NCBI GenBank assembly: GCA_903885795.1
Contig: CAISJV010000092.1
Span: 1 to 64,000, forward strand
Reading direction: 5' to 3'
DNA: 64,000 nucleotides
From: an uncultured delta proteobacterium
GTDB taxonomy: Bacteria > Desulfobacterota > Syntrophia > Syntrophales > UBA8958
Shown: positions 1 through 64,000 of the stretch, in pieces
Position numbering within the stretch: position 1 is the first letter of the stretch
Layout: each line of letters starts with the position of its first letter
Made by a program: the position numbers and the translations under genes
The notes under the pieces: generated by a model
What the model was told of the DNA's origin: nothing
The model's database searches: none
The model's input: the letters and a program-made list of their open reading frames with translations, nothing else

Positions 1-78
1 CGCAAAGCCAAACGCGGAATCGTTTCCATGTGTATCGGCGGCGGCATGGGTGCGGCTGCTATCTATGAAATGCTGTAA
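1..78 (+). CDS. Thiolase (acetyl-CoA acetyltransferase family), C-terminal end only
   Basis: The window opens inside this gene; 25 codons and a TAA stop are visible. The residues read RKAKRGIVSMCIGGGMGAAA and then a short hydrophobic tail. The CIGGGMG stretch is the C-terminal glycine loop of thiolases, which holds the second active-site cysteine used in Claisen condensation or thiolysis of acyl-CoA. Substrate cannot be told from this fragment. A strong terminator follows after about 30 bases, so the gene ends its transcription unit. Confidence 0.85.
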   Translation, partial: RKAKRGIVSMCIGGGMGAAAIYEML

Positions 79-108
79 CTAACCTTAATTAACGTCTACC
101 CCCTCCTT

Positions 109-142
109 AAAAGGCCCTCTCCAGCAATGGAGGGGGCCTTTC
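109..142 (+). terminator. Rho-independent terminator after the thiolase
   Basis: The arms aaggccctctcc (111-122) and ggagggggcctt (129-140) form a GC-rich stem around a short loop, followed by T-rich sequence. It lies between the thiolase stop and the next gene. Confidence 0.8.
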
Positions 143-232
143 CTTATAATTTATCATTGACCTGACGAGAACTTATTTTCTATACTCCCCCGCCATGATG
201 CACAACTTCTGTATACGCTAAGGAGGGGGAAA

Positions 233-1030
233 GTGAAAGCGGGCTTTATTCAGTTCAATCCGGAATTCGGCAAAATTGATCGTAATATTAGCAGGGCAAG
301 GGCGCTTATGGCGTCGGTGGACGCCCAACTTCTTGTCTTGCCGGAGTTTTTCAACACCGGTTATCTGATTGCCACCCGGCAGGAGGCGTGGGATCTTGGC
401 GAGCCGGTCCCACAGGGAAAAACGACTGTGGCCCTCTGTGAAATGGCCAGGGCGAAAAATATCCATATTGTTGCCGGCCTTATAGAGAAAGCCGGTGAGA
501 AACTGTTCAATGCCGCCGTTTTGGTTTCTCCGGATGGATATGTAGCTACATACCGGAAAATGCATCTCTTCAATGAGGAAAAACTCTGGTTTGATTCGGG
601 AGACAAGGGTTTTGAGGTTTATGATCTCGGGATATGCAAGATCGGCATCATGATCTGCTTTGACTGGTTTTTCCCCGAATCCATGAGGATTTTGGCTCTG
701 CAAGGGGCCGATATCATCTGTCACCCTGCCAACCTGGTCCTGCCCTTCTGTCAGGATGCCATGGTTACCAGGTGCCTTGAAAACCGTGTTTATGCAATTA
801 CGGCTAACCGGACCGGAGTTGAAACGCGGGGCGGTAAAAGTTTCCGTTATACGGGTCGAAGCCAGATCACGGCGCCTGGGGCTCAGATCCTGTGTCGCGG
901 GGTTAGTGATTCAGATGAGGTAGGAGTGGCGGAGTTGGATCTTGCCGTGGTGAGAGAAAAGAAGATTAACGCATTTAATGACTTGTTCACTGATCGACGG
1001 ACAGATTATTACGGTTCCATTTGCTCATGA
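233..1030 (+). CDS. Carbon-nitrogen hydrolase (nitrilase superfamily)
   Basis: The 265-residue protein has the three catalytic positions of the superfamily in order: Glu in LPEFFNTGY (about residue 38), Lys in YRKMHLF (about 108), and Cys in IMICFDWFFPE (about 141). Such cytosolic enzymes hydrolyse small amides or carbamoyl compounds; the substrate (omega-amide, N-carbamoyl compound or other) cannot be fixed from sequence. The GTG start at 233 is chosen because AAGGAGGGGG lies at 221-230, just upstream. The length is normal for the family. It stands alone between a terminator and the Crp/Fnr gene. Confidence 0.9.
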   Translation: MKAGFIQFNPEFGKIDRNISRARALMASVDAQLLVLPEFFNTGYLIATRQEAWDLGEPVPQGKTTVALCEMARAKNIHIVAGLIEKAGEKLFNAAVLVSPDGYVATYRKMHLFNEEKLWFDSGDKGFEVYDLGICKIGIMICFDWFFPESMRILALQGADIICHPANLVLPFCQDAMVTRCLENRVYAITANRTGVETRGGKSFRYTGRSQITAPGAQILCRGVSDSDEVGVAELDLAVVREKKINAFNDLFTDRRTDYYGSICS

Positions 1031-1091
1031 GATGGACTTTTTTTTCATGTACCTGTCAATATTAACTTCACGATAGGGAGAGTTGACGCTT

Positions 1092-1769
1092 ATGGCCCTG
1101 GTGTCGCTGATAAAACAGATACCCCTTTTTAGTTACCTTAATCAGGATGATATTGAGATCATTGCCGCACTTTTGAGACGGCGGTCCATCAAGAAGGGGG
1201 ATGTCATCTTTCAGAAGGGTGATGAAGGAACTGCCCTTTATGCAATTCTCAGTGGGCGCATCAAGATCATTGTAACCAGACCGGCGGGCGACAAAATTAC
1301 CGTAGCAATTTTGAACGACGGAGATTTTTTTGGAGAGATGGCCTTGCTTGATGGCATGCCCAGATCAGCGGACGCCGTCGCTCTTGAAGAAACCCAATTG
1401 GCGGTTCTTGACCGGAATGATTTCCTGGCGTTTCTCGTACAGCACGAGCATGCCGTGCTGGCGATTCTCAGGACCTTGTCATTAAGACTGCGCAAGACAG
1501 ACGATCTCCTGTCGGAGATCTGTTTTTTAAGCCTTTCTGCGCGCCTGGCAAAGAGATTGCTGGAATTGGCAAGAGCCGAATCAGTGGGACATGATGCTTC
1601 TGTCCTTGAAATGCGGATGACCCAGAAGGAACTTTCCGGCCTCCTGGGTGTGTCCCGGGAAAGCGTCAACAAGGAGTTGAAAACGCTCCGGGACAAGGGC
1701 ATTGTCAGCACGGAGCGTAGTAAAATTGTCATCCTCGATCAGGAGCGCCTGAAAAAAAGGGCCAAGTAA
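1092..1769 (+). CDS. Crp/Fnr-family transcriptional regulator
   Basis: An N-terminal cyclic-nucleotide-binding fold (about residues 10-125, with GDFFGEMALLDGMPRSA resembling the phosphate-binding cassette) is followed by a C-terminal winged helix with KELSGLLGVSRESVNKEL. No FNR-type cysteine cluster is visible, so an iron-sulfur oxygen sensor is unlikely. The ATG at 1092 is preferred over a TTG at 1083 because the GGGAG at about 1076-1080 is too close to the TTG. The effector and targets are unknown. It reads toward the tRNA gene and may also control the nitrilase, which is inference only. Confidence 0.88.
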   Translation: MALVSLIKQIPLFSYLNQDDIEIIAALLRRRSIKKGDVIFQKGDEGTALYAILSGRIKIIVTRPAGDKITVAILNDGDFFGEMALLDGMPRSADAVALEETQLAVLDRNDFLAFLVQHEHAVLAILRTLSLRLRKTDDLLSEICFLSLSARLAKRLLELARAESVGHDASVLEMRMTQKELSGLLGVSRESVNKELKTLRDKGIVSTERSKIVILDQERLKKRAK

Positions 1770-1815
1770 ATATTCCTTGAAATCAGTTCCCCTTTAGTTT
1801 ATAGAGTCCCCTCAC

Positions 1816-1890
1816 GGGCGGTTAACTCAGCGGGAGAGTGCTACCTTCACACGGTAGAAGTCACTGGTTCAATCCCAGTACCGCCTACCA
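1816..1890 (+). tRNA. tRNA-Val (anticodon CAC), integration target
   Basis: A complete 75-nt cloverleaf can be drawn: acceptor GGGCGGT/ACCGCCT with a G-U first pair, D stem ACTC/GAGT, anticodon stem CTACC/GGTAG with loop TTCACAC (anticodon CAC), T arm ACTGG-TTCAATC-CCAGT, and an encoded CCA. An integrase gene ends 22 bases downstream in the opposite direction. That is the usual arrangement when an element integrates into the 3' end of a tRNA gene. Confidence 0.95.
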
Positions 1891-1911
1891 TGAATATCAA
1901 GGGGTTACGGG

Positions 1912-3144
1912 TCATGCCGTGACCCCTTTTTCTATCTCCCCTCCCTCTGTGGCGGCTTCCTGTGGCGGATCGACCAATTTCAATGTAAATTTCCCCTCAA
2001 TTTTATCCGCCGCTGCCACTTTGGATGAGTCAACAGAATGCAAATAAATCTCCGTTGTCCGGACGGCTTTATGCCTAAGCATACCGCTGACCGTTTTCAA
2101 TGATACCTTCTCTTCGTCCATCAGATAAGATGCCATGAAATGACGCAGGGAATGGAAGCCATAATAGCGGGGAACGGTCCTGCGTTTCTCTTCCTCCCGG
2201 ATAGCCCTTTTGTGCTTCTTCTCAAAAGCTTTTACCTGCGCCGGCGTCAATACGATGGTCCGGGTCCCCAACGGATCCAGACCCGCACGCTTGCAAACGG
2301 CATCCATCAGCCGAGGACGGTGCTTGAATCTATCGCCCTTTCCCTCATTCGCTTTCTCATTCCAGAAAACCCACCTGTCCTGTTTCCTGCCCTTCCAGCA
2401 AGACATCAGGACATCGTGCAGGTCTTTGTTCATCGGAAGGACATCGGGCTCGTAGGCGCCATTTTTACGCTTCCTGGTCCATAGAATGATATGCCGCTTA
2501 TCAAAGTTGACATCCTCATGCCAACGGAGCCGGAGTACCTCATCGATGCGCCCCAGGGTTTGGATACAGACGAGAAGAATATCTCTCTCGTCCCCAGGCT
2601 TGGCCGCGGCAATCATCCGAAGAACGTCCTTCTCGGTGGGGATTTCCTTCTCCGCAGTGACATGGGTCATGGCCTCGACACCGGTGCATGGGTTCATTAG
2701 CAGGGGGACCTGGACGGCATAGATGCGCTTCGCCCAATTAAAGAGGGCAGACAGCTCTTGTCGATGTTCATTGTAGAGGCTGTTGGTTTTAAGTATCTTT
2801 AGGTAGTCATGGATATGCCGGGGAGTTATCTCGTCAATAGGAAGGTCGCCATCAGGAAGGGATGCCCGGAAGCTCCGGCAGACATTAACTTTCCTGAGAT
2901 AGACATCTTTCACAAATTTCCTTTGCGCGAAATCGAGGTAGTCGTTTGCTATGGATTTAAATCCCGTGGCGGTTATGGTCTGCTGTGGAGCCGCCACAAC
3001 TTTCGTCTTCACTTCTTCCCGGCGCTTTGCCCTTGCCGCTTCCGCCTCTCTTCTGGTACCGAACCCCCGCGCACCGTAGGCTTTCCTCATGTATTCGAAC
3101 TTGTACACCCATTCTTTGGATTCCTTGTCCTTGTAGATTCCCAT
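1912..3144 (-). CDS. int: Tyrosine recombinase (phage-type integrase)
   Basis: About 410 residues: an N-terminal Arm-type domain (MGIYKDKESKEWVYKF), a core-binding domain, and a C-terminal catalytic domain. Catalytic residues visible are Arg in LGRIDEVLRLRW, HSLRHF (His-x-x-Arg), His in MLRHKAVRT and the nucleophile Tyr in TEIYLHS. It should join and cut the element at the adjacent tRNA-Val 3' end. The ATG at 3144 is chosen because GGAGG lies just upstream; the open frame extends to 3219 without support. The upstream Xis-like ORF overlaps its start. Related alternatives (defence-island or ICE integrase) fit equally. Confidence 0.92.
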   Translation of the reverse strand: MGIYKDKESKEWVYKFEYMRKAYGARGFGTRREAEAARAKRREEVKTKVVAAPQQTITATGFKSIANDYLDFAQRKFVKDVYLRKVNVCRSFRASLPDGDLPIDEITPRHIHDYLKILKTNSLYNEHRQELSALFNWAKRIYAVQVPLLMNPCTGVEAMTHVTAEKEIPTEKDVLRMIAAAKPGDERDILLVCIQTLGRIDEVLRLRWHEDVNFDKRHIILWTRKRKNGAYEPDVLPMNKDLHDVLMSCWKGRKQDRWVFWNEKANEGKGDRFKHRPRLMDAVCKRAGLDPLGTRTIVLTPAQVKAFEKKHKRAIREEEKRRTVPRYYGFHSLRHFMASYLMDEEKVSLKTVSGMLRHKAVRTTEIYLHSVDSSKVAAADKIEGKFTLKLVDPPQEAATEGGEIEKGVTA

Positions 3145-3283
3145 AGATGACCTCCGGCCTGAAGCGCAGAACTTTAATCCCGAAAGGGTAGAACCCTCCA
3201 AGATCAATGGCCCTATCATATACCGTCCTCACGGAAACATTCAAGAGCTTTGCTACGTCATTTACGGTCAATAGTTGATTCAT
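2957..3283 (-). CDS. Excisionase-like helix-turn-helix protein
   Basis: The first 45 residues (MNQLLTVNDVAKLLNVSVRT and following) form a MerR/excisionase-type winged helix (HTH_17), which binds DNA to steer integrase toward excision. After about residue 50 the frame runs on for some 60 residues inside the integrase gene in another frame, so the true C-terminus may be much shorter if there is a frameshift. It sits directly upstream of int, the typical place for a recombination directionality factor. Confidence 0.65.
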   Translation of the reverse strand: MNQLLTVNDVAKLLNVSVRTVYDRAIDLGGFYPFGIKVLRFRPEVIYGNLQGQGIQRMGVQVRIHEESLRCAGVRYQKRGGSGKGKAPGRSEDESCGGSTADHNRHGI

Positions 3284-3421
3284 GATGTTCTCACTTAGGT
3301 CATGCTGCTTTTAACAAGTCTTTCTTCATTTGGCATGGATATGTTCTGCTCATGGTATTATCTCCACTTGTCTGAAGAGCGTGTGCCCCAGTATCCTTAG
3401 TCTGTTCTCTTGTTTTTCGGC

Positions 3422-3457
3422 TTGACAAAAGTAAACAATATGTTTACTCTCTTGGCC
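3422..3457 (+). promoter_or_regulatory. Promoter and palindromic operator of the higBA-type pair
   Basis: TTGACA (3422-3427), a 17-base spacer, and TACTCT (3445-3450) as -10. The spacer and -10 contain the perfect inverted repeat AGTAAACA-ATA-TGTTTACT (3430-3448), a likely autorepression site. The toxin ATG lies 7 bases after the -10, which predicts an mRNA with almost no leader. Confidence 0.7.
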
Positions 3458-3739
3458 ATGATTCGAACATTTGCGGATACCGAGACAGAACGTTTTTACT
3501 CCACTGGAAAGTCGAAACGGTTTCCGCCTGACGTTTTGAAACGTGCCGTAAAGCGGATGACCCAACTTGATGCGGCAATTGTTATTGAAGATCTCCGAAT
3601 GCCGCCTTCCAATCACCTGGAAGCCTTGCATGGGGTCCGCGAAGGTCAATGGAGTATCCGAATTAACGACCAATGGCGCATCTGTTTCCGGTTTGAAAAC
3701 GGAGAGACTTACGATGTCGGAATTATTGATTATCATTGA
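3458..3739 (+). CDS. higB: HigB-type RelE/ParE-superfamily toxin
   Basis: The 93-residue protein MIRTFADTETERFY... contains LEALHGVREGQWSIRINDQW and RICFRF, the core strands of HigB/RelE-type mRNA interferases that cut mRNA on the ribosome. The ATG at 3458 is used; the frame is open 48 bases further up, but that part overlaps the promoter. No ribosome-binding site is seen before the ATG. It is followed 12 bases later by the HigA-like antitoxin. This rightward pair interrupts the leftward phage-like genes, which suggests later acquisition. Confidence 0.88.
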   Translation: MIRTFADTETERFYSTGKSKRFPPDVLKRAVKRMTQLDAAIVIEDLRMPPSNHLEALHGVREGQWSIRINDQWRICFRFENGETYDVGIIDYH

Positions 3740-3751
3740 GGAGGTAAAGCT

Positions 3752-4051
3752 ATGACTCCGAGGAACAACCTGCCTCCGGTCCATCCGGGGGAATTTCTTA
3801 AAGAGATTCTTGATGAGCTGGGGATCTCTCAAGCTGAACTTGCTCGCACAGTTGGCCTTTCGGCCATGAGAATCTCCCATGTCATCAAAGGTAAAAGGCC
3901 CATCACTGCTGAAATGGCCTTGATCTTCGGTAAAGCCTTCGGTCAGACGCCGCAATACTGGATCAACCTGCAGGCGGCCTATGACATTCGGACGGTGGAA
4001 AAGGTCATTGGTTACAGGCTTGCGGGAATACATAAACTTGTCCCTGCTTGA
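3752..4051 (+). CDS. higA: HigA-type antitoxin
   Basis: The 99-residue XRE helix-turn-helix protein has the HigA signature PPVHPGEFLKEILDELGISQ and SAMRISHVIKGKRPIT. It should bind and neutralise the preceding toxin and repress the shared promoter through the palindrome at 3430-3448. Unlike the toxin, it has a strong ribosome-binding site (GAGGAGGT at 3739-3746), consistent with antitoxin being made in excess. Confidence 0.92.
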   Translation: MTPRNNLPPVHPGEFLKEILDELGISQAELARTVGLSAMRISHVIKGKRPITAEMALIFGKAFGQTPQYWINLQAAYDIRTVEKVIGYRLAGIHKLVPA

Positions 4052-4241
4052 GCGACTACCCTTCAATACGCTCTTCCTTAACTCCGTGCCGGCTGGCCAA
4101 TGCGGGCCAAGATCGGCGTTGTAGGGCGCATTGTCGGAATTACTCATAATGGTTTTTGTTGGCGTATATTTCCCCAAATCATGCATTCCTCCATCTTCAA
4201 ATTCATAGCGAAACATCCACGGATCAAATCTTTCATGCTCC

Positions 4242-4448
4242 TTAGACTTTGGATTCCAGCGTATCGGCCGTCAATATCGACTCTTCGTATCTCCTGATCT
4301 CCTCTATCGAGATCCGCAGGCATCCCCGGATTCTGGTCGCTTGCAGCTTTTCCTCCTCCAGGAGGCGACGAATTGTCCTCGGGGAGACTGAGAAATAGAA
4401 GGCCACTTCTTCAGCGCGATAATAGCTTTTCGTGTTCTTTTGGGTCAT
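4242..4448 (-). CDS. Small helix-turn-helix DNA-binding protein (HTH_17 type)
   Basis: 68 residues with RAEEVAFYFSVSPRTIRRLL followed by RIRGCLRISIEEIRRYEES, an excisionase/MerR-type DNA-binding fold. It lies between the RusA-like gene and the integrase, so it could be a second directionality factor or a replication accessory protein. No partner is evident. Confidence 0.7.
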   Translation of the reverse strand: MTQKNTKSYYRAEEVAFYFSVSPRTIRRLLEEEKLQATRIRGCLRISIEEIRRYEESILTADTLESKV

Positions 4449-4623
4449 ATCCAGTACCTGGAATCTCGTGTTTTGCCCCCGGCTATTTTTTCACCGTCCG
4501 GAGACCTGCCGCCGGTAATTTTTCAGACCGCTTAAAATGCCCTACAATCGATTTTCTCCCCTGACCCGCCAGATTACCCTTACCCAAAAATTTTACACCC
4601 CGAAAACGTTGTCGAGGGACACA

Positions 4624-5442
4624 TCAGTCGTCAAAATTTCTTGACGAGGGGACATTTTGAAAAGGGGTCTGAACCCCTTTTTTCTCCGATGACAATTTTT
4701 CTGTTCTGTGGCGCCGGCAAATTTTCATTTTTTCTCTCCGAGCTTTCTCCTCGTCCTGGGACAGAGGCTTTATTCCCGGGTGCTCCTCCATCCACTTTTT
4801 TACCTGCTGCTTGTCCTCCTTGTCCGGGTCCAAGCCGGATATTCCCTTCCGAATGACGCAATCATGGTTCAGCATGGGCAGGGTAAAGTACCTGTTTTGC
4901 TGTGCCTCGCTTTTTGAGATTTTCCGCTGCGCCTTTACCCAGAGAAGTAATCTGCTTGTTTTTTCCTGGCATATTGTTTCATCCGGGTACCAGACACCTT
5001 GAAGACTGTCTGTGTCGATGGGGCATAACGGGGCGATGCATGAGGTATACAGGCTGCAAAATGCCCGTAGATGCTCTTTCCCCCCCGGCTTTATTTCTTC
5101 GATGATGATCTTTGTTTCCGGATCGTCGGCAGTCTGGAATCGGAATGCCCACTCAGCAAGAAATTCTGGCGTGTCATCGGGAATGAACAGGCCCCTGACG
5201 GCGCCGCTTGTGAACTTGCATCCCATGACGAGGTAACCGTCGCTACCGCCTTGGCATTTGTCGGTGAAGGCGAAGATCATGGTTATCTTGATCTGGTTGA
5301 AATGCGGTTTTCCGAGCTTATTCCATTCAATCGCTACGATTTCTTTCCACTGATTTTCTGTCTGTAGCTGCTTGCTTCCGTGCATGCTCTTGTAGGCATT
5401 CAATGGCATAGGCAGCATCGGAATCGTGAAGGACGCTTTCAT
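4624..5442 (-). CDS. RusA-like Holliday-junction resolvase with long C-terminal extension (putative)
   Basis: The first 120 residues resemble the RusA fold: IPMLPMPLNAYK near the start, DKCQGGSDGYLV around residue 60, and GLFIPDDTPEF around residue 88, matching the spaced acidic residues of RusA. RusA proteins are usually about 120 residues; here roughly 150 more residues of no recognised family follow. Its ATG overlaps the stop of the upstream gene, so the two are translationally coupled. RusA-type enzymes are common in phage replication operons, which supports the weak sequence call. Confidence 0.5.
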   Translation of the reverse strand: MKASFTIPMLPMPLNAYKSMHGSKQLQTENQWKEIVAIEWNKLGKPHFNQIKITMIFAFTDKCQGGSDGYLVMGCKFTSGAVRGLFIPDDTPEFLAEWAFRFQTADDPETKIIIEEIKPGGKEHLRAFCSLYTSCIAPLCPIDTDSLQGVWYPDETICQEKTSRLLLWVKAQRKISKSEAQQNRYFTLPMLNHDCVIRKGISGLDPDKEDKQQVKKWMEEHPGIKPLSQDEEKARREKMKICRRHRTEKLSSEKKGVQTPFQNVPSSRNFDD

Positions 5443-6011
5443 TTTCCCATCCCCGCGATGCGCCCTTCAGGGTATGCGGGCAATGTATCTGGCTTATCTT
5501 CAAAGCCGATCTTGACGATTTCCTGTGTTTGCCCTTGTCCAGTTGCGGAGTTGAGTGTTTCGCATGTTCCAGGCAGGTAGGCGGGATGCCTGCCTTGCTT
5601 TTCCATGATTTCGTATAAGCGTTCAAACTCTTTTTGTACCCAGGTCCGTTCCGATTCCTTGAACATGTTGAAATTTACCCAGCCACCCATTGCTTCGATA
5701 ACTGAATGAATAACCTGATCTCTGAATTGGACACTGGTATAATTGCCGAATCGCGCTACAGTTTTTACCGCACTGAGCCATGCTATCGTTGCCCGCTCTT
5801 TGTGGGTAGTGGCAAGAATTTTCATGAAATCAGCGGGTCTCGGGAAATATGAAGATTCTTCAAGTATGCGCTTGAATGCTTTCATACAGTCCTCGTCGCT
5901 AAACGGTTCAAAGATTTTCCAGTATGCCCTTAGAAGCACCTCGCTAATTTGCTTGTCGTAGATCTCCCCGAAGACCGCCATAGCTTCCCGGAACACGATT
6001 TCATTTTCCAT
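5439..6011 (-). CDS. Phage replication accessory protein (DUF6475/helicase-loader-like)
   Basis: 190 residues. The N-terminal part (FGEIYDKQISEVLLRAYWKI, then FKRILEESSYFPRPADFMKI) matches a family found next to O-like initiators in prophages, where lambda P-type loaders sit. It is proposed to bring the replicative helicase to the origin. It overlaps the O-like gene by 11 bases and the RusA-like gene by 4. Confidence 0.55.
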   Translation of the reverse strand: MENEIVFREAMAVFGEIYDKQISEVLLRAYWKIFEPFSDEDCMKAFKRILEESSYFPRPADFMKILATTHKERATIAWLSAVKTVARFGNYTSVQFRDQVIHSVIEAMGGWVNFNMFKESERTWVQKEFERLYEIMEKQGRHPAYLPGTCETLNSATGQGQTQEIVKIGFEDKPDTLPAYPEGRIAGMGK

Positions 6012-6963
6012 TATCGGGTCTCCAGTTTTTCAATACTTTGAGGTTGCGCAACGTAAGATCCGAGACTTTGCCCGACAGCGGGTGCGTCTCTACATCTTCG
6101 TCCTCCCATCGTCTGTTATTCAACCAGGTGGCGGGATGAGGGATGAATCTCCCCCCTTCCTTGCACCAATCTTCCGATGTCTTGGCCCGCTCTATTGTGG
6201 CGATCATGGTCGCTAAGAGCTGCTCGTCGGGATTGATCTTCGAGAAGGCTTTTTCCGCCTGGCCCTTGGAACGTTTCTTTGGGTAGGCATCCCAAAACTC
6301 TGAAAATGATCCATTTCCGCGCTGTCGTGGGGATTTCAGCAAGTGGGATCCGGTATCAAGATGTTTTTGCACCTTGCTCGCACCGTGCTCGCACCGTGGT
6401 GCGGAAATCAGTGTGAGGGAATCAGGAATCAGTAAGAGGGAATCAGTATCAAGACGTTTTTGTACCGTACCAGTACGGTGCTCCTCCGGTGCCGGTACGG
6501 TGCTTGATGTTTTACTATCTGGCCCCAGTTCGGTGCTGGACGTTTCGGCGCATTTTAGTGTGAGGGAATCAGTATCAGGACGTTTTTGCAGCGTGCTTGC
6601 ACTGTGCTTCTCCGGTTCTGGTATGGTGCTCGCACCGTGCTCCTCCGGTGCTGGTATGGAGCTAGGTGCTTCATTCACGTGACAATGTTGGTGCCGGTTA
6701 AAGTTTGAAACCTCCATGTAATTTTCGTTATTTATGCTATATATCGTAACAAATGATCTTGCCGTCAATTCTTCGATCAGGTTTTCGATGTTGCAGTTGT
6801 CATAAGGGAGCACTTCAGCCTTGATTTTTTTTGGGCGGCACTCAAGTCTCCCTTCGCGGTCTGCCAGGCACCATAAACCCGCAAAAAGCAGCCTTGCAAG
6901 GGGACTGCATTCTGCCAAGACATCGTTTTTGAAAAACCCTGGCTTAATATTTCGAGATCTCAT
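6001..6963 (-). CDS. Phage replication-initiation protein (O-like) with a repeated linker
   Basis: 320 residues. The N-terminus (KPGFFKNDVLAECSPLARLL, GLWCLADREGRLECRPKKIK) is a winged-helix origin-binding domain of the phage replisome organiser type. The C-terminus (SEFWDAYPKKRSKGQAEKAF, then HPATWLNNRRW) is the usual tail of such proteins. Between them, about residues 100-215, a Ser/Thr-rich linker repeats PAPEEHxxxTxQKRxDTDSL-like units several times; the DNA at 6370-6680 shows the same repetition. A replication origin may lie inside this repeated DNA, as in lambda O, but that is inference. Confidence 0.7.
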   Translation of the reverse strand: MRSRNIKPGFFKNDVLAECSPLARLLFAGLWCLADREGRLECRPKKIKAEVLPYDNCNIENLIEELTARSFVTIYSINNENYMEVSNFNRHQHCHVNEAPSSIPAPEEHGASTIPEPEKHSASTLQKRPDTDSLTLKCAETSSTELGPDSKTSSTVPAPEEHRTGTVQKRLDTDSLLLIPDSLTLISAPRCEHGASKVQKHLDTGSHLLKSPRQRGNGSFSEFWDAYPKKRSKGQAEKAFSKINPDEQLLATMIATIERAKTSEDWCKEGGRFIPHPATWLNNRRWEDEDVETHPLSGKVSDLTLRNLKVLKNWRPDNGK

Positions 6964-7159
6964 TTGTCAGAAAACCTCCGCGGTTTCCGTCTGTATTTAA
7001 AAGGCGGCAGGCTGCCCGGAATGCAGCTTTTCGGGTGATCTGCCCTATCCGCCATGCAATAGCCTGAATCGACAGGACATCTTTTATCTGACAATCGGTA
7101 AATCGCTTACGTTTGCTTTCAGCCACTGATATATCCGCTCGGCGGCCACGCTTTTCCAT
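6944..7159 (-). CDS. Possible small phage protein, uncertain
   Basis: 71 residues, basic (MEKRGRRADISVAESKRKRF). It overlaps the upstream gene by 76 bases and the O-like gene by 20. No family is recognised and it may be a chance frame; it is listed because it fills the gap between two real genes in the same direction. Confidence 0.3.
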   Translation of the reverse strand: MEKRGRRADISVAESKRKRFTDCQIKDVLSIQAIAWRIGQITRKAAFRAACRLLNTDGNRGGFLTNEISKY

Positions 7160-7809
7160 GCGCCGCCCGATGTGTCAAACAAGGCACATGAAGGGGGAAG
7201 GCCGCTTCCACCTGATTTCATGCGTAGCACGAACAAAGACGGAACCTGCTCGATCTCGTTGAAAGTCCGGTTCATGGTCAGCATGACCGGGTTCGGAACT
7301 TTTACGTTTGCCACCTTCGATATGCCGGATCGTGCTGTAACCTCCTGGCTGACACCGTCATCTGAAAAGGCTTTGATGTTTCCGTCACTGATATTGCCCA
7401 CAACGCAGAGTATTGCCGCGGTGTTTTCATCCTGGACAAATTCAGTCTGCATCCCCACGACGAAGTCCTCGACAAGGACGTAGGAGCCACGAGCCAAGGT
7501 GTTGCTCAAGGGGCAATATGTCGTTTTGGCATAGGTGTGGCGGGACAGAAAATCCACGAAGCCGCTCTTTAAAGACACGGTAAAAGGGCTTTCTATGTGG
7601 ATAAAGTCTTCTTTGGCAGCTACGTGAACTTCTCGAATAAAATCGGCGAATCCTTGAAGCGTAGAGAGGCCTATCGGTTGCATTTCTACATGTACGGGAT
7701 GTAACGCCTTGGTGGAATAGGGTAGGGCGTTTACCTCGATGATCTTGGTTTCCGCCATGCTTTCGATCTTCTCGATGAATGATTTGTCTATCATATTGTT
7801 ATACTTCAC
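7084..7809 (-). CDS. Phage-type protein of unknown function
   Basis: 241 residues with no recognised domain; the fold looks mixed alpha/beta with no signal or membrane segment. It lies in the early operon between the 122-residue protein at 7799 and the O-like initiator, overlapping its upstream neighbour by 11 bases. The position suggests a role in DNA replication or recombination, but no motif supports this. Confidence 0.7.
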   Translation of the reverse strand: MKYNNMIDKSFIEKIESMAETKIIEVNALPYSTKALHPVHVEMQPIGLSTLQGFADFIREVHVAAKEDFIHIESPFTVSLKSGFVDFLSRHTYAKTTYCPLSNTLARGSYVLVEDFVVGMQTEFVQDENTAAILCVVGNISDGNIKAFSDDGVSQEVTARSGISKVANVKVPNPVMLTMNRTFNEIEQVPSLFVLRMKSGGSGLPPSCALFDTSGGAWKSVAAERIYQWLKANVSDLPIVR

Positions 7810-8167
7810 CTTTCTTTATTGTCTCAAAGGTTGTGACATTTCCCATTTCATGTGGCTGCGGGAATAACGCCAATTGGTTAATTTCATGCGCCATTGCAGC
7901 TCCCTTGCTTTGACCGATCAGGATTGTCGTCAATACTGAGCGTGGCGCCGCCAGCTTTGTCTTCACTTCTACCGTAACAGATGCCTCCCCTCTGCCTTCT
8001 GACGGCGACAAAGAAACAGTCATGATGATTTGGCGTGGCTTTTTGTGACTTGTGTTGGGGTCTTGAATGTTTTGTAAGGCCTCGACCAGGGCGTCGTCGA
8101 ATTTCTCTCTCGCTGCCCCGCCTCCGATATTGTCGTAAGATAGTTTTTCCTGTGACGTAAGCTCCAT
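7799..8167 (-). CDS. Phage-type protein of unknown function (122 residues)
   Basis: MELTSQEKLSYDNIGGGAAR begins the protein; a GGAGG-containing site is 10 bases upstream of the ATG. No family is recognised. It overlaps the next gene by 11 bases, which marks one operon. A shorter overlapping frame starting at 8265 (MTKEELAEQLLRRK) could encode a separate basic peptide but is not clearly real. Confidence 0.65.
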   Translation of the reverse strand: MELTSQEKLSYDNIGGGAAREKFDDALVEALQNIQDPNTSHKKPRQIIMTVSLSPSEGRGEASVTVEVKTKLAAPRSVLTTILIGQSKGAAMAHEINQLALFPQPHEMGNVTTFETIKKGEV

Positions 8168-8333
8168 TTTCTTCTTTTCCTCCTTTCGGTATTTGTGTTT
8201 TTTCGCGGCTTTTGATCATATGATTTTCTCCGTAATAATTGTTCGGCGAGTTCCTCTTTTGTCATCTTTAACCTTTACCGCCCGGTGGCTCCACTGCACC
8301 GCCGGGGTTTGGCGGGGCTTTGTTAAGGAGGTA

Positions 8334-10076
8334 TTATAAACTTGATTCCGCTATAAACCTTGACACCGGGCTCTGATAAATCCGCCCGTTGCTTTCCGAT
8401 GTTTCCGGCCTGACCGTTAAGATAAGCTGATCCTTCGCCCTGGTCATGGCGACGTACATAAGGCGTCTTTCGGACTCCAGATCCACGGCACCGATTGCTT
8501 GCTTGCTTGGGATGATACCCTCATTGCATCCAGCCACGATGACGACCGGCCATTCTAACCCTTTGGCGGTATGGATGGTCATTAAAGTGATCCCGGCCTG
8601 ATCCTCTTTCATTTCATCATGAACCTCGTAAGTGGCCAGCCAGGTAAGGTAATCGACGATGGTCTCATTCCCGGTGCGGTCTGCATCCCATGAATTAATA
8701 AAGGCCGCAGATTCGGGGGACAGCGAGGGATATCTGTCCATTATCCCTTCACATGTATCATTAAGATTCCATACGACTTCATCACCCACAAATAATGCAG
8801 GGGCGCCCGTATGGTCAGTATCCAGCCATACCAGAAAATGACTATTACCCGCTTCCGCCGCCTGTACCCTGATTCGCCCGTATTCTTCCCGTGTAATTCC
8901 GACGATATCCTTGATAAGTAGAAATGAGAAATTGTCATAAGGGTTCACGATCAACTTCAAGAACGCATGAAACCGGCGGAAGGACTCACTATTTGTCAAT
9001 GCCGAATTTCTCCCGATGTAGGCATGAGGGATATTTGCCTCTTCCATGAGGCGATCAATCTTTTCGAGCAGGTAGTGATTTCTGGCAAGGATGGCCACGG
9101 GTTCCGACCGCGCCCAAGGATCGCTTAAAAGGTCAACGATGAAAGCACTATCGCAATCTTTTCGAACGATAACACTTTCTACGCCGCCCCCTCTTGTCGC
9201 CTTCATCGTCTTTGTGATGCGGTCCTGATTATGCTCAATCAAGTTATTAGCTGCGGAGACAATTTCTGGAACGCTACGATAATTGAATTCCAGGCGGAAG
9301 ATATCGAATTCGTTTTGGTGGTCAACAAGGTACTTCGGCGCCGCCCCCCTCCATTGGTAGATGGATTGATCCACATCACCCACGACAAACAGGGACGCGT
9401 TAAAGGCCTTCTCCATTTCAAGGATGATTGCCCATTGAAGGCGGTCAATATCCTGTACCTCATCGACCAGGATATGCTTGACGTGCAGATACTTGGCCAG
9501 CGTCGGGATAAGCAACCTCAGTCCGATTAACAAGCCGCCATAGGTCAGGCTATTATTCTCCCGGCACCGCTGAATGAAGGCACGAAACAGATCCTTTACG
9601 GGGCTCTCTTCGGTGGGCTCGATGCCGCGCTGATAGTAGGCATTGAAAACGGTGTCGATATCTCGCTTCGGGATCTTCCATGACTTGCCGCTGTGCAATC
9701 CCATTTCCAGGGCAACATCTTTGAGCAAAAACGACTCTTCCCAGTCGCTATAAACGGTTACGGCTTTCGATTTCAAACCGATGACCTCCCCGAAACGGTT
9801 GATCATTGATAGTGCCAGGGCATGCATGGTGCCAAGGGCGCATCTGTGGGCTTTGTTGCCGATACGATCAACGAGGCGGTTGCGGATTTCGCCGGAGGCC
9901 TTCCTGGTGAACGTGAAGGCCATACATTCATAGGGGCTCACCTTGCATTCTTCGGTCAGATAGGCGATGCGCTCGATGAGGACGTGTGTCTTTCCCGATC
10001 CGGCCCCGGCCAAGACCAGGGCACGGCGGGAATCAGTTTTGACGGCTGCGGTTTGTTGAGGGTCAAGAGGGTTCAT
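8334..10076 (-). CDS. UvrD/Rep-type superfamily 1A DNA helicase
   Basis: About 580 residues from ATG 10076. Motifs in order: Q motif LDPQQTAAV, Walker A AGAGSGKT (residues 23-30), ILVDEVQDID, VGDVDQSIYQWRGA, MTIHTAKGLEW and YVAMTRAKDQL. It unwinds DNA 3' to 5' and probably works with the SMC-like ATPase in phage-type recombination or replication. The start is fixed by the ATGA overlap with the upstream gene; the longer open frame to 10241 overlaps that gene. It is somewhat shorter than UvrD itself (about 720). Confidence 0.9.
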   Translation of the reverse strand: MNPLDPQQTAAVKTDSRRALVLAGAGSGKTHVLIERIAYLTEECKVSPYECMAFTFTRKASGEIRNRLVDRIGNKAHRCALGTMHALALSMINRFGEVIGLKSKAVTVYSDWEESFLLKDVALEMGLHSGKSWKIPKRDIDTVFNAYYQRGIEPTEESPVKDLFRAFIQRCRENNSLTYGGLLIGLRLLIPTLAKYLHVKHILVDEVQDIDRLQWAIILEMEKAFNASLFVVGDVDQSIYQWRGAAPKYLVDHQNEFDIFRLEFNYRSVPEIVSAANNLIEHNQDRITKTMKATRGGGVESVIVRKDCDSAFIVDLLSDPWARSEPVAILARNHYLLEKIDRLMEEANIPHAYIGRNSALTNSESFRRFHAFLKLIVNPYDNFSFLLIKDIVGITREEYGRIRVQAAEAGNSHFLVWLDTDHTGAPALFVGDEVVWNLNDTCEGIMDRYPSLSPESAAFINSWDADRTGNETIVDYLTWLATYEVHDEMKEDQAGITLMTIHTAKGLEWPVVIVAGCNEGIIPSKQAIGAVDLESERRLMYVAMTRAKDQLILTVRPETSESNGRIYQSPVSRFIAESSL

Positions 10077-10624
10077 AATGTGACCACCTTCCACGCCAAC
10101 GGGATCACTTTCGGCTGATGGCAACTTGATACAATGCATTGCATATCCGCCGCCTCGTATTTCCGCAGCGCCTCCGTCAGATGTTCGCCGTCCATTTCCG
10201 CCGCCTCTACGAGTAAAATAGAGCCCCCCAAGGCCCGACAAAGCGCCGGATCAAATGCCGCCTTTTCACCGCCCGATAATCCGGAATAGGGGACGCTCAC
10301 CTTGCCGTTATTCCAACCGATGAAAAGGGAGCCATCTTCCCGGATTTCTACCATGGCCGATCCAGCGGGGAGGACTTCATTCATTCGCCGCGACATGGCC
10401 GCCGTGACGGTCTGCATGGCCGCGTTTTTCCGCTCGGTAAGGTCTTTGAGATTTGTCTTCTCTGTGCCGAGTTCATCGCGGGTGCGGTTTGATTCGGCCC
10501 TGAGTTTTTCTGTCTCTTCGTGAAGACCTTTCGCTTTGAGGAAGAGGTCCTTTTTGCCTTGGAGGTCTTTTAGTGACGCCTCCATGCCGTTGATGTAGTC
10601 GATAAGTAATTGTTTTTCAGACAT
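10073..10624 (-). CDS. C-terminal half of a split SMC/RecN-like ATPase
   Basis: 183 residues: a coiled coil (about 5-75), then the ABC signature SGLSGGEKAAF near residue 118 and a Walker B-like strand GGSILLVEAAEMDGEHL. No Walker A is present; that lies in the upstream gene. In Walker B the usual Asp-Glu pair reads Glu-Ala, so catalysis may be weak or the Glu supplied elsewhere. The ATG directly abuts the stop of the other half at 10625. Together they should form one ATP-dependent DNA-binding head. Confidence 0.75.
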   Translation of the reverse strand: MSEKQLLIDYINGMEASLKDLQGKKDLFLKAKGLHEETEKLRAESNRTRDELGTEKTNLKDLTERKNAAMQTVTAAMSRRMNEVLPAGSAMVEIREDGSLFIGWNNGKVSVPYSGLSGGEKAAFDPALCRALGGSILLVEAAEMDGEHLTEALRKYEAADMQCIVSSCHQPKVIPLAWKVVTL

Positions 10625-11692
10625 TCACGCCGCCTCCCTTCCTTGATATTTCCTTAATTCTCTCACCGCCACCAGCCGCGCCGCACACGCCGAGCATCCG
10701 GCGCCGTTCAGGGCGTCGAGGATGGCCCTGATCCCTTCTGTGGGGTCAACGGGATATCCCATAAGCTTCGCGATGGGGTTTATAAAGGTGATTGGTTCGT
10801 CCGGTTTCTGAGCGGGTCCGCCGGCCATTAGCGAGACAACGGTATCTGCCATTTCATTGAGGACTTTCCCCGTCGTCTTCACAGCAGCCTTGACGTCATC
10901 CGCCTTGATCTTTTCCGCCTGTTCTTTAAGTAATTCCCGGCGGGCGTCCTCTTTGCCCTTCTCTTCAGCCGCCGCAATCGCCTTGTCAGATTTCTCTTTT
11001 TCCTCGGCAATAGTCTTTTGTCGCAACTCTTCCGTCTCCGCGTCCTTCAAATCCTGCCGCGCCTGGGTCAACTTATCCTCCGCGTCCTTGATCTGAAAAT
11101 GAACCTCCGCCGCTGTACCTGTCGGAAGTTCCATGGCGGCCCTTGCCGTCGTCAATCTTGCCGCCGCCTCTTCCATGGATTTGGCCGTGGCCGTTAGCGC
11201 ATTAATTCTGCTTTTGGTTGTCTCGATATCAAAGACGATCTTTGAGATATCCGCTTCCGGCGGATAGAGGTCAAAAACGGCGTCAATCTTTTTCTGATCA
11301 CTGAGGGCCATGAAAGCCCCAATGTCGATTGCAACAGGCCTTCCGGCTTCTCCCATGGCCTGAGAAAACAATTCCTTCGTTTTCTTCTTTCCGCCGACTC
11401 CATAACCTTGGGAAACGGTTTCTCCGGACCTGGCATATTTGCGCTGAAAGAGAATGCCGCCGTCGCCTATTTTGGCACCTACGGCCATCTCCTTGCCGTC
11501 TCCGTAGTTATCAAGGATATCCGCGTTCTGCTTGCCGCTGCCGGGGATATAACCAAGGAGGGCCAAAATAAGCGCCTGAGAGCGAGCGGATTTTCCGGCT
11601 CCGTTTGGACCGATGAAAAGGGTAAGGCGGTCGATGTCCTGGGTGAAGGTAAGGCCTTTGATGTTTTGTCCTGATATTTGGGTTATTGGCAT
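10625..11692 (-). CDS. N-terminal half of a split SMC/Rad50-like ATPase
   Basis: 355 residues: Walker A GPNGAGKSARSQAL near residue 28, then a long Ala/Glu/Lys-rich coiled coil (about 150-270), then a C-terminal segment with CSAC near residue 335, reminiscent of a zinc-hook Cys-x-x-Cys. It lacks the ABC signature and Walker B, which are encoded by the next gene. Phage recombination operons often carry a Rad50/SbcC-like ATPase beside an annealing protein; the 405-residue gene upstream may be that partner. Confidence 0.75.
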   Translation of the reverse strand: MPITQISGQNIKGLTFTQDIDRLTLFIGPNGAGKSARSQALILALLGYIPGSGKQNADILDNYGDGKEMAVGAKIGDGGILFQRKYARSGETVSQGYGVGGKKKTKELFSQAMGEAGRPVAIDIGAFMALSDQKKIDAVFDLYPPEADISKIVFDIETTKSRINALTATAKSMEEAAARLTTARAAMELPTGTAAEVHFQIKDAEDKLTQARQDLKDAETEELRQKTIAEEKEKSDKAIAAAEEKGKEDARRELLKEQAEKIKADDVKAAVKTTGKVLNEMADTVVSLMAGGPAQKPDEPITFINPIAKLMGYPVDPTEGIRAILDALNGAGCSACAARLVAVRELRKYQGREAA

Positions 11693-11703
11693 GATGTCCT
11701 CCC

Positions 11704-12921
11704 TTACGCCGCTTTATCAACGATGCTGTTGACGGCGATCATGATCTTCCCGGCGGACTGAGCGTCATGCTCTGCGTCCGGTTCGATTCCGAGTGATTGA
11801 CAAGCCGCGACGTATTCAGGCCGGAAACTCTTTTTTGTCTCCGCCAAGTTCGCCAATATTCGCCGGTCCTCTTCGGATAACGCGGGCACTGCCGCGGGCT
11901 CGTCTTTTCCGGGTCCGGAGGGGATATCAATACCCTGATCTTCCGGGGCCTCTTCCGCCTCTAAAATAGCCGCCGCTTCATCGTCGCTGGATCTCTCCGC
12001 CCCGCTCTGTATTTCGATCTGCTTGAATTCCGAGCGGTCGCCGGATACCATCTTTCCGACGCGGTTCTGAAGGTTGGCGTATTGCGTCGCATCCCATTTG
12101 ATGACGTTGCCATTCGTCGGGCGCCAGGACACGACCGGGATGGTCCATACGTTTCCGGGGGCTTTCTGGATACCGCTCAAATGTTTCAGGGCATTTCTTT
12201 TGGCGAAGGTCTGAGCGAAGTCGATGCTTTTCTTTTCGCGGTTGATGATGCTGGCCAGCCATTTCAAGGCTTCATCGTGAGTCGTGTTCATCCAAAGGTT
12301 TGTTGCCTCGTCAAAGGGATATTTCGCCCACGTTCCTTTGCTTTCAGGTTCAATGTCCGCCGGATTCATATCGGACGGCAATAGCCGAAACGCCTGGGGA
12401 AACTGTTTCGCCTTGCCGAGTAAGTCGATCATCCTGTAGGATGGCGTGTCATAGATCGTGGTCCAATCGCTGACCATCGGGATGCCTTTGGAACTGAAAC
12501 GGAAGGCCACGGCACGGGCGTAAATCATGAGGATGCGACCGCTTTTATCGTCGCGGATCACGGCGGGGTTTTGCTGCCATTTCTCATTGACAAGAACTTC
12601 TGAGGGAAAAATCACACATGCGCCAGATGCTTCCTGCCAGACCTCGTACCCCTGTGCGGACAGTGCAAAGGGTCCACCGGGAACGGGCTGGATCAGCGTG
12701 CCGCCCTTTTCCGTCAATGTAAGCGCCTGTTTGAATGCCCTGATTTCGCCGTCATTGTCCCTGAGGGCGAAAACTTCATCGGTGGCCAGGCGGATTATGT
12801 CTTTTTTGATGATTCCCGCGAAGATTTCCGCCTCTTTCGGGAACTGCGACTTGATCGCCTCGATTGCCATTTCCGCTGTCACGGGCGTCGCCTGTATTGC
12901 TACTGCTTGATTTACTGCCAT
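11704..12921 (-). CDS. Phage-type protein, possible DNA-annealing or recombination protein
   Basis: 405 residues, no clear family. The central region (YARAVAFRFSSKGIPMVSDW around residue 135, then SWRPTNGNVIKWDATQYANL around 268) is globular, and the last 100 residues are acidic and probably flexible. It is first in the leftward early operon after the Cro side of the switch and directly precedes the split ATPase. By position a single-strand annealing role is possible, but no RecT or Erf motif is visible. Confidence 0.6.
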   Translation of the reverse strand: MAVNQAVAIQATPVTAEMAIEAIKSQFPKEAEIFAGIIKKDIIRLATDEVFALRDNDGEIRAFKQALTLTEKGGTLIQPVPGGPFALSAQGYEVWQEASGACVIFPSEVLVNEKWQQNPAVIRDDKSGRILMIYARAVAFRFSSKGIPMVSDWTTIYDTPSYRMIDLLGKAKQFPQAFRLLPSDMNPADIEPESKGTWAKYPFDEATNLWMNTTHDEALKWLASIINREKKSIDFAQTFAKRNALKHLSGIQKAPGNVWTIPVVSWRPTNGNVIKWDATQYANLQNRVGKMVSGDRSEFKQIEIQSGAERSSDDEAAAILEAEEAPEDQGIDIPSGPGKDEPAAVPALSEEDRRILANLAETKKSFRPEYVAACQSLGIEPDAEHDAQSAGKIMIAVNSIVDKAA

Positions 12922-13047
12922 AATACCTCCTTAATCATTTATTCTCGCGCCGCGTTATACCGTTGTTCTTTCCTCTATATCCCCTGTTTCCGCCGATCTA
13001 CCAAGCGCTCCCAGTGAAAGTTATCCATCTATCTTTTCCTTTCAGCC

Positions 13048-13299
13048 TTATAGAATTATGATGTTGTAATGTTTGATGAACTCTTCAAATGTAGGCTCCC
13101 AGCAGATGCAATTCGGCTTTTGTTGCGGCATCCATCGGATAACCTTCTTTCGAACCCCAACCTCGTCCAATTTGTAGCTTGTTCGCAGGAACTCTTTCAG
13201 TTTCTGGTGAAGAGAAACTGCGGTAGCCAGGTCCATTCTTGAAATCCTGGGATCAAAAGACTCAGGTTTTCTTCCTTCATAATGGTAAATCTGACCCAT
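13048..13299 (-). CDS. Small phage protein of unknown function
   Basis: 83 residues from ATG 13299 (MGQIYHYEGRKPESFDPRIS), chosen because a strong GGAGGAGG site lies just upstream. No family is recognised. It is in the early region just left of the Cro-like gene. Confidence 0.55.
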   Translation of the reverse strand: MGQIYHYEGRKPESFDPRISRMDLATAVSLHQKLKEFLRTSYKLDEVGVRKKVIRWMPQQKPNCICWEPTFEEFIKHYNIIIL

Positions 13300-13392
13300 T
13301 GTGAAACCACCTCCTCCTTTCACATGAGGACAGCCACGGACCAAATACTTCGAAGGGAGAAGCATTTTATCCGCGAGACTGCCCTGGTGTGG

Positions 13393-13647
13393 TCAAAATA
13401 CTGTAAGATTTTTCATATCCTCCATGTGCTGCTCAATGATTGCTGAAACCAGGATCTTGGATATCCAAGGCACGTCGTTCCACTCCCTTCCATCGAGGAG
13501 GCGACTTTCCAGGCGCTTGCCGACTGTGATCTGGTTAGGATCATCTTTTCCGTTTGGTGGATCGAAATAGCTTGATGTTTTTGGCTGGCGCGAACGCCGA
13601 GGAGCGATGAGAATTCTTTTTTGCAGTTCAATCAGCGCTATTGGCAT
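13393..13647 (-). CDS. Small phage protein of unknown function
   Basis: 84 residues, rich in basic residues in the first half (IAPRRSRQPKTSSYFDPPNG). No known domain. It sits 16 bases after the Cro-like gene in the same direction, so it is probably part of the same transcript. Confidence 0.5.
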   Translation of the reverse strand: MPIALIELQKRILIAPRRSRQPKTSSYFDPPNGKDDPNQITVGKRLESRLLDGREWNDVPWISKILVSAIIEQHMEDMKNLTVF

Positions 13648-13662
13648 AATATGTAACGGCTT

Positions 13663-13926
13663 TCAGATGATTTCTTTTTCATCAATTCCTTCATTTCCTA
13701 TGGGCATGAAGGGAAATAGAAAGATGTCTGCTACATTGAGAATGTCCGCGACCTGCTTGATACGTGCCTCGTCCTTGTATTCGTCGGTAAGAGAAAGTAG
13801 CCTGCTGACGGCGGAGACAGTGACTGGAGGTGTTAGTGACTCCCCCAGGGTTTTGAATGTCATCCCTTTGAGTTTCAGGAGTGACCAGATATAATTCCTG
13901 TTGACAGTGCGTTTCAATTTCTGCAT
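13663..13926 (-). CDS. Cro-like DNA-binding protein
   Basis: 87 residues with an N-terminal helix-turn-helix (LLKLKGMTFKTLGESLTPPV, SAVSRLLSL). It diverges from the CI/LexA-like repressor across a 50-base region and starts the leftward early operon, as Cro does in lambdoid switches. Confidence 0.7.
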   Translation of the reverse strand: MQKLKRTVNRNYIWSLLKLKGMTFKTLGESLTPPVTVSAVSRLLSLTDEYKDEARIKQVADILNVADIFLFPFMPIGNEGIDEKEII

Positions 13927-14004
13927 ACTCAGGCTCCATAAAGTTAGTTGACCTGAAATAAACCAAACGGATTCTTATGTCAAGAGAAAATACACAAACG
14001 GATA
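13927..14004. promoter_or_regulatory. Divergent control region of the Cro/CI switch
   Basis: The 50-base gap plus the first codons of the repressor gene hold two copies of CAAACGGAT (13964-13972 and 13995-14003), 31 bases apart in direct orientation, which may be operator half-sites. A TTGACC at 13948 could be a -35 for rightward transcription. No good ribosome-binding site precedes the repressor ATG at 13977. Confidence 0.45.
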
Positions 14005-14624
14005 ATTTATTAGGCGAGCGAATACGAGCAGCAAGGAAGTCAATCGGCCTGACTCAAGAAAAGCTGGCTGAATACTTGGGTTTAACCAAGCAGACGGTGA
14101 ACAGGTATGAATTAGGTTATCGTGTGCCTGACGCGGACGTGATAAACCGTATGGCCACTCGTTTTGGTTGTAATCTTGGATGGCTGATTTCAGGAAAGGG
14201 AGGCATGAATAATGACCTTGAAGAGATCAGTGGGACGGGTACATTGAGACAGATCCCGCTGTTTTCAGGGAAGATCCCCGCAGGCTTTCCAAATATGGCC
14301 AGTGATGAGATTGAGGAATACATATCCCTGCCTGATGCGCCGGCGGGAAGCTGTGCAATGCGTGTGGTTGGCGACAGCATGAGCCCGACAATCCGAAGTG
14401 GCGACTATGTTATCATTTTACCGGACGGTGAAGTCCGTCCTGGCGATATCGTTATTGCCAGTGATGCGTATGGAGATGTCATGATGAAACGCTATCAAAT
14501 CAAGGAGGATGAAGCTTTGTTTGTTTCAGACAATCCAGAGTATCCGATTACAAAAGCAGAAGGACACACTGTTATCGGCAAAGTAATTTCTGCCTGGAGT
14601 AAAAGAATGTTATCCGGAATATAG
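13977..14624 (+). CDS. CI/LexA-like phage repressor with S24 peptidase domain
   Basis: 215 residues: an N-terminal XRE helix-turn-helix (LTQEKLAEYLGLTKQTVNRY) and a C-terminal S24 peptidase domain with catalytic Ser in VVGDSMSPTIRSGDYVI and Lys in GDVMMKRYQ. An Ala-Gly bond in KIPAGFPN is the likely self-cleavage site. It should hold the leftward early genes silent and be inactivated through RecA-stimulated cleavage after DNA damage. It stands opposite the Cro-like gene and is followed by a terminator. Confidence 0.9.
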   Translation: MSRENTQTDNLLGERIRAARKSIGLTQEKLAEYLGLTKQTVNRYELGYRVPDADVINRMATRFGCNLGWLISGKGGMNNDLEEISGTGTLRQIPLFSGKIPAGFPNMASDEIEEYISLPDAPAGSCAMRVVGDSMSPTIRSGDYVIILPDGEVRPGDIVIASDAYGDVMMKRYQIKEDEALFVSDNPEYPITKAEGHTVIGKVISAWSKRMLSGI

Positions 14625-14670
14625 CGTTTTAGGTTTGTAGCGTGTTTTAATCGCGCCGGGGTTAAAGAAT

Positions 14671-14700
14671 AAAAGGCTTCCAGGGAGGGAAGCCTTTTTA
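14671..14700 (+). terminator. Terminator after the repressor
   Basis: AAAAGGCTTCC and GGGAAGCCTTTTT pair around a short purine-rich loop, ending in T residues, 46 bases after the repressor stop. Confidence 0.8.
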
Positions 14701-14893
14701 GTATGCTCACCTTTGTCCACACCCAAAGGACAGACGTCTTTTGCACGGTGTAGGCGCGATATACGAAAATGGTTATTTGCTAAGGAAGTATTGGAGGCGT
14801 TTCATACGTGTAGCACTTACAAGTTGATGGTTTCGATATTGAATTGACAAAGCTATCAGGTGGCATTTTTACCTGCCTCCATGCAAAAAAGCA

Positions 14894-14927
14894 TTGACAT
14901 TGTGTATCCATAGGGATACATTACGCC
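14894..14927 (+). promoter_or_regulatory. Promoter and operator of the first RelE/HigB-like pair
   Basis: TTGACA (14894-14899), a 17-base spacer and TACATT (14917-14922). The palindrome TGTATCC-ATAG-GGATACA (14903-14920) lies between and into the -10. The toxin ATG is 5 bases after the -10. Confidence 0.75.
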
Positions 14928-15218
14928 ATGTTTGAAATTCGAAAGACTGACAATTACGCCCAGTGGCTTGATGGGCTGCTTGACATTCGTGGTCGTGCGC
15001 GCGTGGAAGTTAGGGTCGAGCGCCTTGCAGCAGGGAATCCAGGGGATGTTGGGCCTGTTGGGGAGGGTGTTTCCGAGTTACGAATCGATTATGGTCCCGG
15101 TTACCGGGTGTATTTCAAAAAGACCGGGCGTACAATAGTTATCTTGTTGGCTGGGGGGGACAAAAGCACACAAGCCGCCGACATTAAAACTGCGTTACGC
15201 CTCGCACGCAATCTGTAG
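14928..15218 (+). CDS. HigB/RelE-like toxin (phage Gp49-related killer family)
   Basis: 96 residues. The pattern WLDGLLDIRGRARVEVRVER, GEGVSELRIDYGPGYRVYF and a C-terminal IVILLAGGDKSTQ typifies the addiction-module killer proteins often annotated as RelE/HigB type II toxins. The family acts by translation-dependent mRNA cleavage. It is followed 9 bases later by its antitoxin. A paralogous pair lies at 16743-17356 on the other strand. Confidence 0.88.
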   Translation: MFEIRKTDNYAQWLDGLLDIRGRARVEVRVERLAAGNPGDVGPVGEGVSELRIDYGPGYRVYFKKTGRTIVILLAGGDKSTQAADIKTALRLARNL

Positions 15219-15227
15219 GAGGAAACG

Positions 15228-15527
15228 ATGAAAAAGACAAAGACCACTCGCTACGATGTCGCAGAGCATCTCCGAACCCCGGAGGAAATGGCAGCTTATC
15301 TTGAGGCTTGTCTTGAGGAGGCTAACGGTGATGCCGCGTTTATTGCAAAAGCACTGGGCGATATAGCCCGCGCCAAGGGCATGTCGCAGGTTGCGCGTGA
15401 TGCCGGCCTGTCTCGCGAAAGTCTTTACAAGGCTCTCTCAGGCGAGCGCAATCCCGGTTTCGACACCATCCTCAAGGTCATCGATGCATTAGGGTTGAAG
15501 CTACATGCCGAAGCTTCCAATGTTTAA
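15228..15527 (+). CDS. XRE-type antitoxin of the preceding toxin
   Basis: 99 residues. RTPEEMAAYLEACLEEANGD is the N-terminal family signature and QVARDAGLSRESLYKALSGE the helix-turn-helix. An AGGAGGAAACG ribosome-binding site precedes the ATG. It probably represses the palindromic promoter at 14903-14920 and neutralises the toxin. Confidence 0.9.
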   Translation: MKKTKTTRYDVAEHLRTPEEMAAYLEACLEEANGDAAFIAKALGDIARAKGMSQVARDAGLSRESLYKALSGERNPGFDTILKVIDALGLKLHAEASNV

Positions 15528-15542
15528 ACAGTAGGTGCAAGT

Positions 15543-15583
15543 TTAATGAATGGTCATGTCAGGGGCTTGTTCGTTGAGCGGTC
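15543..15583 (+). repeat. 41-bp direct repeat, copy A
   Basis: Matches 17408-17448 at 37 of 41 positions in the same orientation; both begin TTAATGAATGGTCATGTCA and end TTCGTTGAGCGGTC. The two copies bracket the SDR gene and the second TA pair. Confidence 0.85.
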
Positions 15584-15731
15584 TGAACTTGTCAATGAAA
15601 ATGAGACACCTCCGACAACAATTTACTGTAGCACCGGTTCGCTATTTGGCAACGCCGGTTTGTTGATCCAAACGGCTGGGGGAAGTAACGCAGGTGTTGG
15701 CGGTTTTCCCTTGAACCGTTTCGGATATTTA

Positions 15732-16613
15732 TCACATGCGATTTCCACCACCGACCTGTAGCACCTGTCCCGTGATCCACTCCGCCTGGTCTGATGCAAA
15801 GAAGATAACAGCTTTCGCAATGTCTTCTGGTTGTCCGATCCGACGGAGTGGATATGTGGCGGCAATTTCTTTTTCCAATCCTGCTGGCATCCAGCCGGTT
15901 TGCACGGCACCAGGTGAAATAACATTGACTGTTATTCCATAAGGGCCTAGTTCGGTTGCCGCTGCACGTGTATAGCTTTCAATTGCAAATTTACTGGCGC
16001 CATAAGATACCTGAGAAGGATGACACCGAGCGCCATCCGTTGTGATATTGATAATCCGGCCCCACTGAGCATGACGCTCGATATGGCGTTTTGCATATTC
16101 CGCCATCATAAGAGCAACTGCTCTGCTATTGACGTGAAAATGCGCATCATGTGTCTGGGCGGACAATGGTTTGAGAAAATATTCCTCGGAAAAAACGGAA
16201 TCTTTGTCTAATACAGGTTGGGGCAGAAAGGTATCAGGGGCAGCGAATGCGGCATTGTTTACAATGACATCAACATCCCCCCATCTTTTCTCCGCCTGGT
16301 CAAACAGCCTCGGAATCATGTCAGGATCAGACAAATCCGCTTCCCATGTTATGCACTCACCACCCAAAGCCCGTATCTCTTCCGCTACCAGATCAGCGGA
16401 TTGTCCGATCTCGCGGCAATAATATGCCCTCCCCGGGGTTGTTGCGCTATCCACATTCGCCTTAGTTTCTCCATACAGCTCCGGTGATTGTCGTAAAAAG
16501 GTAATCAAGACCCTTGCCCCTTCCCGGGCAAAGGCGATGGCTATATCAGCACCAATCCCATGATTGGCACCGGTTACAATTACCGTTTTTCCCTTAAGTC
16601 CTGTATCAATCAT
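15732..16613 (-). CDS. Short-chain dehydrogenase/reductase (FabG-like)
   Basis: 293 residues. Nucleotide-binding TGANHGIGADIA near residue 14, DVDVIVNNAAF, and catalytic YGASKFA near residue 207 are in the right order; the catalytic Ser position falls in ITTDGARCHPSQVSYG. The C-terminal QVLQVGGGNRM is typical of 3-oxoacyl-ACP reductase relatives. The protein is longer than FabG (about 245) because of insertions around residues 45-70 and 125-150, so the substrate is uncertain. It is a lone metabolic gene between two TA modules. Confidence 0.88.
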   Translation of the reverse strand: MIDTGLKGKTVIVTGANHGIGADIAIAFAREGARVLITFLRQSPELYGETKANVDSATTPGRAYYCREIGQSADLVAEEIRALGGECITWEADLSDPDMIPRLFDQAEKRWGDVDVIVNNAAFAAPDTFLPQPVLDKDSVFSEEYFLKPLSAQTHDAHFHVNSRAVALMMAEYAKRHIERHAQWGRIINITTDGARCHPSQVSYGASKFAIESYTRAAATELGPYGITVNVISPGAVQTGWMPAGLEKEIAATYPLRRIGQPEDIAKAVIFFASDQAEWITGQVLQVGGGNRM

Positions 16614-16742
16614 AAGTACTGTTCTTTACCCGAGATATTCCTGATCATGATTCGATCTTTTTCGCATAACGAAAAGGTAAGCGTCGGCGGTGCTTTTCAG
16701 CCGTCTGCTTGACCGATGTGTTGGCCCTTTGACTTTGGAGGT

Positions 16743-17048
16743 TCAAGCATGAATTGCCTGTGCCACCAGCCGCACCCCGAGCGCCCCACAGATTCTAGCG
16801 ATGGTGTCGTAGCGCGGTTTTGCATTGGGCCTGAGTGCCTTGTACAAGGCTTCTCTGGTCAGACCGGATGCTTTGGCAATCTCGGTCATGCCGCGCGCCC
16901 GAGCGATGTCTCCCAAGGCCGATGCCAGCAGTGCCGAATCGTTCGCCTCCAGAATGTCCGTCAGGTAAGCCGCGATTGCCGCCTCGCTGTCGAGATACGC
17001 CGCGGCGTCAAACTCTGGCAAGTCCGCCACCTTGATTCGTTGGGTCAT
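16743..17048 (-). CDS. XRE-type antitoxin, second copy of the family
   Basis: 101 residues from ATG 17048, chosen for AAGGAG 6 bases upstream; a GTG-started frame extends to 17066. YLDSEAAIAAYLTDILEAND and EIAKASGLTREALYKALRPN match the antitoxin at 15228-15527. Its start region follows the toxin stop closely. It should repress the palindromic promoter at 17365-17382. Confidence 0.9.
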   Translation of the reverse strand: MTQRIKVADLPEFDAAAYLDSEAAIAAYLTDILEANDSALLASALGDIARARGMTEIAKASGLTREALYKALRPNAKPRYDTIARICGALGVRLVAQAIHA

Positions 17049-17059
17049 AGTCATCTCCT

Positions 17060-17356
17060 TCACCACTCTAAGAGTGCTGCCAGTGCCTTGGCTCGCTTGA
17101 TGTCAGCTTTCTGGGTGCGCTTGGAGCCGCCGACGAGCAACACAATCAGCTGAACCCCACGCTGCACGAAATAAATGCGCCAGCCTGCGCCGAGATGAAT
17201 GCGCAACTCCGACACCCCATCGCCGACCGGCTCCACGTCCCCCATCAAGCCGCGCTCCAGACGCTTGATGCGCGCCGCGATCACCCCGCGCACCGTCGCA
17301 TCAGACAGACCATCCAGCCATTCGGTAAATTTGGGCAGGGGCTTGATCAAAAACAT
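17060..17356 (-). CDS. HigB/RelE-like toxin, second copy of the family
   Basis: 98 residues. FTEWLDGLSDATVRGVIAAR, GDGVSELRIHLGAGWRIYF and a C-terminal LIVLLVGGSKRTQ align with the toxin at 14928-15218. Base composition is higher in GC than its paralogue, suggesting separate acquisition rather than a recent duplication. Its ATG lies 6 bases from the -10. Confidence 0.9.
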   Translation of the reverse strand: MFLIKPLPKFTEWLDGLSDATVRGVIAARIKRLERGLMGDVEPVGDGVSELRIHLGAGWRIYFVQRGVQLIVLLVGGSKRTQKADIKRAKALAALLEW

Positions 17357-17362
17357 GTGAGG

Positions 17363-17391
17363 ATTGTAATCGAACGATTACATATTGTCAA
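17363..17391 (-). promoter_or_regulatory. Promoter and operator of the second RelE/HigB-like pair
   Basis: Read leftward: TTGACA (17391-17386), 17-base spacer, TACAAT (17368-17363). The perfect palindrome TGTAATCG-AA-CGATTACA covers 17365-17382, overlapping the -10. Confidence 0.85.
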
Positions 17392-17407
17392 CGGTCATTT
17401 ACCCCGC

Positions 17408-17448
17408 TTAATGAATGGTCATGTCAAGGATCTGTTCGTTGAGCGGTC
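17408..17448 (+). repeat. 41-bp direct repeat, copy B
   Basis: Second copy of the repeat at 15543-15583, located 52 bases upstream of the second toxin gene. Confidence 0.85.
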
Positions 17449-17547
17449 ATACATTCCACGGCTGCACTTGCCTGTCAGCAGTGGTTCAAAACTATTCTTA
17501 AAAAAACACTAAGGTTTGTCCGGGCCGGAAGATTACCGGTTGAGATA

Positions 17548-17565
17548 GCCCTGAGCGCTCAGGGC
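17548..17565. repeat. Perfect 18-bp palindrome GCCCTGAGCGCTCAGGGC
   Basis: Lies 26 bases past the end of the DUF932 gene. A related imperfect palindrome (GATAGCCCTGATCG-CTCGGGACTATC) lies about 1.15 kb away at 18703-18728, just upstream of the same gene. It could be part of a terminator or a protein-binding site. Confidence 0.7.
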
Positions 17566-17591
17566 CACCAGAAGTAACCGCGCCTTTTGTG

Positions 17592-18662
17592 CTAATTTAT
17601 CGCAACCATGTCAAATAGCTTCCTGTGCGTATCGGTCATATCGATGTGGTGAGGAATGCTGAGATGGACTGTGCCTATAGACGGCATTGCTGCTGCTTCA
17701 TGGTAGATGACCTCCACGGCTTTCTGCTTTAGGCGGTCGCCGCTTCCGAACATGGCAGACAGAATACGTGATTTATCCGTGTCGTGGTATTGTTCGCCTT
17801 TGGCGTTGCGGGTTCCCCTGGCTTTGTCCGTCCACTCCGTAACGGCGTTGACCATGTTGTATGCGGTGCCGCGTACCTCCGGGAACTGATTGCCGTCATT
17901 GAAATCAAAGCGCTGTAGAACCTCGGCAATGTTCCTGTTTCTGATTGCTGCATTCTGTGTTTCAGGAAGTGCCGGGAACAGTTTATCGAAGATGGCCGTC
18001 GCTGATTCCCGTGTGACCTTGCGCTTGGCAAGAAGCCGCATTTTGTCGCGGAGGCCCTCTGTTGTCCTGATCGAGTTATTCATGAGGGATTTCGCCAGAG
18101 TAAGTTTGCTCTCCGCAGCCTTTGTGTGGCGGACGGCGATTCTTTCCCCTGTTCCTGTGATTGCTGCATTAAGGGTGTTATTGCAGACAACCCGGACGGT
18201 CGTGAGTTTTGCCTGCGCCGATTCAGAGCCATCGTGGGAGGTGGTGAACATCAAATATGCATGATGGTGATCGCCCGGTACGACTTCGTATCCCGCGCTG
18301 GGAAGGTATGCGGCGCAAAATATGGTCTGTCCTCCATTCAGGGCCCCGGCGCTGTCGTAATGGGCCCCTTCCTGCCCGATGAGGGCGTCTACCCAGGCAA
18401 AGGCATCTTCGTTCTGGATGGTTCTGTATTTGTCACCCACGACGCCAAGGAAGGCGTTGTCGATGTCGCGGAAGATTCCCCAGGCGGGGACTTTGCTGCC
18501 GCATCCGTCATAAAGGGATTGCTTCTCTACGGACCAGTCAAGGCCGGCGAGCTTGATTGCTTCTTCCCAGGTGGCAACTCCCTGGATAACTTTGCCAAGT
18601 TTATGCCATGCCGGGATTCCCCGCCCGACAAATACCCGATCACCCCAAATTTCATGTGCCAT
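17592..18662 (-). CDS. DUF932 (phage/plasmid-like TIGR03299) protein
   Basis: 356 residues. The start MAHEIWGDRVFVGRGIPAWH, the VVCNNTLNAAI segment and YNMVNAVTEWTDKARG are hallmarks of the family found on plasmids, phages and ICEs. The biochemical role is unknown. A GGAGATCG site precedes the ATG, and a TTGATC-type promoter lies at 18769-18797. Its presence marks the start of the mobile module that runs to about 31.5 kb. Confidence 0.88.
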   Translation of the reverse strand: MAHEIWGDRVFVGRGIPAWHKLGKVIQGVATWEEAIKLAGLDWSVEKQSLYDGCGSKVPAWGIFRDIDNAFLGVVGDKYRTIQNEDAFAWVDALIGQEGAHYDSAGALNGGQTIFCAAYLPSAGYEVVPGDHHHAYLMFTTSHDGSESAQAKLTTVRVVCNNTLNAAITGTGERIAVRHTKAAESKLTLAKSLMNNSIRTTEGLRDKMRLLAKRKVTRESATAIFDKLFPALPETQNAAIRNRNIAEVLQRFDFNDGNQFPEVRGTAYNMVNAVTEWTDKARGTRNAKGEQYHDTDKSRILSAMFGSGDRLKQKAVEVIYHEAAAMPSIGTVHLSIPHHIDMTDTHRKLFDMVAIN

Positions 18663-18768
18663 GGTTCGATCTCCTTTTTGATGGTGTTCTTCAGTGTGTG
18701 CGAGGATAGCCCTGATCGCTCGGGACTATCTGTTGTTTGGTGGGCGGTTGACGTTGACCGCTCAGGGT

Positions 18769-18797
18769 TAGATTCACAAGCGGACAGCCCGGATCAA
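18769..18797 (-). promoter_or_regulatory. TTGATC-type promoter of the mobile module (upstream of DUF932 gene)
   Basis: Read leftward: TTGATC (18797-18792), 17 bases containing GCTGTC, then AATCTA (18774-18769). Close copies with the same spacing occur upstream of many other genes of this module, for example at 25674-25702. Confidence 0.6.
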
Positions 18798-18824
18798 ATC
18801 GCTCTTTAATGATTCTCTTCCCTT

Positions 18825-21131
18825 TCAGAACATCGAGAACTGGACCCCCACCCGGTTGTTTGATTGTTGAATCATCTGATCGAGATCCGACTGCCTGACT
18901 TCGATGTGGGTAACCTTTTTCTTTCTTTTCCCGATGTACTCGGTAAATTCGACTTTAACGACGATATCGCCGATCTGTTCTACTTCACAGCTCGCTTTAA
19001 TGATTTCAGGTGTGGGCTCTTGTCGTTCTTCCTTCGATATGGTCACCTGTTGAGGCGCCGGCCGCTGAATATCCGTTGCAATCGTCACTTCCACATAAAC
19101 TTCCTTTTTCCGGTATGCTGCCCAGATGTCCTTGATGCTTCGGTTGTCTTCTGATTTCTCAAGGAGCATCTTTGCCAATTCCTTGGCCAGACTATCAGAC
19201 GTATCCGAAAGAGCGGCAAGCCCCTTGTCGCTGAGCTCTCCTTCGATGGCAAGGCTCGTCGTCAGTTTGTCCGCCATGAGCTTCATCAGCCGGGTCTGCA
19301 TAGTTCCAGAGTAGGCCAGAAAGAATACCTTAACCGGCTTTTTCTGGGGAATCCTCCATGACCTTCGGGATGCCTGCCTGAGCGTGTAGGTGCTCATGGG
19401 GATCTGGTAAAAGATGATGGATGGAAAATCCAGCAGGTCCATCCCCACTTCGACCTTCTTGGGATTGGTGATAAGGACGTCCATGCCATTCTTGACCCAG
19501 TTGTCGATGATTTTGGCTCTGCCTTCAGTGTCCCCGGAACGGAGAACCTTCACGCTGATCCGTTCCTCTTCCATCATTCTGACGAGTCTGGGGCTGATAT
19601 CGGTGGTATCTGAATTCTGGATATAGACCAAGACCTTCCTTCTTTCCGCCAGCTCCTGCTTGATGATGGAAATAAGTTCCTGTTCTTTTGGCATCTCTTC
19701 TTCCAAGGGAGGACCATAGGCAACCAGCTCCTTTGTGTGAGGATGACGGACTGTTATCCCCTGATATATCCGCTCCGGGTAGGAAAGGAGGGCATGAAGA
19801 TACGCCCCCATAAGGGAGTTATCCCCCTTGGCCAGTGCCTCTTTCAGGGCATCCTTGAGTGTCGCTTCGAATTCACGGTAATACTCCGCCATCTGCGGAT
19901 GCATGGCCAGTTCGATGACGTCTTCCTCGTAGGGCTGAAGATGCTCCATACAGTCGGACAGCCTCATGAATACCGCATTGGACAAGAGCATTTTGCCAAG
20001 CAGAAGGGGACTTATCCCTGGCTTCTCCTTGACGATTGTTCGCTTCTTGGCCATCGTGGTCGAACCATCCTCTTCACTGACCGTAGTGATCTTTTCCAGG
20101 ACGCCGTAACGCTCGATGAACGCCCTGGGGTTTCCCCACTTGTTCTTGTCCTCGATCATAAGCTGGGGATGTGTGCGGAAAAGCAGATGATAAACATCCG
20201 AGGCATAACCACCGGCAAGGGTGCCGGTCAGACAGAGAACATATTTACAGGCGCAGACCAGAGCGCCGAAAGCATATCCCTGACCAGATTCGTTCTTGAA
20301 CTGGTGGATCTCGTCAACGACCAGGAGATCAAAGAATCCCTTCATCTTTACCTTGATGAACTTGGCCGGGTTGGCCTTTCGATAATTCTTGTTCGTGATG
20401 TCCGGCTGCCAGAGCTGCTCGTTGCAGATAACCGGGACCAGGTGGCGCCGGTCTGTTTCCGGATCATAGCGCCATTTCCAGATGCGGTTGGAACAGGCAT
20501 GACGTTTCTTGTATCTGCCCTGGGTATTTTTTTCAAAGACCGGTATGGGATAACCGTCTTTATCAAGCAATTCCTGGCCGCATTTTGGACAGAAGTGCTT
20601 CTCGTTATTCGTCGCCACCGCAGGTCGCCAGAGGAATCCCGTCTTGGCCCGTTCCCGGCCTATGACGTAAAACTCAAGTCTTGCCGGCCGCGGCTGCCTT
20701 CTCAGGGTCTCCAATTTGGTAATAACGCCTTTCCCGTTGTAGTTATATGCCTTCGCCTCGGGGAGGCTGTCGTTGATTTCAGCGATCCATTTCAGGACCA
20801 GATGGGGCGGGCAGATAACCAGAATTCTTTTGATGCCTCGTTGCTTGTAGAGAACCAGAGCCGCCGCGATAGCCATCAGCGTCTTCCCTGTCCCCATCTC
20901 ACAAACCGTGTAGGGCGCCTTGTTTCCCGACAGCAACGATTTGCAGCAGGCCTTGATGATCTCCGCCTGGGATGGGAAAGGCAGCTTCTTCATGGTGCCG
21001 ATGATCTCTGCCATGGTGCTTTCCTTATCCTTGGCCGGATCATGGATGACCGTCAATTCTGTGGTTACCTTCTCGGCCATGCTTTCCCCGTAATCATTCA
21101 AAAAGTCTTTAAGCGATATTGCTTGTGCCAT
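18825..21131 (-). CDS. SNF2-like superfamily 2 DNA helicase/translocase
   Basis: 768 residues. Walker A CEMGTGKTLMA near residue 83, a four-cysteine zinc knuckle starting CPKCGQELL (about 190), DEIH-type Walker B LLVVDEIHQFKNE, motif III LTGTLAGGY, and helicase-C motifs VEVGMDLLDF and LRQASRRSWRIPQ. It should translocate on double-stranded DNA. It forms an operon-like set with the 204-residue gene (23-base overlap) and the adenine methyltransferase, a trio known from integrative elements; maintenance or protection of element DNA is plausible. Confidence 0.88.
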   Translation of the reverse strand: MAQAISLKDFLNDYGESMAEKVTTELTVIHDPAKDKESTMAEIIGTMKKLPFPSQAEIIKACCKSLLSGNKAPYTVCEMGTGKTLMAIAAALVLYKQRGIKRILVICPPHLVLKWIAEINDSLPEAKAYNYNGKGVITKLETLRRQPRPARLEFYVIGRERAKTGFLWRPAVATNNEKHFCPKCGQELLDKDGYPIPVFEKNTQGRYKKRHACSNRIWKWRYDPETDRRHLVPVICNEQLWQPDITNKNYRKANPAKFIKVKMKGFFDLLVVDEIHQFKNESGQGYAFGALVCACKYVLCLTGTLAGGYASDVYHLLFRTHPQLMIEDKNKWGNPRAFIERYGVLEKITTVSEEDGSTTMAKKRTIVKEKPGISPLLLGKMLLSNAVFMRLSDCMEHLQPYEEDVIELAMHPQMAEYYREFEATLKDALKEALAKGDNSLMGAYLHALLSYPERIYQGITVRHPHTKELVAYGPPLEEEMPKEQELISIIKQELAERRKVLVYIQNSDTTDISPRLVRMMEEERISVKVLRSGDTEGRAKIIDNWVKNGMDVLITNPKKVEVGMDLLDFPSIIFYQIPMSTYTLRQASRRSWRIPQKKPVKVFFLAYSGTMQTRLMKLMADKLTTSLAIEGELSDKGLAALSDTSDSLAKELAKMLLEKSEDNRSIKDIWAAYRKKEVYVEVTIATDIQRPAPQQVTISKEERQEPTPEIIKASCEVEQIGDIVVKVEFTEYIGKRKKKVTHIEVRQSDLDQMIQQSNNRVGVQFSMF

Positions 21132-21723
21132 CGCCGTTTCCTCCTTTCCTGGCCATGCATCGGATAATCTCGGGAACCTTCTTTCTTATTGCCTCGGAAA
21201 TCAGGTCATGCAGTTGTGTCGGATGGTAATCGAACAGATAGCCTTTGAAGTCCCCCGCAAGGGTTTGCAATTCAATAAGCCAGTTGTCTTGCTTTTTGAA
21301 GGTCTTCCAGAGCCAGGAGGTCCAGGAGGAATGCAGGGGGATCTCCGTCTTCTCGTTGAGATGCAGGAAGAAGAGGGTCAGAATATCCCGATCCTCACTC
21401 GTGATCACGAGAAAACGTTTCTGCTTTTCCTCATTGCTTCCGGGAATGGCCAGATTCGGGATGACAACGGCATGAACGAGGCCTGATGGGAGCTTCTTTA
21501 TCTGGACCCTGTAACCCATGTCCGAGCGCTCAAGGTAATGCTCCTCTTTATCCACCTCGATACTGAGGCCGCAGTTCTCAAGAAGATTGGCGACGATCCC
21601 CTTGACCGTTACCTGGTAGCCGCATACGGACATGAAGTAGATGGTTTCCATGTCCTGCGGGTCAATGATCAAGTCGGAACAATGGGCCTGGATGCCCATG
21701 GCGTGAATGTTATAGAGCGTCAT
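21109..21723 (-). CDS. Hypothetical protein between helicase and methyltransferase
   Basis: 204 residues, soluble, no recognised domain; aromatic-rich C-terminal half (TSWLWKTFKKQDNWLIELQT). It overlaps the helicase start by 23 bases, so the two are probably coupled and may act together. Confidence 0.75.
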   Translation of the reverse strand: MTLYNIHAMGIQAHCSDLIIDPQDMETIYFMSVCGYQVTVKGIVANLLENCGLSIEVDKEEHYLERSDMGYRVQIKKLPSGLVHAVVIPNLAIPGSNEEKQKRFLVITSEDRDILTLFFLHLNEKTEIPLHSSWTSWLWKTFKKQDNWLIELQTLAGDFKGYLFDYHPTQLHDLISEAIRKKVPEIIRCMARKGGNGDGTSNIA

Positions 21724-21771
21724 AGATACCTCAACGCCTCCTCGTTATTTTTAAAATGTTATCGTAATTTG

Positions 21772-22851
21772 TTACTGGACGGTGAGCATTTCACCCTGCC
21801 GGTTGAAGGCAAGGATGCTGATTTTGATGAGATCCGTTTCGATGTGCTTCTCACACTTGCCTTCGATTTCCACGATGTGCCGCACTTCTTTTTTCGTGAT
21901 CCCTTTGATGATGAGTGGGTTCTTCCTGTCCTTGTCCCAGACGATACCGTTCATAAGACCACAAGCCAGAATCTGGGCGAGGTGGCCATGTCGCAGGGGC
22001 ATGATGGGTCGGATCTTCTCGGCCATCTTCAGGGGCGTGGTCATGTCCCGGACCTGGTCGAAAAGACCGTAACGCCGGATTTCTTCTTCAAGCTCTTCAG
22101 GATCGATTTCCTTGCTTCGAAACAGAAAGTCCGCCCTGTCAGGCGATAAGGGAATCTCGTAAAGCTGGGGAGGGGTTTCTGGAAGAAACGGAATGGTTGT
22201 TCTGAATCTGCCACAATTCTTTAGATATTCCGCCATGGATTCATCCTTGGCCGGTCGAATCTTCAAGATACCGAGGATGACCAATTGCCTGAAAGCCCGG
22301 TAGGCTTCTTCAGGGAAACGATAGACGCTGATATTCTCAAATCGGTAGGAAAGCATCTTGGCGATCTGGCTGTCCAGTCGTCTATGAGGGATCAGATAGA
22401 CAATTACTCCTTTCTGACGGAGATAGCAGACGCAGTCCCTGAGGAATGTCCTTTCGTACCTTTCGGATTTCTCGATATCGTTGTCACGGATTGCCCAATC
22501 ATAGGGTGGATTCAGCCAGAGCAGGCTGAATGAGCCGTGACTGATCCTTGTGTTCTGGTAATCGGTGATGAGACACTTATCAAGAATTGATTTGGCCTGG
22601 TTGCCCCGTTCAAGATCAATCTCGATTCCATAGGTCTCTGCCTGCCTGCTCCCTTCAGGGCAGATAGGACAGATAGGAGAGAGGATGTTTCCAATCTGTT
22701 TTATGGCCGCCCCCGTGCCGGCACATGGGTCAAGGATGCGGATCATTCCTTCCCTCTGACGTTTCAAATATCGTGCGATGATGGGTATGACTCCATCCGG
22801 GGTAGGGTAGTATCCCATCTTCGCTTGTGCCGCTAAACGCATAAGGTTCAA
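21772..22851 (-). CDS. N6-adenine DNA methyltransferase (DUF6094-like)
   Basis: 359 residues. SAM-binding motif I reads ILDPCAGTGAAIKQIG (about residue 40) and catalytic motif IV is LLWLNPPYDW (about 110), the NPPY form of gamma-type adenine methyltransferases. The start MNLMRLAAQAKMGYYPTPDG is characteristic of the DUF6094 group carried by integrative elements. No restriction enzyme lies beside it, so self-marking or coupling to the helicase is more likely than classical restriction. Confidence 0.88.
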   Translation of the reverse strand: MNLMRLAAQAKMGYYPTPDGVIPIIARYLKRQREGMIRILDPCAGTGAAIKQIGNILSPICPICPEGSRQAETYGIEIDLERGNQAKSILDKCLITDYQNTRISHGSFSLLWLNPPYDWAIRDNDIEKSERYERTFLRDCVCYLRQKGVIVYLIPHRRLDSQIAKMLSYRFENISVYRFPEEAYRAFRQLVILGILKIRPAKDESMAEYLKNCGRFRTTIPFLPETPPQLYEIPLSPDRADFLFRSKEIDPEELEEEIRRYGLFDQVRDMTTPLKMAEKIRPIMPLRHGHLAQILACGLMNGIVWDKDRKNPLIIKGITKKEVRHIVEIEGKCEKHIETDLIKISILAFNRQGEMLTVQ

Positions 22852-22906
22852 TTTCCTTTCTGATGTGATGATCGCCCTGGGGTAAGTAGATCTACGATGT
22901 CCCGAT

Positions 22907-23119
22907 TCAAGTTTCGTACAGCTCCGCTACAGAACGGAACGGTAAAGGTTTATTTCGAGCACGTTCCTTGCGAAGTTTCTCGTTTCGTTTATCCAGTATG
23001 CTCCGTCGGCATGTTCCGAGAGGCAAGTTGTATAAAATATCGCATAGGCAAGACCGGCAAAATCGCATCCGGTAAGGAACTTTCTCCCGTTCACAGCCTT
23101 GACAAATTGATTTTTTCAT
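22907..23119 (-). CDS. Small zinc-ribbon protein
   Basis: 70 residues from ATG 23119, with CQGC near the start and CRSCLC about 15 residues later, a plausible four-cysteine zinc site, then a very basic tail. A GGAAAGG site lies upstream of this ATG; the frame extends to 23152. Function unknown. Confidence 0.6.
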   Translation of the reverse strand: MKKSICQGCEREKVPYRMRFCRSCLCDILYNLPLGTCRRSILDKRNEKLRKERARNKPLPFRSVAELYET

Positions 23120-23216
23120 GTCCTTTCCAATCTTCCTCCGTTTCGCCGACATCTCAGCGTTTGGACTGTCTTAACCCTCCTCCTTGAAGTTATTTTCAAA
23201 GACAGACATCCCGGAT

Positions 23217-23588
23217 TCAATCTTCCTTGTCCTGTTCCTTATCATTGGCGTTGGCAACGCGCTTGCCAGGTTTCTCACGGGCTTCTGTTATTGTTGGATC
23301 GAGAGTCAGCATTTCTATCCACAATCTCTTGACGTTCTTTCCTATTGCCATGGAAAGTTGGGTGGCCTCTGCGGGGGTCTTGGCCTTTGCTTTTTCCATG
23401 CTTTTCCAGAACCGTAGCTGCGCTTCGATGGCGTATCGCGACGCCTTTTTGTCTGCCTTTTTATCTACGGGAATGGCGGTTTGTGGGGCGGGCCTGTTAA
23501 CCTGCCTGGTGCTCTTCGTGGCCTGCTGCGCCCATGAAGGCATACAAATGATGATACAGATGATGATTGCTGCAAATATTCGTTTCAT
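23217..23588 (-). CDS. Exported protein of unknown function
   Basis: 123 residues with a clear signal peptide (MKRIFAAIIICIIICMPSWA, likely cut after AQA or WAQ). The mature part is Lys/Ala-rich and helical. No family is recognised. Located just after an SSB gene in the mobile module. Confidence 0.65.
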   Translation of the reverse strand: MKRIFAAIIICIIICMPSWAQQATKSTRQVNRPAPQTAIPVDKKADKKASRYAIEAQLRFWKSMEKAKAKTPAEATQLSMAIGKNVKRLWIEMLTLDPTITEAREKPGKRVANANDKEQDKED

Positions 23589-23676
23589 GTGTCATCCTTT
23601 GACTTTGAGTGAGTTTGATTGACTTTGAGTAGAAGCCTTCCGCATACCATGGGGTCATCTGAAGGTGGTTGAGAAT

Positions 23677-23711
23677 AAAAAGCCTGACAGATCGGAATCT
23701 ATCAGGCTTTT
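23677..23711. terminator. Bidirectional terminator after ssb
   Basis: AAAAGCCTGA and TCAGGCTTTT arms around a 14-base loop, with A-rich and T-rich flanks. It lies just past the end of the leftward ssb gene. Confidence 0.8.
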
Positions 23712-23737
23712 GTTGACAAATCATACCTAGGTACACC

Positions 23738-24163
23738 TCAAAAAGGAACATCGTCGTCGAGAGATTGGTATGATCCGGCGGGTTCCAGTGGCTGGCTCAC
23801 GCCGTCGTGCCCATTACCTGCGTCGGATTGACCGCCATTTGTTTTGTGTGATAGCAGGTCAACTTCCCGTGCTCTGATCTCGACGACGTTGTGGTTGTTT
23901 CCGTCCTTGTCTGTCCAGGTGCGTTGCTGAAGCTGCCCATGAACGCCGACCTTAGAGCCTTTCTTGCAAAATTGACCGACGATCTCGGCGAGACGCTGAA
24001 AGGTGTTGACGCGAAACCAGTTGGTCTTCTGCTGCTTGTTTCCTTCCTTGTCCTTGTAGTGCTCGTTGACGGCGATATTGAAATTGACTACGCAGACACC
24101 GGCTGGGGTGTACTTGACTTCCGGGTCCTGGCCCAGATTTCCGATGATGGATACGCTATTCAT
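23738..24163 (-). CDS. ssb: Single-stranded DNA-binding protein
   Basis: 141 residues: OB fold (MNSVSIIGNLGQDPEVKYTP through VVEIRAREVDLL) and a flexible tail ending DDDVPF, the acidic tip that recruits replication and repair proteins. It overlaps the small ORF at 24156 by 8 bases. A second SSB (29247-29660) is closely related, so the element carries two. These would coat ssDNA during element transfer or replication. Confidence 0.95.
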   Translation of the reverse strand: MNSVSIIGNLGQDPEVKYTPAGVCVVNFNIAVNEHYKDKEGNKQQKTNWFRVNTFQRLAEIVGQFCKKGSKVGVHGQLQQRTWTDKDGNNHNVVEIRAREVDLLSHKTNGGQSDAGNGHDGVSQPLEPAGSYQSLDDDVPF

Positions 24164-24341
24164 GTTCTTGTTCCTCCTGAGAAATTATTTTGCTATTTGA
24201 CAGCATGGACTTGATTCTTTCTTCCCGGAATCGTCTCTCTGCCTCTCTCGAAATATCTACCCCTTTCCCGATGGAGTTTATAAATGCTTGAAAGATTGGA
24301 TCGACGCGGCTGTGTGACTCAAATGGACTCATGTTATTCAC
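24156..24341 (-). CDS. Small protein upstream of ssb
   Basis: 61 residues (MNNMSPFESHSRVDPIFQAF), charged C-terminus. Its end overlaps the ssb start by 8 bases and a TTGATC-like promoter copy lies inside it. Unknown function; moderate support from position only. Confidence 0.45.
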   Translation of the reverse strand: MNNMSPFESHSRVDPIFQAFINSIGKGVDISREAERRFREERIKSMLSNSKIISQEEQEHE

Positions 24342-24388
24342 CTTCTCCCGCGGGTGCCGTGCGCGGCCCGGAGGTCTTCCTTGACGAT

Positions 24389-24850
24389 CTACGTTTTTCC
24401 CTGTTCCTGATCGGTCTGCTGTCCAGGAGCGGATCCCTGATCCACCTCATGGCTATCGTCGGCCTTCTTTTCGTCGGTCCCATCCTTGCAGTTACCGTTC
24501 TTTTTGCCGTTCAAGGCTTCCTGGACTTTAATGATAAGCTGGTCTTTCAGCTCGTCCAGGGCTGCGAGGTAATCGGTATTGTTTTCGTCGAGGGTTGCTT
24601 TCACGGCGTAGGAAACACAACAGGAATTGAATTTGACACTGATCTTTTTGGATATCATCACGCTTACTTCCTTGATCTTCATTCCTGATGAATTGGGTTC
24701 GCTTTTGATGGAGCCTTTCTTCCAGAATTGACCGGCGATCTCGATGAGACGGCGAAAGGTGTTGACGCGAAGCCAATAAACCAGCTTGTGTATTTCGCCG
24801 TTCTTGATCTTGTTTGCCTTTATGTCTTCGGTGATATTCTCATTTTCCAT
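24389..24850 (-). CDS. Hybrid ORF containing an SSB fragment
   Basis: 153 residues. Residues about 22-50 (KLVYWLRVNTFRRLIEIAGQ, then FWKKGSIKS) match the SSB core KTNWFRVNTFQRLAEIVGQF; the matching DNA (about 24715-24780) is clearly similar to ssb at 23965-24030. The rest (ISKKISVKFNSCCVSYAVKA and a charged tail) is unrelated to SSB. The ORF therefore arose by fusion with an ssb segment. A good ribosome-binding site (GGAGGGA) precedes ATG 24850, so it is probably expressed. Confidence 0.6.
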   Translation of the reverse strand: MENENITEDIKANKIKNGEIHKLVYWLRVNTFRRLIEIAGQFWKKGSIKSEPNSSGMKIKEVSVMISKKISVKFNSCCVSYAVKATLDENNTDYLAALDELKDQLIIKVQEALNGKKNGNCKDGTDEKKADDSHEVDQGSAPGQQTDQEQGKT

Positions 24851-24893
24851 GATGTCCCTCCTGATTTGTGATCGTTTGAATATTGCGTTTTGG

Positions 24894-25151
24894 TTAATCT
24901 TTGGTCTCTTCGTTGTGGCTTTGGCGCTCTACGATAACGGGCGGGATATAGGGCTCTTGCTTTTTGAGGAGATAAATGCGTGACTCCTTTCTCAAGCATT
25001 CAGCGTTGTATCTCTTTTCGCTGTTGATGATTTCGTCAATGAGGTATTGAACTCCGGCGATATTCGTTTCGACAAAGCTGCAGATACCATTTATGACTCC
25101 GTCCAGGATGAATGAGATCCCATCCAGGATTTTTGCGATGCACTTTATTAT
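24894..25151 (-). CDS. Small protein with a non-standard start codon (putative ATA)
   Basis: An 85-codon open frame (IIKCIAKILDGISFILDGVI, later NSEKRYNAECLRKES) has no ATG, GTG or TTG start. A perfect GGAGGTGA ribosome-binding site lies 4-7 bases before two ATA codons at 25151 and 25148. The frame stays open to TAA at 24894 and has a protein-like composition with an amphipathic N-terminus. Either ATA is the start, or the start was lost by mutation. Function unknown. Confidence 0.4.
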   Translation of the reverse strand: MIKCIAKILDGISFILDGVINGICSFVETNIAGVQYLIDEIINSEKRYNAECLRKESRIYLLKKQEPYIPPVIVERQSHNEETKD

Positions 25152-25215
25152 GGAATCACCTCCATTCGCTTTGTATTCGCCTTGTTACAGGCACGATTAC
25201 AACTTTGCAGATTGG

Positions 25216-25653
25216 TTAAGGTGTAATTACCCCGGATTCCCTCATCGAATAGAATGCGCCTTTGCCAACGATCAGGTGATCGAGAACTAAAATGTCGAGA
25301 GTTTTTCCGGTCGTGCTTACTTGCTTGGTCAAATCAATGTCTTGTTGGGACGGAGTACATTCGCCACTCGGGTGATTGTGTGCCAATATGATTGCCGCTG
25401 CGTTGGCCCGGATGGCTTCATGAAAAACATCGGCTATACGGACGACGGCCGTGTTGAGCGTCCCTTTGTAAAGGTCCACTCTCTCTATAATCTGGTTTTG
25501 GGAGTTGAGGCAGAGAATGACAAAGTGCTCTCTCTCGGCTGTTTGCAAGTCGGCGACGTGCTGAAAGGCAATCGCGGCTGAATTTATAGCTGGGGGCGCC
25601 GCCTCCCTTAATTCTTGCGGCACATCCTCTTCTCGAAAAACGATGTACTTCAT
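25216..25653 (-). CDS. RadC-like JAB-domain protein
   Basis: 145 residues. The metal-binding JAMM motif AHNHPSGECTPSQQD sits near residue 95, preceded by RIADVFHEAIRANAAAIILA. This matches the short plasmid/ICE RadC-like proteins, whose activity (possible nuclease or isopeptidase) is not settled. A GGAGGAG ribosome-binding site precedes ATG 25653, and the promoter at 25674-25702 lies just upstream. Confidence 0.88.
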   Translation of the reverse strand: MKYIVFREEDVPQELREAAPPAINSAAIAFQHVADLQTAEREHFVILCLNSQNQIIERVDLYKGTLNTAVVRIADVFHEAIRANAAAIILAHNHPSGECTPSQQDIDLTKQVSTTGKTLDILVLDHLIVGKGAFYSMRESGVITP

Positions 25654-25673
25654 GATTTATCTCCTCCCTGATT

Positions 25674-25702
25674 TAGATTCACAATGGGACAACGAGGATC
25701 AA
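25674..25702 (-). promoter_or_regulatory. TTGATC-type promoter upstream of the RadC-like gene
   Basis: Read leftward: TTGATC (25702-25697), 17 bases, AATCTA (25679-25674). It is identical to the -35 and -10 of the DUF932 gene promoter and lies just upstream of the ribosome-binding site. Confidence 0.6.
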
Positions 25703-25707
25703 ATGTT

Positions 25708-25881
25708 TCAGCCTCTCAATTCGTGCCTGCCATCAATCACAGATTTCCCGATGATGGTAATGTGCTTGCCATCCCTGAACAGGATCGTTCTCCCGGCGTG
25801 CGGGTAATGAGTGACCCATGTCCAGCCCTGCCTCTCGTAATTCCGCAACATCTCCTCCCTGGTCTTTCTCTTTCCTTTCAT
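25708..25881 (-). CDS. Small basic protein of unknown function
   Basis: 57 residues from ATG 25881 (MKGKRKTREEMLRNYERQGW), chosen for a GGAAAGG site; the frame extends to 25965 but that part falls in a strong hairpin. C-terminal beta-rich part RTILFRDGKHITIIGKSVID. Unknown. Confidence 0.5.
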   Translation of the reverse strand: MKGKRKTREEMLRNYERQGWTWVTHYPHAGRTILFRDGKHITIIGKSVIDGRHELRG

Positions 25882-25916
25882 GCTTGATCCTTTCCGGCGC
25901 TTAATGGTTATGAAAA

Positions 25917-25991
25917 TGCCCTCAGCGAGGGGGATCACTGAGGGCAGGCATTGAGAAGACTTCATTCAAAATGCAATGAATGAGGACTTCT
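25917..25991 (-). promoter_or_regulatory. Structured leader: two strong hairpins upstream of the 25881 gene
   Basis: One hairpin pairs TGCCCTCA (25917-25924) with TGAGGGCA (25939-25946). Another pairs GAGAAGACTTCATTC (about 25952-25966) with GAATGAGGACTTCTC (about 25977-25991). They lie between a TTGATT-type promoter near 26000-26025 and the gene start, so they could act in attenuation or mRNA stability. Confidence 0.5.
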
Positions 25992-26063
25992 CATAAACTC
26001 ACCCTGATGCAGCCAGAATCAAATTTATTTTCTTGGGGATAATGATGTTTTGCGGTTCCCGTT

Positions 26064-26252
26064 TCAGTAGCTGCAGCATGAGCAGATGATTTCCGGGCGC
26101 TTGCCGTTGGAGATGTGAATGTTGTTGCCGAGGGAATACCCAAAAGTGACGTGGTGGCCGCAAGAAAGTTTGAATTTGCGACCTTTCAGGCCGACAATGA
26201 TCTTCCTCAACGACGCATGTGTCTCGTATGCCTCTTTCTTTTCCTTTGTCAT
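26064..26252 (-). CDS. Small cysteine/histidine-rich protein
   Basis: 62 residues from ATG 26252 (MTKEKKEAYETHASLRKIIV), with GAGAGG upstream; the frame extends to 26294. LSCGHHVTF and the terminal ICSCCSY look like a split zinc site. A CTGATC-type promoter copy lies at about 26310-26337. Confidence 0.5.
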   Translation of the reverse strand: MTKEKKEAYETHASLRKIIVGLKGRKFKLSCGHHVTFGYSLGNNIHISNGKRPEIICSCCSY

Positions 26253-26457
26253 GTGATGTCCTCTCTTCATTTTGGATTTCCAGGCCATTGACAAATGATC
26301 CCTGGATTCAAGAGTGGACAGCTTCGATCAGATTAGTTTTTCCGATAACGTGTGGTGGAGGTAAGACCGGGGGTTTTGGGGAAGGGCGTCAATTCGGTGC
26401 ATCTGCCCCGGAGGGCTCGCTTAGATAAGTGATAATGCCAATTTCTGCTGCTTAGTT

Positions 26458-26625
26458 TTAGCGCATTCGGAATAGTTTTCGCAGCCGTGTTACGAAGTAG
26501 TCCAAATATTTACCAGTGCTTTCCCATTCTGTTCTGTCGTTTTGCGACATAGTTTTTTTTGATTCCGGGGACGGCAGTCTTGATGCTCGTAGAACTCGCA
26601 GCACTTTTTTATTTATTTCACTCAT
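26458..26625 (-). CDS. Small basic protein (55 residues)
   Basis: Open frame MSEINKKVLRVLRASRLPSP... ending LRKLFRMR, with AAGGAT 9 bases before the ATG. It lies 27 bases after the 26653-27399 gene in the same direction. Strongly basic; unknown function. A rightward-oriented hairpin with a T run (26535-26560) lies inside it. Confidence 0.4.
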   Translation of the reverse strand: MSEINKKVLRVLRASRLPSPESKKTMSQNDRTEWESTGKYLDYFVTRLRKLFRMR

Positions 26626-26652
26626 TCACAATCTATCCTTATCTGCTTCGTT

Positions 26653-27399
26653 TCATGCGGAGCAACAATCGCCCGTAATTTTGTTGTATTGTATATCACG
26701 TTCTGGTTTGTCGATCCAGTTATGTCGCAGACAATCTAGTGACCTGCCGGCGCTTTCAATCCGCCTCTGGGCGTCCACCAACCCGGTGATAGTACTCATG
26801 GCGGCGTGCAGGTTGTTGATGTCATCGTCGCGATTGCCGATAAAATGGCCTTCAATGTTTTGAAGCCATCCGGTTTTATCGAAGATGTAACTCCGTATTT
26901 GGATATACATCGCCAGCCTTTCAAGGGCGTCGCTGTATGATTTTACCAGCAGATTCAGCACGGAATCAAGATTGCCCGTGGCATAGGACGGTACTTCCAT
27001 CCAACGTTTATCGTGTTGCAGCTTCTCCGAGGTCGAGAGTTTTTGATCACTCATGTTGCAAAATGATCTTTTCCCTTCCCGGAACTTTACCGTCATCGCA
27101 AAGTCAATTTCCTTGTGGTAGATTTCCGTTGGCCAGAAACCGGCAACCATCTTCATCAGGGCTTCCGAATGATTGTCGATCATAAAAACAGCGAGCGACG
27201 CCAGGCAATCCAGCATATTGTCAACACATACCATGCCCCAACCTGAGTGGCGCACCAGGCCATCATCGTAGCATTGGTACTCTGCGATATTCCCGGATAG
27301 ATGTGTTCCTGGATATTTATAATTGTCCATCCGGTTTTCCCAGCTCAGCAGTTCATAGGCCACGCCCGTCCGCTTCAACGATTTGAACCTTGTTTCCAT
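26653..27399 (-). CDS. Hypothetical protein of the mobile module
   Basis: 248 residues from ATG 27399, chosen for the strong AAAGGAGGAATTGCA leader; an upstream frame reaches 27417. No known domain; predicted soluble and largely helical in the C-terminal half (DDDINNLHAAMSTITGLVDA). It directly follows the 99-residue gene at 27414, so they are probably co-transcribed. Confidence 0.65.
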   Translation of the reverse strand: METRFKSLKRTGVAYELLSWENRMDNYKYPGTHLSGNIAEYQCYDDGLVRHSGWGMVCVDNMLDCLASLAVFMIDNHSEALMKMVAGFWPTEIYHKEIDFAMTVKFREGKRSFCNMSDQKLSTSEKLQHDKRWMEVPSYATGNLDSVLNLLVKSYSDALERLAMYIQIRSYIFDKTGWLQNIEGHFIGNRDDDINNLHAAMSTITGLVDAQRRIESAGRSLDCLRHNWIDKPERDIQYNKITGDCCSA

Positions 27400-27413
27400 T
27401 GCAATTCCTCCTT

Positions 27414-27713
27414 TCATAATGCTTCATCCATTACTTTAAGGTTCTGACCTTGATCACTCGCCAGAAACCTCAACGTCAACGCTTTCTCGGACCATCGAGG
27501 AAAAGGAAAGGCGGCAAGAAACTGATCCTGGACTGACAGTGCCTGCTTTTCAGCATCGCTCTCGGAAGCTATCGTGCGGGCGAAGAGATATTCAGCCTGC
27601 AGGAGGGCCATGGAAGCAAGACTATGGAGGATAGTGATGTCTTCCGTGCTGACTTGATCAATCACTTCTCCGTCATAATTGGTAATGAAGTTTAATGCGT
27701 CGCTCAGGTTCAT
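27414..27713 (-). CDS. Small helical protein of unknown function
   Basis: 99 residues (MNLSDALNFITNYDGEVIDQ), helical, no known family. A promoter-like TCAAAT-17-TAAAAT lies just upstream (about 27736-27764), another member of the module's promoter set. Confidence 0.55.
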   Translation of the reverse strand: MNLSDALNFITNYDGEVIDQVSTEDITILHSLASMALLQAEYLFARTIASESDAEKQALSVQDQFLAAFPFPRWSEKALTLRFLASDQGQNLKVMDEAL

Positions 27714-27788
27714 GGTCTCCTCCTTCTGGAATTTTATGACAGAACAGACAAAGATTTGATTCTTCGATGCTGCCGATGCGTCATGGCG

Positions 27789-28391
27789 TCATCGGGGAAG
27801 GTTGTTGATGTAGCTTATTGTATTTTTCGCAATATCAGTTGAATCGATCATTACGGAGAATTCATTGTTGTACTTCAAGGCCGATTGGGTCAGGTTATGG
27901 CTGCCAATAAAGGTAAACCGTTTATCGATCACAGCCAGTTTGGAATGTGTCATTTTTCCGGGATTGTCGAAATAAACGGTGATACCAGCTTTTTTCATCC
28001 GCTGCGCCGTCGCGGCGTTCTCGTCGTTTACAAAGGAATCCGTTCGATCGTCCTTTTCCAGAATGACGGTGACCAGAACCCCTCTTTGCCGCGCTTTGGC
28101 CAGGTTATCCAGAATGATGTCGGTATAGCTTGCGGGGAACCCGTTTGTTTTAAAGAGGTAAATGGCTATGACGATCTCTTTCTTGGCTTCCTGTATCTTT
28201 TTGGAAAGGCTGGGGAAATAGTCCTTGTCCATAAGCAGCGTCACCGGATATCCCTTGCAGTCATCGCGAGTTGACAAAGCAGGCATGGCGAGCATCAGGC
28301 ACAAGGCGGCACATACCGCCAGGAACAGCAGCCGGTGGCCGGCGCTGAGTTTATTTTTTCTCCTCTTTTCCGCTGATGTGTTGTGGTTCAT
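27789..28391 (-). CDS. Exported phospholipase D-like nuclease (single HKD domain)
   Basis: 200 residues: a hydrophobic N-terminal segment (RLLFLAVCAALCLMLAMPAL) and one HKD motif, MTHSKLAVIDKRFTFIGSHN near residue 147. Single-HKD proteins such as plasmid Nuc form dimers that cut DNA without metal. Plasmids often carry one near transfer genes. It has its own TTGATC-type promoter at about 28425-28452. A lipid substrate cannot be excluded. Confidence 0.85.
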   Translation of the reverse strand: MNHNTSAEKRRKNKLSAGHRLLFLAVCAALCLMLAMPALSTRDDCKGYPVTLLMDKDYFPSLSKKIQEAKKEIVIAIYLFKTNGFPASYTDIILDNLAKARQRGVLVTVILEKDDRTDSFVNDENAATAQRMKKAGITVYFDNPGKMTHSKLAVIDKRFTFIGSHNLTQSALKYNNEFSVMIDSTDIAKNTISYINNLPR

Positions 28392-28519
28392 CGGACCTCC
28401 TGTGTTAGAAATTTTTCCTCATAAGTTCAAAGATGAACAGCATAGATCAAATTTGTTCCCGGCGTTAACGGCATCGTATCGGGAGGAACGTTATTTCCAC
28501 GAGTGGTTTTTGATAAATG

Positions 28520-28694
28520 AGATTGGTGTGCTATTACGCCAAAAGACCATAACCCTGTGTTCCATCCATGGCACATCACTAAAGGCTCTTACCCCCTTTA
28601 GCATTTTGCGCCGGATGGAGTGTTTACGCCTACTCTTTAAAGGATGGCTGCTTCTAAGCCTACCTCCCAATCAAATCGGAAACGGGATTGGATT
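28520..28694 (-). ncRNA. Candidate RNA mimicking the 23S rRNA GTPase-centre (L11-binding) domain
   Basis: Read leftward, 28667-28617 gives GGAGGTA, then GGCTTAGAAGCAGCCATC, then CTTTAAAGA, GCGTAA and CTCC. This is the order and nearly the sequence of the L11-binding domain of bacterial 23S rRNA (E. coli about 1050-1110). The closing stem GGAG/CTCC is kept although the surrounding bases differ. Further downstream are the hairpin CTAAAGG/CCTTTAG and a second GCGTAATAGC (28539-28530). It begins right after the DUF2493 stop, so it would be made as a 3' extension of that mRNA or from an unseen promoter. Confidence 0.6.
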
Positions 28695-29075
28695 TTATGC
28701 TGGGCTGTCAAATGTAACAACCTTCAGCGGAAGCCTGTGGTCTTTTGCAATCGTGATCATATGCTGTGTACCCAGTGAGTAACCATCCCAAAAGACCACG
28801 ACGGCATCCGCGACTCCGGCCATTTCTTCATTCCTGCGGTATCCCGCTACTTTACCGTGCCTGTTCCAGTCCGCAGGAAACCTTTCAACCTGGAAGCCGC
28901 GATCCCTCGCGTAACGTTCGCCAACAAGATCGGCGCCGCGTGCTGTTCCTGAAATAATGGTAACGGCGTTCCCTTCCTTTATTTGCCTGGAAAGGGACGC
29001 ATCCATTTCCTTTGCAAGCGCCGAGTAGTCGCTGAATGTTCTTGAACCAGCTATGACACACCTAAATGTCTTCAT
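28695..29075 (-). CDS. DUF2493 (SLOG-superfamily, YspA-like) protein
   Basis: 126 residues from ATG 29075, which has a GGAAGG site upstream. CVIAGSRTFSDY, SGTARGADLVGERYA, ADWNRHGKVAGYRRNEEMA and VVFWDGYSLGTQ are the family motifs. SLOG proteins bind nucleotide-derived ligands, and many are linked to stress or defence signalling; the exact ligand of DUF2493 is not known. Confidence 0.88.
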   Translation of the reverse strand: MKTFRCVIAGSRTFSDYSALAKEMDASLSRQIKEGNAVTIISGTARGADLVGERYARDRGFQVERFPADWNRHGKVAGYRRNEEMAGVADAVVVFWDGYSLGTQHMITIAKDHRLPLKVVTFDSPA

Positions 29076-29187
29076 ATATTTTCCTTCCCGGATAATTATT
29101 TCACCGTCAGACACACACGCTTCAATTCAGTGCTTTGCGACGCTGAGAGGCCTGGCGCCAGATGAAGGGATGGTGGAAAAAAGAAAG

Positions 29188-29228
29188 CGCAAACGGCAAT
29201 GATGATTTCATCTTGTGCCGTTTACGCT
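29188..29228 (-). terminator. Terminator after the second ssb gene
   Basis: AGCGCAAACGGCA pairs with TGCCGTTTACGCT around a loop that itself can pair. It lies 19 bases beyond the ssb stop. Confidence 0.65.
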
Positions 29229-29246
29229 GTGGGTGGCGGGGGACCG

Positions 29247-29660
29247 TCAGAACGGGATTTCGTCGTCGTCCAGCGGTGGCGCAAATTCGCTTCCGTTATT
29301 CGGAGGAGGACTAACGTGGCCGTTGCTACCGTTGCCGTCTTTGGCTGAGAGCAATTCGATTTCCCGTGCCCTGATTTCGACAACGCTGTGAGTGCCGCCG
29401 TCTTTGTCTGTCCAGGTGCGTTGCTGAAGCTGACCGGTGATGCCGATTCGGGAGCCTTTTTTGCAATACTCGCTGATGATCTCCGCGGTGCGCTGGAAGG
29501 CATTTACCCTGAACCAGTTGGTCTTCTGGACCTTGTTGCCGTCCTTGTCCTTGTAATGCTCGTTGACGGCGATTGAAATATTCACGACTGCCGTTCCGCT
29601 GGGCGTGTACTTTAGCTCCGGGTCTTGTCCCAAGTTTCCGATGACGATCAATGTGTTCAT
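29247..29660 (-). CDS. ssb: Single-stranded DNA-binding protein, second copy
   Basis: 137 residues, closely related to the protein at 23738-24163 (OB fold from MNTLIVIGNLGQDPELKYTP, tail ending DDDEIPF). The tail tip DDDEIPF keeps the partner-binding motif. It has its own promoter-like TTTAAT-17-AAAATA (about 29683-29711) and terminator. Two element-borne SSBs plus a hybrid fragment imply repeated duplication in this module. Confidence 0.95.
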   Translation of the reverse strand: MNTLIVIGNLGQDPELKYTPSGTAVVNISIAVNEHYKDKDGNKVQKTNWFRVNAFQRTAEIISEYCKKGSRIGITGQLQQRTWTDKDGGTHSVVEIRAREIELLSAKDGNGSNGHVSPPPNNGSEFAPPLDDDEIPF

Positions 29661-29730
29661 GGTGTTCTCCTTTGAAATTTATTTTGATGCAAGATAGCCT
29701 GCATTAAATTCTTTTCCGCTGGGAAAAAGA

Positions 29731-29757
29731 AAGCTGCCCTCCTCTGTGGAAGGACAG
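29731..29757 (-). terminator. Hairpin after the 29778 gene
   Basis: GCTGCCCTCC and GGAAGGACAGC pair imperfectly with A-rich sequence on the left, which becomes a U tract in the leftward transcript. Probably the terminator of the 407-residue gene. Confidence 0.5.
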
Positions 29758-29777
29758 CCGCCACGGTTAATTTCGGG

Positions 29778-31001
29778 TTACCGGACGCGGTGACTCAAGT
29801 TGAATGCCGTAACCAAGTCTTGCAACTTTGGACGTTTACGAAGAATTGTTACCGCGTGCTTCACGGTCGCTTGTGGCGTGCGCGTCTGGGGAGGCTGAAA
29901 AGGTTCAAGGATTTCAACCGCTACATCAGCTTGGCTTATCGCCTGTGGTGCATCTGCCTGCGAGACTGCTTCATGGTTTGGCTTCCGGGCCTTGTATGCC
30001 GCCCAGAGAATTCCCCATTCTTCTTTGGACGGGGGATTTGTCATGAACGCCTTGCCGGTCTGAACTTTATGCATCATGGTGCCGATACGCGCCAGGTTGT
30101 CTCCGGCGGTGATGAGGTGCATTATCGTCCTGGCTGTTTCACCGAGATTGTGGCTGATTATCTTGGTAAGGCGATCTTTGGCCTTGTTGTACTCGTGCCA
30201 GAAGACGCCTGTTTGACCCTTATTCATCTTCTTGACTTTCTGATATTCGAACCAGAGAGTGCCGCCTTGCTCTTTGGTCAGGGGCTTGTTCTCGTGTATC
30301 GCCTTTCCGATTGCGCACAGGACGTCGAGCTTTTCACTGTAGCGAAGTCTGTTGAGGAGGGTGCGATACGCTTTGGGCTGTTGGGATTCCCATGACGCCA
30401 CCGACGTGTACTTGAAGACTGCGAAGGAGTTATCGCAATGTTCGCAATATATTGTCGCTTCATCGTCTTCTCCGAAGGCCTGGGATATGTCGTTCGGTGA
30501 ATTGCAGAGGTTGCAATAGGCTATCAGATTTATGTCGCAGCCTATCGGATGATACCCAACCGTCTCAGGTATCACATCGCCTTCTTCGGGGTCGCTCTCG
30601 TCGCCCATTGATTCAAATTCCTCGCAGCCGCCCTCAACTTCGGCAAGCTGGCATGCGAGTTTCTCGAAGTAGGTGACCGCCTGTGCAGCGCCCTTGGCCT
30701 TGATCCAGAGGATGAATGTATCGACCATCTTGGAGGTGGCCTCGATAATGCACCATGCATTGCATAGCTGAACTGCCTGAGCGAATGTGCACCCCGCCCG
30801 TTTTGTGATGATCTCCGGCCGCAGATGGGACTTGCAGCCGGATTTGACGTTGGCATGAGGTGCAAGGACAGAGTCTCCGGACAGAACGCAATCTTCGTGG
30901 ATCATTCGTTCGGACTGCGTCATGGTTGCGGTGTGAAGAGACATTCCTATGTATGCCTCGCCGAAATCGTTGTGATTGAAAAGCTGAGCTTCTGAGTTCA
31001 T
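29778..31001 (-). CDS. Large hypothetical protein with a putative zinc finger
   Basis: 407 residues. A Cys-x2-Cys pair CNLC (about residue 163) and CEHC (about 186) probably bind zinc in the middle. The C-terminal part is helical and repeats similar segments (GTLWFEYQKVKKMNKG, GVFWHEYNKAKDRLTK, GILWAAYKARKP), each pairing an aromatic with Tyr and basic residues. No family is recognised. A TTGAAT-17-AAAATT promoter-like sequence lies upstream (about 31014-31042). Confidence 0.65.
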   Translation of the reverse strand: MNSEAQLFNHNDFGEAYIGMSLHTATMTQSERMIHEDCVLSGDSVLAPHANVKSGCKSHLRPEIITKRAGCTFAQAVQLCNAWCIIEATSKMVDTFILWIKAKGAAQAVTYFEKLACQLAEVEGGCEEFESMGDESDPEEGDVIPETVGYHPIGCDINLIAYCNLCNSPNDISQAFGEDDEATIYCEHCDNSFAVFKYTSVASWESQQPKAYRTLLNRLRYSEKLDVLCAIGKAIHENKPLTKEQGGTLWFEYQKVKKMNKGQTGVFWHEYNKAKDRLTKIISHNLGETARTIMHLITAGDNLARIGTMMHKVQTGKAFMTNPPSKEEWGILWAAYKARKPNHEAVSQADAPQAISQADVAVEILEPFQPPQTRTPQATVKHAVTILRKRPKLQDLVTAFNLSHRVR

Positions 31002-31101
31002 GGTAGCCTCCTTTAAATTTTGACCTGGTTTAGTTACGATTCAATTCTTTTGATGTGGCAGGATTGTGCGGTATTGATTGAGGGAGTTGACTGAAGCAAA
31101 A

Positions 31102-31131
31102 AAGCCGACCCCTGGTTGCTGGAGTCGGCTT
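31102..31131 (-). terminator. Terminator after the DUF4326 gene
   Basis: AAGCCGAC and GTCGGCTT pair around a 14-base loop, followed on the leftward transcript by a U-rich run. Confidence 0.75.
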
Positions 31132-31152
31132 CATGATCCGCGTGGTACTTGG

Positions 31153-31461
31153 TTATTCTATTGGGAAAGGTCTGAAGTCTGTTCGCAGGCTCCATTCGAG
31201 GTACGACCGGATGACGTCTCCGTGACACGGAAGAGGCTTGCAACAGCACACCAATGTTTTGCCACGCAGATGTTCAATGGCGAGAAAGAAGTCCCTGTCA
31301 ACGCGAACTCTATTCCACAGATAAGGCTTGAACTTTGCGATGACTTGCTCGCGGGAGCCATCGCGGCCGATCTTGAAAGGGTTTCCGAACATTGACGGAC
31401 GCATGATTGAAACGCCACGAATTTCATCTTTCCGATTTACAACAAGAACTAAATTCTTCAT
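31153..31461 (-). CDS. DUF4326 protein
   Basis: 102 residues. IMRPSMFGNPFKIGRDGSRE near the start and VCCCKPLPCHGDVIRSYLE near the C-terminus (a Cys/His cluster) are the signature of DUF4326, a small family common on phages and mobile elements with no proven function. It is the last clear gene of the module; a TTGATC-type motif lies at about 31495-31515. Confidence 0.85.
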   Translation of the reverse strand: MKNLVLVVNRKDEIRGVSIMRPSMFGNPFKIGRDGSREQVIAKFKPYLWNRVRVDRDFFLAIEHLRGKTLVCCCKPLPCHGDVIRSYLEWSLRTDFRPFPIE

Positions 31462-31746
31462 GATCTTTCCTCCTCTTTCTGAATTTTGCGCCCGTCATAA
31501 CAGCGCCGATCAAAAGTCAAGAAGAATACTCTTTTGCTGCCCTTACCCTATGAAAAGGTTTTTTTGTTCCATTGAAGCAAAAGGAAGATTGTTCTTTACT
31601 TTTGAGGTTTTCGGCGATGTGATAGAAAGGCGTACTATTCAGAGAGAGAGATAGTTTTCCTCAAGTTCTTTTCCCGTAGCGGAGCTAAAGAAGGTAGCGG
31701 ATATATCTTATACTTTAATGCTTGCGACTCGTATGAAGCGATGCCT

Positions 31747-31873
31747 CGTAACTTAGAAAGAGCCGCCCGGCTCTCGCCGCCAGCAGGACAGGTTCATCGT
31801 CCTGATCTGCGCGGCACAGAGTCGGGGTAGTCCATGACAGGCTCCATCGTCATGGACCGTGCTCTTTCAAGTT
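31747..31873. ncRNA. Candidate multi-branched structured RNA
   Basis: The outer arms AACTTAGAAAGAGC and GCTCTTTCAAGTT pair over 13 bases with one bulge. Inside, GCCGC/GCGGC encloses AGGAC-AGGTTCATC-GTCCT, and a separate 9-bp hairpin GTCCATGAC/GTCATGGAC has the similar loop AGGCTCCATC. Matching loops and nested stems suggest a folded RNA. The strand is not decided, since the stems are nearly all Watson-Crick. Confidence 0.45.
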
Positions 31874-31927
31874 GCGGCAAGCGAATAATCTATGCTGTAA
31901 TAATGTATTCTTCATTTCGTAGGTTTA

Positions 31928-32062
31928 CACCCGCCGCAGTGATTTTGGCGGCGGGGCAGGGGTATAGGGGGCAGCGCCCCTTAACCTTGACTCTGGCGGG
32001 TGCCCTTCATAAGCGGAGTGCAGAGGGCGCGCCCTCTGACGGGTGCAGGGCAGAGCCTTGCT
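31928..32062. repeat. Cluster of four GC-rich hairpins
   Basis: Successive hairpins: CCCGCCGC/GCGGCGGG (about 31930-31956), AGGGG/CCCCTT (about 31966-31983), the perfect palindrome AGAGGGCGCGCCCTCT (32022-32037) and GCAGGGC/GCCTTGC (about 32045-32061). No T-runs follow them, so they are not ordinary terminators. Confidence 0.5.
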
Positions 32063-32163
32063 ATAATGCTCCTGAATAAATGGTTTTATCCTCAAGTTCT
32101 TTTAGCGCCGTGGCACCGGTTTGTAGGGATAACCCGATGATGTCTCAGTTCACGGTGGAGTGA

Positions 32164-32209
32164 GGCCTGGCGCGGTAATTGCCTCTTTTTGCAATTACCG
32201 TGTCAGGCC
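32164..32209 (+). ncRNA. Long hairpin with plus-strand G-U pairs
   Basis: A 19-bp stem (32164-32182 with 32191-32209) around the loop CTCTTTTT. Two positions pair only as G-U in a rightward RNA and would be A-C mismatches on the other strand, so transcription to the right is favoured. A second hairpin follows at about 32262-32294 (GTCATTACCGCA with TGCGGGAATGAC). Confidence 0.5.
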
Positions 32210-32382
32210 GGGGGGTTGGCACGAGGTGACAATCTTGGCACATCAGAGTAATAATCAGCACATGTCATTACCGCATTGTTCTGCGGGAATGACAGTGTGT
32301 CCACAAGAGTATGAGCAATTAGCAATGGATGATCTTCAAGCGTAAGCGCAGCCGGGGAGTGTCAATTCGGAACGGGCAAACA

Positions 32383-32526
32383 GTTCCGGATGAGCGTAGC
32401 CTCCGACGCAGTCGGTGGCGAAGCGGGGAGACATCAACGGGAAGAAAGAGAACGGTTCCGGATGAGCGTAGCCTCCGACGAAGGAGGTGGCGGAGCGGGC
32501 GAACAATCCAACCACGGGAAAACAAT
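32383..32526 (+). repeat. Tandem 72-bp repeats, each with an internal hairpin
   Basis: Two units start GTTCCGGATGAGCGTAGCCT at 32383 and 32455, with a partial third upstream. In unit 1 the hairpin is CCGAC-gca-GTCGG; in unit 2 it is CCTCC-gacgaa-GGAGG. The pairing is kept although the bases differ. Translated rightward they would read repeated PDERSLRR, but there is no ribosome-binding site, so a protein is unlikely. Confidence 0.65.
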
Positions 32527-32909
32527 AGCGGGTAACAGATAAACTATCTTTGCAAGTGCTGTGACAGGTGGCGCTGCGAAGTTTGATCATTCCGGTGCGG
32601 ACTTCCATTTACGACTTGTCCTGGCGCTGCACTTGCTTCCGCTTAGTGTGGATCAAGGTTTGATGATCGCTAACCACGGATGGTCACGAAGTAAGGAGTG
32701 GGCAATTCGACACAGCGCTTCCTATCGCAGTTCCGCCCTTTCAGGTTCCATCAAGTTGGGAAATCCATGACGATCAACGTTATTTCCTCTCGCAAAACGC
32801 CATATCCGTAACTGAGCATTTATTGGCATAATCGGTAAAAAGCCTTGTTTTCCTCGATTATCGGTGTTTTTCGCCTGTTTTCGGCGTTATTCCAAAAGTT
32901 CAACCCCCC

Positions 32910-32927
32910 ATAGGGATCTATCCCTAT
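32910..32927. repeat. Perfect palindrome ATAGGGAT-CT-ATCCCTAT
   Basis: An 18-bp palindrome in an AT/C-rich tract, overlapping a TATAAT at 32925-32930. It may be an operator or a junction scar. Nothing else can be supported between here and the NadS-like gene. Confidence 0.5.
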
Positions 32928-33116
32928 AATCCCTTTCTTTATTCCCCCCTTAACCTTTTGACCAACACCCCCCGCCCTCTCTCCTCATAGACCAGTGTTT
33001 TCCTCGGCAGCTCGTCGATTGAAGCAGTAGCGGCGGTGCACTGCTGCCATGCTCAGCGGCGTTGGACTACATGGACTGACATGACCGGGGATCACCGGCG
33101 ATTCGATGACATAAAG

Positions 33117-33473
33117 CTAAACGGCTCGCAGCTTTTTCCCGCTTCCGGTTGAGTGTGTGGTTAGGCGTTGCGCTTTAGGAATTTTCTCATTCGTAAAATC
33201 AAGCAGTGCGTCGGGATGTAAAGACGCTATTCTCAGGAGAACTCGGGCAGGGCCTCGTGGCTTGCGGCGTCCCTGTTCCCAGTTGCGTAACGTACCAACA
33301 CTGATGCCTACAAGGTGAGCAAACTTATCCTGAGAAAGTCCAAATCGTTCTCGTAAACTGCGCACTTCAGTTTCGGGAAATTCAAACGTGCGGGACGGCA
33401 GGAGCGTTCCCTTTACGATCGCCGCTCCTTGCTTCACGCTTTCCGATAGTTCCTGGAAAAGTTCATCTTTCAT
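33117..33473 (-). CDS. NadS-like XRE antitoxin, apparently orphan
   Basis: 118 residues from ATG 33473 (MKDELFQELSESVKQGAAIV), the characteristic start of NadS/HigA-2 antitoxins; helix-turn-helix at LSQDKFAHLVGISVGTLRNW, then EQGRRKPRGPARVLLRIA. These normally follow a RelE-type toxin gene. Upstream lie only about 125 bases and then rtcA, so no toxin is present. It may be a remnant or act on a toxin elsewhere. Confidence 0.85.
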   Translation of the reverse strand: MKDELFQELSESVKQGAAIVKGTLLPSRTFEFPETEVRSLRERFGLSQDKFAHLVGISVGTLRNWEQGRRKPRGPARVLLRIASLHPDALLDFTNEKIPKAQRLTTHSTGSGKKLRAV

Positions 33474-33598
33474 GGTATTCCTCGTCAATGATCTTATAAT
33501 TTCTTTGGGGGCGCTGTTCATCTAATCTTACCCGATGTGATGAATCGTCGATCCATCCTTGATACGAATTGCTGCGTCACGGGTCTGCTTCTTTGTTC

Positions 33599-34630
33599 TC
33601 AACCGATCTCGATATGCCAGATTTTGTCGTCGATTGGGGACACCTCAATGTTGACATCGATAAAACGCTTGATTACATCGATGTTGGTCAACGTGTGTTG
33701 TGTCAACTGGCATGTCCTGAAAGATCCTCCCTTTGCCAAAGTCATGGGAATCAGCAGCTGATCGGCGAGATAGGGTCCAACGGGGGCGCCTGACGCTATG
33801 AAATGTCTTGCTTCCTTTACGGCATCCATGGCTACCGTTTCTGAGGCGACACCGCGTTTCCCGAAAGAGGTGATCATTTCCGTGATGCCGTCACAGACAA
33901 TCTCGATGAAAAGAACATTTCCCGGACCGGGACTGACCACCTGATTGACGGCAACATGAAGGCCATCAAGGTCTAACTTATCCTTTACAAAGCTTACTTC
34001 ACGAAGTCCAATGCTCTCCGGCAGGCAGGCGACAATCGCCGTTGCCTTGCTTTCCCTGATTTGTCCCCGTTCGCTCAGATCGATTCTTGCCAGTTCCCTG
34101 ACCGGTTCGATGTTTACATGGAGACACCCACCGCCAGCCGGATAGAAGCCATATCTCTCAAGCGATGACGTCACCATAGGCCCCATCCGGTTCAGGACGG
34201 GCAGAAATACCCTTTCCAGAAAATCGACAGGCGGCGCCCACGGGTTGTGGGTTCCCCCTTCCAGGGTAAGATGAGAAGACTCCCCGGCCAGCATGAGGGC
34301 AGGCAGGACTGTTTGCAGTACCAGAGTGACGCTTCCCGCAGAACCGATGGAGAATTTATAGGTTCCGCCTGTTACCCTTCCTGGCGCAAAATGGATCTCC
34401 GATGAACCTATTTCGGCGCCTTGGACGGTAGCGGCGGAAATCTCCTGCGCCGCCTTCAAGGCAACCAGGTGTTGCCTCTGCAGACCTGATTTCTTCCGGC
34501 CTGCACGTATTCTTTCCATTTTCAACGGTCTTCCCATAATCATGGAAAGGGCGAGGGACGTTCTCAGGATCTGTCCTCCTCCTTCACCCATAGACCCGTC
34601 AATGGTAACTGTTTCGTCTTTCATTATCAC
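33599..34630 (-). CDS. rtcA: RNA 3'-terminal phosphate cyclase
   Basis: 343 residues. GSMGEGGGQILRTSLALSMI, RAGRKKSGLQRQH, and the C-terminal ADQLLIPMTLAKGGSF and QLTQHTLTNIDVIKRF (catalytic His region) identify RtcA. It uses ATP to turn RNA 3'-phosphates into 2',3'-cyclic phosphates, feeding RtcB. It lies 4 bases after rtcB, so the two form one operon; no RtcR gene is nearby in the window. Confidence 0.95.
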   Translation of the reverse strand: MIMKDETVTIDGSMGEGGGQILRTSLALSMIMGRPLKMERIRAGRKKSGLQRQHLVALKAAQEISAATVQGAEIGSSEIHFAPGRVTGGTYKFSIGSAGSVTLVLQTVLPALMLAGESSHLTLEGGTHNPWAPPVDFLERVFLPVLNRMGPMVTSSLERYGFYPAGGGCLHVNIEPVRELARIDLSERGQIRESKATAIVACLPESIGLREVSFVKDKLDLDGLHVAVNQVVSPGPGNVLFIEIVCDGITEMITSFGKRGVASETVAMDAVKEARHFIASGAPVGPYLADQLLIPMTLAKGGSFRTCQLTQHTLTNIDVIKRFIDVNIEVSPIDDKIWHIEIG

Positions 34631-34634
34631 GTGA

Positions 34635-35798
34635 TCAACCTTTAATCACCGCAAGGGGTTCCAGTCTTACGACGATATCCACGAGATCCTGCTGTTCTTC
34701 CATCACCGCATCAATATCCTTATAGGCGCCTGCCGCTTCTTCGAGATCCTGCTTGCCGCGGATGGCATGGAGAATCCCCTTATCGTCGAGGGCCTTTTGC
34801 TCCGCTTCAAGATCGAGGTTCCTGATGGCCGCCTGTCTTCCCATTTTACGGCCGGCGCCATGGGAACAGCTCATGAAACTCTCGGGATTTCCTTTTCCTC
34901 TTACAATGTAGCTGGCCGTTCCCTGGGAACCGGGGATGATCCCCATCTCTCCATCTCGCGCTGATGTTGCGCCTTTCCGGTGGACGATGACGTTCTTGCC
35001 GAAATGATGCTCGAATACAGCATAATTATGATGGATGTTGATTGGTTCATCAAATTCCACATCCGGTATTTCCGTACGGAAGGCTGTTCGCACCCTGTCG
35101 GCCATCAGTTTTCGATTGGCAAGGGCGAATTCCAGACAGTAACGCATCTCTCGCAAATATGTCTTTGCCTCATCCGTTTCAATGGGCAGGAAGGCCAGTT
35201 CCCATTTCTTCGGGACAACGGAATGCCATCGCTCATTCAAGGCAATAGCCGTCCGGTTGTATCGGCTGGCCACCTTGAGCCCGATATTCCGGCTTCCCGA
35301 ATGGATCATGAACCAGATACGGCCGTCCGATCCTTTCTGGATTTCGATGAAGTGATTGCCGCCACCCAGGGTTCCGATCTGCTTGCACGCGGAGCGGTAT
35401 TGGCGGTTCACCTCCGGATACAGGTCCGGATCTTCCATCTGCGGCATCAAACTTTCGTCCTGGGCTTTTTCCTGGTGGTCGAAGCCGACGGGAACAGTTT
35501 CCCTGATTTTGCCAAGGATTTTCTTGAGCACCGGCAAATCGATGCCCGTCAGGCTTGATCCTGTCGCCAGCATTCCACAGCCGATATCGACGCCGACGGC
35601 ATTGGGAATTACAACACCATTCGTGGCAATGACGCCGCCGATGGGCATCCCATAGCCTTCGTGGATGTCGGGCATGAGACAGACCTGCCTGAAGATGAAC
35701 GGCAGGTTTGCCAGATTCTTTGCCTGCGTGAGGGCGTTTCCTTCCGGGTTGTTGCACCAGCTCTTGATGATAACGCCTTCCGTATCAATGTATTGCAT
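34635..35798 (-). CDS. rtcB: RNA-splicing ligase RtcB
   Basis: 387 residues, close to the E. coli enzyme. Metal and GMP-binding motifs are in place: VGVDIGCGM, LGGGNHFIEI, HSGSRNIG, INIHHNYA, and CSHGAGRKMGR with the guanylylated His. It joins RNA ends bearing 2',3'-cyclic phosphate or 3'-phosphate to 5'-OH ends in a GTP and Mn-dependent reaction. First gene of the rtcBA operon, preceded by a 465-base noncoding region with a tRNA-like segment. Confidence 0.96.
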   Translation of the reverse strand: MQYIDTEGVIIKSWCNNPEGNALTQAKNLANLPFIFRQVCLMPDIHEGYGMPIGGVIATNGVVIPNAVGVDIGCGMLATGSSLTGIDLPVLKKILGKIRETVPVGFDHQEKAQDESLMPQMEDPDLYPEVNRQYRSACKQIGTLGGGNHFIEIQKGSDGRIWFMIHSGSRNIGLKVASRYNRTAIALNERWHSVVPKKWELAFLPIETDEAKTYLREMRYCLEFALANRKLMADRVRTAFRTEIPDVEFDEPINIHHNYAVFEHHFGKNVIVHRKGATSARDGEMGIIPGSQGTASYIVRGKGNPESFMSCSHGAGRKMGRQAAIRNLDLEAEQKALDDKGILHAIRGKQDLEEAAGAYKDIDAVMEEQQDLVDIVVRLEPLAVIKG

Positions 35799-35905
35799 TT
35801 TTCCGATCCTTTCTTACACTGCATGATACTACAAATCATCAAAGACCGCGACAACGATTCGGTAAAACATGAACATTGCTCTCTCTCAGCCAGGGATAGA
35901 TGAAT

Positions 35906-35997
35906 GAAAGACCGCTGGGACTCGAGCCCGCAACACCTCCCGGACGTGCTTGATGGAAATTGCCGAATATTTTGAATAATGATGCCGCCATCTTTCA
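35906..35997 (-). ncRNA. tRNA-like segment upstream of rtcB (tentative)
   Basis: Read leftward, GAAAGAT (35996-35990 side) can pair with GTCTTTC (near 35912-35906) as an acceptor-like stem. A T-arm-like hairpin GCGGG-CTCGAGT-CCC-a-GC lies next to it (35931-35914), with one bulged A. No normal anticodon arm is clear. In several bacteria tRNA-like Y RNAs are encoded directly upstream of rtcBA, so the position is suggestive; the fold itself is weak evidence. Confidence 0.35.
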
Positions 35998-36263
35998 TGC
36001 CTGACCGGGTGGTGGGGATAGCCCCCTCCTGGTCCCGTCGTGGCGGTAAAGGACCAAGCATTTAGACAAGATGGTGGATGGTTTTGGGGCGGAATTTTTT
36101 GCTACGTTTCTTTTGATAATCAGCGGGACATTTAATGAAATAGCGATGTTGGCTGGAAATCACAACACTGAGAACCAATGAATGCCGTTTGTAAGCAGCA
36201 GTTCAGATGATGATCATTGGACGGCCACCGAATTTCGTTTATCAGGAAATAAATGTGACTCAC

Positions 36264-36887
36264 TCAGCCCTGTTTCCCAGCTGACCTCTTCAAAAAGGCA
36301 GGAGCGTTTGCTTTCGACACCTTCGATAATCGCTGCATCAGATCAAACGGAACAGTACGGAATTTGTAAGCTGATTTAAGATCATTTACCATGCTTATCC
36401 AGAGATGTCCGGTCATTTCAGCGTCAGCAAGGGCGCGATGATAAACCCCGCCAGTCTTGATTTTTTTATAGCGGACGAGCTTTTCCAGGCTGTGACTTGG
36501 AGCTTCAGGGTACAGGCGGCGGGACACAAGCATTGAACAGGCAAATTCTTGTCTTCGCTGTTTGTTGATGCGGTTCAGTTCGGCATCGAGAAAGCGGCGA
36601 TCAAAGCTGGCGTTGTGGGCAACCAGATGGTTCTGTGCTATGAAAGAGGCAAAATTCTGCATAACCTCAGTAATTGAGGGGGAACTATTAAGCATCTTAT
36701 TGGTGATACCTGTGTAGCTCTCAATGAAGCTGCTGATCTTCATTCCCGGATTCATCAGGCTCTGAAAGCGATCAATGATCTGGTTGTTCTGGATTAGAAC
36801 TGCCCCAACCTCGATAGTCCTGTCGCCATAATTGGGTGACAGGCCGGTTGTTTCAAAATCGAGAACGACAATGCTGTAATTGCCCAT
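36264..36887 (-). CDS. DnaQ-like DEDDh 3'-5' exonuclease
   Basis: 207 residues: ExoI motif VVLDFETTGLSP, ExoII VAHNASFDRRFLDAE, ExoIII YHRALADAEMTGHLW. Length fits a stand-alone exonuclease domain such as the epsilon-like or PolC-type nucleases, acting on DNA or RNA 3' ends. It precedes (on its strand) no obvious partner; the small DUF6915-like gene lies 8 bases upstream and may be co-transcribed. Confidence 0.9.
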   Translation of the reverse strand: MGNYSIVVLDFETTGLSPNYGDRTIEVGAVLIQNNQIIDRFQSLMNPGMKISSFIESYTGITNKMLNSSPSITEVMQNFASFIAQNHLVAHNASFDRRFLDAELNRINKQRRQEFACSMLVSRRLYPEAPSHSLEKLVRYKKIKTGGVYHRALADAEMTGHLWISMVNDLKSAYKFRTVPFDLMQRLSKVSKANAPAFLKRSAGKQG

Positions 36888-36895
36888 CCAATCTC

Positions 36896-37186
36896 CTAAA
36901 AGAAACCAATCTTTACATAATCATCTTCATTTTTCGGAAACGGATCGTCTGTGGTCCACCCCTCTGTTTTCAGGTCCGAAAAAATATGTCGCTTAGCTGC
37001 CTTTCCTGCATCCGGGCCAAAGAGCCTGCAAACTTCTGCGATTCCAACTTCATGATGGCGCACTTTTCTATGCCTGAAACCGTATTCCGCGCTTCCGGCA
37101 AATTCATCCAACCATCGGTGGACCTCTTCGTAAGATTTGCCGAAGAGGCGCATGGATTCCTGGCAATGATTTTCAAGGCTGGGCAT
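36896..37186 (-). CDS. DUF6915-like small protein
   Basis: 96 residues. FGKSYEEVHRWLDEFAGSAE and FRHRKVRHHEVGIAEVCRLF fit a family of small His-rich proteins of unknown role, with conserved HR-x-x-RHH that could bind metal. Adjacent to the exonuclease gene. Confidence 0.6.
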   Translation of the reverse strand: MPSLENHCQESMRLFGKSYEEVHRWLDEFAGSAEYGFRHRKVRHHEVGIAEVCRLFGPDAGKAAKRHIFSDLKTEGWTTDDPFPKNEDDYVKIGFF

Positions 37187-37218
37187 GACAATTCTACACC
37201 GATCTGAATTTCATAGCC

Positions 37219-38745
37219 TCAAATCAATTCACCAAGAGTTTCCAGAATCTGCACCATTGCCAGCGTATCCAATTTACAGTAGGCAAGCAGATTCTCCCGT
37301 ATTTGCGCCAACTTTTCAGGATTGTTCTTCGCTGCGCACATCTGATGGTAGGCCTCCATCGCCGCACCACCGTCAGCAATTTCCAGCCCTTCATAGGAAA
37401 GTTGCGGGACCAGGACCGGCAATACATTTTTAATGGAATATGATCCCTTAAACTTCCAGAAATAAACATCCCTCTGACGGAAAGGGACCATCAGGTCCTG
37501 AATATTATCTATCCATTTTCCAATTGCCTTCTTGTGCTTGGGATACTGAGTGGCCAATTCCGTGAGTACCCCCTTTTCAAAGGACATATTGTAGGTCAGG
37601 ATGCAGACGTCTTCCGGAACTGCAGCCAGCATTTTGTCCAAGAGCGGCTTGCGCGGATCAATTCCGGGTTTAGCCAGGAATTCTGTATGGTAAAGTTTCC
37701 CTCCTTTTTTCTTCTGGTAATGCAACGAATATTGGAAAGGTATTTGTTGATATGGTTTAAGGCCATCGTAAAGCGGAATGGCGCTCATGAATGTCTCGAA
37801 GTCAAGAAAATAGAGGGGGTATGAAAGCGTTTTGAGAAACTCCCGGATCTTTTGCTTATCAACGGCGTTTTGCTTCTTTACGGTCGCCACGACCTGTTGG
37901 CGTTGTTTCTTATTCAGCAAGTCAAGAGGGATGTCCTTCTGTTTTATTATTCTCTTAGCGTAGAGAGCAAAGCGATCAACTCCCTTTTCTCGTAGATCAA
38001 ATACAGAGTCTTCAGGGATGTGCTTCCAGCAATGGTTACAGAAGTCACATTCGTAGGGATCTGAACAATAGGGGCCGATGTCTATCTTTGGAAGCTTTCC
38101 ACTGAGCATCCGCCGTTGTTTCTTCAACTGTTCGATTACAAAGGACTGCTTCTCTTTTACCTGCTTGGTAATATCCTCACTTATAAAGAGCTTTTGCGCA
38201 TCCAGAGCCCCTTTTCTGACATACCCGTTGTTAATATAGGATATGAATGTTTTAATGACTTTAATTCCTGCGCCGGTGAGAACGTAATATTGGAGGGCAG
38301 CATCATCAACATAAACAGGCGTAAGTTTTGTTCCACCCTTTACCTCATAGATTTCCCACCCTCGGTGCCCCTTGTGTAAAATATCAACCTTAATGAATAT
38401 TCCATCGTACTGAAATGATGCCTCATAGATTACCTTGGCTCCGTTTTTCACTGCTTCATTGGTAAGGCGCAACTGCTCTGCAACACCATTTTTAGCTTCA
38501 ATGTAAGGGATAAGAACACCATCGGGGAAAAGACCCTGTGCTATTTCTCCCACCATATGTCCACTATCGAAAAGGGCCTGTGTTTCGGCTGTGGTCTCGC
38601 TCTTTAAATCGCGTTGAAACTTTTCCAAATATAGGGACTTATGGCATTGCAAACCGCGGATATAAAGAGATTTACTGAGATAATTGCTGGGTTTCTTTTT
38701 TGCGGGTGATATGTTCCCATCCTTTTTTGACTGGATTGTTCCCAT
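37219..38745 (-). CDS. DUF2779 protein: Cas4-like PD-(D/E)XK nuclease domain plus RNase H-like domain
   Basis: 508 residues from ATG 38745 (AAAGGAT upstream; the frame extends to a TTG at 38763). The N-terminal half has IKVDILHKGHRGWEIYEVKG, a PD-(D/E)XK core, and Cys positions (YCSDPYECDFCNHCW) that could hold an iron-sulfur cluster as in Cas4. The C-terminal half YFLDFETFMSAIPLYDGLKP is a DEDD/RNase H-like fold typical of DUF2779. Last gene of the four-gene operon; likely a nuclease acting on DNA or RNA ends. Confidence 0.75.
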   Translation of the reverse strand: MGTIQSKKDGNISPAKKKPSNYLSKSLYIRGLQCHKSLYLEKFQRDLKSETTAETQALFDSGHMVGEIAQGLFPDGVLIPYIEAKNGVAEQLRLTNEAVKNGAKVIYEASFQYDGIFIKVDILHKGHRGWEIYEVKGGTKLTPVYVDDAALQYYVLTGAGIKVIKTFISYINNGYVRKGALDAQKLFISEDITKQVKEKQSFVIEQLKKQRRMLSGKLPKIDIGPYCSDPYECDFCNHCWKHIPEDSVFDLREKGVDRFALYAKRIIKQKDIPLDLLNKKQRQQVVATVKKQNAVDKQKIREFLKTLSYPLYFLDFETFMSAIPLYDGLKPYQQIPFQYSLHYQKKKGGKLYHTEFLAKPGIDPRKPLLDKMLAAVPEDVCILTYNMSFEKGVLTELATQYPKHKKAIGKWIDNIQDLMVPFRQRDVYFWKFKGSYSIKNVLPVLVPQLSYEGLEIADGGAAMEAYHQMCAAKNNPEKLAQIRENLLAYCKLDTLAMVQILETLGELI

Positions 38746-38759
38746 TGATTTTAATCCTT

Positions 38760-39542
38760 TCAAACAGATTGTGTCGTTGTGAGAAATAGTATTGCCATGA
38801 ACGCAGTTTCTCCCTCCGGCAGGATATGGAAAGTAAATGCCAAATCAGCTTCGGGCATGGTCAATCGCTTCATTTCTTCCCATAGCTCGTTTACTTTCGG
38901 AATAGACAACACGTCATCCCGACCCCAGAATGAAATCAGGATACTAATTGCCCGGCCAAGGTCTACCCTATTTTTGCTAAGAAACCTTGAGAAGTTTTGC
39001 CGATATTGATCTTTATATGATTTCACTTTTAAAACTTTTGTTATTTTCCCACTGAATAATTCCTTTGTGTCAGCCAAGTCATAACCAATCAGAGAGCCTA
39101 TAGTGCACATATTACTTTGCCACGGTTCATGAATAAAAATGATCTGCATAACCAGTTCTGCAATCTCAATAGGATCAAATAGAGAGGGATCAGGAAAGAC
39201 AAGACATTCACTGCCGAATGGTTGAAAAGCGCTAGAGTTAATTTCTCTTTTTGCATCGATCCCAATTGTCAACATGAAATAAGGCCGGTTCTCATATAGA
39301 GTCATCCGGGCCTCTTCCCAGCAAGGATCATGGACTGAACCGGCCAAAATGATGAAATTATAATCCGCATTGAAAGAGGGCGTTTCAGCAAATGGAAATG
39401 AATGAATGTGGAGATGGTTTTGAGGCTCGTCATGCCCCTCATAAAAAAGACCGTCACGCAATCCGTCATAAATCCTCGACAATTCGATGGCCGTCCTGTT
39501 TCCACCGTCACCGGCACCAACAAAATGAACTCCTTCCTGCAT
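38760..39542 (-). CDS. Unknown protein with N-terminal glycine-rich nucleotide-binding loop
   Basis: 260 residues. The start MQEGVHFVGAGDGGNRTAIE and the later ADYNFIILAGSVHDPCWEEA look like a Rossmann or tubulin/FtsZ-like N-terminal fold, but the tubulin GGGTGTG signature is absent. The C-terminal 100 residues are mixed alpha/beta. It ends 14 bases before the nuclease gene start and begins 20 bases after the GNAT-domain gene. Possibly a ligand-sensing component of the operon. Confidence 0.55.
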   Translation of the reverse strand: MQEGVHFVGAGDGGNRTAIELSRIYDGLRDGLFYEGHDEPQNHLHIHSFPFAETPSFNADYNFIILAGSVHDPCWEEARMTLYENRPYFMLTIGIDAKREINSSAFQPFGSECLVFPDPSLFDPIEIAELVMQIIFIHEPWQSNMCTIGSLIGYDLADTKELFSGKITKVLKVKSYKDQYRQNFSRFLSKNRVDLGRAISILISFWGRDDVLSIPKVNELWEEMKRLTMPEADLAFTFHILPEGETAFMAILFLTTTQSV

Positions 39543-39562
39543 GTACCCCCCATTTATGTGTT

Positions 39563-41098
39563 TTATTGCGTTATAATCTCAATACAGAAAATCAAATTCG
39601 GGCTGTAACCGACTGCATCGGGTGAATCTGTGGACTTATATTCAACAGGGGTTTTCAGGTAAGAGGACACATTTGTCTTGAATTCATCCAGATCTCTATA
39701 ATAGCCGAACCATTCCAGAGCATCCTCAGCGCAATATACATCTTTCCCATACCGGAACCGTTCAACTTGCTTGGAATATTTGATTGAAAAATCCCTCTGT
39801 AGCAGGTCACCTGAGACACCAACCAATTTCCCTTTTGATAGAATGTCTTTCATGAGTGATGGTGCCTTACTGTAAACGGAGTCACGATGATCGTAAATAG
39901 ACAATCTCCCATAACCCCTGTACCATACATCAATCTCTAAACAGCGTCTTTTATTTATTTTCCGGATGGTGTGCAATAATCTTAAGCGAGAGGATATTTC
40001 TAACACATAATGCTGCTGGGCGGTCCCATCCGGATGGTCAATATTAACCATGGATATCGGCTTGAAGTTAAACTCATAGATGTTATAGATGACATGATTC
40101 ATGTAGGCTACATTGTGGTCGCTTTTCACATAGCGGTCAATCAGTATGCAGGGGCAAAACGACAAGGTATCGCCGACCCGGTAGGTATTTCTTTGCCGCG
40201 TATATTCAAATCCGACCGAACCTTCGGCTATAAATATCAGTTGTTTGTCTGATTCCCCTTTCTCATTTTCTGTGATCAGTTTGGTCTTCTTACTTTTAAC
40301 CTTGGTATTTGCTTGTCCGTATTCTTCAATTCGGCGGATCGTCCTTCCAGGATATTTGTCTGGACAACTTTCCAGATAATTTATGATGGCACTATTATCT
40401 TCAGGACTTATGAATTCTCTTCCATCTTTAAACAATACCCGCACATTCCGTCTTTTTATTCGATCAAAGTAATAGCGAAGATGGATGCAACCGCGATCTT
40501 CATACTCTTCTCCATCCCCACTGGGTCCATGATACAGGATGAATCCTCTTTTTAGGCCCGGGACAATAGCCGCGTTGAAATCGGGGTTATCATTTACGTG
40601 CCAGGTGTGGATGAAATCGCATTTCTCACGCTTTGCCAGCTCAAGTTCTGCCTGTTTCATAAGAGTCATAAAGCCGCATCGCCGCAGAAGGGGGCGCACT
40701 TCTACATCCAGGACAGCACAGTATTTCTCCCCATTTTTCAACACCCCCATGACAACCCAGTTAAAACCACCGGAAATTTTCATTGCCGAACTGCCAAAAC
40801 TGACGATTGGTTCAATTAAATAGGTACTGAAAGGAACCTTCCTGTCTGTATCTTTGTACAGTTGGGAATATTCTTCCTTGAGAGCCTCTTTAACTCTGTT
40901 GAAATATCCTTCTTCACGCCAAAATTCCGATGGTTCTACGACGTTCCATTCGTTTGGCTGAATCTTGTAATGGCCGTTGCCATTCGGCCCCCCAATATTC
41001 CTGATTTTCAAGGTAATATCGGGAAGAATATTTAAGTACATTCTTCTCCTAATTCGATTTCCGCAATATTCTATGATAGATTCTGTTTTTTTCATCAT
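39563..41098 (-). CDS. GNAT-like acetyltransferase domain fused to a long unknown region
   Basis: 511 residues. Around residues 125-195, KYCAVLDVEVRPLLRRCGFM, LAKREKCDFIHTWHVNDNPD and PGLKRGFILY follow the GNAT order (strand, acetyl-CoA loop, then the terminal N...GF motif), though the acetyl-CoA loop RRCGF is degenerate. The remaining 300 residues match nothing I recognise. The ATG overlaps the stop of the AAA+ gene (ATGA), so the two are translationally coupled. Confidence 0.55.
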   Translation of the reverse strand: MMKKTESIIEYCGNRIRRRMYLNILPDITLKIRNIGGPNGNGHYKIQPNEWNVVEPSEFWREEGYFNRVKEALKEEYSQLYKDTDRKVPFSTYLIEPIVSFGSSAMKISGGFNWVVMGVLKNGEKYCAVLDVEVRPLLRRCGFMTLMKQAELELAKREKCDFIHTWHVNDNPDFNAAIVPGLKRGFILYHGPSGDGEEYEDRGCIHLRYYFDRIKRRNVRVLFKDGREFISPEDNSAIINYLESCPDKYPGRTIRRIEEYGQANTKVKSKKTKLITENEKGESDKQLIFIAEGSVGFEYTRQRNTYRVGDTLSFCPCILIDRYVKSDHNVAYMNHVIYNIYEFNFKPISMVNIDHPDGTAQQHYVLEISSRLRLLHTIRKINKRRCLEIDVWYRGYGRLSIYDHRDSVYSKAPSLMKDILSKGKLVGVSGDLLQRDFSIKYSKQVERFRYGKDVYCAEDALEWFGYYRDLDEFKTNVSSYLKTPVEYKSTDSPDAVGYSPNLIFCIEIITQ

Positions 41099-43323
41099 CC
41101 ACTCCGTAAAAAACCAAGGGGTTTCTTCCCCTCCTGCATCTTTTTGATCTGCGCTTCTTCCCGCAGGGCCTGTATCATCATGTCGTGAGTCACTCTTTCA
41201 GGTGGAGAGATCGCAAAACGGTCCCGAACCACCCGGAAGTCTCCCGGCGTCAGATCGCCGATATTTCCAAGCATTTCTTCCCCTTCCTTATCCAATAATG
41301 CCGTGGTTAGTGGAGAAAGCAGCTTTTTGTAAAAGATAATGTTGCCTTCCGGCTTCAGGCAGCGGAAACCGATTTTATAATTGAAGCGGCGGACGGAGGC
41401 CTGATCCAGATCTTCAAAACGGTTGGTGGTGCAGATCAGGATGCCCCGAAAGCGCTCCATCTGGGTGAGAAATTCATTCGTCTGACTAATCTCCCAGGAC
41501 CGGACGGCCCGGTTGCGGTTGAAAAGAAACGAATCCGCCTCGTCGATGACCAGCACGGCTTCCGCAGCCTCCACCTCGGAAAAGAGCCGGCTGATATTCT
41601 GCTCCGTTTGGCCCACATAGGGGCTGACAATATCGCTGGCCCGCTTGACCATAAGCTCTCTTTTCAGATGCCCGGCGATGTAGCGCGCTAGTTCACTTTT
41701 CCCGGCGCCGGGTGGCCCGTAGAAAAGGAGGTTGAAATTTCTCACTGCGTGCTGATCTGATCGGCGGAGGCAACAGTCAAACTCTTTCAGGTGTTCCATG
41801 ATAGCCGGTAAATCTCCTTCCACATGAAGTCCCTCAAGGGAATAATCGGTTTCAATCGATTCCTTGTTCCTCTGTTTCACGCCGTCGTTGATGAGCGTCA
41901 GGTGAGCGTCCAGGTTCATCGTCACGATATCTTTCAAGGCGGCTTGTCCCGGCGATGAAGTCTCCAGCGCCTTCCGGACGGCCAGATCGATAATGGCCGC
42001 ACTGACGGGATAGCGAATTGCCAGTCCATTGATTTCCTCCGTATCGAAACAGCTCTTGACGCGCTGTCGTCTCAGGATCGATTCCCACAGGTCGATCCGT
42101 TGCCGCCGGTTGAACTCCCGGAAATGGATGCTGAAGGCAAAGCGGCGCAGCACGGAGCCTTCAATCGAGGAGATGTCGTTCGTAATCCAGACCATTCTGG
42201 CCCCCGGTTCTTCAAGGAGCTGATTCAACCAGCCCTTGTCCTGCGTCTCGCCATGGGAAAACCAGGAATTCTGGGTATTGAGCAAGTTATCCGCCTCGTC
42301 CACGACGACCAGCGAACCATCGCCGCCGTTGGTCATATTCAGGCAGGCAAGGATGGCCGCCCGACGTTTGCTGGTTGTATTGTCCTCCCCCTGCAGGATC
42401 TCGTAGGAGGGAATCCCCAATTTTTGCGCCAGACCGAGGGCATAGCTTGTTTTCCCAGTCCCCGGCGGCCCATAGAGCAGGATATGATTCGCCGATTTCC
42501 TCTTGACGCTCAGGAGGCTCAGAATATTTTCCGTTACCTTCGGATCGAAAAGATGGTTTCCCAAAGGGATGGTTTTCCTGGAAAAGCGGACAAAATAATT
42601 CTTCGCCAGCAACTCGTTTGACGGTTTCTGGAAAAAGGCCAGAAAATCATCATTTATGCAGAATGAATGTCTGTTCATTTCATAGAATTCAATTCGTGCA
42701 AGCGTTCCAGAAAGGGCGTCTGTCATTTCCCGGTCTGTCATCTGCAGGATCACTTTCAGATAGCGCCGACCGGAAATATCCTGGCAGTGCAGATGATCCA
42801 CGAAATAGTCTTCCCCCTGCTGCCAGGCCGAAATGATGTAAAGAAACTCGACAAAAACATGTTCCTGGTCCGACAGGCAGAACATTTTCGCCAGGACATC
42901 AAATTTCTTCTCGGTGTCGCTGCGCCCCGTATATGCAAGGATCTTGTGTCGTTGCGCCAGGGCATCGCGTACGGCAGTTATGAAAGGTGTCGTATGCTTT
43001 TTTCCTGATTGTCTGAGAATGCGACAGATTGAATCAGGCGCCTCCTCAGGATAGAGAAGTTCTTCTTCGATGTCCGGTTCATATTTTTGCTTTTCCTTCT
43101 TGCTCATCCGCTCCAAAAGAACCTGTCCCAGGCTGATCATTTCCGGTCCCAGGACCCACGCCAGCAGCTTGATTGTTTGACGGTCCGCCAATAATGGATA
43201 AGCCCCAAGCAGCCGATCAAGGTAAACGGCGCAGTTACGCAGGACAAAGCGTTCATTATTATCGAGATCGCAAGACACTGCTCCTGAATGATCCATGTGC
43301 TTCATGTGTTTCTTAAATTTCAT
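41095..43323 (-). CDS. Tandem AAA+ ATPase (Cdc48-like architecture)
   Basis: 742 residues. A helical N-terminal region (1-250) is followed by two AAA+ modules: Walker A GPPGTGKT (285-292) with VVVDEAD (338-344), then GPPGAGKS (536-543) with LVIDEAD (591-597). SVLRRFAFS and SVRRFNYK supply arginine-finger regions. Such proteins unfold or remodel complexes as hexamers. It heads a tightly packed operon with a GNAT-domain protein, a glycine-loop protein and a nuclease. Defence or stress response is plausible but unproven. Confidence 0.88.
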   Translation of the reverse strand: MKFKKHMKHMDHSGAVSCDLDNNERFVLRNCAVYLDRLLGAYPLLADRQTIKLLAWVLGPEMISLGQVLLERMSKKEKQKYEPDIEEELLYPEEAPDSICRILRQSGKKHTTPFITAVRDALAQRHKILAYTGRSDTEKKFDVLAKMFCLSDQEHVFVEFLYIISAWQQGEDYFVDHLHCQDISGRRYLKVILQMTDREMTDALSGTLARIEFYEMNRHSFCINDDFLAFFQKPSNELLAKNYFVRFSRKTIPLGNHLFDPKVTENILSLLSVKRKSANHILLYGPPGTGKTSYALGLAQKLGIPSYEILQGEDNTTSKRRAAILACLNMTNGGDGSLVVVDEADNLLNTQNSWFSHGETQDKGWLNQLLEEPGARMVWITNDISSIEGSVLRRFAFSIHFREFNRRQRIDLWESILRRQRVKSCFDTEEINGLAIRYPVSAAIIDLAVRKALETSSPGQAALKDIVTMNLDAHLTLINDGVKQRNKESIETDYSLEGLHVEGDLPAIMEHLKEFDCCLRRSDQHAVRNFNLLFYGPPGAGKSELARYIAGHLKRELMVKRASDIVSPYVGQTEQNISRLFSEVEAAEAVLVIDEADSFLFNRNRAVRSWEISQTNEFLTQMERFRGILICTTNRFEDLDQASVRRFNYKIGFRCLKPEGNIIFYKKLLSPLTTALLDKEGEEMLGNIGDLTPGDFRVVRDRFAISPPERVTHDMMIQALREEAQIKKMQEGKKPLGFLRSG

Positions 43324-43390
43324 GGCCTCCCCGCCTTTCCATTTCTATTGAAAACTACGCCCGCGCTCATTTGCATGTCCTTTTGGTTAT

Positions 43391-43428
43391 AGTATAGCAC
43401 CTGTTCGTTCCATATCGCGGCACGATAT
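43391..43428 (-). promoter_or_regulatory. Promoter/operator of the AAA+ operon
   Basis: Read leftward, TGCTATACT gives an extended -10 (TATACT at 43396-43391). Upstream lie ATATGGAA and the palindrome ATATCG-N5-CGATAT (43412-43428). The layout recurs at 48636-48671 with 26 of 36 matching positions. There is no good -35, so an activator or repressor bound at the palindrome is likely. Confidence 0.55.
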
Positions 43429-43505
43429 TTTCTTTTTTCGGTAAAGAAACAATTGCCCTGAAGCCAAACTTCTGGTAGCGTAACAATCAACAATGGAGGG
43501 ATGTT

Positions 43506-43748
43506 ATGAATGCCTATGACATGATAGAGACAAGACCGGAAGTGATGCTGGGCAAGCCCGTCATCAAAGGGACAAGAATTCCTGTTGACCTCATCGTAAG
43601 AAAATTGGGTGAAGGCGCTTCTTTTGAAGATTTACTCGATGGTTATCCAAAGCTGTCGAGAGAAGCCATCCAGTCGGCGTTGATTTACGCCGCCGATATG
43701 ATCCGCAATGAAACAACTATCTTTTTGAAGACAGGCACTGCCGATTGA
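43506..43748 (+). CDS. DUF433 protein (antitoxin-like)
   Basis: 80 residues. RPEVMLGKPVIKGTRIPVDL and VRKLGEGASFEDLLDGYPKL are the DUF433 signature, a small winged-helix family usually paired with PIN-like proteins. A TGGAGGGATGTT leader precedes the ATG. It overlaps the DUF5615 gene, its usual partner. Confidence 0.9.
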   Translation: MNAYDMIETRPEVMLGKPVIKGTRIPVDLIVRKLGEGASFEDLLDGYPKLSREAIQSALIYAADMIRNETTIFLKTGTAD

Positions 43749-44119
43749 ATATAAAACCATTGAGATTTTTGGCAGACGAAAGTTGCGATTTTTCCGTCAT
43801 TCGTGCACTGCGGTCGGTTGGCTATTCCGTCGATGCCATCGCTGAAATATCCCCATCATTGCCAGATGAAGCGGTATTGGAATTGGCGGTGGCGGAAAGT
43901 CGGCTATTGATAACAGAAGACAAGGATTTTGGTGAGTGGGTTTTTGCGCATCGCCATGCGATGACGGGCGTATTGCTGATCCGCTATCCAGCAAGCTTGC
44001 GATCCTCAATGGTTGCAGCCGTGGTCGATCTGATTCGCGGACATGCACCAGAACTTGACGGCAGTTTTACTGTTTTAGAACCTGGAAGAGCGCGAATCAG
44101 GAAGAAAAACAATAGCTGA
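43745..44119 (+). CDS. DUF5615 PIN-like protein (putative toxin)
   Basis: 124 residues from a TTG codon overlapping the DUF433 stop. RFLADESCDFSVIRALRSVG, PDEAVLELAVAESRLLITED and KDFGEWVFAHRHA give the acidic residues of the VapC/PIN-like fold. With DUF433 it forms a VapBC-like module; RNase activity is inferred from the fold. Confidence 0.85.
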   Translation: MNIKPLRFLADESCDFSVIRALRSVGYSVDAIAEISPSLPDEAVLELAVAESRLLITEDKDFGEWVFAHRHAMTGVLLIRYPASLRSSMVAAVVDLIRGHAPELDGSFTVLEPGRARIRKKNNS

Positions 44120-44238
44120 CCCTCACAAGGGTATCATTACACATAATCCGACTTTCTGGAAAACGTATTTCCTGGAGAAAAGAAAAGAGATGCAACTGGT
44201 CAAATTAGGAAAGAAAGGGCAGGTGTGCAAGATGGCTT

Positions 44239-45345
44239 TCAGTTTGTGCTTATGGAGAATCGAGGAGTTCCGTGATAATTCAACTCACATTCGCATGACA
44301 ACGGCTTACCTTGCTGGATTGTGAAAAAGAAGGCCCCCGATGTTCTGTCTATGAGCTTTTCTCCATCTTGAATGTATTCCTTCAAATATTTCTTAAATTT
44401 GCGCTTAATCTGCTCTGGCGATTTCACCCCCGCCATCTTTTTATTTAAAATATTCCATCTTTCGCGACTTTCTTTGCCTTCATCCGTATATTCCCATTCG
44501 TAAGAAGGGTCCTTCAAAAAATGATTTGTATGTATGTGAGGCTGATCACCTTGTGGATCTTGCACAATCAACTCTATCTCGGCAGAGGGTTTTACTTCGA
44601 TAGAGTATGCCATGTCACTAAATACCACATAATGATGGTTCGGAAGAGTAGATGCATAGTTCTGATACAAGGTCTTGATTTCGGCGATGCTTGACTTTTC
44701 AAGCATCATGCGAGTGAAGACTGTCTTGGGGATGATTCTCTCGTGCCATGTGTTCTGTATTTTTTCAAATATCACCTTGCTGCAGCCAATAGAATTCCCT
44801 TGAAAAGCAAAGTTGCGATTCATGCCCGCTACGCTTCCAAGCAACTGGAAGGGGTGGGAAATTGAGATGAATTGAAAGGTATTGTCGGCGGTTTTCAGAG
44901 AAACATCGGCAACCACCAGTGGATATGGCTCATCATATTCATCTGAATGGGCAAGGTAAAAACCATTTTTTATTGGCAGCAAGACGGACGAGCAACCGTT
45001 GTATTCCTCAAATGACAAATCAGTTTCGGCAAGCCAGCAGGTGAAAAGTCCAAATAAAGAAGCCTTAAATCCGATTTCAGATTCATTGATGCCAATATTC
45101 ATTCCGACCAGTTCGTGAAACAAAGCAGGGAAATGTTGCACCATATTGGTCAGGAGTTTCCCGCGCCTTTCGTCTATTTCATCATCCTGGAGCCATTTTT
45201 TGTAGTTGCGGTAGAGTTTTATTCTTTTGTCCAACTTGCTGAAATAATTTCCCCAGAACATGCCGAGATCTCGTCCGATCTCGAAATTGTCGCCTTTTCG
45301 CTTTAATATCTTTGAGTCCACTCTACTTCTTTTTGACAAGATCAT
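44239..45345 (-). CDS. C45/AAT-like Ntn-hydrolase
   Basis: 368 residues. The region YNGCSSVLLPIKNGFYLAHS, then DEYDEPYPL resembles the autocleavage site of acyl-CoA:6-APA acyltransferase and other C45 enzymes, where the Cys after the cleaved Gly becomes the nucleophile; here that would be Cys at about residue 120. A C-terminal stretch (QGKPLSCECELNYHGTPRF) also fits. Such enzymes hydrolyse amide bonds. It overlaps the HNH gene by 4 bases, so the two are coupled. Confidence 0.65.
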   Translation of the reverse strand: MILSKRSRVDSKILKRKGDNFEIGRDLGMFWGNYFSKLDKRIKLYRNYKKWLQDDEIDERRGKLLTNMVQHFPALFHELVGMNIGINESEIGFKASLFGLFTCWLAETDLSFEEYNGCSSVLLPIKNGFYLAHSDEYDEPYPLVVADVSLKTADNTFQFISISHPFQLLGSVAGMNRNFAFQGNSIGCSKVIFEKIQNTWHERIIPKTVFTRMMLEKSSIAEIKTLYQNYASTLPNHHYVVFSDMAYSIEVKPSAEIELIVQDPQGDQPHIHTNHFLKDPSYEWEYTDEGKESRERWNILNKKMAGVKSPEQIKRKFKKYLKEYIQDGEKLIDRTSGAFFFTIQQGKPLSCECELNYHGTPRFSISTN

Positions 45346-46013
45346 TGGGCAGTTGCCCTTTTCAGACGATTACACTCCACGCAGAGAACCTGAACATTCC
45401 ATTCTGTGTTCCCCCCCCCTTGTGAATGCGGAAGGATGTGATCGAATTCTATAGGCGTAGTGGCTGAAATTCGATGCTTCTTTATCCTTCCATACACTCC
45501 ATTACACACACGGCCCTTGGTTATAAACTCGGTGAGGGCCAACTGCCGGACTATCCCAGGAATATATCTGGGGTGAGAATTCTGCGTCGTCGGAGATGTA
45601 ACTTCAAGAGATGTCCATTCCCCCGTTGCGTAATTCATGAGCCAAAGAAATTCGGGCTGCCGAATTTCCCATAGGCACTCGGCATAGTGGACTTTGCGTT
45701 TCGTCTGAAATGCTCCTTTGACTTTGCCTATTGAGAGGGAAAGTTTGTTCTTCTTAAATATGTGAAGTAGCAGAAACTTCTGAGTGGGCTTCAAGAAAAA
45801 CTGAGCTGCGCCATCCAAGTAGACCCACAAGCCATCTTTGCTATGGAACGAGAGGGTTATTCTTGGATTGCTTTCTTGAAGCTGATCAAGCTGCTGCAGG
45901 AAAACAAGCACTGAGTGGATGAATGCTGAAGAATCTCCTTCAACATTTCGGCGCTTTGGGATTAACCTCGCAATGAAGTCTGTAACTTGATATGTTATAC
46001 TATAGCGTTTCAT
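45342..46013 (-). CDS. HNH endonuclease
   Basis: 223 residues from ATG 46013, with AAGGAGGAT upstream at a slightly long spacing. The C-terminal 50 residues carry the HNH motif: TPIEFDHILPHSQGGGNTEW then NVQVLCVECNRLKRA. The N-terminal 150 residues are unknown and may bind a substrate or partner. Operon partner is the C45-like gene. Upstream direct repeats (46051-46085) suggest control by a dedicated regulator. Confidence 0.8.
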   Translation of the reverse strand: MKRYSITYQVTDFIARLIPKRRNVEGDSSAFIHSVLVFLQQLDQLQESNPRITLSFHSKDGLWVYLDGAAQFFLKPTQKFLLLHIFKKNKLSLSIGKVKGAFQTKRKVHYAECLWEIRQPEFLWLMNYATGEWTSLEVTSPTTQNSHPRYIPGIVRQLALTEFITKGRVCNGVYGRIKKHRISATTPIEFDHILPHSQGGGNTEWNVQVLCVECNRLKRATAQ

Positions 46014-46050
46014 GTCGGGGTTTGTATCCTCCTTGTTTGTCAAATCGGCA

Positions 46051-46091
46051 CCTATGAGTAGATACCTTACCTATGGATAAATACCTGTCAA
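46051..46091 (-). promoter_or_regulatory. Direct-repeat operator and promoter of the HNH operon
   Basis: CCTATGAGTAGATACC (46051-46066) and CCTATGGATAAATACC (46070-46085) match at 13 of 16 positions with a 19-base period. A leftward TTGACA lies at 46091-46086, so the repeats fall in the spacer and -10 region. Confidence 0.5.
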
Positions 46092-46314
46092 GCTCTTTTA
46101 GATGATTTTCGTTATAGGCAAGGAGAAATTATTTAGGGGTAAAACAGGGTAGAATCTAACTATCAATTACTTTCTGTGAGTTACAGATACTGCGGGTTTG
46201 GCGTTTGTTTTCTCCATTTACCGCTTTATTGCCCGGGGGAGCCACATTATTTCAACCATATATCCATTGGCCCCAGCTCCTATCATCCAGCCATCAACAT
46301 TTCCATCATCCATA

Positions 46315-46520
46315 TCAAAACTTCTCCTTGCTTGCCCATTTTCTGTAAGGTGTGTTCCTCGGCTTTGCCTGATTTTTTACCCATGCTTCAATATCCTCAA
46401 CCGACTGTTCCCCCCGGGCGATGCTCCAGAAAAATGATTCAACATCAACGGAATTGGCAAGACAATGCCCGTTGAGGCGCAAACAGACGTCGGCGGCAAG
46501 CCGGTAAAATCCTGATCTAA
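46315..46520 (-). pseudogene. Remnant of a Doc-family (Fic-like) toxin
   Basis: An open frame without a start reads GFYRLAADVCLRLNGHCLAN, then ARGEQSVEDIEAWVKNQ, matching the C-terminal third of Doc death-on-curing toxins. The catalytic HPFxDGNKRT motif and everything before it are missing; the break falls at the repeat bordering the DnaA-like gene. No Phd antitoxin is seen. An overlapping frame (ATG near 46539, MIVCYDSLDQ) arises from the repeat. Confidence 0.6.
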
Positions 46521-46549
46521 CGAATCATAACAAACAATCATCGGGGGTA
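46521..46549 (+). repeat. 29-bp direct repeat, left copy, at the end of the DnaA-like gene
   Basis: Matches 47415-47443 at 27 of 29 positions (CGAATCATA...CATCGGGGGTA). The two copies lie on either side of the DnaA-like gene in the same orientation. Confidence 0.85.
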
Positions 46550-47344
46550 ACGTTCCTTACGTAATCTTTTTCTACGAATTACCGAAAACATGCGTGAATG
46601 AAATCTTGTCAACCGGGTCTTATCAAGCTTGGCAATTTTTAACACCTCTTTAATCAGATCAAGATTAATCTCTCTCCCCGTAAGAGATGAATAAGAATTT
46701 ACCAGGCCTAAAAAGCCTTCCAATTCTCCGATATTTGATTTGACATGTCGTGCAATATAATTGGAGATTTTATCAGATATGGAAATGTTGTTTTCTTGTA
46801 TTTTATTCTTGATAATGGCAAGCCTCGTCTCCATTTCCGGCGGTTGAATATCAATAATCAAACCCCATTCAAAGTGGGCTCGTAATCTTTCTTCCAAATT
46901 AGATATATCATTCGTAAATTTGTCGCTTGCAATAACAATTTGTTTTTCTGAATCATGTAAGCTTCTAAAAATACGCCAAAATTCTTCCTGAGTTCTCTCC
47001 TTTCCGGCCAAATAATGGATGTCGTCAAAAAGCAGAAAATCGATTTTGCTATATTTTTCTCTGAATTTTGGTATCAGGTCATAGCGAATGGCGTTAAACA
47101 GCTCATTCATAAATTCTTCCCCTGTAACATACTGAATGACAAACTCCGGATGAATTGATGCCGTGAGTAACCCAATGGCGTGCAGCAAATGAGTCTTCCC
47201 CAAGCCGTAGCCGCTATATATGAACAGAGGGTTATATTTTTTAGCAGGTTGCATGGCTACTGCGATGGATGCGGCATGGGCAAGCTGATTAGAAGGTCCG
47301 ACAACAAACCGTTCAAATGTATGCTTATTATTCAAAGGCGACAT
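46538..47344 (-). CDS. DnaA-like AAA+ protein lacking the DNA-binding domain
   Basis: 268 residues that start exactly at DnaA domain III (NNKHTFERFVVGPSNQLAHA). Walker A is SGYGLGKTHLL, Walker B LLFDDIHYLAGKERTQEEFW, and sensor motifs follow, including NIGELEGFL. Domains I-II and the domain IV helix-turn-helix are absent; instead there is a short basic tail (RRKRLRKERYPR). It may regulate DnaA, as Hda does, or serve an element. Flanking direct repeats and low GC suggest acquisition as a cassette. Confidence 0.85.
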   Translation of the reverse strand: MSPLNNKHTFERFVVGPSNQLAHAASIAVAMQPAKKYNPLFIYSGYGLGKTHLLHAIGLLTASIHPEFVIQYVTGEEFMNELFNAIRYDLIPKFREKYSKIDFLLFDDIHYLAGKERTQEEFWRIFRSLHDSEKQIVIASDKFTNDISNLEERLRAHFEWGLIIDIQPPEMETRLAIIKNKIQENNISISDKISNYIARHVKSNIGELEGFLGLVNSYSSLTGREINLDLIKEVLKIAKLDKTRLTRFHSRMFSVIRRKRLRKERYPR

Positions 47345-47435
47345 CTTGTATATATTTCCCAGCAGCTTCTAGTGCTTTAGTCTGCTTAGATAAGCCCGTA
47401 TAACGCTGCCCGACCGAATCATAGCAAACAACCAT
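47328..47435 (-). CDS. Tiny ORF upstream of, and overlapping, the DnaA-like gene
   Basis: 35 residues (MVVCYDSVGQRYTGLSKQTK...), with AAGGAG 7 bases before the ATG. The stop lies inside the DnaA-like start region, so it could couple translation. Its first residues match the start encoded by the other repeat copy (MIVCYDSLDQDFTGL), because the repeat covers the start codon. Confidence 0.4.
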   Translation of the reverse strand: MVVCYDSVGQRYTGLSKQTKALEAAGKYIQDVAFE

Positions 47436-47443
47436 CGGGGGTA
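47415..47443 (+). repeat. 29-bp direct repeat, right copy, upstream of the DnaA-like gene
   Basis: Partner of 46521-46549; it includes the start codon and first codons of the tiny ORF at 47328-47435. Confidence 0.85.
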
Positions 47444-47523
47444 CTCCTTTCTTCCCTTCACTGTGTCGTGTTCATTGATGTTTTGGGAATCGTTTACTTC
47501 TGCCTACCCGATCTCCTTCTGCC

Positions 47524-48114
47524 TCATTTACGCATACTGCATTCCTGCTTCCCAATCAGGTCATAAAGCAACACGGCGGCAACGGTCGAAACGTTGAGTG
47601 AGTTGACCATGCCGTACATTGGCAGGTGCGCGACGGCATCAGAGATTGCCACAATATCCTGGGCCACTCCCCGGTCCTCCCTCCCGAGCACCAAGCATGC
47701 TGGGAATTGATAATCTGTATTGCGGTAGTCCATACTCGTGGTGGCAATATCGGCGGTGATGATCCATATCCCCCTACTCTTCAGTTCCGAAACCGTAGCA
47801 TAAGTATCCTCGCGATGTTCCCAGGCCACCCATCTTTCCGCACCAAGGGATCCCTTCCGAACCTTCTTGCTGGGGGGCAATGCGCCATCACCGCAGATAA
47901 AGACCTTCTCAACCAGCAACGCATCAGATAGTCTGATGATCGTGCCAACGTTATGGGCGCACATCAGGCTGTCCAGAACCAAATAAATTGGATTCCTATG
48001 GATCTGAGGGAATTCTTCCCTGGAAACCTTTCCTATACGGATCTCATGCTTTGTCAGAGGTCTGGCGATTGTTTCATTCACTGCCGTCTGCGCATTCATC
48101 TTGATGATCATCAA
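47524..48114 (-). CDS. SpoU/TrmH-family RNA 2'-O-methyltransferase
   Basis: 196 residues. The SPOUT knot motifs are clear: VLDSLMCAHNVGTIIRLSDA, CLVLGREDRGVAQDIVAISD, and HLPMYGMVNSLNVSTVAAVL. It should methylate a ribose in tRNA or rRNA; the exact site is unknown. It overlaps the upstream 48111 gene by 4 bases. A later ATG at 48099 (MNAQTAVNE) is an alternative start. Confidence 0.9.
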   Translation of the reverse strand: MMIIKMNAQTAVNETIARPLTKHEIRIGKVSREEFPQIHRNPIYLVLDSLMCAHNVGTIIRLSDALLVEKVFICGDGALPPSKKVRKGSLGAERWVAWEHREDTYATVSELKSRGIWIITADIATTSMDYRNTDYQFPACLVLGREDRGVAQDIVAISDAVAHLPMYGMVNSLNVSTVAAVLLYDLIGKQECSMRK

Positions 48115-48542
48115 CTTTTGTAATCTTCATGACAAGTATATTGATCATCGGAAACAATATTAGTCTTATCAAGAGGTAAGAACATTTCAGATATGACTGC
48201 ATCCAGAATTGCCTGATTCTCCAGAATATGCTTATCGGCAGCAAGTTCAAAAGTATCTGAAACAGCATCATACGTCACTCTGCCCCGAGGATAATAGAAT
48301 GCATTGTGCTTGGCCCAATCTCTTTTTCCCGATTGAATTAGTTGGCTCCAAAATTTGTCATGTACCAGTGGGCGGTCCAGAAATCGTTTCATTTCAATAT
48401 CAGGAGGTTCTTCAATAGGCACAATATCGCCAAACACCTTTCCCTCAATCACATAAAAAACTCCCACATGCGGCATCCTGTCTTTCTCACACTTCTCCTG
48501 CCATTTATTTACTCTGTAAATCGTCGCATTTAATTTGCGCAT
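48111..48542 (-). CDS. Hypothetical protein coupled to the SpoU methyltransferase
   Basis: 143 residues from ATG 48542 (MRKLNATIYRVNKWQEKCEK), chosen for GGAGA just upstream; the frame extends to 48578. MPHVGVFYVIEGKVFGDIVP and AKHNAFYYPRGRVTYDA suggest a small beta-rich fold. Unknown role. Confidence 0.65.
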   Translation of the reverse strand: MRKLNATIYRVNKWQEKCEKDRMPHVGVFYVIEGKVFGDIVPIEEPPDIEMKRFLDRPLVHDKFWSQLIQSGKRDWAKHNAFYYPRGRVTYDAVSDTFELAADKHILENQAILDAVISEMFLPLDKTNIVSDDQYTCHEDYKS

Positions 48543-48635
48543 GTGCGTCTCCATTGATATATTTTCTAAACGACCCAATTTTATGGATCTTCAAATAGCA
48601 AGATAAAAAGGTCCTGTGTCCTGTTGATTGTCTAA

Positions 48636-48714
48636 ATTATAGCATGGTATCATTCCATATAACGTCACGATTATTGCGATTTCTATTGACCCCCATCAAG
48701 GAAATGGATTAATA
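48636..48714. promoter_or_regulatory. Divergent promoter region of the WYL regulator and the 48542 gene
   Basis: Leftward: TGCTATAAT extended -10 (TATAAT at 48641-48636) with TTCCATAT and CACGAT boxes (plus strand, to 48671) matching the AAA+ operon promoter. Rightward for the WYL gene: TTGACC (48686-48691), 17 bases, TTAATA (48709-48714). Confidence 0.6.
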
Positions 48715-48749
48715 AAAGAACTACAAGTACAAAAACTGAGAGGCGATCT

Positions 48750-49757
48750 ATGGCTGGAAAACTCGAAATGAACAGGAGTTACGGTGAGAAATTAATCAGC
48801 CTGTTTGCCCGGCTGCTATTTACCAAAGAGAGCTATTCCTTGACGGAACTGGCTCAGATGCTCGGATGTTCCAAGCAGACAGTCATCAGGCTCATCAGCG
48901 ACATCCGGATGGCCTATGGCGTGAACATTGAAGAAAACATCCAGGGAAACAGAAAATATTACCGTCTCATCAAACAGGGGAAATCGACGCCCGTGATTCC
49001 GTTGACCGAGTCAGAACTCACCGCCTTACAGATGTGCAAGACCTTTACGGAACATCTCTTGGGTGATCAGTTTTATCATGAGGCTACCCAGGCTTTGGAG
49101 AAGAACCTGTCCCTGACAGAATGCGCAGGCGGGTTTCCATCCCGCCACTTTGCCTCCTTCTGTACGGGAACGATTGACTATACACCTCATCAGGAAAAGG
49201 TACGCATTCTAATCGAATCCATGAAGGCAATGAAAATCTGTCGGATCACATACCAAGCCATAATGGAAAAAAAATCTAAAACCTACCATATCAAGCCGCT
49301 AAAGATCTTCTCCTATCGGGATAGCATGTATCTCCATGCTCGACTGGCCAGGGAACCGGGCAAGGTATACCGGGAAGCAGATTTCGATCCATTGCTGGCG
49401 ATTCACCGATTAAAAAAGGTGGAAATGACAGACCGTAGCTTTGAATATCCGGCAGATTATGATTTTGAGGATGTTTTCGATAAGAACTTCGGTTTCATGA
49501 AGGATGATTGTTTTGAGGTGGTGGTCGAATTCACCGGCTGGGCGGCCCAATACGTGGCGGAACGAACTTGGAGTCCGGACCAGAAAATTAGCAAGATTGA
49601 CGATGATAAAATCCGACTGAAATTTTCTGTTTCATCTGATGTGGAATTGATCGCCTGGATTCTTTTCTTTGGGGAAGAGGCTAAGGTGATAGAGCCTAAG
49701 TGGGTGGTGGAGGAAGTCGTTATGAAAATTAAAAAGATAGGGTCTTCATATGCATAA
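48750..49757 (+). CDS. WYL-domain transcriptional regulator
   Basis: 335 residues: N-terminal DeoR-type helix-turn-helix (TKESYSLTELAQMLGCSKQT, then VIRLISDIRMAYG), and a central WYL-like domain (ICRITYQAIMEKKSKTYHIK, PLKIFSYRDSMYLHARLARE) followed by the WCX-type C-terminal domain. WYL proteins sense small ligands or nucleic acids and often control phage-defence loci. Its intergenic region shares a motif with the AAA+ operon promoter 5 kb away. Confidence 0.9.
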   Translation: MAGKLEMNRSYGEKLISLFARLLFTKESYSLTELAQMLGCSKQTVIRLISDIRMAYGVNIEENIQGNRKYYRLIKQGKSTPVIPLTESELTALQMCKTFTEHLLGDQFYHEATQALEKNLSLTECAGGFPSRHFASFCTGTIDYTPHQEKVRILIESMKAMKICRITYQAIMEKKSKTYHIKPLKIFSYRDSMYLHARLAREPGKVYREADFDPLLAIHRLKKVEMTDRSFEYPADYDFEDVFDKNFGFMKDDCFEVVVEFTGWAAQYVAERTWSPDQKISKIDDDKIRLKFSVSSDVELIAWILFFGEEAKVIEPKWVVEEVVMKIKKIGSSYA

Positions 49758-49769
49758 CGTTACCTCTGA

Positions 49770-50040
49770 GCCGAATACACTGGAAACTCTTTCGATCGCG
49801 TTGCGGTTCAGGCGTTTATTTTTTCGGTGTCCTTAGAAGACCGCTTGCATAAAGATCAAGAAGTGATCTGGATTGACCCGGGCGTTAGAGACGCAGACCG
49901 ATTGCTATCCATCTTGACACCGTATCCTTCTGAAGAACTGAAAATGACAGAGGTTGTTCCCGTAAGAACCTACTCAGAAAGTACCAAACCCCTTGAAAGA
50001 TATCATGCTCGCGCCCGGCAAAGGCTTTGATCCGTCATCT
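49770..50040 (+). pseudogene. Mosaic pseudogene: SRAP fragment joined to a TPR-gene fragment
   Basis: 49855-49960 matches the 3' end of the SRAP gene (52640-52735): IWIDPGVRDADRLLSILTPY versus VWIDPGVKDADRLLSILTPY. Then about 49993-50035 matches the start of the TPR gene (55112-55150), around ATGCTCGCGCCCGG. Neither fragment is complete, so it is a scar of recombination between relatives of two genes now 2-5 kb downstream. Confidence 0.7.
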
Positions 50041-50385
50041 TCCTCTGTACCGAATCATGTTCGAAATAAATGCTTGCATTATGTGCTTGAAAAGGTAAAT
50101 ATGTTACCTGTAGTGAATCAAAGTGCCAACTTGCTTGTGCCACCGGCAAGTTGACGTTTCGCTGAGATACAGTGGCTAAAATTACCTATATGAGCACGGA
50201 ACAAAAACCGAGAACCTTTTCTCCGTTTTTTTGCTCACTGCGGATAAAACGTTTGTCATCCTTCCCCCGCATCATTTTTTCTTGTTATCTCGTCTCGTTC
50301 CGTAAAACTCAACCTTTCCACCCGCATCAATGATGTCCATTTCATCACGCATTTCCAAATTATAAGATTAAGAATGGTTCCATAG
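50041..50385. other. 345-base gap with two hairpins, no gene seen
   Basis: CAACTTGC/GCAAGTTG (about 50128-50154) is a perfect 8-bp hairpin. A terminator-like hairpin ACCGAGAA...TTCTCCG followed by seven T lies at about 50206-50232 in rightward orientation. Nothing else can be supported. Confidence 0.4.
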
Positions 50386-50763
50386 TTATCTCTCGATGAA
50401 TTTTTCCACTGGCGCTCCAAGCAGCAACGAAAGCTTCCTGGCCATTTTAAGGCTTATGGGCCTACGCCCGTGCTCCATATTGGAAATATGCTGCGGGGGG
50501 ATTTTGCCAAGGGCTTCACCTAATTGAAGTTGCGTCAACCCTTTGTTCTTACGATAGATGCGCAAATACGAACCCGCAGTCATCTTTTCCTTAACTCCTT
50601 TATACCACTGCGTTTCAAATACATCGACAAGCTCTTCCCCGTCATCCTCGACAAGGCTAAGCTCCGGCCCATACTCTTCCTTTAAGACATCCATCAGCTT
50701 CGGCGGAATCGCCGCGCCCCTGACGCTGATCTCAATATGGGGCGTTTTCACGACTGCCTGCAT
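50386..50763 (-). CDS. XRE antitoxin of a RelE-type pair
   Basis: 125 residues: an N-terminal region (HIEISVRGAAIPPKLMDVLK) and a C-terminal helix-turn-helix (KGLTQLQLGEALGKIPPQHI, SNMEHGRRPISLKMARKL). It overlaps the toxin gene by 32 bases and has GAGGTG before its ATG. It probably represses the promoter at 51002-51030 together with the toxin. Confidence 0.88.
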   Translation of the reverse strand: MQAVVKTPHIEISVRGAAIPPKLMDVLKEEYGPELSLVEDDGEELVDVFETQWYKGVKEKMTAGSYLRIYRKNKGLTQLQLGEALGKIPPQHISNMEHGRRPISLKMARKLSLLLGAPVEKFIER

Positions 50764-50995
50764 AATACACCTCTATGATCAATGATTTATCTTCGCAATA
50801 CCAACAGGCTACCCACTTTCTGGATAAATGGCAGTGATAAATGTCTTTGCCGATCTTGCTGTAATTCGGCCAGTCAGGCTGGACAGGACCGCTCTCCCGC
50901 AAGTCTTCAATCAGCACCGCCAGACTTTCCTGAGCTGAATCAGGCATTTTCTCAGCTTCTTTGAGGGCCTTCTTTTTGACTTTTACCCTGAACAT
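50732..50995 (-). CDS. RelE/ParE-superfamily toxin
   Basis: 87 residues (MFRVKVKKKALKEAEKMPDS, WPNYSKIGKDIYHCHLSRKW, ACWYCEDKSLIIEVYYAGSR), the compact fold of RelE-type mRNA interferases. Its ATG lies 6 bases from the -10 with no ribosome-binding site, as for the other toxins here. Confidence 0.85.
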   Translation of the reverse strand: MFRVKVKKKALKEAEKMPDSAQESLAVLIEDLRESGPVQPDWPNYSKIGKDIYHCHLSRKWVACWYCEDKSLIIEVYYAGSRENAPY

Positions 50996-51001
50996 GGATG
51001 T

Positions 51002-51030
51002 ATTGTAATCAATAAAAGGTTACTTGTCAA
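51002..51030 (-). promoter_or_regulatory. Promoter and operator of the RelE-type pair
   Basis: Read leftward: TTGACA (51030-51025), 17 bases, TACAAT (51007-51002). The imperfect inverted repeat GTAATC-N7-GGTTAC (51005-51023) fills the spacer. Confidence 0.8.
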
Positions 51031-51430
51031 GAACGAATGACAGTGGGGAGGGAAGAAAGGTTCGGGCTAATTTGCATCTCAGCATGTATCCATAAAGCAT
51101 TACGCTTGTAACCGTCTGATTTCATGCTGGTCCGTGGTTCCAAGATTCGATTCTAAGGTTTGATCAATAATTTCCACAACCACTATTCTAAACGAAAATA
51201 TTTCAAACTATAATAATGCATCCAGAAATATGCAACAGGCTACAGCAACGGTCCCTTTTCGTGGGAACATACCGCAATCTACTTTCCATGACCTCTTCAG
51301 TTCTAGGATTATTGGTTGAAGAGGGGACCATTTTATGTCAAGGAAAAGGAGCATCAAAGATTTTTATGTTTGCAGGAAATCAGTCTTTACGTTGAAAAAC
51401 GGACCCCAGTGCGTTTATAGTCAAAAACGT
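51031..51430. other. 400-base noncoding gap
   Basis: No open frame with a ribosome-binding site was found. It lies between a leftward TA promoter and the first copy of the 79-bp repeat; composition is AT-rich. I see no clear RNA or repeat within it. Confidence 0.4.
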
Positions 51431-51509
51431 CGGATTCTTTGTTTTTCTGATAACCGAACATTTCGTACAACGCATGGATCTTTCAAAGGACCTGAATATC
51501 AAAAAAAGG
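51431..51509 (+). repeat. 79-bp direct repeat, copy 1 (5' leader of yjbQ-like gene)
   Basis: About 84 percent identical to 52037-52115. Both contain TTTTTCTG..TAACCGAA, an in-frame-looking ATG, and CTGAATATCAAAAAAAGG. Copy 2 precedes the SRAP gene, so the same leader stands before two unrelated genes. Confidence 0.85.
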
Positions 51510-51557
51510 TTTGAAGAGTGGTTAAATCAACAAGCAAAACATAATCGGGATGGATCG

Positions 51558-51983
51558 ATGGACTTTAAAATCTCAAATTATTATCTGTTTTTCAAGACCA
51601 GCGGCGATACTGATATCATCGACATTACACCTCATGTATCAAGTAAAGTTACTGAATCAGGGTTGACAGAGGGACAGGTTCTCATCTTTGTGCCTGGCTC
51701 CACAGCGTCGGTAACAACCATCGAATATGAAAATGGCGTTGTTTGGGATTTGAAAGAGGCCATAGAGCGCCTTGCCCCAAAGGGAATTCCATATCGACAT
51801 GACGCCAGGTGGGGTGATGGAAATGGTTATGCCCATGTACGGGCAGCACTTCTTGGACCGTCTCTTACGGTTCCTTTGATCAAGAGCCGTCTTATTCTTG
51901 GAACCTGGCAACAGATTGTTCTGGTTGACTTCGACAATGAGCAACGAGATCGAAAGGTCGTGGTTAGCATTTCAGGATCTTAA
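51558..51983 (+). CDS. YjbQ family (UPF0047) protein
   Basis: 141 residues from ATG 51558, the usual family length; a frame from 51474 would add 28 residues encoded by the repeated leader. DITPHVSSKVTESGLTEGQV, VPGSTASVTTIEYENGV, DARWGDGNGYAHVRAALLGP and GTWQQIVLVDFDN are family motifs, with conserved His and Glu near a metal site. YjbQ has been reported to have thiamine-phosphate synthase side activity; its main role is unclear. Confidence 0.9.
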   Translation: MDFKISNYYLFFKTSGDTDIIDITPHVSSKVTESGLTEGQVLIFVPGSTASVTTIEYENGVVWDLKEAIERLAPKGIPYRHDARWGDGNGYAHVRAALLGPSLTVPLIKSRLILGTWQQIVLVDFDNEQRDRKVVVSISGS

Positions 51984-52036
51984 TCACCATTGGCAAGTTG
52001 GATAATGAATAGGACAAAATACACGGACTAAAGCGC

Positions 52037-52115
52037 AGGATTCTGTGTTTTTCTGGTAACCGAATATTTCAAACAGCGCATGAATATTTCAACGTGCCTG
52101 AATATCAAAAAAAGG
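52037..52115 (+). repeat. 79-bp direct repeat, copy 2 (5' leader of SRAP gene)
   Basis: Partner of 51431-51509; it ends 10 bases before the SRAP start codon. Confidence 0.85.
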
Positions 52116-52124
52116 ATTGACAGG

Positions 52125-52751
52125 ATGTGTGGCCGCTTTGTTTTGCTGACTGACTTACGTGTTATAACCGAATCATTCAATGTCCAGAATGTTGCCTGTG
52201 AACACAGGCCAGGTAGCAGTATTTCTCCAGGTCAGCAAATCGCCGCTGTCCTTCGTAAGGATGATCAAAATAGCCTGGTTGATTTTCGGTGGGGGTTGAT
52301 TCCATCATGGGCAAAGGACCCGTCTATCGGAAACAAAATGTTCAATGCCCGTGCTGAAACCATTGCAGAGAAGTCGAGTTTCAAGAATGCTTTCAAGAGG
52401 CGCCGGTGTCTGATCGTTGCTGACGGATTTTATGAGTGGAAAAAACTGGGACGGGTAAAGAAGCCCCTTTATTTTAGTCTTCAATCAAATGAACCTTTCG
52501 GATTTGCCGGACTCTATGAGACTTGGATTTCGCCGGACCACCAGCAAATAAATACTTGCACGATAATCACAACCGAGCCGAATGAATTGATAAGACCCAT
52601 CCATGACAGAATGCCGGTAATCTTATCGAAAGGTAAAGAATCGGTCTGGATTGACCCGGGCGTTAAAGACGCGGACCGATTGCTATCCATCTTGACACCG
52701 TATCCTTCTGATGAAATGAAAATGACAGAGGTTATGGGTTCTTTAGGGTGA
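52125..52751 (+). CDS. yedK: SRAP (YedK/HMCES) DNA-protein crosslink protein
   Basis: 208 residues starting MCGRFVLLTDLRVI. The start is fixed because the catalytic Cys must be residue 2, exposed after Met removal; the frame extends up to 52080 in the repeat. Other family motifs: WGLIPSWAKD, NARAETIAEKSSFKNAFKRR, CLIVADGFYEWKK and HDRMPVIL. The enzyme forms a covalent thiazolidine bond with abasic sites in ssDNA to shield them. A copied fragment of its 3' end lies at 49855-49960. Confidence 0.95.
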   Translation: MCGRFVLLTDLRVITESFNVQNVACEHRPGSSISPGQQIAAVLRKDDQNSLVDFRWGLIPSWAKDPSIGNKMFNARAETIAEKSSFKNAFKRRRCLIVADGFYEWKKLGRVKKPLYFSLQSNEPFGFAGLYETWISPDHQQINTCTIITTEPNELIRPIHDRMPVILSKGKESVWIDPGVKDADRLLSILTPYPSDEMKMTEVMGSLG

Positions 52752-53107
52752 GCGGGGTGGTTGTAAAAAAGAAAAAATTGATGAAGCTAATAGAACGGGA
52801 AATCAAGACTGTCGGCATCATGATTGATATGTACTGCCGACAACATCATGGCGGTGTTACACTCTGCGAAAGCTGTCAAGAGCTATATTCCTATGCCCGT
52901 CAGAGATCTCTCAAATGCCCATTTGGGGAAGACAAGCCCGCGTGTGGTAAATGTCAGGTCCATTGTTATAAGCCGAAAATGAAAGCTAAAATCAGAGAGG
53001 TTATGAAAATATCTGGACCGAAAATGATCTATTCGCATCCGATTCTTGCAATACGACACCTTATGGTAACACGCAAAGAAGCACCGGCGACAGGAAAACG
53101 GAAATAA
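52748..53107 (+). CDS. Nitrous-oxide-stimulated promoter family (pfam11756-type) protein
   Basis: 119 residues from a GTG overlapping the SRAP stop. MIDMYCRQHHGGVTLCESCQ, CPFGEDKPACGKCQVHCYKP and REVMKISGPKMIYSHPILA are the family pattern, with about seven conserved cysteines and histidines that probably bind metal. Function is not known; the family name derives from a promoter study. Likely co-transcribed with SRAP. Confidence 0.85.
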   Translation: MSGVVVKKKKLMKLIEREIKTVGIMIDMYCRQHHGGVTLCESCQELYSYARQRSLKCPFGEDKPACGKCQVHCYKPKMKAKIREVMKISGPKMIYSHPILAIRHLMVTRKEAPATGKRK

Positions 53108-53114
53108 CCAAATC

Positions 53115-53831
53115 ATGAGTTTAGAATTAAAGCAAAAGCAGTTTAATTCGGCGATGGAATTGTATGAAAGCAGGAAGAGGTATAAATTGCTTGGCAGATT
53201 CGTTTCGATTACAAATATTTCACTGCAAATATATACCTTGTCATATGCGCTCACGCTGGCCATAGGATTTTGGTGGCAAATAGTATCCATAATCGCAGCT
53301 TACTTAGTAACGGACTTCATTAACGGCCTGGTACATTTATACATGGATGACAATGAGAATTATGATTCATTAGCAGGCCCTTTCATTGCAAATTTTCATC
53401 TGCACCATAGAACGCCGAGGTATCAGGACAACAATCTGCTCATAATGTATTTTAATGAAACCGGATCAAAGATATGGCTGGTGTTCTATCTTGTTGGCTT
53501 AGCTATTTTATTTCATCTGCCGAATATGAATCCTTTCCTTTTATATACGCTGACATACGTAGGTATTCTGTCCTCGATAGCAGAAATTTCACATTATCTG
53601 TGCCACAATTCTAATTCAGCAGTTGTAATGTTTCTGATACGCATCAAATTGTTATTGCCGAAACGAGAACATGCCATACATCATCTCAAAGATAATGTGA
53701 GTTACACCTTTTTGAACGGTGTAACCAATCCGCTGGTGGATTTTATTGCCAAGATGTTTTTTACCGGATATAAAAACAAAACAGATCTGCATTATGCCAA
53801 GTATTCCGGGTCAAACATGCCGCGACACTAA
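53115..53831 (+). CDS. Lipid desaturase-domain protein (PEDS1/CarF/TMEM189-like)
   Basis: 238 residues, membrane-embedded (hydrophobic segments about 30-70 and 125-165). Histidine boxes fit the family: VTDFINGLVHLYMDD, NFHLHHRTPRYQDNN, EISHYLCHNS and REHAIHHLKDN. The best-known members make the vinyl-ether bond of plasmalogens from plasmanyl lipids using oxygen and a di-iron site. In a likely anaerobe this raises the question of the oxidant or a different reaction. It lies 7 bases after the preceding gene. Confidence 0.8.
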   Translation: MSLELKQKQFNSAMELYESRKRYKLLGRFVSITNISLQIYTLSYALTLAIGFWWQIVSIIAAYLVTDFINGLVHLYMDDNENYDSLAGPFIANFHLHHRTPRYQDNNLLIMYFNETGSKIWLVFYLVGLAILFHLPNMNPFLLYTLTYVGILSSIAEISHYLCHNSNSAVVMFLIRIKLLLPKREHAIHHLKDNVSYTFLNGVTNPLVDFIAKMFFTGYKNKTDLHYAKYSGSNMPRH

Positions 53832-53850
53832 ACAACAGGATCATACAGAA

Positions 53851-54285
53851 ATGAAAAAACTTACAGAGAGTTACCCGGTAGTTATTGAGATCCCAGTGGT
53901 ATGGGGAGAGATGGACGCTTTCCAGCATGTGAACAACGTTGTCTATTTCAGATATTTTGAAAGTGCACGGATCGCTTACTTTGGAAAATTGGATGTTATG
54001 GATCTTATGAACAGGACAGGGATTGGCCCCATCCTGGCGAGTACATCCTGTCGATTCAGGGCGCCTTTGACATATCCTGACACAGTTCTCATTGGCGCTA
54101 AAGTGACAAATATCGAGCAAGACCGATTCACGATGAATTATCTTGTGGTCAGCACGAGACTCCAGAAGGTAGCCGCCGAAGGTGATGGCTTGATCGTAGC
54201 CTTCAATTATCGTGAAAATAAAAAGGCGATCATACCAGATGAGTTGAAACAGCGGATTCTTAACCTTGAAAAGATTACTTCATAA
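53851..54285 (+). CDS. Acyl-CoA thioesterase (4HBT/YbgC-like hotdog)
   Basis: 144 residues from ATG 53851; an upstream frame to 53746 overlaps the desaturase gene. WGEMDAFQHVNNVVYFRYFE is the hotdog active-site segment with Asp at the catalytic position. It should cleave short or medium acyl-CoA thioesters. Adjacent to the lipid desaturase, so lipid metabolism is a reasonable theme. Confidence 0.9.
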   Translation: MKKLTESYPVVIEIPVVWGEMDAFQHVNNVVYFRYFESARIAYFGKLDVMDLMNRTGIGPILASTSCRFRAPLTYPDTVLIGAKVTNIEQDRFTMNYLVVSTRLQKVAAEGDGLIVAFNYRENKKAIIPDELKQRILNLEKITS

Positions 54286-54396
54286 TGCCTTATGGCCAAG
54301 CTGGAACTCATCACCGATCTCAGGCATACCGTATTATCATTTCAAGAAACTGGACGGGACGGAGAAGCTAAGAAAATATAGTCATTTGAGGTTCAG

Positions 54397-55029
54397 ATGG
54401 ATAATAAAATAATTGGTAACGGCAAGATTGACGTGGTCTTGTTTGATTTTGGCGGCGTGATCGCTGAAGAAGGTTTCAGGAATGGTCTCAAGATTATTGC
54501 AGAAGCAAATGGACTTGATGAGGAAGATTTCATTCAGGCAGGTTTTGACGTCAATTATTCAACGGGCTATATTCTGGGGAAAGTATCGGAGGAAGTATTC
54601 TGGAAAGATCTGAAAGAGAAAACAGGCGTCAAAGGAGACAATGCAGACCTCAAAGCAGAAATATCCTCCCGGTTCCTGTTGAGAAACTGGATGATTGATC
54701 TGGTAAAGAAGCTTAAATCTAAAAATATCATCGTCGGTATCCTCAGTGACCAGACGGACATGATAGACAGGTTGGATGAGCAATTCGATTTTTACAGATG
54801 GTTTGATCACATCTTCAACAGCTACTATCTTGGAAAGGGCAAGCGGGATATAAGTCTCTTTGATGACATTGCTCTCACGCTGAAAACCAAACCAGATCGA
54901 ATGCTGTTTATTGATGATGATCCCGGACACGTAGACAGAGCAAGGCGGAAAGGTTGGAAGGCCATTCATTATGTTGATCGTGAATCATTTGAAAAGGACT
55001 TTGAAAAGATCATACCGATGAGGGGATAA
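54397..55029 (+). CDS. HAD-superfamily hydrolase (YihX-like)
   Basis: 210 residues. Motif I is VVLFDFGGVIAE (nucleophile Asp in FDFGG), motif II GILSDQTD, motif III the Lys in LGKGKRD, and motif IV LFIDDDPGHV. The second Asp of DxD is Gly, as in several YihX-type relatives. Likely a small-molecule phosphatase or dehalogenase-like enzyme; substrate unknown. Confidence 0.88.
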   Translation: MDNKIIGNGKIDVVLFDFGGVIAEEGFRNGLKIIAEANGLDEEDFIQAGFDVNYSTGYILGKVSEEVFWKDLKEKTGVKGDNADLKAEISSRFLLRNWMIDLVKKLKSKNIIVGILSDQTDMIDRLDEQFDFYRWFDHIFNSYYLGKGKRDISLFDDIALTLKTKPDRMLFIDDDPGHVDRARRKGWKAIHYVDRESFEKDFEKIIPMRG

Positions 55030-55093
55030 GTATTGTCATTGTCTCTAAAATGATCTATTCATCAAAGAAATCTTATTCTTGAAAGAAGCTACA

Positions 55094-55894
55094 ATGAAAG
55101 TATCAATCCCATTGAAAGATATTATGCTCGCGCCCGGGAAGCGATTCGATCCTGCTGAATCAACTGGACAGGACGTGATTAATCGGATTCGGAAAATCTA
55201 TGGCGTGATTGCAGAAGTGATGGACATCACGATTGAAGGCGAAATGGTTCACATTGAATTCCGGGACGCAACACCCGAAAAACACAGTGAGGCAATGCAA
55301 AAACTCCACAGAGGTATTGACGAAGCGCGGAAAGGGCAGCTTGCGAAGGCGATAAACCTCTTCAAGGAGGTTCTTGCTGTTATACCTGAAAATCTGGACG
55401 CCAGGCGGAATATGGCAAAGGTGTATCTGGAACTAAACAACCTTGAGAAAGCCAAGAAGATATTCCAGGAAATTCTCCAATTGAACCCAGCAGACCACAT
55501 AGCAGCAATCTCCCTGGGAAACATTTATGCCCGTAATGAAAACAACTTGGATGTGGCCGCTTTTTATTATGACCTTTGTCTGCAAAATCACCCCGATGAT
55601 GCAATGCTGGCCTGCAACTATGCCGCTTTGATGCTTGAAAAGGGTGATTTTCTGCAAGCGGAAGTGTTATTCAAGCAGGCTATCAAGGGTGGCAATATTC
55701 CTAATGCCTATTATGGCCTTGCTCTACTTTACCGTATGGCAGATGAATTCGAGGCTAGTAAAAGCGTTCTGGAAACGATGTTCGTTCGCAAACCGGATAA
55801 CAGAACGGAAAGTGCAGTCATATATCAAGAGGCGAGAAACCTTTATACGCAAGTATGTGCGGCTCTTGGATCTAAACCAGAGGAAAAGCATTAG
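55094..55894 (+). CDS. TPR-repeat protein
   Basis: 266 residues from ATG 55094. After an N-terminal domain (PLKDIMLAPGKRFDPAESTG), four to five tetratricopeptide repeats follow (GQLAKAINLFKEVLAVIPEN, NNLEKAKKIFQEILQLNPAD, and others). It probably mediates protein-protein contacts. Its 5' end is duplicated in the mosaic pseudogene at about 49993-50035. Confidence 0.8.
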   Translation: MKVSIPLKDIMLAPGKRFDPAESTGQDVINRIRKIYGVIAEVMDITIEGEMVHIEFRDATPEKHSEAMQKLHRGIDEARKGQLAKAINLFKEVLAVIPENLDARRNMAKVYLELNNLEKAKKIFQEILQLNPADHIAAISLGNIYARNENNLDVAAFYYDLCLQNHPDDAMLACNYAALMLEKGDFLQAEVLFKQAIKGGNIPNAYYGLALLYRMADEFEASKSVLETMFVRKPDNRTESAVIYQEARNLYTQVCAALGSKPEEKH

Positions 55895-55984
55895 GGTATT
55901 TCAAGAATTCAAACTTTCAAAAAATCACGTCAATTTCTTACTCCAGATTAAAAGATTGTTAACAAGGCATATTTAAAAACATTC

Positions 55985-56914
55985 ATGTACGATATAAAAA
56001 GTTTGAATAAAAGAAAACTGTATGCTTACGCTGGTTTAGTCTTCTCTGTTTTATGTTGGGCCGCAAACACCGTACTTGCTCGTGGAGTGGTGCAAGAAGT
56101 TAATCCTATGGCCTTATCTTTTTGGCGCTGGTTTGTTGCCCTGGTTTTAATTCTTCCTTTTGGATTCTTTTACTTAAAACGAGATATTCACACGATTAAG
56201 AAGAACAAATTCCGATTGGTAGTACTCGCGTTCTTTAGCGTTTCTGTCTATAATTCTTTGTTGTATGTAGCTGCCCATTTCACAACAGCCAATAACATGT
56301 CCATTGTTACGGCAGCGATGCCGACGATAACCATTGTAATGGCATGGATGATCATCAATGAAAAACCTGGGAGGTTACAAGTTTTTGGAGTGATCATTTC
56401 AGCATTAGGGGTGCTTGGCATAATTTTCAAAGGGTCACTTGCAAATGCATATCATTTAATTTTCAATTACGGTGACCTGCTGGTAGTCGGATCAGTGGCA
56501 AGCTGGTCTCTGTATTCGGTATTTCTTCGCAAGTTCAAAATTGTTTTGCATCCGGTAAGCCTTCTAACCATGACAATTGGATTGGGAATTATTTTCATTG
56601 TCCCTTTTTATTTATGGGAAATTATCGCTACGAACGATTTCAGCTTTAGATACAAAGTCTTTCCAATTTTCCTGTTCTTGGGCATCTTCCCTTCAATCTT
56701 GGCATATCTATGCTGGAATAACGGGGTTGCTAAAGTTGGCCCAAGTACTTCAGCGACGTTTTTATATTTATTGCCAATATTTGCAGCCTTTCTTGCATTT
56801 ATTTTTTTAGACGAAAACATATATTACTATCATATGTTTGGTGGATCGCTAATTTTTGTTGGCTTATATTTAGCAAACATGAAGAGAGTGCAAGGATTAA
56901 ATGTCGATCCATAG
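55985..56914 (+). CDS. EamA-family (DMT superfamily) transporter
   Basis: 309 residues with about ten membrane segments in two EamA repeats (WAANTVLARGVVQEVNPMAL in repeat 1; YLCWNNGVAKVGPSTSATFL in repeat 2). Such inner-membrane carriers export amino acids or metabolites. It overlaps the next gene by 14 bases. Confidence 0.92.
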   Translation: MYDIKSLNKRKLYAYAGLVFSVLCWAANTVLARGVVQEVNPMALSFWRWFVALVLILPFGFFYLKRDIHTIKKNKFRLVVLAFFSVSVYNSLLYVAAHFTTANNMSIVTAAMPTITIVMAWMIINEKPGRLQVFGVIISALGVLGIIFKGSLANAYHLIFNYGDLLVVGSVASWSLYSVFLRKFKIVLHPVSLLTMTIGLGIIFIVPFYLWEIIATNDFSFRYKVFPIFLFLGIFPSILAYLCWNNGVAKVGPSTSATFLYLLPIFAAFLAFIFLDENIYYYHMFGGSLIFVGLYLANMKRVQGLNVDP

Positions 56915-57143
56915 AATCCCAGTTAATAAGCTCAGCCATGAAGCCTTAAAAGGAGTTATTCAAGAATATATTTCCCGAGACGGAACTGATTATAGCGAAG
57001 TTGAGGCTTCAGAGGAAACGAAGTTCAGATATGTAAAACAAAAGCTTGAAAAAGGATTGGCAGTTCTTATTTTTGATGACGAGGCTGAAACCACCAATAT
57101 ATTATTGGCTGATGATCCTGTTTTAAAAAAGCTTGATGCATAA
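56901..57143 (+). CDS. yheU: YheU family (UPF0270) protein
   Basis: 80 residues. IPVNKLSHEALKGVIQEYIS, RDGTDYSEVEASEETK and GLAVLIFDDEAETTNI match YheU, a small acidic protein of unknown function. The start overlaps the transporter stop. Confidence 0.85.
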   Translation: MSIHRIPVNKLSHEALKGVIQEYISRDGTDYSEVEASEETKFRYVKQKLEKGLAVLIFDDEAETTNILLADDPVLKKLDA

Positions 57144-57177
57144 ACTGATTGATCAAAAGATAATTACATGTGATTGA

Positions 57178-57510
57178 ATGGCCATGACTTCAGCCAATAA
57201 CCTTTTTTCTGATATCCCTCCGGAATTCAAGGAAGAACTATTTGAAACAATCCTCAAAAGAGAAACTTTCCGGATAGAAAGAATCGTATCCCATGGTCAT
57301 TGCTCGCCCGAAGGCTTCTGGTATGATCAGGATGAAAATGAATGGGTTGTTCTTCTCAAAGGAAGTGCCGTTCTTCGTTTTGAAGATCAAGCTGAAAACG
57401 TCACAATGAACCCAGGCGATTACATCCATATTGAAAAACATCGACGGCATCGGGTAGAATGGTCAGATCCTGAGCAGGACACTGTCTGGCTTGCAGTCCA
57501 TTATCAGTAA
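57178..57510 (+). CDS. Cupin-domain protein
   Basis: 110 residues with the two cupin motifs: HGHCSPEGFWYDQDENEWVV and PGDYIHIEKHRRHRVEWS. The His and Glu residues form a metal site. The family is small and single-domain; ligand unknown. ATG 57178 or 57184 could be the start. Confidence 0.88.
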   Translation: MAMTSANNLFSDIPPEFKEELFETILKRETFRIERIVSHGHCSPEGFWYDQDENEWVVLLKGSAVLRFEDQAENVTMNPGDYIHIEKHRRHRVEWSDPEQDTVWLAVHYQ

Positions 57511-57526
57511 AGGAGGGAAAGGCATC

Positions 57527-57838
57527 ATGACTGTTTCAGAATGGCTGGATAGCAAAGAAGCCGCGGGTGTCGATGTTTCGCATATTGTCCTTCCTGATGA
57601 CCTGGCTAATGATCAAGATCCAGACGAAACCATCTTTTACAAGGAAATCCGGGAATGCAGTATCCTCTGTCCTGACAACCATCCCTTCTCTACTGTAGAA
57701 CAATTCGGAAACTGGTATTATTGCAGGGGCCGTGACAAAGAGAATGGTCCTCATACGACGCGGCCACAGTGGTGGATGTTTACAAGGGATAAGGACTTGG
57801 CAATTAAAACGGCTGAGTCACACATAGAAAAAAGCTGA
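57527..57838 (+). CDS. Hypothetical protein after the cupin gene
   Basis: 103 residues from ATG 57527, preceded by AAAGGAGGGAAAGG. Contains ECSILCPDNHPFSTVEQFGN and YYCRGRDKENGPHTTRPQWW, rich in aromatic and polar residues, with no recognised family. It is probably co-transcribed with the cupin gene. Confidence 0.65.
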   Translation: MTVSEWLDSKEAAGVDVSHIVLPDDLANDQDPDETIFYKEIRECSILCPDNHPFSTVEQFGNWYYCRGRDKENGPHTTRPQWWMFTRDKDLAIKTAESHIEKS

Positions 57839-57849
57839 AAATTTGAGAT

Positions 57850-58545
57850 ATGAAAAAAATTATCACTTTGACATGCATGATCCTACTTCTACATGCTTTT
57901 CCGTCAGCGGCGCAAGATGCCGTCCGTCTTGTGCTCAACGAAAAGCTGGTTCCTCAAGCAGGATCTAAGGTTAGCGACTTTGTTCCCAAGGGATGGAAAA
58001 TTGAGCAGGAATTGAGAGGCCACCTGAATCCTGATTCCCTTGAAGATGTTGTTCTCCAACTGATTGAGGATAAACCGGAGGAGAGCTCTAAAGGTGAATA
58101 CCAGGATCGCTATCGGGCTTTGGTTATTCTCTTGAAGGCTCCTGATGGAAAATACCGCCGTGCAGCAGTTGCCGGCAAATTGATTCAATGCACAGGATGC
58201 GGTGGTGTGCTTGGTGGTGGCGGAGTCGGGGCTGATCTAAAAATTATCAAAGGTGTATTGCTTGTTTCGCAGTTCTCAGGGTCTCGGTGGGCAACAGATC
58301 GGCTTCAGCGATTCAGGTACGATAAACAATCAGGGCGTTTTTTACTGATAGGTGAAGATATAAAAGAGTGGGATAGGGGAGCAGGCGATAGCGCTGTCAC
58401 AAGTATAAATTATTTAACGGGGCAGCAAGTGATCGAGAAGAAAAAATATAATCAAAAGCTGGATAAAGATGTGACTCTGGGCAAACAGAGCAAGTCGATC
58501 GAGAAGAAACAGATACCCATTGAAGATGTGGATTATGAAAAGTGA
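57850..58545 (+). CDS. Exported protein of unknown function
   Basis: 231 residues with a signal peptide (MKKIITLTCMILLLHAFPSA, cut near SAAQ). The mature part contains ELRGHLNPDSLEDVVLQLIE and a glycine-rich LIQCTGCGGVLGGGGVGADL; similar periplasmic proteins are annotated only as hypothetical. A single transcription unit with the preceding gene is possible (11-base gap). Confidence 0.7.
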   Translation: MKKIITLTCMILLLHAFPSAAQDAVRLVLNEKLVPQAGSKVSDFVPKGWKIEQELRGHLNPDSLEDVVLQLIEDKPEESSKGEYQDRYRALVILLKAPDGKYRRAAVAGKLIQCTGCGGVLGGGGVGADLKIIKGVLLVSQFSGSRWATDRLQRFRYDKQSGRFLLIGEDIKEWDRGAGDSAVTSINYLTGQQVIEKKKYNQKLDKDVTLGKQSKSIEKKQIPIEDVDYEK

Positions 58546-58605
58546 CACGTATTGTGGTCAGGCACTATTCATCTTAGACATCCATTGTTGAAAGGACATA
58601 CGAAG

Positions 58606-59598
58606 ATGGAAAAAAGACACCTTGGGAAAAACGGTCCGACAGTATCAGCGCTTGGCTTGGGCTGCATGGGCATGTCAGATTTTTATGGAGAGCGCAACGA
58701 AACTGAATCCACTGCCACTATTCATAAAGCCATCGATATGGGGATCAATCTTCTGGATACTGCCGACATGTATGGACCTTTCACAAATGAGGAACTGATT
58801 GGAAGGGCGATCAGAGGCAAGAGACAAAATGTCTTTCTGGCGACGAAATTCGGCATTGTCCGAACCGCAGACCCCAATTATCGCGGTGTAAGTGGCAGAC
58901 CTGAGTATGTAAAGTCAGCTTGCGAGGCGAGCCTGCGTCGCCTTGGTGTCAATGAAATCGATCTTTACTATCAACATCGAGTCGATCCAGAGACGCCTAT
59001 TGAAGATACTGTAGGTGCAATGGCTCAGCTTGTTCAAGAAGGTAAAGTGCTATACCTGGGGCTCTCTGAAGCAGGTCCTCAAACTATTCGCCGTGCTCAT
59101 GCCGAGCATCCTATTACAGCATTGCAGATCGAATACTCCCTCTGGACAAGAGACCCGGAAGAAGAGATATTCCCGTTATGCCGTGAATTGGATATTGGTT
59201 TTGTTGCCTATAGTCCTTTGGGGAGAGGGTTCCTAACGGGACAGATCAAAAAAATCGATGATCTTGCTGAAGATGATTACCGCCGAATCACTCCACGGTT
59301 TCAAGGCGAAAATTTTCAGAAGAATCTGGATCTGGTGAACCATATTACTAAAATGGCGAAAGAAAAAGGATGTAAGCCAGGACAGTTGGCTCTTGCCTGG
59401 GTGTTGGCCCAAGCTGAATTCATTGTACCTATATTTGGAACAAAGAGAAGGTCCTATTTGGAAGAGAATATTGCCGCCATCGAGACCAAACTGACAGCAG
59501 CAGATATGAAGCGTATTGAAGAAATTTTCCCTAAAGATGCAGCTTCAGGCGCCCGTTATCCTGAAGCGATGATGAAACTGATTGGCCAAGCCACATAA
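58606..59598 (+). CDS. Aldo/keto reductase
   Basis: 330 residues from ATG 58606. [39 protein letters not shown] (catalytic Asp and Tyr), the Lys in LATKFGI and [19 protein letters not shown] (His) complete the AKR tetrad; [18 protein letters not shown] binds the NADPH phosphate region. It reduces aldehydes or ketones with NADPH; substrate unknown. Confidence 0.93.
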
Positions 59599-59646
59599 TC
59601 AGAATCGGCAAGATCCCTGCCGTATGTCAATTACCCAAATGCTCGA

Positions 59647-60243
59647 TCACCCAATCTTGCTGAAGACTTCTTTGAATACTTCCACCGGTTGAGCGCCGAC
59701 TATCTTGTGTTTCTCATTGATGATGAATGTCGGCACCCCCGTTAGATTTATCTTTCTTCCATCCTTATGTGCCTGATCTAAAACTGATCTGTAACGCTTT
59801 TCTGAAATTGCCTTCATCATATCTTCGGTATCCAGTCCGCTTTCTGCCGCGACAGACGTGATGACGCCAATGCTTCCAATGTCATAGGCTTCCGTGAAAT
59901 AGAAACGGAACATGGTTTCGTGAAATATTTCATATTTCCCCATGGCACGGGCATATTCAGAGGCTTCCAGAGCAAGACGCGAATTGGACAGGAGTGTGTG
60001 ATTGCCGAAAACGATTCCAAGCTCCTTACCACGCTGGCGTAGGTGCTCGTACATCTGGGAAACATCATGACCTTTGAATCTCTCAGACAGCAGGATACCT
60101 TCAGGCGGCGTTTCTGGATGGAGTTCGTAGCTGATCCAGGTATCGTTAATGTCGTACGTCTTCTTGAGCTGATCGACAATACCCTTGCCGATATAGCAGA
60201 ATGGTCAGATGTAGTCGGAAAAGATTCTTATTTCGATACTCAT
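59647..60243 (-). CDS. Selenocysteine-containing DsbA/FrnE-family oxidoreductase
   Basis: 198 residues if the in-frame TGA at 60207-60205 (codon 13) is read as selenocysteine. The frame upstream gives MSIEIRIFSDYI, then U-P-F-C-Y-I-G-K; FrnE proteins have CPFC here, so Sec replaces the first active-site Cys. The downstream frame (FGNHTLLSNSRLALEASEYA, INLTGVPTFIINEKHKIVGA with the cis-Pro loop) is a normal thioredoxin-fold DSBA-like domain. A SECIS-like hairpin follows the TGA. Without Sec readthrough only a 12-residue peptide would form. It should catalyse thiol-disulfide exchange in the cytoplasm. Confidence 0.85.
60172..60192 (-). promoter_or_regulatory. Candidate bacterial SECIS hairpin
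   Basis: Starting 12 bases after the TGA (leftward), ATCGGC and GTCGAT pair (with one G-U) around the loop AAGGGTATT. A small stem with GG in the loop at this distance is what SelB recognises in bacterial selenoprotein mRNAs. Confidence 0.6.
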
Positions 60244-60273
60244 CTCGTGCCCTTATGAAAGATTTTTATATGA

Positions 60274-60561
60274 TTATTTTTTAGCTCCGTTGCCTACCAT
60301 TCCCTTCAACTCTTTCCCAACCTTGAAAAATGGCAGTTTCTTGGGCTTCACGCCAACATTTTTACCGGTCATGGGATTCCTTCCTGCGTACGCCTTGTAT
60401 TCCCTCACAGAAAAACTCCCGAATCCTCTGATTTCAATTCTGTCTCCCTTTTCCAGAGAATCCTTAAATCCGCCGAGGATTTGATTGATGATGTCCGTTG
60501 CTTGTTTATCGGTCAGGTTTTCTTTATTGGCCAGAGCTGCGATAAGGTCTGATTTGTTCAT
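60274..60561 (-). CDS. HU/IHF-family DNA-binding protein
   Basis: 95 residues. MNKSDLIAALANKENLTDKQ, GDRIEIRGFGSFSVREYKAY and GRNPMTGKNVGVKPKKLPFF are the HU/IHF core with the DNA-intercalating Pro loop. Sequence is closest to HU/IHF-beta types. A nucleoid-shaping protein; only 30 bases separate it from the selenoprotein start, so the two may be co-transcribed. Confidence 0.95.
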   Translation of the reverse strand: MNKSDLIAALANKENLTDKQATDIINQILGGFKDSLEKGDRIEIRGFGSFSVREYKAYAGRNPMTGKNVGVKPKKLPFFKVGKELKGMVGNGAKK

Positions 60562-60753
60562 AATGCTTTCTCCAGTAACGTTTTGATTGACAAGCCATTG
60601 ATTGACATAAGATAGAATGCCCGAGTGGTACCAAATTACTTGGCCCTCAATATCAAGGACCGCTCTTTAATGTCAAATGTTGATTATGGAACGATTGAAG
60701 TAACCTTAAAATAATCCGGAAGATAAAATAAGCCATGGAACAAATGCCGACAG

Positions 60754-61713
60754 ATGTTCGCAGCCATTGAATTATCCACAGATGCTTTCCTCAAAGGTTT
60801 CATTTTTACCATGGCGCTGGTTTTATTTGTGATCTTTTACCGGCAGCCGTTATGTGCAGAACCTTATCATCGGCTCGAAACAAAACATTTCTTTATCAAA
60901 CATGTGGATGCGGAAGAAAAACTGGCTAAACACATATCCACTACATCAGAAAAAATAAGGGGAAGGATTATCGCCGACATAGGATATGACTTCCCGGATA
61001 AGACCGTGATCATCCTGGCGCCGTCTATCGAAGAGTTTCAAAAGGTTCAACCGGGCAAGGAAACGATTCCTCTCTGGGCCTCGGCGGTGGCCTATCCCGA
61101 ACGTAACTTGATTATCCTGAGATCTCCAGGGGCCATAAAAGGGGGACGTCTCGACTATGAAAAAGTGTTTACCCACGAATTTACCCATATAGTAGTTGGG
61201 AAAGTCTTGGAAGGACGGGAGGCGCCTACCTGGCTTTCCGAAGGATTTGCAATGTATGAATCTTCAGAGTGGCATTTGACAAGGATGGCCAGTCTAACAA
61301 AAGCATTTCTGACAAAGACAGTGATTCCGCTCGAAAAACTAACCACAAATTTTCCCAGTGATCCTGATGAAGCTGAACTCGCTTATGCGGAAAGCTTTAT
61401 GTTTGTGTCTTTTCTCATCAATAAATTTGGCAAGAAAGCGTTTCACCAGTTTATCAGGGATTATGCCACTGATGGTGATCTTAAGGGCTCATTAAAAAAA
61501 ATGACCGGCCTGCACCTGTTCATCCTCGAAAAAGAATGGTTTGATTACATGGAGGTGCGTGTTTCCTGGATACCACTGATCACGAGCGCCACAACTCTCT
61601 GGTTTGTCATCACCCTCATTTTCGTTTACGGATATTATCGAAAGCGAAGAATTGCCAGGAAAACCCTTCAGATGTGGGAACAAGAGGAACAGGAAAATAA
61701 CGATCATTTGTGA
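60754..61713 (+). CDS. Membrane-bound gluzincin (peptidase MA-like) metalloprotease
   Basis: 319 residues. An N-terminal hydrophobic segment (about 15-32), an extracytoplasmic domain with zinc motif VFTHEFTHIVVG and the downstream Glu in WLSEGFAMYES, then a C-terminal membrane segment (LITSATTLWFVITLIFVYGY) and a short charged tail. This fits the peptidase MA family facing the periplasm. Substrate unknown. A bidirectional terminator follows. Confidence 0.85.
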   Translation: MFAAIELSTDAFLKGFIFTMALVLFVIFYRQPLCAEPYHRLETKHFFIKHVDAEEKLAKHISTTSEKIRGRIIADIGYDFPDKTVIILAPSIEEFQKVQPGKETIPLWASAVAYPERNLIILRSPGAIKGGRLDYEKVFTHEFTHIVVGKVLEGREAPTWLSEGFAMYESSEWHLTRMASLTKAFLTKTVIPLEKLTTNFPSDPDEAELAYAESFMFVSFLINKFGKKAFHQFIRDYATDGDLKGSLKKMTGLHLFILEKEWFDYMEVRVSWIPLITSATTLWFVITLIFVYGYYRKRRIARKTLQMWEQEEQENNDHL

Positions 61714-61721
61714 AAAGCAAA

Positions 61722-61757
61722 ACCCCCTGATGAACCGGTTTCGCCAGGGGGTTTTTG
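61722..61757. terminator. Bidirectional terminator between the protease and AtpI-like genes
   Basis: AAAACCCCCTG pairs with CAGGGGGTTTTT around a 13-base loop. The converging genes on both sides can share it. Confidence 0.85.
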
Positions 61758-61806
61758 AGGAACACAGACTTTCAAAATACGTGTCTTTATTTATCCAGTA
61801 GAATTA

Positions 61807-62046
61807 TCAAACCTCGTTTCGTCTCAACCAGGCTTCCTGATAGAGCCTGCCGATAGTCAGGAAGAGGGCCAGGAAGAACATCCCGAACATGAAGTTGGGA
61901 GCCGTACCGAAATACTGATCAATCTTGAATCCCAGATACAGGAAGAGGAACGATGCAAAGGCAATCACAAATCCCCAGCTGCTGATGACCATGATGTGTT
62001 GATACTGGTGATATACGGGCCTTTGTGTGTTTTGCTGTATTGCCAT
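61807..62046 (-). CDS. AtpI/ATPase_gene1-like membrane protein
   Basis: 79 residues with two membrane segments (VISSWGFVIAFASFLFLYLG and FMFGMFFLALFLTIGRLYQE) linked by FKIDQYFGTAPN, the pattern of AtpI-type ATP synthase assembly factors. It is paired with the 91-residue gene upstream rather than an atp operon in this window. Confidence 0.7.
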   Translation of the reverse strand: MAIQQNTQRPVYHQYQHIMVISSWGFVIAFASFLFLYLGFKIDQYFGTAPNFMFGMFFLALFLTIGRLYQEAWLRRNEV

Positions 62047-62104
62047 GATCTGTTCCTCCTTTCCTCTTTCTATCGATCTTTATTCCGGATCAATCTTCTT
62101 TCTG

Positions 62105-62380
62105 TTAGCCAACCAGATTCTTAATGGTGTCGATGACCGGATTGGTGAAAAGAGCAATCAGCACTGTGTAGAGGGCGAAAACTCCGGCGACTTCTCCCGT
62201 GTACATCTTCTCGTATTTGTGCTTCAGGGAGATTATGGTCATCCCGCCTATAATCAAGCATCCCAGCTGGAAGTAGGGGAAATTAGCCACACCGGCTGCT
62301 GCGTATTCTGCCAAAGCGAAAGTTCCAGTCAAAAGAACCACCAACATTGCCGCTACCATCGTTCCTAATGTCTTTTTCAT
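62105..62380 (-). CDS. Small membrane protein with signal-like N-terminus
   Basis: 91 residues: MKKTLGTMVAAMLVVLLTGT is a signal peptide or first helix; FPYFQLGCLIIGGMTIISLK and GVFALYTVLIALFTNPVIDT are two further helices with a short basic loop, resembling a two-helix hairpin. I do not recognise the family. It heads a two-gene unit with the AtpI-like gene (58-base gap, GGAGG before each). Confidence 0.6.
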   Translation of the reverse strand: MKKTLGTMVAAMLVVLLTGTFALAEYAAAGVANFPYFQLGCLIIGGMTIISLKHKYEKMYTGEVAGVFALYTVLIALFTNPVIDTIKNLVG

Positions 62381-62862
62381 GATCTGTGTCCTCCTATGTC
62401 TATTTTTTTATTTGTTTCGTTTGACTTTATACATTGCGTAAAGCGTGCCAGGTTGTATGAAGTGAACTTGGATGTATCGTAAGTGCATGTTACGGATAGA
62501 TATAAATGAAACCGGAGTAGGGCACGGCGATGATTTGCAGGACGGATGATGGATGCTTTTTTAATGAAGCTTTAAAATTGCTTGAACGAAACGATGGGAA
62601 ATGAAATTCATAAGGGCTGATAAATTCTTTCAGCGCTTATTTCCATGATCCCGGTTGCAGCTCGCGCCGGCATTCCTATGGGTAATCGAATCTCTGCCGT
62701 CATGCCGTTACCCTATCAGACAAAGCCTGATCTCCAACATCAAATATCCTGATCCATATAAACGCCCATTTCTCATCCCATATTCATCATTCCCCTGATT
62801 GTTAAAAATTGCTTTAGAGATTATCTTAGGGCCGAAAGAAAGAGAGAGGAGACATAAAGGCC
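62381..62862. other. 480-base noncoding stretch before the peptide genes
   Basis: No gene is supported. Near its right end TTGTTA (62799-62804), 16 bases and TTATCT (62821-62826) could be the promoter of the peptide genes. The rest shows no clear RNA or repeat. Confidence 0.4.
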
Positions 62863-62979
62863 ATGACGACCACCAGCAACGAAAGAATCGAATTCAGTCC
62901 GCAGAGAGATATCCTGGGGAAAACAATAGAAAGAAACAGGACCAGCCTTCACCATATGGCAGGTCTCAAAGGATTATAA
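62863..62979 (+). CDS. Peptide 1 of the tiny-peptide cluster
   Basis: 38 residues, MTTTSNERIEFSPQRDILGK and then a basic tail ending GLKGL. An AGAGAGGAG site lies about 11 bases upstream, shared in form with the next three genes. No conserved family. It lacks the W-x-D-P-M motif of peptides 2 and 4. Confidence 0.5.
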   Translation: MTTTSNERIEFSPQRDILGKTIERNRTSLHHMAGLKGL

Positions 62980-63010
62980 ACCGTATCAAAAAGAGAGAGG
63001 AGAAACTACC

Positions 63011-63106
63011 ATGAAGACGACAGGAGCCAAAGACAAAGAGAAATTCGCTAAGAAGGCTGGCAAGACCTGGTTGGACCCCATGAGCACACCGTTCGGGACC
63101 AAGTAG
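63011..63106 (+). CDS. Peptide 2 of the tiny-peptide cluster
   Basis: 31 residues: a Lys-rich leader-like half (MKTTGAKDKEKFAKKAGKT) and a core-like end WLDPMSTPFGTK. The AGAGAGAGGAG leader precedes it. The end is close to that of peptide 4 (WIDPMATPYQYKKG), which suggests a family of precursor peptides. Confidence 0.65.
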   Translation: MKTTGAKDKEKFAKKAGKTWLDPMSTPFGTK

Positions 63107-63163
63107 ATTAGGAGAAGACACGAAGATAACGATTTTTAACTTAAGAGAGAGGAGACAAGGATC

Positions 63164-63262
63164 ATGAAGAAAATTGCAAAACCAGAGGAAAAAAAAGCAT
63201 TCCAGGGTGTAAAAGTTGAAACCGAGTGCTACGAGTCAACCATCATTGAGGCTGTTATTTAG
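63164..63262 (+). CDS. Peptide 3 of the tiny-peptide cluster
   Basis: 32 residues: MKKIAKPEEKKAFQGVKVET and ECYESTIIEAVI. The first half resembles peptide 4 (KKAF..G), but the end has Glu, Cys and Tyr residues instead of the WIDPM motif. Its upstream 50 bases nearly match those of peptide 4. Confidence 0.65.
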   Translation: MKKIAKPEEKKAFQGVKVETECYESTIIEAVI

Positions 63263-63311
63263 TAGGCTGCCACGATAACGATTCTTTACTTATGAGAGAG
63301 GAGCAAGGATC

Positions 63312-63386
63312 ATGAAAAAGGAAAAGAAAGCTTTCAAGGGTTGGATTGACCCGATGGCTACGCCTTATCAATATAAGAAAGGCTGA
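63312..63386 (+). CDS. Peptide 4 of the tiny-peptide cluster
   Basis: 24 residues: MKKEKKAFKG followed by WIDPMATPYQYKKG. A GAGAGAGGAG site lies upstream as in the others. The shared KKAF..G start with peptide 3 and shared end with peptide 2 argue for a common modifying or recognising partner. No such enzyme is in the window. Confidence 0.65.
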   Translation: MKKEKKAFKGWIDPMATPYQYKKG

Positions 63387-63479
63387 AATCCAAGAAAACA
63401 TAAAGTCTGCCATAGCGGCAGCAGTTGTCGAGAGAGGTAAAGAGACCGGATGCTACAAAAAACCTGCCTCTCTCGGGTT

Positions 63480-63509
63480 AAGGGCGGAGTTGAATAGACT
63501 CCGCCCTTA
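63480..63509 (+). terminator. Terminator after the peptide cluster
   Basis: AAGGGCGGAGT and ACTCCGCCCTT pair around an 8-base loop and are followed by AGTTT. It closes the peptide transcript. Confidence 0.8.
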
Positions 63510-63647
63510 GTTTATTCATGAACAGACCGAAGCCCCTGTCATCATCTGACTCAGAGCCTTTTTCTTTTGACCTCGGCGGTTGTTTCCGCTATGCTCCCCG
63601 CCTGATTTTGCCGGTAAAAATATCAAAGAAAAAGGACAATCAACAAT

Positions 63648-63833
63648 ATGAACGATCAGGATAAACCTTACATAGATGCTAACGGAACAATTGTCATTCC
63701 TTTCAAAATCGACCGAAAATATCACTTCTGGAATGGTGGCCAACCGCTGTCAGATACCTTATTGGAGCTGAATACGCCGGAGGATATATGGAGTAAGCAT
63801 ATTGAAAAACCCTATCCTGGGGATGCGGTGTGA
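63648..63833 (+). CDS. Small hypothetical protein
   Basis: 61 residues (MNDQDKPYIDANGTIVIPFK... LNTPEDIWSKHIEKPYPGDA). AAAGGACAATC precedes the ATG. Acidic with a beta-rich first half. Not recognised; it lies after the peptide-cluster terminator so has its own transcript. Nothing else is supported to the window end. Confidence 0.5.
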   Translation: MNDQDKPYIDANGTIVIPFKIDRKYHFWNGGQPLSDTLLELNTPEDIWSKHIEKPYPGDAV

Positions 63834-64000
63834 TCTGGGGGTAGGGCATAGGGAAAGCATTGAAAGCGCTCACATTTCTATTCGTTAGACTCGTTTGCTG
63901 AGAGCTTATTGAATCCGGTTTGAAATGCACACATGCATGACAGCTAAATTTCCTTTCTAAGAACTGACACGCTCTTTTACTGCAAGTCCATGATTATAGA

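Follow-up and report, generated by a model that had tools for sequence, protein, structure and literature searches.

The minus strand of the window, the 64,000-nucleotide stretch of an uncultured delta proteobacterium contig that was analysed here, carries an element of ~155 nt containing the complete L11-binding domain of 23S rRNA (1055–1104, E. coli numbering), which is closed by a stem of its own and broken between 1090 and 1091 by an insert. It belongs to a family of 130 distinct members, all with both halves of the domain, in 129 loci (112 IMG/VR contigs, nine phage isolates, six bacterial contigs, the window and a sister genome). The family is carried mainly by large tRNA-rich phages and in the window by an integrated mobile element. 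We regard it as virtually certain that this is a real structured RNA family, which is apparently undescribed so far. Judging from sequence, there is about an even chance that it is best explained as a decoy acting in trans on the uL11 of the host or on factors that read the uL11/GTPase centre.

The order on the minus strand was found to be GATTGG, GAGGTAGGCTTAGAAGCAGCCATCCTTTAAAGAGT, an insert of ~90 nt, GGCGTAATAGCACAC and CAATC (Table 1). An earlier note, made from this DNA alone, had described a minus-strand copy of the L11-binding domain; the copy is real and its motifs lie where they had been placed, and it is larger than first noted because the whole domain is present. The first GCGTAA...CTCC (28629–28617), which the note had read as H44 and the closing strand, is part of the insert, and in the sister genome the GCGTAA is replaced by ACGTAA. 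The relatives place the conserved closing stem in GATTGG/CCAATC and not in a stem with CTCC. The second GCGTAATAGC that had been noticed further on does exist, not as an extra copy but as the true H44 in the 3' half. When the region 28400–28760 was searched with cmscan, the LSU covariance models gave one relevant match, LSU rRNA positions 1181–1232 at 28668–28614 on the minus strand (RF02541/RF02540; 29.4 bits, E 5e-7, 55 nt), which is under the Rfam gathering score of 50 bits. The match did not continue into flanking rRNA or lengthen into a longer rRNA alignment, and the Rfam scan of the window showed no further rRNA, as the earlier note had said of the surroundings. A DUF805b match (14 bits, E 0.26) was rejected as chance. 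The 5' half is near identical to the 23S of relatives from the host's order, which were used for comparison because the host's own 23S L11 domain was not found in the assembly.

Table 1. Features of the RNA element in the window and its neighbouring genes.
Feature	Position	Strand	Remarks
Whole RNA element (phage L11-domain mimic RNA)	28519..28674	-	Closing stem, L11 domain and insert
P1 closing stem, 5' strand GATTGG	28668..28673	-	Pairs with CCAATC, one T-T mismatch
P1 closing stem, 3' strand CCAATC	28520..28525	-	
5' part of L11-binding domain = 23S 1055–1090 (H43 with 1067 loop; A at 1061)	28632..28667	-	LSU model match and column map
Insert between 1090 and 1091	28541..28631	-	Closed by helix 28631–28629/28546–28544; holds false GCGTAA 28629–28624
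Insert sub-domain, CATCC..GGCGCAAAATGCTAAAGG..CCTTTAGTGATGTGCC..GGATG hairpin	28563..28618	-	Common to G001 (sister genome), L020, L043, L046, L083, L125, L137, L146, L183
H44 hairpin GGCGTAATAGC = 23S 1091–1100, with 1095 loop	28530..28540	-	
Upstream gene, YAcAr/DUF2493 SLOG protein	28695..29060	-	PF10686, E 2.8e-17; also beside the RNA in G001
Downstream gene, PLD-like nuclease, signal-like N terminus	27789..28391	-	PF13091, E 2.1e-25

The features that define the family are all seen in the window. The 5' half of the domain is followed by the insert and by RGCGTARYAGCACAC (28540–28526), and P1 forms five pairs directly adjoining the domain and then one mismatch. The insert helix (GTRGG/CYTTT in the family) is made of A-T, G-C and G-T, with T-A at 1090–1101, and the triple 1072·(1092–1099) is C·C-G. 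No promoter or terminator of its own was evident for the window element.

A BLAST search with the region returned non-rRNA stretches of the Pseudomonas phages pf16, Astolliot and Milchi, which adjoin tRNA genes, and 5' and 3' patterns were built from these stretches; real 23S matches neither of them. The 5' pattern was found in 26 viral contigs, and the scan of bacterial and archaeal genome contigs gave no match to it. The 3' pattern, CYTTTRGCGTARYAGCACAC, occurred in at least 120 viral contigs and in 10 bacterial contigs, far above chance, as it gave no match when read backwards. The 3' half lies within 650 nt in 25 of the 26 loci fetched by the 5' half alone (by regular expression), and the 26th, L027, has a one-base variant of it, GCGTGATAGCACAC, recognised by eye. 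Similarly, loci fetched by the insert motif CACCCCRKAAMYGGTAAGG alone have the L11 domain around the motif, except those cut by the contig end or by the length displayed. The insert motif AAATGCTAA..TTAGTGATGTGC is also present in two contigs without a surrounding L11 domain (L168 and L169), and is thus informative only inside the domain. A covariance model of the family (R1) scores real 23S as high as family members, since the domain does not differ between them and the long inserts are more than it can bridge; explicit two-part patterns were therefore used to decide on membership.

Among the isolate carriers are the Pseudomonas phages pf16, Astolliot, Milchi and UNO-G1W1, Aeromonas phage 4_4572, the Xanthomonas phages XacN1 and XbC2, and the jumbo phages GAP32, CBB, BF, Kaldavass and the pEa_SNUABM group. 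In Astolliot (L003, ~1165–1490) and Milchi (L004, same region), a second, divergent copy was observed upstream of the first, GGGCTTAGAAGTAGCC...GGTGTCATAACACGCC, having U1072 with U1092-A1099 and an insert that resembles that of XacN1; ~300 nt of this region are nearly identical between the two phages and the flanks differ. Small hypothetical ORFs deposited over the RNA (L004:1537–1668 and L147:1451–1558 on the opposite strand, and L153:1533–1625) are probably spurious. At gathering score, no Rfam 15 model matched the RNA itself in the window or in family members of ~30 loci, and a known Rfam RNA was rejected as its identity on this ground. A phage L11-domain RNA or phage rRNA mimic found no mention in the literature searched, a body that leaves aside most preprints and papers behind a subscription. 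The family may have escaped standard ncRNA pipelines because these mask rRNA-like sequence.

Covariation was measured in 72 diverse members, leaving out the window and the sister genome. The expected structure was paired in 94.4% of cells as compared with 72.5% in shuffled sets. The compensatory changes that the earlier note had proposed to look for were found in 16 of the 23 pairs, with double-sided changes in 404 cells against 133 ± 9.6 in shuffled sets, where cells count sequences and not independent events, the members coming from many different phages and samples. The signal was gone when partners were shifted by 1–3 columns. An unsupervised search over all column pairs put P1, 1058–1080, 1082–1086 and the insert helix on top. 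P1 covaries freely, with every pair type in the family; the pair 1058–1080 is GC, UA, AU or CG, 1082–1086 is UA, CG or AU, and the insert helix has GC or AU as its outer pair. Because the exact patterns fix several columns of the 3' half, part of the invariance seen there is by construction, and the conclusions rest on the columns left free; none of the covarying pairs named above is imposed by the patterns.

The triple 1072·(1092–1099), tested without fixing position 1072, was found to be C·C-G in 96 and U·U-A in 34 of the 130 members, with no mixed case. Since this contact joins two hairpins in space and switches as a unit, the three-dimensional fold is conserved and under selection. The same triple reportedly covaries in rRNA too, according to work of the Draper group. 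As far as can be read from sequence, the family RNAs very probably adopt the three-dimensional fold of the ribosomal L11 domain. The proposal of the earlier note that the element is an RNA mimic of the GTPase-centre domain is thereby strongly supported, by the family and by its secondary and tertiary covariation, although the H44 copy and the closing stem had been chosen wrongly.

The same data bear on the alternative raised in that note, a captured and decaying 23S rRNA fragment. The near identity of the 5' half to 23S of the host's order is what such a scrap would leave, but the fragment would share neither the non-ribosomal insert helix nor the recurrence of one architecture in phages of distant hosts, and rRNA flanks are absent. 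The covariation of the pairs and of the triple across the family refutes it, and we consider its probability practically negligible. The features that exclude rRNA are the free P1, U1090-A1101, the insert helix and the lack of flanking rRNA; 1089–1090 is always GU in the family, with A (rarely G) at 1101.

The family retains the two functional loops, 1067 and 1093–1098. A1067 is found in 78 of 89 members and is replaced by G, C or U in the other 11, so the mimic may not serve thiopeptide or factor ligands; in rRNA this position is nearly universally A, and it is a thiopeptide-resistance site, central for thiopeptide binding and factor contact. The part of H42 that binds L10 (kink-turn) is absent from the family RNAs, and therefore the full stalk cannot assemble on them. 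The A at 1061 of the window element is shared by ~20% of the family and is the variant used in in vitro L11-binding work (PMC10161774).

The insert between 1090 and 1091, at the point where H44 meets the junction, ranges from 21 to 439 nt (median 129) and is very variable, with recurring sub-domains, none of which is common to all members. The helix that closes it is common to the family and non-ribosomal. The hairpin of the window insert, GGCGCAAAATGCTAA...TTAGTGATGTGCC, recurs in the viral L020, L043, L046, L083, L125 and L183 and in the bacterial contigs L137 and L146. A second insertion near 1078/1079 was seen in L083, L134, L121, L041, L063 and L064, indicating that the domain tolerates extra helices at two places. 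In the GAP32-group jumbo phages (L150–L154) a T run comes directly after the P1 stem (CAACGGCTTTTTAATT), and P1 may double there as an intrinsic terminator.

In the sister genome (G001, same genus) the copy is 95% identical and stands between the same neighbouring genes, and its differences from the window keep the pairs (for example GCAAAATGC to GCGAAACGC and, in the insert helix, G-U to A-U). The DUF2493 gene does lie upstream of the window RNA, which begins ~22 nt past its stop codon and not directly after it as first described. The RNA is likely cotranscribed with this SLOG gene. The DUF2493-plus-domain arrangement was recovered in the sister genome, but a SLOG match was present in only one of the 112 viral loci with the RNA and a PLD gene in none, so both genes are local neighbours and are not supported as obligate partners; the link to DUF2493 is confined to one bacterial genus. 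The element is part of an integrated island with an integrase (1912–3219) beside a tRNA gene (1816–1887), and the island also carries an int-alpA RNA, an S24 repressor, SSB, RadC, a DUF6094 methyltransferase and an SNF2 helicase; no phage structural genes were found among the island proteins scanned. The island may also hold a defence module at 8334–12921, where a GajB-like UvrD helicase adjoins an AAA ATPase weakly similar to AriA and a 405-aa protein that has no family assignment.

By nature the RNA belongs to large phages with tRNA arrays and not to a DUF2493 module. Many members lie inside such arrays, 42% of members are ≤100 nt from a tRNA as compared with 23% of random places in the same loci, and all 100 of the 100 tRNAs within 300 nt of the RNA are on its strand. 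The neighbours in phages are GOLLD, tmRNA and dense tRNA arrays. In L008 (1582–2047) a GOLLD RNA and a family member stand among tRNAs, the GOLLD RNA 100 nt upstream, and tmRNA was seen in L093 (858–1082, a permuted-tmRNA match) and L182 (5544–5843). None of the eight genes tested in the 112 viral loci is a constant protein neighbour. The uL11 gene was absent from 30 carrier phage records, with the control matched in 14 of 14 genomes; a phage-encoded uL11 was thus rejected, and the partner would be the host's.

These contexts also bear on whether the RNA could be a leader that responds to uL11 and regulates the following gene in cis. Ribosomal-protein leaders do mimic rRNA sites (uL1, PMC10931766) and the PLD gene starts 128 nt downstream of the window RNA, but the features downstream vary among carriers and are often tRNAs, and with uL11 missing from the phage records and PLD from the viral loci we hold a leader to be very improbable.

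The tRNA-array context with its uniform strand speaks for a ribosome-docking or factor-capturing RNA, in which the L11 domain would be a handle and not a sink, bringing uL11, EF-Tu, EF-G, IF2 or RelA to the inserted domain or to phage tRNAs and ncRNAs nearby (GOLLD, tmRNA). The long, variable inserts with their recurring sub-domains and the GOLLD RNA beside the L008 member agree with this, as GOLLD is known to pull down ribosomes (PMC12286853). The shortest inserts (~21 nt), however, leave little space for a cargo domain and no sub-domain is present in all members, and we judge docking unlikely.

Phage tRNAs serve as counter-defence, resisting anticodon nucleases, and the RNA, placed with phage tRNAs and keeping both the 1067 and the 1093–1098 loops, could by analogy mimic the target of an immune toxin or enzyme recognising GTPase-centre RNA. 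RNA-repair or RNA-binding genes were seen near a few members (L140:916–2962, L142:2522–4714, L149:830–1480, L145:2070–3593 and window 33599–35798), namely RtcB, Thg1, RNA ligase with kinase/phosphatase, an RNA ligase annotated 2'-5', a DUF2828 'RNA-binding protein' and RtcA/RtcB. The RNA-repair genes lend this reading some support, but they occur near at most 1–4 of the 112 viral loci and were rejected as a conserved partner. We know of no toxin acting on 23S 1051–1108, and a target mimic seems quite improbable.

For the decoy, the conserved part of the family is almost exactly the 58-nt self-sufficient L11-binding fragment. L11-deficient (relC-type) ribosomes fail to activate RelA. The 58-nt GAC RNA alone binds L11 (PMC10161774), and the family RNA probably binds uL11 as well. 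Transcribed with neighbouring genes or tRNAs, it would fold like the ribosomal domain, as an independently folding copy on its own stem, and would bind free host uL11 or factors recognising the uL11/GTPase-centre surface. Acting in trans as a decoy, it would alter translation in the host, or the stringent response that depends on L11, to the advantage of the element. A trap for uL11 could yield L11-poor ribosomes on which RelA is not activated, and this would help a phage that drains amino acids. That decoy or sequestration is the purpose of the RNA we put just short of an even chance; titrating an abundant ribosomal protein needs enough RNA, which is a point against it, and the L11 domain may be a handle for an insert in which the real function lies. 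The boldest form, in which a widespread phage RNA sequesters host uL11 and leaves L11-free, RelA-unresponsive ribosomes in infection as an RNA-based block of the stringent response, is unlikely.

The L11 domain is the meeting place of translational GTPases, L11, RelA and thiopeptide antibiotics. Phages carry tRNAs, tmRNA and a few ribosomal-protein genes, and to our knowledge no phage RNA reproduces a functional rRNA domain as an independent molecule. If uL11 sequestration holds true, this would be the first trans-acting rRNA-domain decoy. Few complexes have been studied in biophysics as thoroughly as that of L11 with its RNA, and the function is therefore testable at once in vitro.

The family was compared with known systems. 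T4 RNA C and RNA D, stable RNAs without a known function, are likewise encoded by a phage beside its tRNA genes, and were rejected as homologues as their sequences are without the L11-domain motif. GOLLD and ROOL are structured phage ncRNAs of unknown function in or beside tRNA arrays, but the family RNA is much shorter and carries an rRNA domain; neither model gave a gathering-score match in the window or over the members of ~30 loci, and GOLLD was found only as the L008 neighbour. OLE RNA has been proposed to form a ribosome-like pocket that sequesters the ribosomal protein RpsU (PMC12286853). It differs in being cellular and not phage-borne and in having no known L11 domain, and the element had no Rfam match to OLE; OLE and GOLLD share an idea with the family RNA and not sequence. 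Leaders of the uL1/rplK type also mimic an rRNA protein-binding site outside rRNA, but they act in cis before ribosomal-protein genes, whereas the genes directly downstream of the family RNA include no ribosomal-protein gene (a PLD-like nuclease in the window, tRNAs or hypothetical genes in phages). The closest system is the 23S GTPase-associated centre itself (L11-binding domain, E. coli 1051–1108), which has the same secondary structure and loop sequences and shares the triple 1072·(1092–1099) and the pairs 1082–1086 and 1058–1080. Unlike it, the family RNA is a stand-alone molecule with its own variable closing stem, free of the H42 kink-turn and of rRNA flanks, with GU at 1089–1090, A (rarely G) at 1101 and an insert of 21–439 nt.

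Follow-up and report, generated by a model that had tools for sequence, protein, structure and literature searches.

The minus-strand gene at positions 60243 to 59647 of the window (the whole stretch of 64,000 nucleotides that was analysed) almost certainly encodes an FrnE-type oxidoreductase of the DsbA fold, most likely cytoplasmic, whose nucleophile is a selenocysteine (Sec) specified by an in-frame UGA. It is a well-supported further DsbA-like selenoprotein, from a family already described in 2005. The understanding of Sec decoding is left unchanged, but a gene that mechanical open reading frame (ORF) calling cuts to a piece devoid of active site is corrected, and well-supported UPFC and UPWC Sec forms with a conserved SECIS layout are added. 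A possible addition to knowledge is that this hairpin layout is common to two Sec branches. Table 1 presents the features of the locus.

Table 1. Features of the Sec gene and its immediate surroundings in the window.
Feature	Positions	Strand	Basis
Sec FrnE/DsbA-like thiol-disulfide oxidoreductase gene, 198 residues	59647..60243	-	Translation with TGA as U; Pfam DSBA; closest structure FrnE
In-frame UGA, codon 13, read as Sec; first (nucleophile) position of U-P-F-C	60205..60207	-	Homologue column
Bacterial SECIS hairpin: 8-bp stem ATCGGCAA/TTGTCGAT, 5-nt loop GGGTA	60172..60192	-	Fold; fixed geometry
Putative Shine-Dalgarno-like AAGGG, 6 nt 5' of the ATG	60250..60254	-	Direct reading
Upstream HU-type DNA-binding protein gene, 30 nt before the ATG	60274..60561	-	Pfam Bac_DNA_binding, 100.7 bits

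The frame starts at an ATG (60243-60241), meets a TGA at codon 13 (60207-60205), and ends at a terminal TGA (59649-59647). Read through the first TGA, the protein begins with MSIEIRIFSDYI-U-PFC, continues with YIGKG, and has no Cys after C16 in its translation. The U13-P-F-C16 motif is the DsbA active site, and lies at the start of helix 14-27 of the predicted structure. The Pfam DSBA profile (PF01323) matches residues 5-192 with 109.2 bits (cut-off 25.6). No NCBIfam model reaches its cut-off on the read-through protein, so that such genes may escape annotation, and a PHROGs match of unknown function (phrog_34943) is uninformative. In the mechanical ORF listing the frame starts at 60054 and comprises just 135 codons; the active site is thereby lost, together with the first strand. 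A preliminary description of this DNA had given the coordinates of the gene, its TGA, and its 198-residue read-through product, all of which translation reproduces exactly; its further statements, that the frame from 60054 lacks the N-terminal active site and that automatic annotation would call a truncated gene, agree with the 135-codon piece in the ORF listing. A scan of the window for read-through UGAs in redox-like motifs returned 20 frames, of which, judged by eye, only that at 60207 resembles a protein family.

Homologues were sought in 60 genomes of relatives together with the own genome of the window, and in genomes of named species, where 580 stretches were confirmed and the best 80 of them considered. 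The gene was matched in 12 of the 60 relatives. All 14 matches from the relatives and the own genome (two in the latter) carry a single TGA each and are otherwise free of stops, and in each of them the TGA aligns to residue 13; two of these loci, L034 and L036, read U-H-W-C and U-S-F-C. Among the best 80 of 580 named homologues, codon 13 is TGA in 52, TGC in 18, and TGT in 10, proportions that are not unbiased frequencies since the search patterns included the Cys active site. No other stop falls within the match in these best 80 of 580. The eight closest named loci among them all carry TGA, and four of the eight come from Smithellaceae or Syntrophaceae MAGs, a hint, short of proof, that the organism of the window may belong there too. 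This column, occupied by a TGA or a Cys codon, bears out the proposal that U-P-F-C stands where the family has C-P-F-C, and the random stops by which a pseudogene was to be recognized are absent from it.

The gene is patchily distributed. It is absent from all seven same-genus genomes and from all three other genomes of the same family (G001-G010), a pattern for which patchy loss or lateral transfer may account. Its nearest homologue (75%) sits in another family (G035). selA was found in 57 of the 60 relatives, and is present in six of the seven same-genus and two of the three other same-family genomes though the gene is absent there.

Comparison of the whole gene with the 75% identical L024 gave a dN of 0.157, a dS of 2.0, and a dN/dS of about 0.08, values that point to purifying selection on the entire frame. 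In the nine codons 5' of the TGA, 6.0 synonymous and 1.0 non-synonymous differences separate the two genes; the corresponding counts against the more distant L037 are 1.5 and 4.5, so that this short stretch is informative for the nearest pairs only.

The SECIS-like hairpin that the preliminary description had placed 12 bases past the TGA proved to be real: it is found in the fold, and its geometry is kept in most Sec homologues. Its 5' arm occupies 60192-60185, its loop 60184-60180, and its 3' arm 60179-60172, with 12 bases between the TGA and the stem. It belongs to the minimum-energy fold (MFE) of the 48 nt from the TGA, at -12.2 kcal/mol, a value equalled by 8 of 200 dinucleotide shuffles; when 71 nt are folded, the total energy does not stand out (49 of 200 shuffles reach it). 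Single-sequence energy is therefore weak evidence, and the comparative evidence is decisive. Free folding of the 48 nt past the codon gave a mean z of -0.84 in 66 TGA rows vs -0.29 in 28 Cys rows (Mann-Whitney p 0.062), and a G-loop hairpin was part of the MFE in 40 of 66 Sec rows vs 13 of 28 Cys rows. The free-energy test thus separates Sec from Cys homologues weakly, and it is not decisive because many U-P-W-C genes have a second, competing hairpin (the CCUGGUGCU side paired to AGUACCGGG). At the Rfam gathering cut-offs no SECIS family was detected in the window, where only tRNA and int-alpA were listed.

A fixed-geometry test, devised after the free-energy result was seen, scored the pairing of offsets +13 to +20 with offsets +26 to +33. 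Identical 48-nt rows were counted once, giving 64 of the 66 Sec rows, which include the window gene (L023), the broken L036, and the incomplete L031, L034, and L042. At least seven of the eight pairs are formed in 56 of the 64 distinct Sec rows (13 of 15 with UPF, 43 of 49 with UPW, UPY, and the like) but in none of the 28 Cys rows. Mean numbers of pairs are 7.27 and 7.24 in the two TGA groups, for which synonymous draws gave means of 5.68 and 4.62, and 4.33 and 4.53 in the Cys groups. A G occupies the second loop position in all 64 TGA rows vs 15 of the 28 Cys rows. The window hairpin itself forms 8/8 pairs, a score that 5.8% of synonymous codon draws reach. Compensatory changes between the two TGA groups affect pairs 4, 6, and 8 (GC/AT, CG/TA, and AT/CG, respectively); since the two groups differ in amino acids here, this covariation partly follows the protein, and it is the contrast with the Cys rows that carries the argument. 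Two betaproteobacterial homologues, L069 with TGA and L060 with TGC, group together in the tree (99/76). This pair represents a recent Sec/Cys switch, and its hairpin scores are 8/8 pairs in the Sec member vs 3/8 in the Cys member.

A reading of the UGA as Sec implies a Sec-decoding host, as had been anticipated, and the complete set of selA, selB, selC, and selD was indeed found in the genome around the window (4.0 Mb in 95 contigs, the window being C92; listed completeness 100, contamination 2.98). Profile searches gave 603 bits for selA, 382 bits for selB, and 392 bits for selD. The tRNA-Sec scores 75.6 bits in Rfam (gathering 47) and is called tRNA-SeC(tca) by ARAGORN; another Rfam tRNA-Sec match above the cut-off (47.2 bits) is a tRNA-Ser according to ARAGORN. 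The selD gene (L021, G000:C35:3662-4591) contains one in-frame TGA, and the SelD of this genome is probably itself a selenoprotein. Three DSBA matches were obtained in the genome, and two of them, the window gene and C70:4646-5215, carry an in-frame TGA. The second of these TGA-bearing genes (L001/L035, G000:C70:4646-5215) reads U-P-W-C and belongs, in the tree, to the other Sec branch; of the eight pairs in the family geometry it forms only six, and its MFE contains another hairpin instead. By analogy with known bacterial decoding, for which the factors are present, SelA and SelD would serve Sec synthesis on tRNA-Sec, SelB-GTP would bind the hairpin 13-33 nt past the UGA and carry Sec-tRNA to the ribosome, and the UGA would thereby be decoded as Sec.

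Explanations of the TGA by a pseudogene, a sequencing error, or an alternative code are not tenable. If a DsbA-like gene had been truncated by a stop mutation in the Cys codon of its active site, a single base change from TGC or TGT would have sufficed, and damaged TGA-bearing copies do exist among the relatives, namely L036, whose frame is lost, and L042, which misses an internal stretch. L036 (G035:C63:31696-31857), the second copy in G035, is a decaying duplicate that retains the first ~53 residues including the TGA, with 74% identity, and then runs out of frame. In both damaged copies, however, the decay falls elsewhere than at the UGA. The pseudogene reading must moreover face a TGA that recurs in all 14 matches of the relatives and the own genome, and in 52 of the best 80 of 580 named homologues, never with a second stop, as well as a dN/dS of about 0.08 over the whole frame against L024, a hairpin kept only alongside TGA, and the presence of another TGA-bearing DSBA copy and of the full Sec machinery in the own genome; it is extremely improbable. 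The conversion of TGC or TGT into TGA by a sequencing or assembly error could be invoked for a genome in 95 contigs that is known here from its assembly alone, but dozens of independent genomes have TGA at this codon too, which makes such an error scarcely credible.

That the frame is open once TGA is taken as sense would also fit an alternative code or general UGA read-through, with Trp, Gly, or another residue inserted instead of Sec. Yet the gene has its own terminal TGA where homologues end, all homologues without TGA among the best 80 of 580 have Cys at this position, conservation of the hairpin is restricted to UGA genes, and tRNA-Sec, SelA, SelB, and SelD are all present, so that the probability of this explanation is close to nil. 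The mechanical ORF call, for its part, would fit a short but functional protein, 135 codons long and translated from 60054, with the upstream part left untranslated. Such a protein would lack the active site as well as strand 1 and helix 1 of the fold, and the codons preceding the TGA show conservation at the protein level, most of their changes against L024 being synonymous (6.0 vs 1.0 over nine codons); we thus regard a short product as highly unlikely.

With the UGA read as Sec, an AlphaFold model built with 11 sequences has a mean pLDDT of 94.5 and places residue 13 directly before helix 14-27. P171 adjoins the N-terminal side of strand 172-175, which we take to be the site where thioredoxin folds keep their cis-proline. 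The five best PDB rows in Foldseek are all Deinococcus radiodurans FrnE (5co3 best, with E 3.4e-15 and TM 0.90), followed by SCO1869, and the profile search ranks FrnE first (5cnw, E 8.2e-36), the next distinct protein being 3gl5 (E 6.1e-25). Profile (5cnw) and fold (5co3) matches therefore agree on the assignment to FrnE/DsbA made in the preliminary description. In the model, the protein begins two residues ahead of strand 1 (3-9), without space for a leader. We regard it as most probably an oxidoreductase of the FrnE type that works in the cytoplasm and has Sec as its nucleophile. The selenolate of U13 would most likely attack disulfides or other oxidized thiols, leading to a U13-C16 selenenylsulfide that an outside reductant, for example thioredoxin or a small thiol, would reopen. 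An outside reductant is proposed because the protein has no other Cys and no C-terminal CxxxxC as in D. radiodurans FrnE. The predicted role is the reduction or isomerization of disulfides in the cytoplasm by means of the Sec nucleophile.

DsbA-like selenoproteins have been reported several times. The available excerpts of the 2005 Sargasso Sea selenoproteome describe a DsbA-like family (COG2761, PF01323) with a UXXC motif, nine sequences, and a SECIS figure (PMC1088965), and those of a 2006 survey name DsbA-like selenoproteins from Anaeromyxobacter dehalogenans, Desulfovibrio desulfuricans, and Desulfotomaculum reducens (PMC1794560). The family also appears in the excerpted parts of reviews of 2022 and 2026 (PMC9312934, PMC13188914), and two Asgard archaeal members are mentioned in an excerpt from 2024 (PMC11227280). 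As far as these excerpts go, the window protein shares with the COG2761 selenoproteins the DSBA domain and a Sec in first position of UxxC, its gene shares with theirs a SECIS right past the UGA whose small apical loop contains a G, Sec members of the family are reported from Deltaproteobacteria, and no difference in kind between the window protein and the family was found.

According to extracts of a paper on FrnE, these proteins are predicted cytoplasmic oxidoreductases of the DsbA family with a CP(W/F)C active site; for the D. radiodurans protein a role in reducing disulfides in the cytoplasm is proposed, with regeneration aided by a C-terminal CxxxxC, and this motif occurs in many FrnE proteins but is lacking from some Cys members, hence is not a strict requirement of the subfamily (PMC8945050). 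D. radiodurans FrnE (DR_0659; PDB 5cnw, 5co3) is the best profile and fold match of the window protein, which differs from it by a Sec instead of the first Cys, by a length some 60 residues below that of the 260-residue chain, and by the missing C-terminal CxxxxC. The second-best match in both fold and profile is SCO1869, a putative DsbA oxidoreductase from Streptomyces coelicolor (PDB 3gl5), with 20% identity over the fold alignment; it is not named as a selenoprotein in these matches. The DsbG-like/Rcas_1661 family (seleno)lipoprotein (NF041057) is likewise a thioredoxin-like UxxC selenoprotein. Its model gives 29.9 bits against a cut-off of 190, over residues 86-195 only, and, unlike this lipoprotein type, the window protein as modelled would have no room for a lipoprotein leader. 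A search of the open-access literature found nothing pairing a bacterial selenoprotein with FrnE, or a selenoprotein with Syntrophales, which is not proof of absence.

A tree of 90 proteins (62 Sec, 28 Cys) was rooted at the midpoint. The incomplete or broken L031, L034, and L036 had been omitted beforehand, and L042 was left out as too short; the counted loci overlap, as identical proteins from L025 and L039 are both in the tree. The Sec label changes 5 times on this tree, vs a mean of 24.0 when shuffled. Nine rows, the window gene among them, make up a Sec clade with good support (99/91). The surrounding group of 16 contains two Bathyarchaeota Cys rows, and the sister group of 18 is entirely Cys. 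This U-P-F-C clade stands apart from the larger U-P-W-C branch, which comprises 48 Sec and 8 Cys rows. With a midpoint root, gains and losses of Sec are indistinguishable. We offer tentatively, and consider rather doubtful, the idea that a separate Sec FrnE branch, sister to Cys forms, is made up of the U-P-F-C proteins (those of this order, plus lone members from Actinobacteria and Peptococcaceae MAGs) and would have gained Sec independently of the U-P-W-C branch. The SECIS geometry shared by the two branches, in which an 8-bp stem starts at base 13 and the second base of the 5-nt loop is G, would then be a layout set by SelB and not by common descent.

Co-transcription of the window gene with the HU-type gene listed in Table 1 is possible. 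No conserved neighbour was seen by eye at 10 related loci, so that a functional link, including one to the HU-type gene, is not supported. Elsewhere in the window, an int-alpA RNA match (6987-7055), whose score equals the Rfam gathering cut-off exactly (35.8 bits), gives a hint of an integrated element.
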